Below are positions 1 to 32,415 of a stretch of 32,415 nucleotides of DNA, in pieces. This DNA comes from Gemmatimonadota bacterium (GTDB lineage: Bacteria > Gemmatimonadota > Gemmatimonadetes > Gemmatimonadales > Gemmatimonadaceae), in NCBI GenBank assembly GCA_002737115.1, contig NSHR01000019.1, positions 1 through 32,415 of the forward strand. Direction: 5' to 3'. A program made the translations under genes and the position numbers. The notes under the pieces were generated by a model. That model ran no database searches. It was given only the letters and a program-made list of their open reading frames with translations, and was not told where the DNA came from. How positions within the stretch are numbered: the stretch's first letter is position 1; every line of letters starts with the position of its first letter.

Positions 1-33
1 CAGGGGGGTCGGGGCTGCCGTCTGCTCCCTGCC

Positions 34-55
34 GTTCGGACTCAGTTCGGACTCA
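34..55. repeat. 11-bp perfect tandem duplication upstream of coxB
   Basis: The 11-mer GTTCGGACTCA occurs twice head to tail (34-44 and 45-55), just before a short AT-rich stretch (56-100), which is unusual in this GC-rich sequence. The position, about 190 bp before the coxB start, would suit a regulator-binding site or the upstream part of a promoter. No convincing -35/-10 pair with standard spacing could be fixed. The rest of 1-246 holds no supported gene. The frame open from 91 continues into coxB but has no signal-peptide logic before 247. Confidence 0.4.
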
Positions 56-246
56 AAAACCGTCTAAATTGATGAAGATGGTTACTCTAATTGAGGAAAA
101 TCGCAGAAGAGGCGACACGATGTTCGGATTTGCTTGCGGCAGCGAGAAACCTCCGTTTAGCTTCGGGTGTTGATCTCTCGAACGGCCCTCGATGGTTTGC
201 GCGCGCCCGCGCGCCACACGAGGCTCTCTACTTTTCAGGAACCGGC

Positions 247-1569
247 ATGGTTGGCACGTTCCGCCCGCGGCGGATGGCATCCGTCGCGCTGCTGGGCGCT
301 CTGGCCCTAGGGCTTGCAGCGTGCGGCGGCGAGTATCCGAATTCGACGTTCAACCCGAATTCTGAATACAACGCCGCCATCGTTTCACTCTGGGACAAGC
401 TACTCTTTTGGGGCACGCTTGTTTTCATCGGGGTCGAAGCCGCTCTCGTCTACACCATCTTCAAGTTCCGGCGTCGTCCCGACGGTGGCGTGCCGAAACA
501 GGTGCATGGCAACACCGCGCTTGAGATCACGTGGACAGCGATTCCCGCCGTCATCCTGATCTTCATCGCGATTCCGACGGTTCGCACGATCTTCACGACC
601 CAGGCCAAGGCGACGCCCGACGCGTTGCAGGTCGAAGTGATCGGGCACCAGTGGTGGTGGGAGTTCCGCTACCCGCAGTACGGCATCACGACGGCGAACG
701 AGCTGTACTTGCCAAACGGCCGCACGGTCAACTTTCAGCTCAAGACGGTCGACGTGCTGCACTCCTTCTGGATTCCCCAGATGGGCGGCAAACGTGATCT
801 GATTTCGAACAGGACCAACTACCTCTGGTTCACGCCGAACGCGGATCTGCCGTCGTCGGCCTGGAACGGAATGTGTGCCGAGTTCTGCGGCCCGTCGCAC
901 GCGAACATGCGGTTTAAGGTGTTCGCGGTCACGCCGAGCGAGTTCGCGCAGTGGACGGCGCATCAGCAGCAGCCGGCGATCTTCCAGGCCGTAGCGTCGG
1001 TGCCGGCCGCCGTCGCGCTGGCCAAGGTGCCAGTGCCCTCCGGCACGGGCAGCACGCCGGTGTTGCAAGTCGCCGCCGCGACCGCTCCGACAACGACGGC
1101 GCCGGACGCACCGGCCCCGGCGGCACCGGTTCCGGTGTGGGCGTTCCCGAAGGAGAAGATCGAGAACGACTTCGCATACACTATTCCGAAGACGCCGCTC
1201 ACCAATCAGATCAGCTTCGACGAAGCCCTGATCGGTACGGGTGACTCGGAGCGTGGCCGTCAGATTTACGGCCGGTCCAGCTGCATCGGCTGTCATGCGA
1301 TCGCCGGGACGCCGTTCAACATGGCCGTGGTCGGCCCGAATCTCACGCACGTGGGTTCGCGCCACACGATCGCCGGCGGTCTCTATCCGAACGACACGAA
1401 GCATCTGTCGTACTGGATCAAGAGCGCGCCGCACATGAAGCCCGGCTCCATCATGCCCTCGCTCGGCAAGGGTGTGACAGATCCGAAAACCAAGATGGTG
1501 GTCAACGTCGGCGGTTTGACCGACGCGGAGGTCGCGGACATCGTCGCGTACCTCCAGGCCCTAAAGTAA
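247..1569 (+). CDS. coxB: cytochrome c oxidase subunit II, caa3-type, with fused cytochrome c
   Basis: Takes electrons from a reductase or soluble cytochrome and passes them through heme c and CuA to subunit I at the outer face of the cytoplasmic membrane. The 440-residue product begins with a lipoprotein signal (lipobox LAAC, Cys26), followed by two membrane helices (about 54-75 and 95-117). The aromatic HQWWWEF segment starts at 134. CuA ligands are visible as His172, Cys210, Glu212, Cys214, His218 and Met221. An Ala/Pro-rich linker (about 250-300) leads to a cytochrome c domain with CIGCH (346-350) and a likely Met403 axial ligand. The start at 247 is preferred because AGGA lies 6 bases upstream and it gives a proper lipoprotein signal; starting at 91 would add 52 unrelated residues. 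coxA follows after 29 bases. Confidence 0.97.
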   Translation: MVGTFRPRRMASVALLGALALGLAACGGEYPNSTFNPNSEYNAAIVSLWDKLLFWGTLVFIGVEAALVYTIFKFRRRPDGGVPKQVHGNTALEITWTAIPAVILIFIAIPTVRTIFTTQAKATPDALQVEVIGHQWWWEFRYPQYGITTANELYLPNGRTVNFQLKTVDVLHSFWIPQMGGKRDLISNRTNYLWFTPNADLPSSAWNGMCAEFCGPSHANMRFKVFAVTPSEFAQWTAHQQQPAIFQAVASVPAAVALAKVPVPSGTGSTPVLQVAAATAPTTTAPDAPAPAAPVPVWAFPKEKIENDFAYTIPKTPLTNQISFDEALIGTGDSERGRQIYGRSSCIGCHAIAGTPFNMAVVGPNLTHVGSRHTIAGGLYPNDTKHLSYWIKSAPHMKPGSIMPSLGKGVTDPKTKMVVNVGGLTDAEVADIVAYLQALK

Positions 1570-1598
1570 GTCACCGTCACCGCTGACCAACGACACCG

Positions 1599-3482
1599 AT
1601 GGCAACCATCGCTGCCGCGCCCCCGTACACCGAAGTCAAGACCGCTCCGTCGACCACCGGCGTCTGGTCTTGGCTCACCACGGTGGACCACAAGCGCATT
1701 GGGGCGCTTTATCTCATTACCGGACTGTTCTTCTTCGTCGTTGGCGGCCTTGAGGCCGCCATCCTGCGCGCGCAGCTGGCGACGCCAAATGGCAAGCTCA
1801 TTTCGGCCGAGATGTACAACCAGCTGTTCACGATGCACGGCACGACGATGATCTTTCTCGCCGTCATGCCACTCTCGGCGGCCTTCTTCAACTTTCTGAT
1901 CCCGCTGCAGGTCGGCGCGCGTGACGTCGCCTTCCCGCGACTGAATGCGTTCTCGTACTGGATCTATCTGTTGGGTGGCGTGTTCATCACCCTCCCCATC
2001 CTTTGGTCGATGGCGCCCAATGGCGGCTGGTTCGGCTACGCGCCGCTGAGCACGAAGGCGTACTCGCCGCAGCACAACATGGATTTCTGGGTGATCGGCT
2101 TGCAGGTGCTCGGTATCTCCTCGCTGGCGGCCGGCTTCAACTTCATTACGACGATCATCAACATGCGGGCACCCGGGATGACGCTCATGCGCATGCCGAT
2201 CTTCACGTGGATGTCGTTCGTAGTGCAGTTCCTGGTGGTGCTCGCCTTCCCGGTGATCACCGTCGCGCTCGTGTTCCTGCAGTTCGACCGCTTCTTCGGC
2301 ACGAACTTCTACACGATCGCCAAGGGCGCCGACCCGCTGCTCTGGCAGCACCTCTTCTGGGTGTTCGGTCACCCCGAGGTGTACATCCTGATTTTGCCGG
2401 CCTTCGGTCTCGTGTCCGAAGTGCTCCCCACGTTCTCGCGGAAGCCCTTGTTCGGCTATCCCGTGATGGTGTACTCGGGTATCCTGATCGGCTTCCTCGG
2501 CTTCGGCGTGTGGGCGCACCATATGTTCTCGGTGGGCATGGGTCCGATCGCGGACGCGGTGTTCTCACTCACCACGATGCTGATCGCGATTCCGACCGGC
2601 GTGAAGATCTTCAATTGGATGGCCACCATGTGGGGCGGCCAGATCAAGTTCACGGTGGCCATGAAGTTTGCCGTCGCGCTGGTGGGCATGTTCACGGTGG
2701 GCGGTATCTCCGGCGTGATGCATTCGTCGCCGCCGGCCGACCTGCAGCAGACGGACACCTACTTCGTGGTGGCGCACTTCCACTACGTGCTCTTCGGCGG
2801 CTCGATGTTCGGCTTGTTCGCCGGCATGTACTACTACTTCCCGAAGTTTACCGGTCGCTTCCTCTCGGAGAAGCTGGGTAACTGGCACTTCTGGATTACG
2901 TTCGTCGGCATGAACCTCACGTTCTTCCCGATGCACTTCAGCGGCCTGCTCGGCATGCCGCGCCGCATCTATCAGTACGATGCGGGACAGGGCTTCGAGC
3001 TGTTCAATGCGATGTCGACCGGTGGCACGGTCATCCTGATGATCGGCACGCTGTTCGGTCTGATCAACATCTGGAAGAGCTGGAGAACGGGAAAGATGGC
3101 GTCGAGCAATCCGTGGGGTGCCGCCACGCTGGAGTGGACGATTCCGTCGCCGCCACCCGACTACAACTTCGCCGAACTGCCGCAAGTGAAGTCGCGCTAT
3201 CCGCTCTGGAACATGAAGGGTGGAGAGAAGCTCGTGCACGAAACGACGTACGAAGAGGAGAAGGGCCAACACATCGCCACGTCGCAGGAACTCGGTATCA
3301 TCATGCCGAATCCGTCCATCTGGCCGCTGGTCACCGCCTTCGGGTTGATCGTGATGTTCGGCGGGTTGCTGTTCATGGACGCGAGTGTCCCGACGGCGGT
3401 CGCCGTCATGCTGGCCGGTACGGCGCTCTGGATTGGCGCGCTCTACACTTGGCTGCTCACGCCGCTCGAGGATCACCACTAA
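1599..3482 (+). CDS. coxA: cytochrome c oxidase subunit I (heme-copper oxidase, A-type)
   Basis: Catalytic subunit that reduces O2 to water and pumps protons. The 627-residue product has the full heme-copper core: His80 and His395 for low-spin heme, His393 for the high-spin heme, and CuB ligands His258 with the paired His307-His308. Tyr262 in the GHPEVY motif is the expected His-Tyr cross-link residue, and Glu260 in the same motif marks the A1 subclass with a D-channel glutamate. The C-terminus carries two extra hydrophobic segments (about 570-620), as expected for long caa3-type subunit I proteins. It is preceded by coxB, and coxC begins one base after its stop, so the genes are surely co-transcribed. 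No clear Shine-Dalgarno sequence is seen before the ATG. Confidence 0.98.
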   Translation: MATIAAAPPYTEVKTAPSTTGVWSWLTTVDHKRIGALYLITGLFFFVVGGLEAAILRAQLATPNGKLISAEMYNQLFTMHGTTMIFLAVMPLSAAFFNFLIPLQVGARDVAFPRLNAFSYWIYLLGGVFITLPILWSMAPNGGWFGYAPLSTKAYSPQHNMDFWVIGLQVLGISSLAAGFNFITTIINMRAPGMTLMRMPIFTWMSFVVQFLVVLAFPVITVALVFLQFDRFFGTNFYTIAKGADPLLWQHLFWVFGHPEVYILILPAFGLVSEVLPTFSRKPLFGYPVMVYSGILIGFLGFGVWAHHMFSVGMGPIADAVFSLTTMLIAIPTGVKIFNWMATMWGGQIKFTVAMKFAVALVGMFTVGGISGVMHSSPPADLQQTDTYFVVAHFHYVLFGGSMFGLFAGMYYYFPKFTGRFLSEKLGNWHFWITFVGMNLTFFPMHFSGLLGMPRRIYQYDAGQGFELFNAMSTGGTVILMIGTLFGLINIWKSWRTGKMASSNPWGAATLEWTIPSPPPDYNFAELPQVKSRYPLWNMKGGEKLVHETTYEEEKGQHIATSQELGIIMPNPSIWPLVTAFGLIVMFGGLLFMDASVPTAVAVMLAGTALWIGALYTWLLTPLEDHH

Positions 3483-3483
3483 G

Positions 3484-4179
3484 ATGACCGCCACTACGGC
3501 ACCTACGACCGCCGCGCACGGCGACGGCCACGCGCACGGCGGCGGCCATCACACCTCGTTAGGACTCGACAACCGCAAAGTCGCCATTTGGACCTTCATC
3601 GGATCCGAATGCATGCTCTTCGCCTCGTTGATCTCGACGTACCTGATCTACAAGGGCAAGAGCCCCGAAGGCCCGTTCCCGCATGATGTGTGGACGAGCC
3701 CGACCACGGGCGAAGTGTTCAAGCCGATCCTGAACATCCCCGTCACGTCGGCGTCGACGTTTGTGTTGCTCATGTCGTCGCTGGCGATGGTGCTCGCGCT
3801 GGCCGCCGTGCAGAACCGCGACCTGCCGAAGCACACCGCGTGGGAGCGCATCCTCGGTTCGTCGAAGATCTGGCTGTGGGCCACGTGCCTGCTCGGCATC
3901 GCGTTCCTCGGCTGCCAAGCGTACGAGTTCACGTCGTTCGTGCACGAAGGCCTGACAATGCGGACGAACCTGTTCGGTTCGAGCTTCTTCACGCTCACCG
4001 GCTTCCACGGCGCGCACGTGACCGCCGGCGTGTTGTGGCTCTTCACGTTGCTCTCCATCGATTACAAGCGTGGTCTCAAGCCATCGGATGCGCTGCTCGT
4101 CGACATCTGTGCGCTGTACTGGCACTTCGTCGACGTGGTGTGGATCGCGATCTTCACGCTCATCTACCTGATCAAGTGA
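3484..4179 (+). CDS. coxC: cytochrome c oxidase subunit III
   Basis: Integral membrane subunit that stabilises subunit I and its proton uptake. The 231-residue product has a His/Gly-rich N-terminus (HGDGHAHGGGHH), then about five hydrophobic helices. Family hallmarks include the FTLTGFHGAHVTAG segment and the closing ALYWHFVDVVWI segment. It starts one base after the coxA stop. GAGGA at 3468-3472 inside the coxA end is a plausible ribosome site, although its 11-base spacing is long. The same frame is open upstream into coxA, but the spacing and the normal N-terminus favour 3484. The His-rich N-terminus might bind metal; that is only a suggestion. Confidence 0.96.
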   Translation: MTATTAPTTAAHGDGHAHGGGHHTSLGLDNRKVAIWTFIGSECMLFASLISTYLIYKGKSPEGPFPHDVWTSPTTGEVFKPILNIPVTSASTFVLLMSSLAMVLALAAVQNRDLPKHTAWERILGSSKIWLWATCLLGIAFLGCQAYEFTSFVHEGLTMRTNLFGSSFFTLTGFHGAHVTAGVLWLFTLLSIDYKRGLKPSDALLVDICALYWHFVDVVWIAIFTLIYLIK

Positions 4180-4186
4180 GGCGGTG

Positions 4187-4531
4187 ATGGCCGACCATTC
4201 TGCAGCGGCGGGACACGCCCACGACGAAGCGCATCACCCGACGTGGACGACGTACTGGAAGATCGCGGTGATCCTCACGGTCATCACTGCGGTCGAGGTC
4301 TCGGCCTACTATATCCCGGCCTGGGAAGAGAGCTGGGTGTACGTGCCCAGCATGCTCATCATGTCGGCGGTGAAGTTCTGGATTGTCGTGATGTACTACA
4401 TGCACCTCAAGTACGATCACAAGCTGTTCCGCTCGTTATTCGGCGGCCCGCTGCTGGTCGCGGGGCTAACGCTCGTGGGATTGCTGTTCCTGTTCTCCAA
4501 GCTCGTGCTACGACTCGGCCTGCTCAGCTAA
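4187..4531 (+). CDS. coxD: cytochrome c oxidase subunit IV, prokaryotic type
   Basis: Small accessory subunit of the caa3 oxidase. The 114-residue protein has a His-rich N-terminus, then three hydrophobic helices, with the family-type stretch KFWIVVMYYMHLKYD between helices two and three. Both size and position (directly after coxC, 7-base gap) match the bacterial subunit IV family. A GTG lies one codon upstream at 4184. The ATG at 4187 is preferred because GAGG (4178-4181) then sits 5 bases away. Confidence 0.9.
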   Translation: MADHSAAAGHAHDEAHHPTWTTYWKIAVILTVITAVEVSAYYIPAWEESWVYVPSMLIMSAVKFWIVVMYYMHLKYDHKLFRSLFGGPLLVAGLTLVGLLFLFSKLVLRLGLLS

Positions 4532-4557
4532 CCGCTGCGTTATCGATCGCGAGAACC

Positions 4558-4596
4558 CGTGGCCAGTCGTCAGCGTTCAACTGACGACTGGCCACG
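4558..4596. terminator. strong hairpin between coxD and ctaG
   Basis: A perfect 16-bp stem (4558-4573 with 4581-4596) closes on the 7-base loop CGTTCAA. It begins 27 bases after the coxD stop and is followed by the T-containing TTCCGTTCC. It probably ends or attenuates the cox transcript ahead of ctaG, or protects the 3' end of the cox mRNA. The weak T-tract makes pure intrinsic termination uncertain. Confidence 0.65.
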
Positions 4597-4646
4597 TTCC
4601 GTTCCGCCCCGCCCGCTGGCGCATCCGCTTCCGTGTAACTTCCGAT

Positions 4647-5567
4647 ATGATCGCGCTTTTGCTCCACCCCGCCGCCCAGCTCAGCTGGTCGAATTTCACG
4701 GTCCACCCCAGCACGGCGATCGGTATCGCCGCGGTCGGAGCGGCCTACTTGTGGCGCGTCCGTCAGGGGCCGTCGGCCATCGACCGCGTCCCCGTGACCG
4801 TGCCGGACCTGGCGCAGGCCAGCAGCGCCCAGCGCGATGCGGCCGCCGAACCCCAGGGGCCCACGTTGGCGCAGCGTGTCAGCTTCTTGACCGCGCTCCT
4901 GCTGCTGTTTTTCACGCTGAACGGGCCGCTGCACGATCTCAGCGACTACTACCTGTTCAGTGGGCACATGGTGCAGCACCTGATCCTGACGCTGGCCGTG
5001 CCGCCGCTGATGCTCATTGGCACGCCCGGCTGGATGCTGCGCCCGCTGTTGCGCCGGCCGGCGGTGTTCGCGGTGGCCCGCAAGAGCACGACGATCGCCG
5101 CCTGTTTCATGCTCTTCAATGTGGTGCTCTCGTTCTGGCACCTGCCACCGATCTACAATTTGGCCCTGGCGAATCACCCGATTCACATCGTACAGCACCT
5201 GATGTTCATCGCCGCCGCGATGCTGATGTGGTGGCCGCTCACGTCGCCGTTGCCAGAGCTGCCGCGCGCGCCGTACCCAGTGCAGATGCTGTACTGTTTC
5301 GTGATGGTCATCCCGATGTCGATCATTGCGATCTACATCGCGATGGCGGATACGCTGCTCTACCCCGCGTATGCCGTCGCCCCGCGCATCCTGGGGATCA
5401 CGCCCATGATGGACCAGCAGTACGGCGGTCTGATCATGTGGATTCCCGGTGGCGTCTTTTTCTACGCGGTGATGACAGTGGTGTTCTTCAAATGGTCGCA
5501 GCGCGGCGAAGATAGTCAGGACAGCGCGCAGGTGGGGTGGGTCCCGTCGCCGGACACGCTCACCTGA
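4647..5567 (+). CDS. ctaG: cytochrome c oxidase assembly protein, Caa3/CtaG family
   Basis: Polytopic membrane protein needed for maturation of caa3-type oxidases in bacteria with this gene (Bacillus-type CtaG, unrelated to Cox11). The 306-residue product has about seven hydrophobic segments. It shows the family's histidine-rich signatures: GHMVQHLILTLAVPPLMLIG and FWHLPPIYNLA...HIVQHLMF, where the spaced histidines could bind copper or heme. Its place directly downstream of coxBACD fits the role. The start is the first ATG giving a normal N-terminus; no clear ribosome site precedes it. Its TGA stop overlaps the next ATG by one base. Confidence 0.9.
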   Translation: MIALLLHPAAQLSWSNFTVHPSTAIGIAAVGAAYLWRVRQGPSAIDRVPVTVPDLAQASSAQRDAAAEPQGPTLAQRVSFLTALLLLFFTLNGPLHDLSDYYLFSGHMVQHLILTLAVPPLMLIGTPGWMLRPLLRRPAVFAVARKSTTIAACFMLFNVVLSFWHLPPIYNLALANHPIHIVQHLMFIAAAMLMWWPLTSPLPELPRAPYPVQMLYCFVMVIPMSIIAIYIAMADTLLYPAYAVAPRILGITPMMDQQYGGLIMWIPGGVFFYAVMTVVFFKWSQRGEDSQDSAQVGWVPSPDTLT

Positions 5568-6097
5568 TGGCGGGCAAGAAGCCGGTTGCCCGACGTCACG
5601 TCGGCAAGGACGCCCCCAAGGTCGCGCCCAAGAAGAACGCGGCGGCCGCCGAGAAGAAGTTCGGCAAGGCCGCGCGTCAGGCGGCGGAGAAGGGCGGCAA
5701 GAAGCCGGGCGCCTGGCGCGACGCCGAACAGCCGCGCGTGTCGCATGCGGCGGCGCCGATTCCGGCCGAGGCGCTAGGCACGGTCGCCGTGAGCGTGGCA
5801 CGCATGATCGATGCGTCGCCCAGCGAGATCTTCCGCGCCTTCAACGACCCGACGCGCCGGCAATGGGGCGGGGCGTTCGGCTACAAGGTGATGAACGCCG
5901 TCGCTCCGCGCTTCCTGCGCCTGATGCTACACGACGGCACGTTGGTGAGCGTGTCCATCGGCCGCAAAGGCAACGCCCGCTGCAACGTAGAACTCGAGCA
6001 CTCGCGCTTGTCCGACGTCGCCACCGGCGAGAAGATGAAAGCGGAATGGCGCGACGGGCTGGCGAAGATGGCGGAGCAACTGGACGAGCTGTTTTAA
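5567..6097 (+). CDS. SRPBCC/AHSA1-like protein with Lys/Ala-rich N-terminus
   Basis: A 176-residue protein in two parts. Residues 1-60 are Lys/Ala/Gly-rich and strongly basic, resembling histone-H1-type tails. From about residue 68 to the end it looks like a START/SRPBCC (AHSA1-type) ligand-binding fold: the segment ARMIDASPSEIFRAFNDPTR is the usual first strand and helix of that family. The C-terminus is an amphipathic helix (WRDGLAKMAEQLDELF), also typical. Its start overlaps the ctaG stop by one base, implying translational coupling, though a link to oxidase assembly is not evident. The substrate is unknown. The basic tail could contact nucleic acid or membrane phosphates; this is inference. 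Confidence 0.75.
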   Translation: MAGKKPVARRHVGKDAPKVAPKKNAAAAEKKFGKAARQAAEKGGKKPGAWRDAEQPRVSHAAAPIPAEALGTVAVSVARMIDASPSEIFRAFNDPTRRQWGGAFGYKVMNAVAPRFLRLMLHDGTLVSVSIGRKGNARCNVELEHSRLSDVATGEKMKAEWRDGLAKMAEQLDELF

Positions 6098-6102
6098 CTG
6101 AC

Positions 6103-6144
6103 GAGGGGCGCTAAGAATTCATGGCGCCCCTCACTCTTAGCGCC
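6103..6144. terminator. two mutually exclusive hairpins after the SRPBCC gene
   Basis: Two perfect stems share bases. Stem A pairs 6103-6111 (GAGGGGCGC) with 6124-6132. Stem B pairs 6107-6116 (GGCGCTAAGA) with 6135-6144. They cannot form together. The site begins 5 bases after the stop codon and is most simply a terminator; there is no long T-tract. Confidence 0.55.
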
Positions 6145-6266
6145 GTTCGCTCTTCGCGCTGTTCGCCGATCATGTGAGTCCGGCGCGGAGTCCTTTGCGT
6201 GCCACTCGATGGCCCGTAGACATCCGAAGCCCTCCTCCACTCACGGTGATTTCGGAGGCCTGCCCC

Positions 6267-6314
6267 TCGACAAACCTCGTTCACGCTGTACATAGCGTGG
6301 TGAGCAGTACATAT
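6267..6314 (+). promoter_or_regulatory. possible promoter/operator before the 6376 lipoprotein gene
   Basis: An 18-bp inverted repeat (CACGCT, spacer GTACAT, AGCGTG; 6282-6299) lies 76 bases before the start. Its spacer hexamer recurs within GTACATA at 6307-6313. TCGACA at 6267-6272 and TACATA at 6289-6294 are 16 bases apart and could be a weak -35/-10 pair overlapping the inverted repeat. The remainder of 6145-6375 shows no supported gene. Confidence 0.3.
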
Positions 6315-6375
6315 CTGCACGATGCAGTCCCTGCGTTGGCTGTTGCGAGAGTACCACCCAATCCCGAGTCCTGCC

Positions 6376-6927
6376 ATGCCCCGAGCGTCTCGGCCTTTGC
6401 TGGCCATGTTGCTGACCGCTGCCGGTCCCAGCCTGCTGCTGCTGGCGGCATGCAGCGGTGGCACGACCGCCGACCGCGCGAAGGCTGAGGAGGCGAAGCT
6501 GGCGGCCGGTCCGTCGTGCGTGAGTACGGATACCACGCCGGTCGGGCTCGCGGTGCTCGACTTCATCACGAAGGCGGTGCCGCTCCCGAAGCGCTTCCTC
6601 AGTGCGGCCGGCACCGACTCGGCCGTGCCGGACGACGGCTTCAAGATGCTGCAGGACAAGGGACCGACGTACTTTTACAGCAGCGACACCGTCGCGCAGC
6701 GGAAGATTCGCGAGAAGCTCGAAGAGGTCGGCCCCTATCCCTCGATGCTGGTGGTGTTCCGCGGCACGACCGACGCGGACAACGGCAACACGGTGACCGT
6801 GCGGCTGGGCGGGCACTACGTCGGTGGCGATGACCACGGCACAGTCTCGCCGACCCGGTCGTTCGAGGTGCGGTGTGACACGACCGGGTGGAAGGTCGCC
6901 GCATCCACGACCGAGGGCGGCGCCTGA
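6376..6927 (+). CDS. hypothetical lipoprotein
   Basis: A 183-residue exported protein of no family I recognise. It opens with a basic residue pair, a hydrophobic stretch and the lipobox LLAAC, so it is probably membrane-anchored through the Cys. The mature part has two further Cys (in PSCVS near the N-terminus and VRCDT near the C-terminus) that could form a disulfide. It is mixed alpha/beta, with a central KIREKLEEVGPYPSMLVVFRG segment. The ATG at 6376 is chosen because the signal peptide follows it properly; another in-frame ATG at 6322 would add 18 residues. Its stop overlaps the next start by one base, linking it to the membrane acyltransferase. Confidence 0.75.
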   Translation: MPRASRPLLAMLLTAAGPSLLLLAACSGGTTADRAKAEEAKLAAGPSCVSTDTTPVGLAVLDFITKAVPLPKRFLSAAGTDSAVPDDGFKMLQDKGPTYFYSSDTVAQRKIREKLEEVGPYPSMLVVFRGTTDADNGNTVTVRLGGHYVGGDDHGTVSPTRSFEVRCDTTGWKVAASTTEGGA

Positions 6928-8132
6928 TGGCCGCGGCCCCGACGACGGGGCGTCCCGAGCGACTCGTCTCGCTTGACGTGTTCCGGGGCATGACGGTGGC
7001 CGGCATGTTGCTCGTCAATAATCCGGGAACCTGGTCGGCGATCTATCCGCCGCTCGAGCACGCCGCGTGGAACGGATGGACGCCGACCGATCTCATCTTC
7101 CCGTTCTTCCTGTTCATCGTCGGGATCACCACCGAGCTCTCGCTCCGCGCACGACGCGCCCGTGGCGATGACGACCGCGCGATCCTGCGACAGATGCTCC
7201 GTCGCGGCGCGCTCATCTTTCTGTTCGGCTTCCTGCTCTCCGGCTTTCCGTTCTTCACGTGGCCTCCCGCGCTTCCCGAGGCGTCGTTTTTCGAGCGGGT
7301 TGTGGACCGCATCGAGCATTGGCGCGTGATGGGCGTGCTGCAGCGTATCGGCTTGGCGTATCTGCTCGGTGGCCTGCTCACATGGCGCACGACGCTCCGG
7401 CAACAGTTCGCCATCCTCATCGCGCTGCTTGTCGGATACTGGGCGCTGATGACGCTGGTGCCGGTACCAGATACCGGCGTGGCCGGACGCTTTGTGCTCG
7501 ACCAGCCCGACCAGCTGCTCAGCGCCTGGCTCGATCGCACGATCCTTGGCACGAACCACCTGTGGATCGGCGCGAAGACGTGGGACCCAGAAGGGTTGCT
7601 CAGCACGGTGCCAGCGGTTGGCACGATGCTGCTCGGCACCTTCGCCGGACGATGGATCTCGCGTCAGGAGCGCACGCTTACCGATCGACTGGCGGGGTTG
7701 TTTGCCGTCGGTGCACTGACGATGATGCTGGGACTCGTGTGGCACTGGGTCTTTCCGATCAACAAGAGCATCTGGTCTAGCTCGTATGTGCTCTTCACCG
7801 CGGGCATGGGTGCCGTCTCGCTCGCGACCTGCATGTGGGTCATCGACGTGATGCAGGTACGACGCTGGACGTTCCCGTTCGTCGTCTATGGCACCAACCC
7901 GATGCTCGCGTTTCTCGGGTCCGGATTGATGGCGCGTATGATCTCATCGATCTGGACATGGGAGGCCGCGGCTGGTGGTCGGATCTCGGCGCAGGGATTT
8001 GTGTTCAACAGCCTGTACGCATCGTGGCTTCCGCTGCGGGAAGCTTCGTTCGCGTACGCCCTCAGCTTCGTCGCCCTCTGGTTTCTGATGCTCTGGGGTG
8101 CGTGGAAGCGAGGGTTCGTCCTCAAGGTCTAA
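6927..8132 (+). CDS. DUF5009/HGSNAT-like membrane acyltransferase
   Basis: A 401-residue polytopic membrane protein related to heparan-alpha-glucosaminide N-acetyltransferase and its bacterial DUF5009 relatives. These move acetyl groups from cytoplasmic acetyl-CoA across the membrane to a sugar amine. The diagnostic N-terminal helix SLDVFRGMTVAGMLLVNNPG is present, followed by a conserved histidine in the HAAWNGWTPTDLIFPFFLF segment (HGSNAT proteins use a membrane-side His as acyl acceptor). About ten hydrophobic helices follow. The bacterial substrate is not known; cell-wall or surface glycan acetylation is an inference from the neighbouring PBP4 gene. Start by one-base overlap with the lipoprotein stop; the PBP4 gene begins 2 bases after its stop. 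Confidence 0.85.
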   Translation: MAAAPTTGRPERLVSLDVFRGMTVAGMLLVNNPGTWSAIYPPLEHAAWNGWTPTDLIFPFFLFIVGITTELSLRARRARGDDDRAILRQMLRRGALIFLFGFLLSGFPFFTWPPALPEASFFERVVDRIEHWRVMGVLQRIGLAYLLGGLLTWRTTLRQQFAILIALLVGYWALMTLVPVPDTGVAGRFVLDQPDQLLSAWLDRTILGTNHLWIGAKTWDPEGLLSTVPAVGTMLLGTFAGRWISRQERTLTDRLAGLFAVGALTMMLGLVWHWVFPINKSIWSSSYVLFTAGMGAVSLATCMWVIDVMQVRRWTFPFVVYGTNPMLAFLGSGLMARMISSIWTWEAAAGGRISAQGFVFNSLYASWLPLREASFAYALSFVALWFLMLWGAWKRGFVLKV

Positions 8133-8134
8133 CG

Positions 8135-9793
8135 ATGACGCCATTTCGGCTCACCCGTACGGTTCGTCGCCGTTCGCTCGCGCTCGTGGCGAGTCTGCTG
8201 CTGTTCGCGCCCGATCCGGCCGCCACGGCGAACGCCGCGACGGCGAACGCCGCGACGGCGGTGGCGGCGCGCACGCTGCAAGCGCGTTCGACCCGGCAAG
8301 CCAAGCGTCCGACGCCCAAGAAGAAGAAGGCCCCCGCGAAGCGCAGTTCCCGCAGCACCCGCGCAGGGCGCGCGCGCCCGCCCGTCGTCCCGGCGCTGCG
8401 CTTCACGTCTCCGCGCAGCGACGCCGCCCTCACCAGTGATCTCACGACGCTGTTGAGCAGTCGCACGCGCAACGGCGCGTGGGGGGCGATGGTCGTCAGC
8501 ATCACGCGCGGCGATACCCTCTTCGCGCGCGGTGCCGACAGCAAGATGGTGCCGGCCAGCACCATGAAGCTGTTCACCTCCGCCATCGCGTTCGAGAAGC
8601 TTGGCCCCGAGCACACCTTCAGTACCGATGTGCTCCGTGACGGGCCGTTGGAGGTCAATGGCGTGGTCCGCGGCAATCTCGTGCTCCGCGGCGATGGCGA
8701 TCCCTCCCTGTCGCCTCGTTTCGTGCGCGGTGGCCCGGACGCCTCGATGACGATGCTGGCCCGCTTTGTGGCTGGTGCCGGCATCACGCGGGTGACGGGG
8801 GATCTGGTGGCCGACGCATCGGCCCTCGAGATGCGCGGTATCCCGGAAGGCTGGCTGACCCGCTACGCCGGTGCGGGCTACGCCGCGCCGTTTTCGGCGC
8901 TCACGCTCAACGAGAACATCGTGATTGTGGGCGTCACCGCCGGTGGCGTTGGCGGCGCCGGCAAGGTCTTTCTCGAGCCGGCCACGCGGGGGCTCACGAT
9001 CACCAACACCGTACGTACCGTGGCTGGCAGCCGTACGCGCATCAGCGCGCGTCGCGCGGGCAATGATCGGGTGGTGGTCTCAGGAACGATCGGCGCGCGC
9101 GCGGGCACGGTGCGCTATCAGCTGGTGGTTGGCGACCCCGCCACCTTCACCGGCGGGGCCTTCCGCGCCGCGCTGGAAGAGCAGGGCATCACGGTCGACG
9201 GCGCGCTGCGTGTGGGGCGAACGCCGGAGAATGCCACGCTGGTCACCAGCTTGCCGTCGCCGCCATTGGCCCGTCTCATCTCGACGATGAACCGCGAAAG
9301 CATCAACATCTTCGCCGAACTGCTGTTCCGCGGCGCGGCCCGCGGCCCCGATAAGCGCACGGTGGGATCGGCCGAGAATGCGTCGGCGACGCTGAACGAC
9401 TTCATGGTGCGTCAGGTCGGCGCCTTACCGGACGCGGTGCGTGTCACCGATGGCAGCGGCCTGTCGGTGCTCGACCGGGTGACGCCGCGCGCGCTGGTGC
9501 AGCTGCTGGCGCACGCGCATCGCGCCCCTTGGGGCAGCGCCTTTCACGCGTCGTTGCCGGTGGCCGGTGAATCCGAGTTGCTGCGCAATCGCATGCGGGC
9601 CACACCGGCCCAGGGCAATCTGCACGCGAAAACGGGCACCACGAACGACGTGATCGGCCTCTCGGGCTACGTGACGGCCGAGAACGGCGAGATCCTCGCG
9701 TTCGCGTTCCTGTACAACGGCAAGGACCGCTGGCACGCGCGCGAGACGATCGACGCGATGGGGCCTACGCTGGCGGCGTTCTCGCGGGAGTGA
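8135..9793 (+). CDS. dacB: D-alanyl-D-alanine carboxypeptidase/endopeptidase, PBP4 (S13) family
   Basis: Periplasmic peptidoglycan hydrolase that trims the terminal D-Ala or cuts cross-links. The 552-residue product has a signal sequence (about 1-30), then a 15-bp tandem DNA repeat (8225-8254) encoding two ANAAT-like units. A strongly basic low-complexity linker follows (about 50-85, rich in Lys, Arg, Ser and Pro). The enzyme domain has all three penicillin-binding motifs: SxxK (Ser142 to Lys145 in ASTMK), SxN (Ser389-Ile-Asn391) and KTG (Lys499-Gly501). The large insert between SxxK and SxN is the hallmark of the PBP4 class. The basic linker is unusual and may bind anionic envelope polymers. 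It is last in the tightly spaced 6376-9793 set. Confidence 0.92.
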   Translation: MTPFRLTRTVRRRSLALVASLLLFAPDPAATANAATANAATAVAARTLQARSTRQAKRPTPKKKKAPAKRSSRSTRAGRARPPVVPALRFTSPRSDAALTSDLTTLLSSRTRNGAWGAMVVSITRGDTLFARGADSKMVPASTMKLFTSAIAFEKLGPEHTFSTDVLRDGPLEVNGVVRGNLVLRGDGDPSLSPRFVRGGPDASMTMLARFVAGAGITRVTGDLVADASALEMRGIPEGWLTRYAGAGYAAPFSALTLNENIVIVGVTAGGVGGAGKVFLEPATRGLTITNTVRTVAGSRTRISARRAGNDRVVVSGTIGARAGTVRYQLVVGDPATFTGGAFRAALEEQGITVDGALRVGRTPENATLVTSLPSPPLARLISTMNRESINIFAELLFRGAARGPDKRTVGSAENASATLNDFMVRQVGALPDAVRVTDGSGLSVLDRVTPRALVQLLAHAHRAPWGSAFHASLPVAGESELLRNRMRATPAQGNLHAKTGTTNDVIGLSGYVTAENGEILAFAFLYNGKDRWHARETIDAMGPTLAAFSRE

Positions 9794-9859
9794 GGCGCGG
9801 TCGAAGTGTGACGGGGGTGCGCTTCGGATGGAGTCGTGCTGACGGGCGATAGTCCGCTG

Positions 9860-9976
9860 GTTCGCGCGAAGGCCGCGAAGGGCCGCGAAGATGCGCGAAG
9901 AACAGCAACGACAAAGAAAATTTCTTTATGCTGCTCTTCGCGATCCTTCGCGGCCCTTCGCAAGCTTCGCGCGAAC
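9860..9976. repeat. 117-bp palindromic repeat, family A, solo copy
   Basis: Two 42-base arms (9860-9901 and 9935-9976) match at 36 of 42 positions when one is reverse-complemented, each starting GTTCGCGCGAAG. Each arm is built from repeated GCGAAG units. The centre holds a further perfect 7-bp stem (AAAGAAA, 9913-9919, with TTTCTTT, 9921-9927), so the whole element can fold as one long hairpin. Positions 9856-9890 are identical over 35 bases to 19933-19967. No gene was found in 9794-10034 other than this element. Confidence 0.85.
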
Positions 9977-10034
9977 TGAAGAGCCTGCAGCCGGCATTGA
10001 GCCAGCCGTAGCGCACCAGACGTCGCGCGCCAGC

Positions 10035-10301
10035 CTACCGCTTGCCCCGCGCCTTACGCGCCTTGCCGTTCGGCAACGGCCCGCGAGCCTTCCGCGTACT
10101 GGCTGACGGGTCGAGGTCGATGCCCTTGGCCACGCTCATCGCGCGCACCATGGCGGTCGTGAACGTTGAGCCATTCGATCCCGCCACGATCGTGCTGTTG
10201 TAACCGCCCGTGAAGGCCCCGCCGCTGCTGCCGACGCTGATCTCGAGCAGGAGATCGCCCGTGCGGGCGCGGATCCGAGGGCGACCGGCGAAATCCAATG
10301 G
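10035..10301 (-). pseudogene. decayed 3' fragment of an Ig/propeller lipoprotein paralogue
   Basis: Translated on the minus strand, this segment resembles the last propeller repeat and tail of the neighbouring large lipoprotein (10703-13651). Both carry GYNSTIV, and DNA identity there runs at least 15 bases (GATCGTGCTGTTGTA). Both end in a similar basic tail: RGPLPNGKARKARGKR here against RGPQPHGIARARKSSR there. Only about the last 90 codons remain, and the frame upstream (to 10403) does not look like repeat sequence and has no signal peptide. It is best read as a truncated duplicate or a remnant left by deletion. A small expressed protein is not excluded but is less likely. Confidence 0.65.
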
Positions 10302-10596
10302 ACTGCGCGACGGAACGTCGAGCGCGAGCCGCACTTGCTCAGGGAAACACGCATGGGAAGCGTACGCACCAGCGAAGGTCGAGGCGCGCCGCCGTGGAGT
10401 CACGGGGTGATCTCTGTCGAGAGTTCGCAGCGCGCCATGTTATCCCACTCGCGTATTGGATGACCGATGTTTACGCGCGGCATCATTTTACACCGACTTG
10501 TGTGACTGACATCAGAGTGTGGGCCGGCAAGTTTTCGCCCCGAGACGCTCAAGTGTTTCAGACACCGCGTACAAAAGCATTCTGCCCCCGACGGGC
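10302..10596. other. intergenic stretch with no supported gene
   Basis: This segment lies between the pseudogene fragment and the terminator hairpin. Part of it (10430-10570) is more AT-rich than its surroundings. No reading frame shows family features, and I see no repeat of the two hairpin families here. It may hold further unrecognisable debris of the damaged paralogue. Confidence 0.5.
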
Positions 10597-10630
10597 AAGC
10601 GGCGCGGTGACGACTGTCACCGCGCCGCTT
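10597..10630 (-). terminator. perfect 15-bp hairpin downstream of the large lipoprotein gene
   Basis: AAGCGGCGCGGTGAC (10597-10611) pairs perfectly with 10616-10630 around the 4-base loop GACT. It lies 72 bases beyond the stop of the minus-strand gene ending at 10703. The A/T flanks of the stem are only two bases on each side, so it could act in either direction. Confidence 0.75.
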
Positions 10631-10702
10631 GATGCTCGTGTATCCATGCGTACGCGTGACGAGGCTCGACGGCGGTCGTGGGCGCTCGCGTGCCCTCGTT
10701 GA

Positions 10703-13651
10703 TTATCGCGACGATTTCCGGGCGCGCGCGATGCCATGCGGTTGCGGACCACGGCGCACACGCGCGGCGGCCGACGGCTCGAGCGACCCGAGTAGGCGCG
10801 CCTCCGCCGCTACGCCTGATGCGGCGAGGAACGCGGCGGAGCCACTCGCCGTGACGATCGTGCTGTTGTAGCCGACCGCGAATCCGGCTGAGGCGTTGGG
10901 CGCCCCCGACACGCTCCACAGCAAGTCCGTCGTGCCGGTGGCCATCGACGTCCACGTGGTGCCGTTGAAGCGCAGCATCGTGCCGTTGTTGCCCGTCGCG
11001 TACAAGTCGAACTCACTCGGACCCCAAAGCGACGTCAGCCCCGGCGTGACGCCGGGCTGCAGTGTGGACCACGCGGTACCGTTGTAGCGATACGCCGCGC
11101 CCGCACTGCCGGCGGCGTTCGCACCGTCGGTGACCACGTTCGTGGCACCGGTGAGCCAGAGGCCGGCCAGGGTGCTGGTGGCTGGAGTTGGGAGTGCGGT
11201 GAACACCGCGCCAGTCAGCCGCCACACCGCGCCGTTCTCACCGGCCGCATAGACATCGGCCGCCGAAGCACCGTACACCGCCCAGAGTGGTACTCCCACG
11301 GTCGTGAGCAGCGTCCACGCCGTGCCATTGAAGCGCAGGATCTCACCGGCCTTCGTGGTTGCATACACGTTGTTGCCGTTCGTGCCCCAGACCGCCGACA
11401 CGGTACTCGTACTGGGAATCGCCATCGGCACCCACGCGCTCCCGACGAGGCGCAGCATGGTGCCCGACTCGCCGCCGATGAACCCTTGGCCGGCAGCGGT
11501 GGCCCATACGCTGGTGAGCGTGGCCTGCGTTGGCACGGCGATCTTCGTCCAGCTGCTGCCGTTCCAGCGATATACGAACCCGAACTCGCCCACCGCCCAG
11601 GCGTTATTCGCCGCCACCGTCCATACGTCGAGGAGATCCGGGGCGAGGTTGTTCGTCGTCCACGCCGTACCGCCGGCATCGGCACTGCGCAGCACCGCCC
11701 CCCGTGCGCCGCTGGTCCACGCGGTGCCCGCGGCATCCACACTCACACCGAACAGCTTCGGCGCATAGGGCGTGTTCACGAGTGTGGCGGTGGTGCCGTC
11801 GAGCTGCGCCACGCCGCCGTCGCCGACCACATAGCGTCGACCACCGTTGGCTGCCGAACCGCTCACCTGATACAAGTTGCCGGCCAATCCACCCACGCTA
11901 AGCACCGACCACGTCGTGCCGTTCCAGCGCAGCAGCGTGCCGTTGGCACCCACGATCACCACGTCGGTGGCGCTGAGTCCATGCACGCTGTACAGCAGCT
12001 CCGCGCTCGGCACCATGACGCGCGACCACGTGCTGCCGACGCGACGCAACACGTCGCCATTGGCACCAACGGCGTACACCACGTTGTCGCCGCCCCACAC
12101 GCCGTTCATGGTCTGCGTGGAGTTGGTGGTTTCCGTGCTCCACGTATTGGTGGCCAGCCGCAACACCGTGCCGTTGTTGCCCGCCGCCCACGCCACGGTC
12201 TGGCTCTCCACCCAGATGGCGTTGAGCGTCTGCGTGGTGCCCGAGGGCATCGTGCTCCACGCCGTACCGTTCCAGCGCGCCACGGCGCCAGTGGTGCCCA
12301 CCGCGATGATGTTCGTGGCCGACGAGCCATGGAGTGCCAAGTAATCAGCATTGTTCGACAGCGACAGCGTCCATGTGGTGCCGTTCCAGCGATAGATGTC
12401 GCCCAGGATATCGATCGCAAACACGTCCGTGGCGCTCACGGCATAAATCGACAGCAGATCGTCGCGCAACACGCCACCCAGTCGGGTTGCGGTCCACGCG
12501 GTCGCCAAGCGGGGCACCACACTCAGCGTGACCGTGTCGCGCTTGGTGCCATCGGCCACTAACGTGGCGGTGATCAACGTGCTGCCGAGGCTCACCGCGC
12601 TGACGACGCCTTCGGCGCTGATCGTGGCGACACCGCCGGCGCTGGACGTCCACCTGACGCCCGTGGCGAAACCCGGATCGACACTCACGATGGCCGTGAG
12701 CGCGGTGCTGGTGCCGCTATTGATGGCGATGCTGCGCTGCACGATGTTCACCGTAAGCGGACGAGCCGGTACTGTGATAGTGCTGGTGGCCCGGCGCGTG
12801 GTGTCGGCAGTGGAGAGCACGGTGACGGTGGTGCTGCCCAAGGCCACTGCGGTCACGAGGCCGGTGGCGCTCACGGTGGCCGCGGCGGGATTACTGGAGC
12901 GCCACGTCAACGTCTGCGCGACGCCCGCGTCGGCGGTGATCGTTGATGTGAGTTGCTGTGTGGTGTTGATGAACAGCGAGGCCGTGGTCGGTGTCACGGT
13001 GACCGCGCGGACGACGGGAACCACGTTTACCGTGGTCGTGGCCCGCAGCGTGGTATCGCCAACCGAGACCGCCGTGATCGTCACCGTTCCCAGCGCGACA
13101 CCCGACACCACCCCCCCCGCCGACACGTTGGCGATCGTGGCGGCACTCGTGCGCCACGTCACCGTGGTGGGGAGTCCGGCCTCGATCACCACGACGGCCT
13201 GTAGCGCCTGCGATTGTCCGGTGCCCAGCGACACGGCGGCCGGGGTCACGCTGACGCCGCGCATGGCCTGCACGGTGATGCTGGCCGTGGTACTCACGCG
13301 GGTGTCGGCAACCGAGGTTGCGCGGATGGTGGCGGTCCCGATCGCGATCGCCGTCACGAGCCCCGTGCCGTTCACGGTGGCGAGCGTGGGGGACTCACTG
13401 CTCCAGGTCACGCCGGTGCCGGCGCCGTTGATGGCGTCGACGACGGCGCTGAGCGATTGCGTTTCCCCTATGCGGATCGCGGTGACGCTGGGCGTCACCG
13501 CGACGCCTCGTACGGTGGGTGGATTCACCACCACCGGTGGACCCGCGGAGTCGCCCCCGCCGCAGGCCGCGAGCACGAGCGTAACCATCATGGCCGGGGA
13601 ACGGCGCAGAATCGACGGGAGGTGAGTCCAAGACGACGAAGCTGAGTGCAT
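10703..13651 (-). CDS. large surface lipoprotein: four Ig-like Big_2 domains plus about 14 propeller repeats
   Basis: A 982-residue exported protein. A lipoprotein signal ends in LVLAAC (Cys30) and a Gly/Pro-rich spacer follows. Four bacterial Ig-like (Big_2) domains of about 82 residues occupy roughly 47-378, each with the pattern VTP...W.SS...ATV...G.VTA...G. From about 395 to 935 there are 13 full and one divergent copy of a roughly 39-residue unit of the type LxxVWG...VYAVGxxGxVLRxNGTxWT. Such units form beta-propeller blades in surface proteins, and 14 would suit two seven-bladed propellers. The last 25 residues are strongly basic and conserved in the broken paralogue nearby. The likely role is adhesion or matrix binding at the cell surface; the ligand is unknown. 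It appears monocistronic with its own terminator. Confidence 0.85.
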   Translation of the reverse strand: MHSASSSWTHLPSILRRSPAMMVTLVLAACGGGDSAGPPVVVNPPTVRGVAVTPSVTAIRIGETQSLSAVVDAINGAGTGVTWSSESPTLATVNGTGLVTAIAIGTATIRATSVADTRVSTTASITVQAMRGVSVTPAAVSLGTGQSQALQAVVVIEAGLPTTVTWRTSAATIANVSAGGVVSGVALGTVTITAVSVGDTTLRATTTVNVVPVVRAVTVTPTTASLFINTTQQLTSTITADAGVAQTLTWRSSNPAAATVSATGLVTAVALGSTTVTVLSTADTTRRATSTITVPARPLTVNIVQRSIAINSGTSTALTAIVSVDPGFATGVRWTSSAGGVATISAEGVVSAVSLGSTLITATLVADGTKRDTVTLSVVPRLATAWTATRLGGVLRDDLLSIYAVSATDVFAIDILGDIYRWNGTTWTLSLSNNADYLALHGSSATNIIAVGTTGAVARWNGTAWSTMPSGTTQTLNAIWVESQTVAWAAGNNGTVLRLATNTWSTETTNSTQTMNGVWGGDNVVYAVGANGDVLRRVGSTWSRVMVPSAELLYSVHGLSATDVVIVGANGTLLRWNGTTWSVLSVGGLAGNLYQVSGSAANGGRRYVVGDGGVAQLDGTTATLVNTPYAPKLFGVSVDAAGTAWTSGARGAVLRSADAGGTAWTTNNLAPDLLDVWTVAANNAWAVGEFGFVYRWNGSSWTKIAVPTQATLTSVWATAAGQGFIGGESGTMLRLVGSAWVPMAIPSTSTVSAVWGTNGNNVYATTKAGEILRFNGTAWTLLTTVGVPLWAVYGASAADVYAAGENGAVWRLTGAVFTALPTPATSTLAGLWLTGATNVVTDGANAAGSAGAAYRYNGTAWSTLQPGVTPGLTSLWGPSEFDLYATGNNGTMLRFNGTTWTSMATGTTDLLWSVSGAPNASAGFAVGYNSTIVTASGSAAFLAASGVAAEARLLGSLEPSAAARVRRGPQPHGIARARKSSR

Positions 13652-13697
13652 GGCGAGGCGAGAGTGACAGGCGAGCCGACTCGGACGAGGGCGGGTG

Positions 13698-13712
13698 CTC
13701 CGGAAGCCGGAG
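13698..13712 (-). terminator. short GC hairpin after the aspartase gene
   Basis: CTCCGG (13698-13703) pairs with CCGGAG (13707-13712) around AAG, 12 bases past the minus-strand stop of the aspartase gene at 13725. It is short but well placed; there is no T-tract. Confidence 0.4.
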
Positions 13713-13724
13713 TCCCCCCGCGGC

Positions 13725-15629
13725 CTACGCCGACGGAATAGTGACGGGGCTGAATTCCTGCGTGTCGCGCGGCACGGTCATCGCCGCCGGATTGAGCATC
13801 TCGTCGAGCTGCTCGCGCGTGAGCAATTTACGCTCGAGCACGAGGTCGAACACCCCGCGTCCGCTGGCGAGGGCCGTCTTCGCAATGTCGGTCGCGATTT
13901 CGTAGCCGAGCACGGGCACCAGCGCCGTCACGATCCCGATGGAATGCTCAACGAAGTACCGCATGCGGTCAGCATTGGCGGTGATGCCGGTGACACACCG
14001 CTCGTTCAGCACGATGCACGCGTTCCGAAGCATATCAATGCCACGCAGCAAACGATACGCGATCACCGGCTCGAACGCATTCAGCTGGAGCTGCCCGGCC
14101 TCGGCCGCCATCGTCACGGTTACGTCACCGCCGATCACTTCGAAGCACACCTGATTGACGACTTCGGGAATGACCGGATTCACCTTGCCGGGCATAATCG
14201 AGGAACCGGGCTGCATCGCCGGCAGGTTGATCTCGCCGAAGCCGGCCCGCGGTCCGGACGACAGGAGGCGAAGATCATTGCAGATCTTGGAGAGCTTGGT
14301 GGCCGTGCGCTTCATGACACCCGACAGCTGGACGAAGGCGCCGGTGTCGCTGGTTGCTTCCACCAGATCGAACGCGGTCACCACGGGCACCTCGGCGATC
14401 ACGGCGAGATGCTTGCACGCCAGCTCGGCATAGCCCGGTGGTGCGTTGATGCCGGTCCCGATCGCGGTCGCGCCAAGATTGATCTCGCGAATCAAGGATT
14501 GTGCTTCGCCCAGGCGATCCACGTCTTCCTGCAGGGTGTGCGAAAACGCCATGAACTCCTGACCGAGCGTCATCGGCACGGCGTCCTGCATTTGCGTGCG
14601 GCCCATCTTGATCAGCGGCGCGAACTCCACGCCCTTGGCGCCGAAGGCGTCGGCCAGTCGCGCGAGCTCAATGCGGAAACCCGACAGGCTCTTGTGCAGC
14701 GCGATGCGCACCGCGGTGGGGTACACGTCGTTCGTGGACTGGCTGAGATTGACATGATCGTTGGGAGAGATCACGTCGTACGCGCCACGGTGCTGGTTGC
14801 TGAGCTCGAGCGCGCGGTTAGCGATCACTTCATTCGCGTTCATGTTGGTGGAGGTGCCGGCGCCACCCTGAATCATGTCAACCAGAAAGTGCTCGTGATG
14901 CCGCCCCGCGCGAATTTCGCGGGCGGCGCGGATGATCACATCGGCATGTCCCTGTTCCAGCAGGCCGAGCTCGAAATTGGTTTGTGCGGCGGCCTCCTTG
15001 ACCGCCGCGAGCGATTCGATCAGCACCGGAAATTCACGCAGGGGAATGCCGGTGATCGGGAAATTCTCCAGTGCGCGCAGCGTCTGGACGCCGTACAGCG
15101 CCTCGTAGGGCACATCGCGCTCGCCAAGGAGATCGTGTTCCTGCCGGGTGCGATGCCCCCCGAAGCCGAGCGTGCGGCCGCGACCCACCAGCGTGGCATC
15201 GGCGCGGCGCAGACGCGCGGAGATGGCGCGCGCGGCGCGGGCCACGAGGGCGGCGTAGAGCTGGGGGGACTCGCGCGTGATGTCGTCGAGTTGGGCGCGG
15301 GCCAGCACCATCGCGATGCCGGGCATGATGACGCGCGCGGTGGTGCCGTGGGCAGAGTCGTCCAGCAGCAATCCCTCGCCCACCGCTTCGCCAGCGCCGA
15401 GCGTAACGAGGCGGGTGGTGCGGCCGTCCGACGACTTTTCGATGGCCACGGCGCCGCTGATCAGAATCGCAAAGCGCTGGCGGGCTTCCCCTTCGCTGAA
15501 AACGGTGTCGTCAGGGACGAGGGTGAGCGGCGTGACGAGCCGCGACAGCTTCCACAGGTGCGCGTCGGTGAAGTCCTCAAGGAACGAGGTCGCGCGCAGC
15601 GCATCGGCGATTTCGGCCGGAGTAGTCAT
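13725..15629 (-). CDS. aspA: aspartate ammonia-lyase with N-terminal cyclic-nucleotide-binding-like domain
   Basis: Deaminates L-aspartate to fumarate and ammonia. The 634-residue product has a CRP-like cyclic-nucleotide-binding fold at about 15-120, a short linker, and a complete aspartase from about 163. Aspartase features seen: EHDLLGERDVPYEALYGVQT at its start, GAGTSTNMNANEVIANRALE, and the superfamily signature GSSIMPGKVNP (475-485), whose serines sit in the flexible catalytic loop. Ordinary aspartases are about 470 residues, so the extra ~160 are a fusion. In the phosphate-binding cassette (GEGLLLDDSAHGTTARV) the usual Arg is replaced by His, so canonical cAMP binding is doubtful. The ATG at 15629 is preferred over a GTG at 15659; neither has a clear ribosome site. 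It is divergent from the glycosylasparaginase gene. Confidence 0.92.
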   Translation of the reverse strand: MTTPAEIADALRATSFLEDFTDAHLWKLSRLVTPLTLVPDDTVFSEGEARQRFAILISGAVAIEKSSDGRTTRLVTLGAGEAVGEGLLLDDSAHGTTARVIMPGIAMVLARAQLDDITRESPQLYAALVARAARAISARLRRADATLVGRGRTLGFGGHRTRQEHDLLGERDVPYEALYGVQTLRALENFPITGIPLREFPVLIESLAAVKEAAAQTNFELGLLEQGHADVIIRAAREIRAGRHHEHFLVDMIQGGAGTSTNMNANEVIANRALELSNQHRGAYDVISPNDHVNLSQSTNDVYPTAVRIALHKSLSGFRIELARLADAFGAKGVEFAPLIKMGRTQMQDAVPMTLGQEFMAFSHTLQEDVDRLGEAQSLIREINLGATAIGTGINAPPGYAELACKHLAVIAEVPVVTAFDLVEATSDTGAFVQLSGVMKRTATKLSKICNDLRLLSSGPRAGFGEINLPAMQPGSSIMPGKVNPVIPEVVNQVCFEVIGGDVTVTMAAEAGQLQLNAFEPVIAYRLLRGIDMLRNACIVLNERCVTGITANADRMRYFVEHSIGIVTALVPVLGYEIATDIAKTALASGRGVFDLVLERKLLTREQLDEMLNPAAMTVPRDTQEFSPVTIPSA

Positions 15630-15737
15630 GGGGGGAGTAAAGGATGAAACCTGCTGCACGGAAGGTGCCCGAAAAACCGGCCTCTCGCCACCAGTCGCGT
15701 GCCGAGAGATCGTATGTTTTACTGGAAGTAGACCATT

Positions 15738-15749
15738 CGTGGTACCACG
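15738..15749. promoter_or_regulatory. palindrome in the divergent aspA/glycosylasparaginase promoter region
   Basis: CGTGGTACCACG is a perfect 12-bp palindrome within the 150-bp gap between the two divergent starts (15630-15779), next to the AT-richer TATGTTTTACT (15713-15723). It is a candidate operator able to control both genes. The evidence is only its symmetry and position. Confidence 0.35.
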
Positions 15750-15779
15750 TCGTCACCCGACCCTGTTCCGGAGCCTTCC

Positions 15780-16835
15780 GTGCCCTTGACCCGTCGTGAC
15801 TTTCTCGAGCGCTCCACCGCGCTGGCCGCCGCCGGCTTCGTTCCCCGTCTTCCCGAGGACTTCGGGCAGGCCTTGGCTCAGACGGATCGCCCGGCGACCC
15901 CGATCCCGGAATTCCGCGGGCGCCCGCTGGTGGTGTCGTCGTCGAACGGCATCAAGGGCGTCAAGGTCGCCTATGACAAGATGTTAACGGGCGAGGACCC
16001 CCTCGACGCAGCGATCGCCGGTGTGAATCTGGTGGAGCTCGATCCGACCGATCAGTCGGTGGGGCTGGGTGGTCTGCCGAACGAGGAGGGAGTCGTGCAG
16101 CTCGACGCCTCCTGCATGCACGGCCCGACCCGCCGGGCCGGCTCGGTGGCCGCGATCGAGGGGATCGCCACGCCGTCGCTGGTGGCCAAGGCGGTGATGG
16201 ACTACACCGACCACGTGATGCTGGTCGGCGCCGGCGCCACGAAGTTCGCCAAGGCCATGGGCTTCAAGGAGCAGAATCTGCTCACCGAGCAGTCGCGCCA
16301 GGACTGGATGCGCTGGAAGTCGCGCCTGAATGCCAACGACGCGTGGCTCAATCACGACGAGGACATCAAGATCAAGTTCACGACCGGCACCATCAACATG
16401 AACGCCGTGAACGGGGCGGGGGACATCGGCTCGGTGACCACCACCAGCGGCATGGCGTGGAAGGTGCCCGGCCGCATCGGCGATTCGCCCGTGATCGGAG
16501 CCGGGCAGTACTGCGACAACCTGGTGGGCGCGGCCGGCAGCACGGGGCGCGGCGAGGCGAACATCAAAACCTGCGCGTCGTTCTTGGTCGTCGAGTTCAT
16601 GCGCCAGGGGCTCGGTCCGCAGGAGGCCTGCCTCAAGACCCTCGAGCGCGTGGTGGCGATGACGGAACCGCGCTTGATGGGCCCCAACGGCCGGCCGAAG
16701 TTCGACCTGGAGTTCTACGCGCTGACGAAGGACGGACGCTTCGGCGGAGCCACCCTGTACTCGGGTGGAAAATTCGCGGTGTGCGACGAGAAGGGGGCGC
16801 GGCTGGAGGAGGCGGCGTTTCTCTTCCGTCGGTAG
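15780..16835 (+). CDS. N4-(beta-N-acetylglucosaminyl)-L-asparaginase family, Tat-exported
   Basis: Ntn-hydrolase family enzyme that cleaves the amide between N-acetylglucosamine and asparagine in glycopeptides, releasing aspartate; relatives also hydrolyse beta-aspartyl peptides. The 351-residue precursor starts with a twin-arginine signal (TRRDFLERS, then a hydrophobic stretch to about 22). Thr204 in TTGTINMNAV aligns with the nucleophilic Thr freed by autoproteolysis. The downstream GRIGDSPVIGAGQYCDN segment is the diagnostic substrate-side loop, followed by GAAGSTGRGE. The residue before the Thr is Gly, where glycosylasparaginases usually have Asp and plant-type asparaginases have Gly. GTG start supported by GGAG at 15770-15773 (6-base spacing). 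Divergent from the aspartase gene, which would use its product. Confidence 0.9.
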   Translation: MPLTRRDFLERSTALAAAGFVPRLPEDFGQALAQTDRPATPIPEFRGRPLVVSSSNGIKGVKVAYDKMLTGEDPLDAAIAGVNLVELDPTDQSVGLGGLPNEEGVVQLDASCMHGPTRRAGSVAAIEGIATPSLVAKAVMDYTDHVMLVGAGATKFAKAMGFKEQNLLTEQSRQDWMRWKSRLNANDAWLNHDEDIKIKFTTGTINMNAVNGAGDIGSVTTTSGMAWKVPGRIGDSPVIGAGQYCDNLVGAAGSTGRGEANIKTCASFLVVEFMRQGLGPQEACLKTLERVVAMTEPRLMGPNGRPKFDLEFYALTKDGRFGGATLYSGGKFAVCDEKGARLEEAAFLFRR

Positions 16836-16837
16836 AA

Positions 16838-16961
16838 AACGGCCAACTGCTTAGGGAGCAGGAGGGAGAGTCTCAGGAAGGAGGAGGCAGGGACACGACG
16901 CCGCTGTCCTGCACCCTCCACCCTGACACCCTCCCTCCTGCCTCCTAAGCCGTTGGCAGTT
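16838..16961. repeat. 124-bp imperfect palindrome, family B, upstream of leuS
   Basis: Arms 16842-16895 and 16905-16957 pair with about nine mismatches and one bulge over 54 bases around the 9-base loop CGACGCCGC. Pairing extends outward to 16838 and 16961. The ends read GCCAACTGCTTAGG on the left and CCTAAGCCGTTGGC on the right. The left arm is purine-rich (GGAGG units). It begins 3 bases after the glycosylasparaginase stop, so it may also serve as that gene's terminator. It contains no open frame of interest. Confidence 0.8.
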
Positions 16962-16968
16962 CATGAAT

Positions 16969-16990
16969 GCCTCCTAAGCAGTTGGCAGTT
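16969..16990 (+). repeat. direct repeat of the family-B palindrome end, in the leuS leader
   Basis: The 22 bases at 16969-16990 match 16940-16961 (GCCTCCTAAGC..GTTGGCAGTT) with only one difference. This extra copy of the right end lies 16 bases before the leuS start, so the leuS leader is largely repeat-derived. No good Shine-Dalgarno sequence is present between it and the ATG. Confidence 0.75.
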
Positions 16991-17005
16991 GCAGTAAGTT
17001 GCGGT

Positions 17006-19438
17006 ATGTCCGACATCACTCTTCCGACCCCCTACACACCCGCGCTGGTCGAGCCCAAGTGGCGCGCCCGATGGGCTGAACGCGGCACGAACCATGCCGC
17101 CCTCGAGAGCGCCGAGCGTCCGTTCTACGCGCTCATGATGTTCCCGTATCCGTCGGCCGAAGGGCTGCACGTGGGGAACCTGTTTGCGTTCACTGGCAGC
17201 GACATCTCGGCCCGCTATCACCGGCTGCTGGGCCATGATGTGTTCCAGCCGCTCGGCTACGATGCGTTCGGGATCCACTCGGAGAACTACGCGCTGAAGG
17301 TCGGCGCGCACCCGATGGAGCTGACGCCCAAGAATGTCGCGAATTTTCAGCGGCAGCTCGAGCGCGCGGGGTTGATGGTCGATTGGCGTCAGAAGGTCGA
17401 CACGTCGAGCCCGGACTACTACAAGTGGACGCAGTGGGTGTTCCTGCAGCTCTACAAGCAGGGCCTCGCGTACAAAAAGGCCGCGGCCGTGAATTGGTGC
17501 CCCACCGACATGACGGTGCTCGCCAACGAGCAGGTCGAAGGCGGGTTGTGCGAGCGGTGCGGCACCGCCGTCGAGCAGCGTTTCCTCGAGCAATGGTTTT
17601 TCCGTATCTCGGCGTATGCCGAGCGTCTGCTGAACAACCTGGACTGGCTCGATTGGTCGCCGATTACCAAGTCCGCGCAGAAGAACTGGATCGGCCGCTC
17701 TGAGGGCGCTGAGCTGTCGTTCCGCGTGGCAGGCCACGACGAAACGGTCACGGTGTTCACGACGCGCCCCGATACGATTTTCGGCGCGACGTATCTCGTG
17801 CTCGCGCCCGAGCATCCGCTGGTGGCCACCCTCACGACCGACGCGCAGCGCGACGCCGTGCAGGGCTATCAGGACGCCACCAAGAAGCAGGACCTGATCG
17901 CGCGGAAGAGCAGCAAGGAGAAGACGGGCGTGTTCACCGGCGCGACGGCGGTGAATCCGGCCACGGGCGCGAACATGCCGATCTGGATCGCCGACTACGT
18001 GCTCATGCAATACGGCACGGGTGCGATCATGGCCGTGCCCGGACACGACGAGCGCGACTTCGAGTTCGCACACGTGTTCGATCTACCCATCGTGCGCGTG
18101 GTGGCCGGACCCGACGACGCCGCCGACACGCCGCTCGGCGAGTCGGCGTACACCGATGATGCGCAGGGCCGCCTGGTGAATTCCGGTGCCTTTGACGGAC
18201 AGCCGGTGGCCGAGGCGAAACGCACGGTGAGCGAGTGGCTCACCGCTGGCGGACATGGCTCGCAGGTGGTGAACTTCCGCTTGCACGACTGGTGCATTTC
18301 CCGTCAGCGCTACTGGGGACCACCGATCCCGATCATCTACTGCGACGCGTGCGGCACGGTCCCCGTGCCCGAGTCGCAGCTGCCGGTGGAGTTGCCGTTC
18401 ATCCCCGACTTCAAGCCCGACGACTCCGGCGTCTCGCCGCTGGCGCGCCACGAAGAGTGGTATCGCGTGCCGTGCCCCACGTGCGGCGCCCCCGCCCGTC
18501 GGGAAACCGATGTGTCGGACACGTTCCTCGACAGCGCGTGGTACTTCCTGCGCTATCCGAGCGCGACGCGCAGTGATGTGGCGTTCGACACCGACCTCAC
18601 GAAGCGGTGGCTGCCGGTGGATTCGTATATCGGCGGCAACGAGCACGCGGTGTTGCACCTGTTGTACTCGCGCTTCGTGACCATGGTCATGAAGGACGCG
18701 GGGCACATCGATTTCGAAGAGCCGTTCACGCGGTTCCGCGCGCACGGCATGATCATTCGCGAAGGCGCGAAGATGTCGAAGTCGAAGGGCAACGTGATCA
18801 ACCCCGATGTGTACATGGAAGAGTGGGGCGCCGATGCGTTCCGCATGTATCTCATGTTCCTCGGGCCGTACGAAGAGGGCGGCGACTTCCGCGATCAGGG
18901 CATCAGCGGCGTGCGTCGCTTCCTCGACCGGCTGTGGGCCTCGGTGCGTGATGCGCGCACCGATGTGGCAACCGATGTGCACGTGACGCGTCAGCTGCAC
19001 CGCACGATCAAGAAGGTCGGCGAGGATTCGGCGAATCTGAGCTACAACACGGCGATCGCCGCCATGATGGAATGTTTGAATCACGTGCGGTCGGGCGACC
19101 GCGCGGTGCACCGTGATGAGGTGCTGCCGCTGGTGCAGTTGGTGGCAGCCTATGCCCCGCATTTCGCGGAAGAGTGCTGGGAACAGCTGGGGCACACCGG
19201 CAGCGTGTTTGATGCCGGCTGGCCGACGTTCGATCCGGCCTTGCTCGTGGACGACGAAGTCGAGCTCGTGGTGCAGGTAAACGGGAAGGTGCGCGGCAAG
19301 CTGCGCGTGGCCGTGGATGTGACGCAGGAAGACGCGATGGCCGCCGCGATGGCCGATGCGGGCGTCGCTCGATTCGTGGTCGGCGAGATCAAGAAGGTGA
19401 TCTTCGTGCCCAAGCGACTGCTCAACATCGTGGTGTGA
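17006..19438 (+). CDS. leuS: leucyl-tRNA synthetase
   Basis: Class I aminoacyl-tRNA synthetase charging tRNA-Leu, cytoplasmic and essential. The 810-residue product has the HIGH-type motif as HVGN (55-58, after FPYPSAEGL) and the KMSKS loop at 589-593. An inserted CP1 editing domain contains TTRPDTIFGATYLVLAPEHP and the aspartate-bearing GHDERDFEFA segment. A CxxC pair (CPTCG) sits near 493 just before the DTFLDSAWYFLRYP stretch, a zinc-site-like feature of bacterial LeuRS. The C-terminal VNGKVRGKLRV domain is intact. The ATG at 17006 gives the normal N-terminus; the frame upstream lies in repeat DNA. Both flanks carry repeats, yet the gene looks complete. It converges with the GxxExxY gene 7 bases beyond its stop. 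Confidence 0.98.
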   Translation: MSDITLPTPYTPALVEPKWRARWAERGTNHAALESAERPFYALMMFPYPSAEGLHVGNLFAFTGSDISARYHRLLGHDVFQPLGYDAFGIHSENYALKVGAHPMELTPKNVANFQRQLERAGLMVDWRQKVDTSSPDYYKWTQWVFLQLYKQGLAYKKAAAVNWCPTDMTVLANEQVEGGLCERCGTAVEQRFLEQWFFRISAYAERLLNNLDWLDWSPITKSAQKNWIGRSEGAELSFRVAGHDETVTVFTTRPDTIFGATYLVLAPEHPLVATLTTDAQRDAVQGYQDATKKQDLIARKSSKEKTGVFTGATAVNPATGANMPIWIADYVLMQYGTGAIMAVPGHDERDFEFAHVFDLPIVRVVAGPDDAADTPLGESAYTDDAQGRLVNSGAFDGQPVAEAKRTVSEWLTAGGHGSQVVNFRLHDWCISRQRYWGPPIPIIYCDACGTVPVPESQLPVELPFIPDFKPDDSGVSPLARHEEWYRVPCPTCGAPARRETDVSDTFLDSAWYFLRYPSATRSDVAFDTDLTKRWLPVDSYIGGNEHAVLHLLYSRFVTMVMKDAGHIDFEEPFTRFRAHGMIIREGAKMSKSKGNVINPDVYMEEWGADAFRMYLMFLGPYEEGGDFRDQGISGVRRFLDRLWASVRDARTDVATDVHVTRQLHRTIKKVGEDSANLSYNTAIAAMMECLNHVRSGDRAVHRDEVLPLVQLVAAYAPHFAEECWEQLGHTGSVFDAGWPTFDPALLVDDEVELVVQVNGKVRGKLRVAVDVTQEDAMAAAMADAGVARFVVGEIKKVIFVPKRLLNIVV

Positions 19439-19445
19439 TCCACGA

Positions 19446-19889
19446 TCACGGGTGGACCGGCGCGATGGGCGGCCGGTTCACACGGAGCTGCGGCGAGTAT
19501 TCAGGTGGCAGATCGTTTACCATTCGCTTCACACCATCCATCAGCCGCGGCATTCCGCAGTTGATCACCAACCCGAGCGGCAGCTCGGCCAGTCGCAAGT
19601 ATGTCAGCAGTTGCTTCGCGTGTTCTGGTGAATTTGCTTCTTGTGCCTTCACTTCGATGATCAGCCGATTGTCGACGATCAGGTCCGCGCGAAACGCATT
19701 GTCATAGCGATCTCCCTCGAAGTCGAAGGAGATCGCTTTTTGTCGTTCCACCGTGAACCCATCACGCACCAGCGTGCGGAAGAGAAATGTTTCGTAGGCG
19801 TTCTCGAGCATGCCTGAACGAAACTTCTTGTGAATTCTGAGCGCCGCATTGATGCATGCACCCGTCAGGTCGTCAGGATGGATTTGCAT
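19446..19889 (-). CDS. GxxExxY protein (PDDEXK_3-like)
   Basis: A 147-residue member of the GxxExxY family, related to the PD-(D/E)XK nuclease fold; its biological role is not established. The name motif is Gly26-Met-Leu-Glu29-Asn-Ala-Tyr32. The nuclease-like core follows as Asp69 (FRADLIV) and Glu79-Val-Lys81 (IIEVKA), consistent with an intact metal site. The N-terminal helix LTGACINAALRIHKKF is typical. The ATG at 19889 is chosen because conserved sequence begins right there; the frame is open further upstream only because it runs toward the palindromic repeat at 19937. Base composition appears less GC-rich than leuS, suggesting a different history. It converges with leuS and is headed by a family-A repeat 47 bp away. 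Confidence 0.85.
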   Translation of the reverse strand: MQIHPDDLTGACINAALRIHKKFRSGMLENAYETFLFRTLVRDGFTVERQKAISFDFEGDRYDNAFRADLIVDNRLIIEVKAQEANSPEHAKQLLTYLRLAELPLGLVINCGMPRLMDGVKRMVNDLPPEYSPQLRVNRPPIAPVHP

Positions 19890-19936
19890 TTGCCGTGCTC
19901 GCTTCGGCGAGTGAAGTGACTGGGCCGCGCCAGCTG

Positions 19937-20041
19937 GTTCGCGCGAAGGCCGCGAAGGGCCGCGAAGGCACGCGAAGAAAAGCAAGAGAAAAACTGAAGC
20001 TGTTGCCGTTCTTCGCGACCCTTCGCGATCTTCGCGCGAAC
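19937..20041. repeat. 105-bp palindromic repeat, family A, next to the GxxExxY gene
   Basis: Same ends as the 9860-9976 copy: GTTCGCGCGAAG at 19937-19948 and its reverse complement at 20030-20041. Over the first 31 bases the two arms match at 28 positions; the left arm has one more GCGAAG unit than the right. The left end shares 35 identical bases with 9856-9890. The right flank (20042-20057), reverse-complemented, also matches the left flank of the other copy (9844-9859) at 12 of 16 positions (core AGTCCG), so the element extends beyond the arms on that side. Confidence 0.85.
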
Positions 20042-20122
20042 CAACGGACTGTCCGCCGCCACGAAGCTATCCGCACGCCCACGAACCACTGTCATCCAGG
20101 CACGGCGAGCAGAGCCCTCCGA

Positions 20123-20159
20123 ACGCACCCCGGTAGGCCGGGGCACTCCGGGGTGGCGT
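20123..20159 (+). other. hairpin-rich leader region before the efflux adaptor gene
   Basis: ACGCACCCCGG (20123-20133) pairs with 20148-20159 with one bulged G, and GGCGTA (20155-20160) can also pair with TACGCC (20165-20170), competing with the first stem. The 259-base gap 20042-20300 otherwise contains the repeat flank and no gene I can support. It must hold the promoter of the adaptor-pump operon, but no clear -35/-10 pair stands out. Confidence 0.35.
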
Positions 20160-20300
20160 AGGTTTACGCCCTAGCACGACAACCCCGTCGCAACGAATGG
20201 GCATCGGGTAGCGTTAACTTGATGAATAGCCCCCGTGACGTTTGCCGGCTTTCGAGTCGTATGCTGAGCGTCTTTTCTGACCCGCCGTTCGCCCCTGCGA

Positions 20301-21494
20301 ATGCCAGATAATGTGATACCGCAGCGCTTCGCGCGCCGGTTCGCCACCGATCCCTCGCGCCGACTGTTTGCGCTCTCGTCGGTGGCCCTCCTTGCCCTCG
20401 CTGCCTGCAAAGAGCCGCAACGTCCGCCGCGCCCCGCGCCCGTCGTGTCCACGATGACGGCGACGAAGGGACCCCTGCCGTTCATCGTCTCCGCGAATGG
20501 GCAAATCGAGCCCAATCGGACCGTCGCCGTGCAGTCCCTCGTATCCGGCATGCTCACTCGGGTGGCGATCGCCGAAGGCGATGAAGTGGCCCAAGGCCAG
20601 GTGCTCTTCCAGATCGATTCCCGACCGTTCCGCGCCGAACTCGATCGGCTGCAGAGCACCCTGGCGCGCGATCAGGCCACCCTCGTCCGTGCCCGTGGCG
20701 ACTCGGTGCGCTTCGCGGGGCTGGCCAAGGACGGCTACGTCACCCGCCAGCAGCTCGAACAAACCTTTGCGGAGGCGTCGGCCCTCGCCGCCACCGTGGC
20801 GGCGGGGAAAGCCTCGCTGGAGCGGGCACGTCTCGACCTCGAGAACACCACCATTAAAGCGCCGATCTCCGGACGTACCGGCCAGATCATGCTTCGCGTG
20901 GGCAGCCTCGTGCGGGCGCAGGCCGACCCGGCGTTGCTCACCATCAACGAACTGCAGCCGGTGCTGGTGCGCTTCACGGTGCCCGAGCAGGCCTTCGAGG
21001 AAATGCGCCGCCGCTCGGGCCTCGATCAGGCGCTCCCGGTGAACATCGTTCCCAACGTGGGCGACAGTAGCCAGAAGATCACCGGCACGCTGACCTTCAT
21101 CGACAACGCGGTTGATCGCGCCACCGGGACCGTGCTGCTCAAAGCGCGGGTGCCGAACGCCGATCGTTCCCTCTGGCCCGGCCAGTTCGTGTCGGTGGGT
21201 CTTGAACTCTCCGTCGATCAGGACGCCATCACCGTGCCGTCGGAAGCGGTCGTCACGACCACGAACGGCGCCTTCGTGTACGTGGTTGAAGACGGCAAGG
21301 CCAAGCGCGTGGTGGTGAAGGTGGGCCGCCCCGCCGGCACGCTCGTGAAGCTCGACAGCGGCCTGGTTGGCGGCGAGCAGGTCATCATCGAAGGACAGAA
21401 TCGCCTGCAGGACGGCGCCAAGGTCGAGTTGCGGGGTTCGCTCTCGAAGGGCGGCCCGAGCGGCGCGGGCAGGAAGCGAGGAGCCACCCCGTGA
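20301..21494 (+). CDS. RND efflux periplasmic adaptor (membrane-fusion) lipoprotein
   Basis: Bridges an inner-membrane RND pump and a TolC channel. The 397-residue product has a lipoprotein signal (lipobox LALAAC, Cys36), a first beta-barrel and lipoyl half (VSGMLTRVAIAEGDEVAQGQVLFQID, about 81-107), and an alpha-helical hairpin (about 110-180). The second lipoyl half follows (TTIKAPISGRTGQIMLRVGSLV), then the beta-barrel and membrane-proximal domains with the conserved LWPGQFVSV stretch. The sequence is closest in style to the MdtA/AcrA group. Its TGA stop overlaps the pump's GTG start by four bases, so the two are translationally coupled. No TolC gene follows. Confidence 0.93.
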   Translation: MPDNVIPQRFARRFATDPSRRLFALSSVALLALAACKEPQRPPRPAPVVSTMTATKGPLPFIVSANGQIEPNRTVAVQSLVSGMLTRVAIAEGDEVAQGQVLFQIDSRPFRAELDRLQSTLARDQATLVRARGDSVRFAGLAKDGYVTRQQLEQTFAEASALAATVAAGKASLERARLDLENTTIKAPISGRTGQIMLRVGSLVRAQADPALLTINELQPVLVRFTVPEQAFEEMRRRSGLDQALPVNIVPNVGDSSQKITGTLTFIDNAVDRATGTVLLKARVPNADRSLWPGQFVSVGLELSVDQDAITVPSEAVVTTTNGAFVYVVEDGKAKRVVVKVGRPAGTLVKLDSGLVGGEQVIIEGQNRLQDGAKVELRGSLSKGGPSGAGRKRGATP

Positions 21495-24400
21495 ATCTGA
21501 GCGCGATCTGGATCAAACGGCCGGTCATGACCACGCTGGTCATGCTGGCCATCCTGACGTTCGGCATCGTCGCCTACCGGGCGCTGCCGGTCAGCGATCT
21601 GCCCACCATCGATTATCCCACGATCACCGTGTCGGCCGGTCTGCCGGGTGCGAGCCCTGAGGTCATGGCGACGTCGGTGGCGACACCGCTCGAGCAGGCC
21701 TTCTCCACGGTGTCGGGCATCGAAAGCATCACGTCGTCCAGTTCGCAGGGCAGTGTCAACGTCACGCTGCTCTTCGCCCTCGACCGCGATATCGATAAAG
21801 CGGCGGCCGACGTGCAGTCGGCCATCTCCAAGACGCTGCGTCAGCTGCCGCAGGGCATCAATCCGCCGTCGTACAACAAGGCGAACGCGGCTGACTCGCC
21901 GATCATGATGTTCTCGATCAACTCCGACGTCCTCAGTCGGCAGGAGTTGAGCGAGTACGCCGAAACCTTCCTTGCCCAGCGCGTGTCCACCGTGACCGGG
22001 GTGGCGCAGGTGCAGGTGTACGGCTCGTCCAAATACGCCGTGCGCGTACAGCTCGATCCCGGCGCTATGGCGGCGCGCGGTATCGGCATCGACGAAGTGC
22101 AGGCCGCCATCAACCAGGGAAACTCGAATTCCCCGGCCGGCGTCCTGATGGGGCCTAACCAGTCGTTCACGCTGCAGGCCTCCGGACAGCTCCGGAACGC
22201 CACGGAGTTCCGCAATCTCGTGGTCGCGATGCGCAACGGCGCGCCGATTCGTCTCGGCGAACTCGGGAACGTGATCGACGGCCTGCAGAACATGCGCGGC
22301 ATGAGCGAGATCAACGGACGCGCCAACACCGCCCTCTCGATCATCCGTCAGCCCGGCGTGAATACGGTTGAAGTGGCCAATGGCGTTAACGCCGTGCTCA
22401 AGCAGCTCGAGCCGCAGCTACCGCCCAGCGTCAGCATCGTGCCGATTTACGACCGGTCGGTCGCGATCGAACAAAGTGTCGACGATGTGAAGTTCACGCT
22501 CATTCTCACGGTCGGTCTGGTCGTGATGGTGATCTTCCTGTTCCTCCGGAATCTGCGCGCCACGATCATCCCCTCGCTGGCCCTGCCGTTCTCGCTGATC
22601 GGTACCTGCACGGTCATGTGGATGCTCGGCTACAGCCTCGATAACCTGTCGCTGATGGCCCTCACGCTCGCGGTCGGTTTTGTCGTAGACGACGCCATCG
22701 TGATGCTCGAAAACATTGTGCGCCACCTGGAGATGGGAAAGAAGCCCATGCAGGCGGCGCTCGACGGCTCGAAAGAAATCAGCTTCACGATTCTCTCGAT
22801 GACGCTGTCGCTGGTGGCCGTCTTTATTCCGCTGCTGTTCATGCCCGGTCTCGTGGGGCGCTTGTTCCGCGAGTTCGCCGTCACGATCGGTGTGGCCATT
22901 TTGGTGTCCGGCTTCGTGTCGCTCACGCTCACGCCGATGCTGGCCGCGCGCTTCCTGCGTGAAGGCGAAGGGCATGCGCCGAGTGACGGCAAGTGGCGCT
23001 CGGTCGAGCGCCTGTATCAAGCCACGGAAGGGGCGTACGTACGCTCGTTGGGCTGGGTGATGAATCACCGTGGCCTCGCGATGATCTTCGGCGCCTTCAC
23101 ACTGGCCGCGACCGTTGGCTTGTTCATGTACATCCCGAAGGGCTTCCTGCCGTCCGAGGACACTGGCCGCTTGTCCGGCTCGATCGAAGGACCGGAAGGT
23201 ATCGGCTTCGAAGCGCTGCAGGTGAAAATCCGCGAAGTGGCATCGATTATCGAAAAGAGCCCGAACGTGAAGTACACGATGGCCTCGATCGGTGGCGGCC
23301 CCGGCGGCGGTGGCTCGAACAGCGGTCGCTTGCAGCTTACGCTCAGCGACGATCCGAACCGTCCGCATGTCGATCAAATCATGCGCGAGCTCTCGCGCGC
23401 CACGTCCAAGGTGCCGGGCGTGCAGGTGTTCTTCCGCAATCCGCCGCCAATCAACATCGGTGGTCGCCGCGGAAACAGCGCGTATCAGGTCTCGCTGCAG
23501 GGCCCGGACATCGCCGAACTGTACACCGCCGCGCGTGCGCTGGAAGCGCGCATGAAAGACCTGCCGGAGCTCGAGAACATCTCGAGTGATCTGCAGGTCG
23601 GCAATCCGCAGGTCGGCATCCAGATCGACCGTGAACGCGCGTCGGCGCTGGGGCTGAGTGCGTCGCAGATCGAGAACGCGCTGTACAACGCGTACGGCTC
23701 CCGTCAGGTCTCTACGATCTACACGCAGACTAATCAGTATCAGGTCATTCTCGAGCTCAAGGAAGCGTTCCAGAAGGATCCGGCCTCACTGAGTCAGCTG
23801 TACGTGCGCTCGAATACCGGCAACCTGGTGCAGCTGGGCTCGGTGGCCACCTTCACCAAGGGTGTCGGTCCGCAAAGCATTCAACACAACGGACAGTTGC
23901 CGGCGGTGTCGATCAGCTTCGCCACGCGTCCCAACGTCGCGCTCGGCACGGCAGTCGATGCCGTGCAGCGCGAAGCACGGGCCGTCTTGCCGGCCGACGT
24001 CACGTCGCAATTGTCGGGCGACACGCAAGCCTTTGCGCAGGCGCAGAGTGGCCTCTTGGTGCTGTTGTTCGTCGCGATCTTCGTGATCTACGTGGTGCTT
24101 GGCATTCTGTACGAAAGCTTCATTCACCCCATCACGATTCTCTCCGGATTGCCGTTCGCGGCGCTGGGCGCGTTGCTGACGCTGTGGCTCTTCGGCAAGG
24201 ATCTCGGCGTGTACTCGTATGTCGGCATCATCATGCTGATCGGACTCGTGAAAAAGAACGCGATCATGATGATCGACTTCGCGATCGATGCTGAGCAGGT
24301 GCGCCAGATGTCGGCTCGTGACGCCATCTTGGAGGCGGCGCGCGTGCGCTTCCGTCCGATCACGATGACGACGCTCGCCGCGCTCATGGGCACACTGCCC

Positions 24401-24613
24401 ATCGCGATCGGATTCGGGGGCGGTGCCGAGTCGCGGCAGCCGCTGGGTCTCGCGGTAGTCGGCGGCCTCGCGTTCTCGCAGCTGATCACGCTGTACGTCA
24501 CGCCGGTCGTGTACACGCTGCTCGATCAGTTCCAGTCGCACAAACGTGCCGCCTCGTCTGTGACGGCACGCAGCAGCGGCAGCATGGAGCCGCTGCCCGT
24601 CGGCGGCCACTAA
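21491..24613 (+). CDS. RND multidrug efflux permease, HAE-1 family (MdtB/MdtC-like)
   Basis: Proton-driven inner-membrane pump exporting drugs or other hydrophobic compounds. The 1040-residue length is standard. The opening IWIKRPVMTTLVMLAILTFG helix and the DLPTIDYPTI segment are typical of MdtB/MdtC relatives. Proton-relay residues are present: the Asp400-Asp401 pair in helix 4 (DDAIVMLENIVRH) and Lys922 in helix 10 (KKNAIMMIDFAI). Two large periplasmic loops follow helices 1 and 7, and a Gly-rich run (GGGPGGGGSNSG) sits in the second. Single-gene pumps of this size act as homotrimers. GTG start by four-base overlap with the adaptor. A terminator hairpin follows. Confidence 0.95.
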   Translation: MNLSAIWIKRPVMTTLVMLAILTFGIVAYRALPVSDLPTIDYPTITVSAGLPGASPEVMATSVATPLEQAFSTVSGIESITSSSSQGSVNVTLLFALDRDIDKAAADVQSAISKTLRQLPQGINPPSYNKANAADSPIMMFSINSDVLSRQELSEYAETFLAQRVSTVTGVAQVQVYGSSKYAVRVQLDPGAMAARGIGIDEVQAAINQGNSNSPAGVLMGPNQSFTLQASGQLRNATEFRNLVVAMRNGAPIRLGELGNVIDGLQNMRGMSEINGRANTALSIIRQPGVNTVEVANGVNAVLKQLEPQLPPSVSIVPIYDRSVAIEQSVDDVKFTLILTVGLVVMVIFLFLRNLRATIIPSLALPFSLIGTCTVMWMLGYSLDNLSLMALTLAVGFVVDDAIVMLENIVRHLEMGKKPMQAALDGSKEISFTILSMTLSLVAVFIPLLFMPGLVGRLFREFAVTIGVAILVSGFVSLTLTPMLAARFLREGEGHAPSDGKWRSVERLYQATEGAYVRSLGWVMNHRGLAMIFGAFTLAATVGLFMYIPKGFLPSEDTGRLSGSIEGPEGIGFEALQVKIREVASIIEKSPNVKYTMASIGGGPGGGGSNSGRLQLTLSDDPNRPHVDQIMRELSRATSKVPGVQVFFRNPPPINIGGRRGNSAYQVSLQGPDIAELYTAARALEARMKDLPELENISSDLQVGNPQVGIQIDRERASALGLSASQIENALYNAYGSRQVSTIYTQTNQYQVILELKEAFQKDPASLSQLYVRSNTGNLVQLGSVATFTKGVGPQSIQHNGQLPAVSISFATRPNVALGTAVDAVQREARAVLPADVTSQLSGDTQAFAQAQSGLLVLLFVAIFVIYVVLGILYESFIHPITILSGLPFAALGALLTLWLFGKDLGVYSYVGIIMLIGLVKKNAIMMIDFAIDAEQVRQMSARDAILEAARVRFRPITMTTLAALMGTLPIAIGFGGGAESRQPLGLAVVGGLAFSQLITLYVTPVVYTLLDQFQSHKRAASSVTARSSGSMEPLPVGGH

Positions 24614-24633
24614 CCCTGGCCATTGACCCGTCC

Positions 24634-24661
24634 CGCTCGACGTGCATGCCCACGTCGAGCG
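24634..24661. terminator. bidirectional terminator between the RND pump and kup
   Basis: CGCTCGACGTG (24634-24644) pairs perfectly with 24651-24661 around the 6-base loop CATGCC. It sits in the 68-bp gap between two convergent genes (stops at 24613 and 24682), where one hairpin can serve both. Confidence 0.75.
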
Positions 24662-24681
24662 TCGTGCGTCGGGCTCGGCCA

Positions 24682-26808
24682 TCAGAACTCGATCTGCGTC
24701 CCTAATTCCACCACACGGTTGGGTGGAATGCAGAAGAACTCCGTGGCGGAGCGCGCATTCCTCGCCATGATCGCGAAGATGACTTTGCGCCACTTGGACA
24801 GCGTGACGGTGTCGCCTGGCCTTCCCGGTACGGGGATGAGCCGCTCCCGGCCAAGGAAATAGCTCGTCTCCATCGGCTTGCACCGGATGCCCATCTGGTC
24901 GACCACTTCCAGCACCTTCGGGACGTTCGGCGTCTGCATGAACCCGTACGACACCACGACGCGCCAGAAGCCACGCCCAAGCGGTATCACCCGAACGCGC
25001 TCGGCCGCACTCGTTTCGGGCACATCGGCCGTTTTCACCGACACCAGCAGCACACGCTCGTGCAACACCTTGTTGTGCTTCAGGTGGTGCAGCAACACCG
25101 GCGGTACACCATCGTTGCTGCCGGTCATGAACACCGCCGTTCCCGGCACGCGGTGCACGCTCGACCGCTCGACACCGTCGAGAAACAGTCCGAGCGGCAT
25201 CGTCCCTTCGGCCAGGCGCGCATTAAGCAACGCGCGGCCGCGCTTCCATGTGAGCATGAGCAAGAACAAGACGACGCCCAATGCCATCGGCACCCAGCCG
25301 CCGTGCATGAGCTTCACCACGTTGGCGCTAAAGAAGAACACATCGACGATTAGGAACACCGACGACAGCGCCGCCGCCTGCCACCACGTCCAGCGGAAGC
25401 GGATACGGGCCACGATGTAAAACAGAATGCTCGTGATCAGCATCGTGCCGGTAACGGCGATGCCGTAGGCCGCGCCGAGCGCCGAGGTATTCTTGAATAG
25501 CACGACGATGATGAGACAGCCCACCGCGATGAAGTAATTCACCTCGGGGATATAGATCTGTCCTTCCTCCACCGTGCTCGTATGCTTGATCTCGAGACGC
25601 GGGATGAAACCGAGGGCGATGCCCTGACGGGTGACCGAGTAGGCGCCCGAGATCATGGCCTGCGAGGCGACGATCGCCGCCATCGTAGCCAGCACGATGA
25701 GGGGCAGGATCATCGCCTTGGGCGCGAGCAGGAAGAACGGATTCTCGACGGCCGCTGGATTCCGAACCAGCAGTGCTCCCTGGCCGAAGTAGTTCAGCAG
25801 GAGCGCCGGGAACACCAATAACAGCCATGCCGCACGAATGGGACGGATGCCGAAATGTCCCATGTCGGCATACAGGGCTTCGCCGCCGGTGATCACGAGC
25901 ACCACGGAGCCGAGCACGAAGAACGCCAGCGATCCATGTAGCTGGACGAAATGCACGGCGTACATGGGGTTCACCGCGCCTAGAATCCACGGCGACTGCA
26001 TGAGTTCGCGCACACCGAGGGCGGCGATCGTGATGAACCACACGAACATGATCGGACCGAAGGCTTTGCCCATCAGATCCGTGCCGAAGCGCTGCACGGC
26101 GAACAGCGACGTCAGGATCACCAGCGTGATCGGCACGATGTACTGCGCCACACTCGGCACGGCGATCTCGAGGCCTTCCATCGCCCCCAGCACACTCATG
26201 GCCGGCGTGATGATGCCGTCGCCGTACAGCAGGGCGGTCCCGAACAGGGCGAGCGCGACGAAGATGCCACCTCGCTTGAATCCCTGCGGTGTGCCACGCG
26301 GGAAAATCAACGCGAGCATCGCGAACTGACCACCCTCGCCGCGATTGTCGGCACGGAGCACGAAGCTCACGTACTTCACGGTGATCACGAGCGTCAGCGC
26401 CCACACGATCAGCGACAGAATGCCGAACACATTCTCGCGCGTGGGCTGCAGTCCGTAGATTGGACTGAAACACTCCTTGATGGAGTAGAGCGGGCTTGTT
26501 CCGATGTCGCCATACACCACGCCAAGCGCGGTGAGGGTCAGGATGGCGAGTCGCTTGCCGGTAGGGTTCTCATGATGCCCGTCCTTTCGCAGCGGCGATT
26601 GGGCCGGAAACATGCCCGTGGTCGAGCGCATTTCGGCGCCGTGCGGTGCCTCGCCGGCGTTGTTCGCGGCTGATAGAGTGACGGACGAGCCCGTCGGATG
26701 CCGGATGGCGTCTGACGAGGGCGGCTGGCCGCTGCTATCGGCCGCGCTGCTATCGGAGGTGGCCTCGGTAGGGTCTACCGAGGCCTGAGGAGTCTGGTCG
26801 TTTGGCAT
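24682..26808 (-). CDS. kup: Kup-type potassium uptake protein
   Basis: Inner-membrane K+/H+ symporter of the KUP/HAK/KT family. The 708-residue product has a core starting at about 85 with the hallmark helix LTALGVVYGDIGTSPLYS (GDIGTSP at 100-106), about twelve membrane helices, and a soluble C-terminal domain ending in ATEFFCIPPNRVVELGTQIEF. Typical Kup proteins are about 620-630 residues; the excess is an 80-residue N-terminal extension rich in Ser, Pro, Ala and acidic residues, probably disordered. A start at Met60 (base 26631) would remove most of it, and no ribosome site clearly favours either. It converges with the RND pump and is downstream of the tolC gene on the same strand, with a 67-base gap. 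Confidence 0.95.
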   Translation of the reverse strand: MPNDQTPQASVDPTEATSDSSAADSSGQPPSSDAIRHPTGSSVTLSAANNAGEAPHGAEMRSTTGMFPAQSPLRKDGHHENPTGKRLAILTLTALGVVYGDIGTSPLYSIKECFSPIYGLQPTRENVFGILSLIVWALTLVITVKYVSFVLRADNRGEGGQFAMLALIFPRGTPQGFKRGGIFVALALFGTALLYGDGIITPAMSVLGAMEGLEIAVPSVAQYIVPITLVILTSLFAVQRFGTDLMGKAFGPIMFVWFITIAALGVRELMQSPWILGAVNPMYAVHFVQLHGSLAFFVLGSVVLVITGGEALYADMGHFGIRPIRAAWLLLVFPALLLNYFGQGALLVRNPAAVENPFFLLAPKAMILPLIVLATMAAIVASQAMISGAYSVTRQGIALGFIPRLEIKHTSTVEEGQIYIPEVNYFIAVGCLIIVVLFKNTSALGAAYGIAVTGTMLITSILFYIVARIRFRWTWWQAAALSSVFLIVDVFFFSANVVKLMHGGWVPMALGVVLFLLMLTWKRGRALLNARLAEGTMPLGLFLDGVERSSVHRVPGTAVFMTGSNDGVPPVLLHHLKHNKVLHERVLLVSVKTADVPETSAAERVRVIPLGRGFWRVVVSYGFMQTPNVPKVLEVVDQMGIRCKPMETSYFLGRERLIPVPGRPGDTVTLSKWRKVIFAIMARNARSATEFFCIPPNRVVELGTQIEF

Positions 26809-26875
26809 GGTTTGGAGCGAATCCCAAATGTACCACGGTGCAGGGCAGAATTAGACAAGGGGAGGCAAGTACGCC

Positions 26876-28234
26876 TCAGAGTTCACGCCCCACGAGTGAT
26901 GAGAGCTGCGCCCGGGCGATGCGCCCGTCCAGACGGGCCTGAATCAAGGCCTGACGCGCCTGGTTGAGCTGCGTCTGTGACGTGAGGAGGTCGAGCAGGG
27001 TGGACGCGCCGAGCGCGTAGCGCTGCTGCTGCACGCGCAGGTCTTCTTCGGACGCCGCGATGGCCGCCAGCTGCACCTGTACGCGCGCCTGCGCGTTCTG
27101 CAGCGAGCGCACGAACGACGTCAGATTTTGGCGGGCGGCCAATTGTACGTCACGCAGCTGCGCTTCCGCGTTCGTGAGCGTGACGTCGGCCTGCACCGTC
27201 TGCGTTTCGCGCGAGAACCCGTTGTACAGCTGGTAGGCGATGTTGAAGTTCATCGTCTGCCGGCTGGCATTGTTGCCACCGACCAGCAACAGGTTCCGAC
27301 CGACAAAGCCTCCGGCATTCTGACTGAAGGCGTAGTTGTACCCCATCGTGAGCGTGGGCAGATACGTCGACTTCTGCGACCGTTTGGCGGCACGGGCCAC
27401 CGCCGCATTGGAGATGGCCAGTCGCACCGCGGGGCCGTCGTTGGCGAGCATCGCCAACTCCACGTCGGTGGGCAGCGTGAGCGGCGTATCGAGCGTATCA
27501 TCGGGCGATGCCGTGATCGGCGTGGTGGACCCGGCCACGCGGGTGAGCGAGGCGGTGGCGACGCGCAGATCGTTCTCGGCCGTCAGCACCGCGAGCCGGG
27601 CATTGCCCACCAGAATCGTTGATCGTAGCGTATCCGACTTGGTCGCCACACCAGCGGCGAGCCGCGCCGTGGAGGCCTTGAGCTGCTGCTCCGCCTGCTC
27701 CAACTGCGCTTTCGCGGCGGCCGCAGATTCGCGAGCGGCGAGCGCGGCATAGAACTGCTGCTTCACCTGCAGCGACGCATCGAATCGCGCCGACACGGCC
27801 GCCACATCCGCCACATCGGCCGTGGCGCGGATGCGCGTGATTTCGGACCACCGCCGTCCGCCATCGAATAGTTCGAGGTTCAGGGCAAGGCCGTTGGTGT
27901 AGCTCCACGGATTCCCCGACAACGACGTCAGCTGACCGTTGAAGTTGTTGATCGTGGTACCCTGCGTCCGCCCCGTTCCCGCCGAAAGGTTGACGTTTGG
28001 CACGTACGAGCCGATGGCCTGTCGCCGCGCCGCCGAGGCCGTGCGGTCGAGACCACGCGCCGACACGGCCGCCGGGGAGTTCGCGGCCGCGAGTTCGATC
28101 GCCTCGCGCAAGCTGACCGGACGCGCGCCATCGTCGCCCGTCAGTCCCTGAGCGCCAAGCGGGGCGGCCATCAAGACCGCCCCGAAGATCACCGCGCCGC
28201 CGACGGCCTGTGCCACACGATTGCGGCAACTCAC
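26876..28234 (-). CDS. TolC-family outer-membrane efflux protein (sigma-module copy)
   Basis: Outer-membrane channel with periplasmic tunnel for RND or type I export. The 452-residue precursor has a signal peptide (about 1-29), then two repeated halves of long coiled helices. SLREAIELAAANSPA opens the first, and YNGFSRETQTVQADVTLTNAEAQ lies in the second. FDGG and YNGF mark the barrel-strand turns. The last segment (QQQRYALGASTLLDLLTSQTQLNQAR) is strongly typical. The GTG start overlaps the preceding gene's TGA by four bases (28231-28234), so its translation depends on the Spy-like gene of the ECF sigma unit. Its pump partner is not adjacent; the 20301-24613 pair is one candidate. Confidence 0.92.
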   Translation of the reverse strand: MSCRNRVAQAVGGAVIFGAVLMAAPLGAQGLTGDDGARPVSLREAIELAAANSPAAVSARGLDRTASAARRQAIGSYVPNVNLSAGTGRTQGTTINNFNGQLTSLSGNPWSYTNGLALNLELFDGGRRWSEITRIRATADVADVAAVSARFDASLQVKQQFYAALAARESAAAAKAQLEQAEQQLKASTARLAAGVATKSDTLRSTILVGNARLAVLTAENDLRVATASLTRVAGSTTPITASPDDTLDTPLTLPTDVELAMLANDGPAVRLAISNAAVARAAKRSQKSTYLPTLTMGYNYAFSQNAGGFVGRNLLLVGGNNASRQTMNFNIAYQLYNGFSRETQTVQADVTLTNAEAQLRDVQLAARQNLTSFVRSLQNAQARVQVQLAAIAASEEDLRVQQQRYALGASTLLDLLTSQTQLNQARQALIQARLDGRIARAQLSSLVGREL

Positions 28235-28623
28235 TTGGTCTCACCTCGCGCACGCGACGCGCTGTCGGCCGTTCGCTGGTTCCGCTCGAGCAAGGCGCGG
28301 AAGGCCGCCTTCTGCCCCTCATTGAGCGTGTTCATCATGAGCACGCGGGCACTGTCGCGCACGGCATCGAGCGTAGGCCGGACGCTCTTCATGATTTCAC
28401 GCGACTGCGTGCGACGCCAATCCCATACCGAGTCGATGACCACCCGCTGCTCGGGCGTGGCCTTGAGTTCACGGGCGAGTTCATCGACCAGGGCGGACTC
28501 GCTGAAGACGTCCGGGCGCGGCGGCGACGCGACACGGTCGGCGGCAAAACCGACGGCACCCCCGGTGAGAAACGCACCGAGAGTAAACATCATAGCGAGC
28601 GATTTGGGGCGGGAGGAAAACAC
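28231..28623 (-). CDS. membrane-anchored Spy/CpxP-like small protein
   Basis: A 130-residue protein with one N-terminal membrane segment (LAMMFTLGAFLTGGAVGFAADRV), then an all-helical periplasmic part. The phrase ELKATPEQRVVIDSVWDWRR and the later LNEGQKAAFRALLERNQR match the arrangement of Spy/CpxP and metal-resistance sensors (LTxEQ-like helices). Such proteins act as periplasmic chaperones or stress sensors; the exact role here is inferred. GTG at 28623 is chosen because it follows the previous stop by 13 bases and gives a normal membrane anchor. A longer frame reaching 28812 would overlap the anti-sigma gene and add compositionally odd sequence. Confidence 0.65.
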   Translation of the reverse strand: MFSSRPKSLAMMFTLGAFLTGGAVGFAADRVASPPRPDVFSESALVDELARELKATPEQRVVIDSVWDWRRTQSREIMKSVRPTLDAVRDSARVLMMNTLNEGQKAAFRALLERNQRTADSASRARGETK

Positions 28624-28636
28624 GAATCGCTCGAGG

Positions 28637-29074
28637 TTAGTAGTCGAGAGGATGCAGGTATCGCTCCGGAGCATCCTCCGGCAGGCGCACCCGCACCCGC
28701 GACGTGAGCGTGGCGTCGTCGAGGGGAAGCGGCAACGCCGATTCCACCGCCGCCCGCTGTGCCATCGCGCGCGCGTTGGCGTCGAGCTCGGCTTTGCGCA
28801 CGAAGGTGGCACCGGCCACCACCAGCGCGATCGTGGCCGCGATCAGCCCCGCGTTGCGGATGTCGGCCGTTCGGAATTCACCGAAGCCGCTCCACCACGC
28901 CGGACGCAGATCGCTGATGCGCCCGAGGCCGCGCGTCACGCTCAGCATCACCCGCGCTTCCACGCTGCTCCAGTACGTCTCGTCCTGCGGCGCGGCATAG
29001 TGGCTGCGCAGTAGGTCGGTCACTCGAGGGTCCGCATCCGGGCCGTGCCCGTTGTCGTTCCGCGTGACGGTCAT
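28637..29074 (-). CDS. putative anti-sigma factor, single-pass membrane protein
   Basis: A 145-residue protein with a cytoplasmic N-terminal part (about 1-72, including DPRVTDLLRSHYAAPQDETYW), one membrane helix (NAGLIAATIALVVAGATFV), and a short periplasmic tail. This layout and its place immediately after an ECF sigma gene, with a four-base ATGA overlap, indicate an anti-sigma role. It has no HxxxCxxC zinc motif, so it would be outside the ZAS class. I recognise no specific family; the call rests on context. Confidence 0.6.
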   Translation of the reverse strand: MTVTRNDNGHGPDADPRVTDLLRSHYAAPQDETYWSSVEARVMLSVTRGLGRISDLRPAWWSGFGEFRTADIRNAGLIAATIALVVAGATFVRKAELDANARAMAQRAAVESALPLPLDDATLTSRVRVRLPEDAPERYLHPLDY

Positions 29075-29676
29075 TTCTCACTCCGAAGATTGCTCAGTTG
29101 TCGCCGCAAGTGCGCGCGAGCATGGTGCAAGTCCGATCGCGCCGTTCCTTCGGGAATTCCGAGGAGGGCGCCGATCTCCGCGTGCTTATATCCCTCGACG
29201 TCGTGCAACACGATGACTGCGCGCTGTCGTTCGCCGAGCGTATTCAGTGCGCGCGCCAAGCGCGCACGTAACTCACCCGCTTCTGCTGGATCCCGATGCG
29301 GAGACGACAAGGTCTCCGGCAACTCGTCCGCGTCGCGTACTTTGCGCCGACGGGCGATATCCAACGCCGCATTGGCCACGATGCGATGCAGCCACGCGCC
29401 GAACGCCTGCTCCGGGCGAAAACGTTCGAGGGCGCGAAACGCGTGCAGAAATCCTTCCTGCACCGCGTCCTCGGCATCATCGTGCGACAATACAATGGAA
29501 CGGGCGACGGCATAGGCACGGCGCTGATGACGATGCACCAGTCCGGCAAATGCCGTGTGATCCCCTGCCTGTGCCGAGAGCACCAACTCCCACTCTTCGA
29601 GCGCCTCGGCCGACACCGGTCGGTCAGTCCCCATGACGGGGGAGGCAGCGGGAAAGGAGAGGGCGATGGATGTCAT
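29071..29676 (-). CDS. ECF (sigma-24/RpoE-type) RNA polymerase sigma factor
   Basis: Directs RNA polymerase to stress promoters. The 201-residue product has region 2 (about 45-112: HTAFAGLVHRHQRRAYAVA, then DDAEDAVQEGFLHAFRAL and FGAWLHRIVANAALDIARRR) and region 4 (about 145-197: LNTLGERQRAVIVLHDVEGY, then HAEIGALLGIPEGTARSDLH). These are the hallmarks of the ECF group. The ATG at 29676 is preferred; a second ATG at 29634 is possible. The frame is open to 30054, but that extension overlaps the HD gene and is low-quality sequence. It ends in a four-base overlap with the anti-sigma gene. It probably controls its own unit, including the Spy-like and TolC genes. Confidence 0.93.
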   Translation of the reverse strand: MTSIALSFPAASPVMGTDRPVSAEALEEWELVLSAQAGDHTAFAGLVHRHQRRAYAVARSIVLSHDDAEDAVQEGFLHAFRALERFRPEQAFGAWLHRIVANAALDIARRRKVRDADELPETLSSPHRDPAEAGELRARLARALNTLGERQRAVIVLHDVEGYKHAEIGALLGIPEGTARSDLHHARAHLRRQLSNLRSEK

Positions 29677-29699
29677 CGGTAGTGTGGGGGTCTCCCGAG

Positions 29700-30320
29700 T
29701 TACGCATCGCCAACGGGGGGCGTTGAGGAGGGGGGTGCCAATCCCGCAAGCCCCAGATTGGCCGCGTCGGCCTGCATGGCGTGCAGCACAATGCCGATAT
29801 GCTCGTCGAGCGGGACCTCCAGGGCTGCCGCCCCCTGGATGATGTCGTCCCGGTTCACGCCGCGGGCAAAGGCTTTGTCCTTCATCTTCTTTCGTATCCC
29901 GGGCACGTCCACATCGGCCACGGCTCTCGAAGGCTTTACCAGCGCGCTCGCGGTGATCAATCCCGTGAGCTCGTCGACGGCGAACAAGGCCTTGGCCAGC
30001 GGCGTGACCCGGGACACCCCGGTGTACTCCGCATGCCCCAGGACCGCCTCGCACAGCGCCTCAGGCCAGCCCGCCGCCCGCAGCACCCGCACGCCCTCGG
30101 CCGGATGTTCGACGTCCGCACCCTGGCTGGCGTTCGGAAATCGCTCGTAGTCGAAGTCGTGGATGAGTCCGGTCAGACCCCACAGCTCGACGTCTTCCCC
30201 CAAGCGGGTGGCATAGGCTCGCATCGCGCATTCCACCGACAGCATGTGCTTGCGGAGGGATTCGGAGGCTGTCCACTCATGGACGAGCGATAGGGCAGAT
30301 GGGCGGGAGGGGAGGGGCAT
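29700..30320 (-). CDS. HD-domain phosphohydrolase
   Basis: A 206-residue metal-dependent HD-superfamily hydrolase. The metal-site residues are in order: His25 (LRKHMLSVE), His54-Asp55 (LIHDFDYERFP), His72 (EHPAEG), His96 (LGHAEYT) and Asp116 (AVDELTGLI). The LIHDFDYE and AVDELTGLI stretches are typical of a common HDIG subfamily of about 190 residues whose substrate is not established, probably a phosphorylated nucleotide or metabolite. The C-terminus ends in a Pro/Ser-rich tail. Its stop lies 23 bases before the sigma factor start, so it may share the transcript. The start is the first ATG, with GAGG just upstream. Confidence 0.85.
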   Translation of the reverse strand: MPLPSRPSALSLVHEWTASESLRKHMLSVECAMRAYATRLGEDVELWGLTGLIHDFDYERFPNASQGADVEHPAEGVRVLRAAGWPEALCEAVLGHAEYTGVSRVTPLAKALFAVDELTGLITASALVKPSRAVADVDVPGIRKKMKDKAFARGVNRDDIIQGAAALEVPLDEHIGIVLHAMQADAANLGLAGLAPPSSTPPVGDA

Positions 30321-30366
30321 CGCCTCAAGTCTAACGGGGCGGGCGTTCCGACGGGGGGTGATTGCC

Positions 30367-30382
30367 GTGGCAGCGCTGCCAC
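30367..30382. promoter_or_regulatory. 16-bp perfect palindrome between tolC and the HD gene
   Basis: GTGGCAGC (30367-30374) is followed directly by its reverse complement (30375-30382). The gap 30321-30419 separates two same-strand genes. The palindrome could be an operator for the HD/sigma unit or a short hairpin ending the tetR-tolC transcript. The function is not determined. Confidence 0.4.
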
Positions 30383-30419
30383 CAGCAGAACTCCTGAAAT
30401 CCGTGGTATGCCGTCGTGC

Positions 30420-31754
30420 TTACGGCAGCTGCTGGACTTCGCCCATTGCGCGGGCCAGCGCGACGCGGGAGCCCTGATAGCTGGCCAGCGCATCGTTGCG
30501 CAGCGTACGTGCCTGATTGAGCGACAGCAGGGCGGTGATCACGTCGCCGTTGCCGGCGACACCGGCGCGGAAGCGCTCCTGCGCCTGACTCACTTCCTGT
30601 TCGGCCAGCCGGAGGCGTTCGCGCACGGCCTCGACCTGTTCTAGCGCGGCGCTCAAGTCGAGCAGCGCGGCGCGCACTTCGAGCGCGCTCTGCGCACGCA
30701 GGTCACGCAGCTTGGCGTCGGTTTCGCGTGACGCCGCCATCTGTTCCTGCACGCGGCCTTCGCGACGGAAACCGTCGAACAGACCGACCGACAGTTGCAC
30801 GCCCCATGAGTAGGTGGGCAGCAGCCGATTCCAGTTCTTGCCGATCACCCCCTGGTCGACCACCAGTCCGAGTTGCGGCGTGCGTTCCCACTTGATCGCT
30901 TTCGTGGCGGCCTGCTGCGCCGTTTCCTGCGCCAGCAACGCTTTCACATCGGCCCGCGATTCAGTGACCCGCGCGAGCGCGCTGGCGGCATCGGGTGTGA
31001 CATCCCCCACGGGCATGCCGGCCAGGGAATCGCTCAGCACGAGTGGCGCGTCGAGCGGCAGTCCCACGGCGCGCTTGAGTTCGAGCAGCCCGCGATCGCG
31101 CTCATTGCGCGCGCCGATGATCTGCGCGCGCACATTCGCCAGCTGCGACTCAGCGCGGGTGACGTCGAGCGCGATCCCGGTGCCCGCCTGGAGCTGATCG
31201 CGCGCGATGCGCAGCAGATCCGCCGCCAACGCGGAATCGGCGCGGCGCGACGCCAGCTGTGCGTCGGCACGCGCGGCGCGCACATACACGGCGGCGGCGG
31301 TTGCCGCGGCCAGATCCGCCTGTGCCTGCACATCAGCGCTGGCCGCCAGCACCGACGACTGTGCGGCACGCCACCGGGCCACGTTGCCAAGGTCGAGCAA
31401 CGGCTGCTGTAATCGATAGCGCATGTCGACGATCGGCACCGGTCCGATGATCTCACCGTCGGGGCGCAGCAACGGCTTGCCCGTGACCGGATTGCTGAAC
31501 GAGAAGCCGAACGTCGCCGAGTTGATGTTGCGCTCGGCTTGCGCAATGCCCGCTGCGAGATCGGGGAAGAGCGCGCCGCGGCGCTGCGTTACGCGGGCTT
31601 CCGCCTGTGCGACGCGCTGACGCGCCACGTCCACGCCACCACTCTGTTTCGCGGCCAGGCGCGCGGCGTCGCCGAGGGAGAGGGTGGTTTGGGCCGGGAG
31701 GGCGCGGCCCGCCGTCGAGATCACGGCGACAAGGAGGAGCAGGCGTGGTGTCAT
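30420..31754 (-). CDS. TolC-family outer-membrane efflux protein (TetR-linked copy)
   Basis: A 444-residue outer-membrane channel precursor. The signal peptide runs to about 21 (ending ALPAQ). The TolC/OEP repeat architecture follows: SLGDAARLAAKQSGGVDVA, long helices rich in Ala/Gln/Arg, the turn LFDGFRREG in the second half, and the closing GVAGNGDVITALLSLNQARTLRNDA. It differs clearly from the TolC copy at 26876, which is not a recent duplicate. Its ATG overlaps the tetR stop by four bases, so it is coupled to the repressor gene and probably autoregulated with it. No adaptor or pump follows it here. Confidence 0.92.
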   Translation of the reverse strand: MTPRLLLLVAVISTAGRALPAQTTLSLGDAARLAAKQSGGVDVARQRVAQAEARVTQRRGALFPDLAAGIAQAERNINSATFGFSFSNPVTGKPLLRPDGEIIGPVPIVDMRYRLQQPLLDLGNVARWRAAQSSVLAASADVQAQADLAAATAAAVYVRAARADAQLASRRADSALAADLLRIARDQLQAGTGIALDVTRAESQLANVRAQIIGARNERDRGLLELKRAVGLPLDAPLVLSDSLAGMPVGDVTPDAASALARVTESRADVKALLAQETAQQAATKAIKWERTPQLGLVVDQGVIGKNWNRLLPTYSWGVQLSVGLFDGFRREGRVQEQMAASRETDAKLRDLRAQSALEVRAALLDLSAALEQVEAVRERLRLAEQEVSQAQERFRAGVAGNGDVITALLSLNQARTLRNDALASYQGSRVALARAMGEVQQLP

Positions 31755-32374
31755 GGCCGTAGGGCGTAGAGATAAAATTCGAGCATGTCGTCGAGCACTT
31801 GCTCGTCGCTGCCGAGTGTCTTGAAGAACTCACGTCGCGCACACCACGTGCTATGCGACATCCAAATGGAGGAGAACATGCGGGCCGCGATCTGCGGGTC
31901 GACCTCGCGGAATTCACCGCGCTCGACCCCGCGGGCGATGATGCCTGACACCAGGCGACGTCCACGGGCGATGACTTCGTCGGCGTAGAACTGCATGAGG
32001 TCGGGGAACTGCCCGAGCTCGAGGGCGACCAAGCGCTGGAGGGCCTGCACGCGCTCGGTGCGCAGGAACGTCCACCAGCCCTGTCCGAGCCGGCGCAGTT
32101 GCGCCTCGGCGGTCTCCGATGCGAGTCCGGCCAGTGAGGCTTCCTCCTCCACCAGCGCGGAGACGATCGTCGCGTGCACCATCTCCCGAAACAGCGCTTC
32201 CTTGTTCGGGAAGTAGAGGTAGATGGTGCCCTTGGCCACCTGCGCCCGTTTGGCGATGTCGTCCAGGCGAGCGCCGGCCAGCCCGCGTTCGCCGAATTCA
32301 TGGAACGCGGCGTCGAGGATCTGGGTGGGGCGGGCCTCGGGGGCTCGCCGGCGCGGGGTGTCGAGCAGGGTCAC
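31751..32374 (-). CDS. TetR/AcrR-family transcriptional repressor
   Basis: A 207-residue one-component regulator. The N-terminal DNA-binding domain includes TQILDAAFHEFGERGLAGAR and the helix-turn-helix DDIAKRAQVAKGTIYLYFPNKEALF (about 38-62), a textbook TetR signature. The remaining helical domain (about 70-205) would bind an unknown inducer and form the dimer. It is followed by tolC with a four-base overlap, so it probably represses efflux genes including itself. GTG start at 32374, 9 bases from a palindromic site; no clear ribosome site. Confidence 0.93.
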   Translation of the reverse strand: MTLLDTPRRRAPEARPTQILDAAFHEFGERGLAGARLDDIAKRAQVAKGTIYLYFPNKEALFREMVHATIVSALVEEEASLAGLASETAEAQLRRLGQGWWTFLRTERVQALQRLVALELGQFPDLMQFYADEVIARGRRLVSGIIARGVERGEFREVDPQIAARMFSSIWMSHSTWCARREFFKTLGSDEQVLDDMLEFYLYALRP

Positions 32375-32383
32375 AGCGAATAG

Positions 32384-32409
32384 TTAATGACTGACCAGTC
32401 AGTTAATAA
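32384..32409. promoter_or_regulatory. probable TetR operator upstream of tetR
   Basis: Inverted repeat TTAATGACTGAC (32384-32395), 2-base spacer CA, GTCAGTTAATAA (32398-32409): 10 of 12 positions pair, with a perfect inner ACTGAC/GTCAGT. ACTGAC-type dyads are common autoregulatory sites before TetR/AcrR genes. It lies 9 bases before the tetR GTG, where binding would block transcription or initiation. The window ends 6 bases later, so the full promoter is not visible. Confidence 0.7.
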
Positions 32410-32415
32410 GGGGGT

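Follow-up and report, generated by a model that had tools for sequence, protein, structure and literature searches.

A GxxExxY gene headed by a long palindrome, with a second copy of the palindrome standing alone elsewhere on the contig, raises the question of whether protein and repeat are partners, the gene plus its repeat being a parent element and the solo palindromes its gene-less derivatives, as a preliminary description of this locus had proposed by comparison with RAYT proteins and REP sequences. The locus lies in a stretch of 32,415 nucleotides from a Gemmatimonadota bacterium (contig NSHR01000019.1; hereafter the window, meaning the whole stretch analysed), where the gene has leuS on one side and an HlyD/AcrB efflux pair on the other. 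The features on which the comparison rests are:

9860..9976, no strand: solo CGCGAAG palindrome with no gene of its own, on the 3' side of a Peptidase_S13 gene
16967..19438, plus strand: leuS, the left flank, used for site comparison
19446..19889, minus strand: GxxExxY (PF13366/TIGR04256) gene, 147 aa, predicted PD-(D/E)XK fold, with E29, D69, E79-x-K81, and Q93-xxx-Y97 kept
19475..19499, no strand: what is probably the other end of the element in decayed form, within the 3' part of the coding sequence, where it encodes SPQLRVNR
19935..20043, no strand: palindrome immediately 5' of the gene, made of CGCGAAG unit arrays in inverted orientation, with one arm at 19935-19967 and the other at 20011-20043
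20301..21494, plus strand: HlyD-type membrane-fusion gene, the right flank

An intact GxxExxY/PD-(D/E)XK-like gene had been described here, and this was confirmed: the frame scored 105 bits against TIGR04256 in a profile search (cut-off 35) and 101 bits against PF13366 in a Pfam scan (cut-off 22), and residues G26, E29, Y32, D69, E79, and K81 show no variation across 18 aligned GxxExxY sequences. Both the profile score above the curated cut-off and the G-xx-E-xx-Y and D...E-x-K residues, by which GxxExxY/PDDEXK_3 membership was judged, are therefore present. Among 61 GxxExxY sequences, D69, K81, and Q93 of the PD-(D/E)XK core and QxxxY motif do not vary, and E79 and Y97 rarely do. Fold prediction gives PD-(D/E)XK, the top and nearest structural match being 4ic1, a Cas4. 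Pfam and NCBIfam scans of the window protein (E up to 1) returned PF13366/TIGR04256 alone, with no HuH/Y1 and no transposase domain, and the PF05635 profile did not match it in the Pfam scan. For a defence role only weak matches were obtained (RTasPDDEXK, 0.0026; Cas4, 0.0029), and a PHROGs search likewise gave weak matches (0.0097 and 0.0081) to a family of unknown function. A profile search detected four PF13366 genes in the source assembly (2.05 Mb, 57% complete). The window gene is 86% identical to its relative in genome G074 (dN/dS 0.055, with dS near saturation), and dN/dS ranges from 0.05 to 0.23 in eight GxxExxY gene pairs, a ninth pair being identical. Its GC content is lower than that of leuS, as had been noted (0.559 versus 0.645; window 0.65). 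Elsewhere in the window, a protein encoded at 10703-13651 has Big_2 (bacterial Ig-like) domains, with DNA repeats spaced 114-117 bp apart in its gene.

The palindrome beside the gene lies 45-47 bp from it, its arms are 91% complementary, and its hairpin energy (z -8.7) was equalled by none of 200 shuffles; the solo palindrome has arms that are 85% complementary and a z of -9.4. Hairpin scores of 27 and 34 were found in the window, compared with 17 once among five windows randomized by simple shuffling and nothing of 16 or more in the other four. Arm complementarity, folding energy, and shuffled windows thus all bear out a gene-adjacent palindrome with a lone second copy. In the 2.05-Mb assembly GTTCGCGCGAAG occurs 16 times, versus 0 for the reversed pattern. 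Neither GTAG nor CTAC is present between 19931 and 20045, and no known RNA family reached its gathering score in the window. A third strong palindrome of AGGAGG-like units (16838-16961; score 34, z -8.2) lies between an asparaginase gene and leuS, and may belong to the PF05635 class considered below.

Surrounding DNA was compared in two sets of loci. Relatives in the phylum contributed 81 GxxExxY stretches and the window's own assembly 3 more, which with the window itself make 85 Gemmatimonadota loci; a diverse set was drawn from related loci, at least 584 in number, found in genome contigs via the peptide LGPGLLES[VA], of which the best 80 were taken, and includes Sphingomonas, Planctomycetota, Verrucomicrobiota, Bacteroides, cyanobacteria, Chloroflexota, and others. 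Start codons were set by rule. In a scan by distance from the gene, hairpins scoring at least 20 were detected in the first 300 bp upstream at 20 of 85 and in the first 300 bp downstream at 25 of 84 Gemmatimonadota loci, and at 0-4 of 80-84 loci in the other 300-bp bins. Many of these gene-side palindromes are inverted arrays of a short unit, approximately CRCNRAG or CRCNRAT, with a start-to-start spacing of 8-11 bp; the unit varies by gene (CGCGAAG, CACAGAG, CACGGAG, CACGGAT, CGCGGAT, and others), and in these loci the palindromes on both sides of one gene look alike. The unit pattern was defined from Gemmatimonadota palindromes and afterwards applied to other groups, as C[AG]C[ACGT][AG]A[AGT] for locus arrays, unit agreement, and the second-phylum loci introduced below, and as CRCRRAK or CRCNRAK for genome scans.

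Arrays of at least three units stand within 300 bp of the gene at 66 of 80 diverse loci (upstream at 50, downstream at 51, on both sides at 35) versus 27 of 1715 distant bins, and at 30 of 85 Gemmatimonadota loci versus 11 of 1806 distant bins. Genes with no enrichment of the repeat nearby, a result that the preliminary description had set against its own idea, are thus not what was found. Units upstream and downstream agree within a locus, at a distance of 0.71 versus 3.11 when shuffled (lowest of 2000 shuffles 2.53; n = 62). In the diverse set, hairpins scoring at least 20 are few upstream (4 of 77, not above background; downstream 10 of 74; other bins 0-4) because the arms there flank the gene instead of pairing beside it. 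The regular form is array - gene - inverted array, in which the left array often stops about 20 bp or less from the start codon as assigned and its inverted counterpart on the right starts at or within the stop end of the gene; the gene therefore stands in the loop of an inverted repeat. Inverted ends scoring at least 36 were observed at 51 of 71 diverse loci versus 6 of 633 control comparisons and at 31 of 84 Gemmatimonadota loci versus 5 of 821, counts that omit nine of the 80 and one of the 85 loci, where a flank was too short. The element is 417-589 bp long in 44 regular loci, and no target-site duplication was detected in these (best z 3.1 over all offsets and lengths tried). A paralog pair, L147 (G000 C33) and L141 (G074), has no unit array, and the GxxExxY reading frame of L141 continues into an apparent neighboring gene; the two may represent a differently employed branch of the family.

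The window had been described as lacking a matching repeat on the far side of the gene, which is probably wrong. Diverse loci usually carry arrays on their flanks, and in seven of the 80 the right repeat arm is translated in frame as the protein tail (of the type SASPRLRVNQ), so that the far side of the window gene may not be empty either. Positions 19475-19499 read GGTTCACACGGAGCTGCGGCGAGTA and code for the tail SPQLRVNR, which, judged from its sequence, looks like a decayed end of the element.

From 165 loci, 97 with arrays of at least three units entered a distance test and 66 non-redundant ones a residue scan, and an out-of-sample set was assembled from 80 hand-chosen loci of a second phylum, that of Lacipirellula (60 from different genomes, then 20 more), of which the 51 with arrays of at least three units in the 300 bp next to the gene were used; this set has no far-bin control. 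Protein distance correlates with unit distance (Mantel r = 0.41 for 97 loci, 0.30 for 32 loci below 55% identity, and 0.31 with GC controlled), with no signal among the 10 most divergent loci, and linked inheritance can give part of this correlation. In the 66 discovery loci residue 9 is associated with unit base 5 (z 12), T9 occurring with G in 24 of 25 cases and A9 with A in 8 of 8, and the 51 new loci repeat this pairing (T9 with G 24/24, A9 with A 5/5, V9 with A 3/3, and S9 with 8 G and 5 A). In the full set of 148 loci, T9 goes with 62 G and 2 A, A9 with 17 A and 1 G, and S9 with 39 G and 14 A. With the residue-9 column masked in tree building, parsimony requires 26 base-5 changes versus 35 when shuffled; 25 independent pairs differing at base 5 comprise 14 concordant, 1 discordant, 6 of the same residue class, and 4 unscorable ones, and a sign test on the 14:1 informative pairs gives about 0.001. 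E10 also accompanies base-5 G (15/15 in discovery and 14/14 in new loci; D10 1/1).

The residue-9 rule is broken by the window protein and its G074 relative (L134), both of which combine T9 with base-5 A, so base 5 must be read differently there; L134 is also in the single discordant pair, and one A9 locus carries G at base 5. Two other candidate rules were rejected on the new loci: the H20-base 7 link, which was the strongest signal of the scan (z 22; final G in 59 of 60), gave 37 G and 6 T, and a K/R10-A charge code that held for 7 of 7 discovery loci gave 3 A and 4 G. The simplest account of the residue 9-base 5 co-variation is that the GxxExxY protein recognises the unit, which, on these sequence comparisons, is quite probable. 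Of the proposal that the protein recognises or cuts the palindrome, the recognition part is thus well supported, and cutting would be a further step.

The repeat load of whole genomes also follows the gene. PF13366 genes are present in 49 of 150 genomes of a Gemmatimonadota sample and in 70 of 149 from the second phylum, and arrays were counted as matches to a three-unit pattern with overlaps included, so that one palindrome gives at least two. Gene-positive Gemmatimonadota genomes hold 2521 matches versus 114 in the 101 gene-negative ones (reversed pattern, 143 versus 59); in the second phylum the figures are 4620 and 535 (reversed pattern, 88 and 37). At least four matches were found in 32/49 gene-positive versus 5/101 gene-negative Gemmatimonadota genomes (p = 3e-15) and in 57/70 versus 17/79 genomes of the second phylum (p = 1e-13), both p values ignoring kinship, and at least ten in 29/49 versus 3/101 and 49/70 versus 8/79, respectively. 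Within the six genera that hold both gene-positive and gene-negative genomes, the association persists (p = 0.0003). The counts include matches beside the GxxExxY gene itself; subtracting eight per gene copy leaves 23/49 versus 5/101 (p = 3e-9) and, with a weaker association once gene-side matches are discounted, 31/70 versus 17/79 (p = 0.005) in the second phylum. Repeats equally abundant in gene-less genomes, which had been named as evidence against the idea, are therefore not observed in either phylum.

There are exceptions on both sides. Fewer than four matches were found in 17 of 49 and 13 of 70 gene-positive genomes of the two phyla; G228, G240, and G049 have 93, 227, and 40 array matches and no PF13366 gene, and G335 has seven GxxExxY genes and zero matches of the array pattern. 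Lost genes, incomplete assemblies, or other units could account for these four. In all 18 genomes reached via the diverse loci, arrays are well above control, the weakest being G173 (51 versus 16). In six genomes with a single gene, the genome-wide arrays also resemble that gene's own unit (rank 6 among 720 permutations; one unit is common to three of the six), a comparison in which G004, G129, and G127 were left out of the initial eight genomes and G025 was added, and which used 24 rows from G073, 14 of 16 from G123, 13 of 18 from G115, and part of those from G025, omitting near-gene rows and repeats.

In relatives, gene and palindrome are present at some orthologous sites and absent from others. 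Among 28 genomes examined at the leuS site, G000, G166, and G165 have gene and palindrome, and in G168 a remnant is left, the 3' part of the gene being continued by a partial palindrome; G169, G170, G163, and G164 have neither, and in the other genomes no GxxExxY gene or palindrome directly follows leuS. In G074 the relative of the window gene is found 2 kb away from leuS. At the solo site 3' of Peptidase_S13 (24 loci compared, with G163, G167, and G151 unplaced and G165 doubtful), a CGCGAAG palindrome is present in G000, G150, and G074, the last with the start of a second one, and is missing in G168, G166, G170, and G164; other palindromes occupy the site in G019, G039, G068, G152, G159, and G162. 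Across Gemmatimonas-group species this spacer (L318-L340) carries different palindrome families, in the manner of a hot spot. No base-exact empty site was found at leuS or at the solo site, because the spacers differ too much between species to align base by base. Nested palindromes were observed in G073 (L290-L294) and G092 (L297-L299), with CACAGAG units outside, CGCAGAG units inside, and a central G-rich/C-rich hairpin; in G092 the alternating shells are up to six deep on one side, and the other side ends at the contig end.

The architecture, the agreeing units on both sides, the gene-load link, and the residue 9-base 5 co-variation were computed here, and from this point we infer that the GxxExxY protein would bind, cut, and copy the repeats. 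We consider it rather likely that the protein reads the unit of inverted arrays, serves solo palindromes in trans, and binds and cuts or nicks hairpins whose copies spread. Under this model, a PD-(D/E)XK protein would recognise a short unit, about C-R-C-N-R-A-G/T, repeated in inverted arrays; the parent locus would be array - gene - inverted array, an arrangement able to form a hairpin whose loop contains the gene; and solo palindromes would be gene-less derivatives served by the resident protein. Most likely, the protein would bind the arrays and cut or nick either the hairpin once extruded or one formed by single-stranded DNA at the replication fork, after which repair or re-insertion might copy the hairpin to intergenic spacers, sometimes inside existing palindromes. 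The earlier picture of a parent gene with gene-less copies is well supported as to their relationship, by co-location, by repeat load in two phyla and within genera, and by unit resemblance; movement by the protein, including hairpin cutting and spreading, would be the putative part of it.

A less likely but serious possibility is recognition without mobility, in which a host-kept DNA-structure protein (Cas4- or resolvase-like) binds or trims array hairpins, the repeats are spread by other enzymes, replication slippage, or RAYTs, and the arrays beside the gene are sites bound by the protein itself and may also provide the ribosome-binding site of its gene. Taken alone, this view leaves unexplained why gene-less genomes are mostly without arrays, why genome arrays resemble the gene's unit, and why the genes lie between matching inverted arms.

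PF05635, a four-helix bundle family with multi-copy genes in 82 of 150 Gemmatimonadota genomes, served as a control. GxxExxY-type arrays were found at 0 of 30 PF05635 loci; 20 of the 30 place the gene between inverted arrays of another unit class (versus 3 of 114 control comparisons), with units such as GGAGTCA, GGTATCA, AGAGTTG, and others (L260-L289), which makes a second gene-in-hairpin class, with the caveat that L260, L273, and L289 end at contig ends and may be misplaced. The gene-load association described above was seen in PF05635-positive genomes (29/42 versus 4/40) and in PF05635-negative ones (3/7 versus 1/61). That PF05635 genes too sit between inverted arrays would suit a view of the arrays as independent selfish repeats in whose loops GxxExxY and, separately, PF05635 genes shelter with no role toward the unit, much as with intervening sequences in 23S rRNA. 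We regard this view as improbable, since the unit class tracks the protein family and residue 9 co-varies with unit base 5. Ordinary hairpins (terminators or chance) beside an unlinked gene would fit the intergenic position and strong folding of the palindromes, and are hardly credible in view of the distance enrichment, the agreeing units, and the gene-repeat association in two phyla.

The favoured reading, a protein serving the arrays that it recognises, invites comparison with known systems. As in REPIN/RAYT systems, where in passages of two papers (PMC3116915, PMC8266576) scattered hairpins are believed to be served by an enzyme resident in the genome, an enzyme gene stands beside hairpin repeats, many gene-less intergenic copies exist, one repeat flavour belongs to each enzyme copy, and repeats are inserted in or next to repeats. 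The arms at GxxExxY loci are, however, arrays of units 8-11 bp apart, whereas a REP is described in part of PMC3733652 as a single sequence of 20-40 bp; the palindrome of the window lacks GTAG and CTAC, and the gene often lies between the arms. The protein is PD-(D/E)XK, and without a HuH/Y1 domain among its Pfam/NCBIfam matches it is not a RAYT, so that the RAYT-REP comparison holds for the arrangement and fails for the protein family. IS elements and MITEs share a gene between terminal inverted repeats (51/71 and 31/84 loci; at most decayed in the window) and gene-less inverted-repeat copies, but for GxxExxY neither a transposase-domain match nor a target-site duplication was found. The window protein matched 0 of 50,697 phage records, three queries found GxxExxY in 6, 7, and 4 of 72,556 plasmid records, and a search by peptide patterns found one viral contig; a mobile-DNA origin was set aside on these counts.

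The 23S rRNA intervening sequence with PF05635 likewise has a small ORF within an inverted repeat, and that of Coxiella is termed selfish and excised by RNase III in a passage of PMC4990558; the GxxExxY protein is unrelated, its unit class is different, and its location is not rRNA. With Cas4, GxxExxY shares the PD-(D/E)XK core and the QxxxY motif. Cas4 has four conserved cysteines that hold an Fe-S cluster, whereas the window protein has two and therefore no site for a four-cysteine cluster, and Pfam assigned none of seven window proteins to a cas family.

In open-licence literature, the scope of our search, no GxxExxY-repeat link and no GxxExxY function were found: two papers mention "GxxExxY", only in passing, and the sole paper matching unit-repeat strings concerns fish eDNA. 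The novelty of the link is accordingly provisional. More broadly, and tentatively, these loci could belong to a widespread repeat system whose enzyme is neither HuH nor DDE but a PD-(D/E)XK nuclease that reads the unit via a residue where its first helix begins and that spreads copies of the hairpins, with gene and unit switching specificity together. If true, the link would account for those genomes in which arrays number in the hundreds, and would provide a parallel to the RAYT-REP partnership with an unrelated protein at its core. It would also give PF13366/GxxExxY a testable substrate that can be read from gene-side DNA, and residue 9 with unit base 5 would offer a direct handle for a specificity swap.
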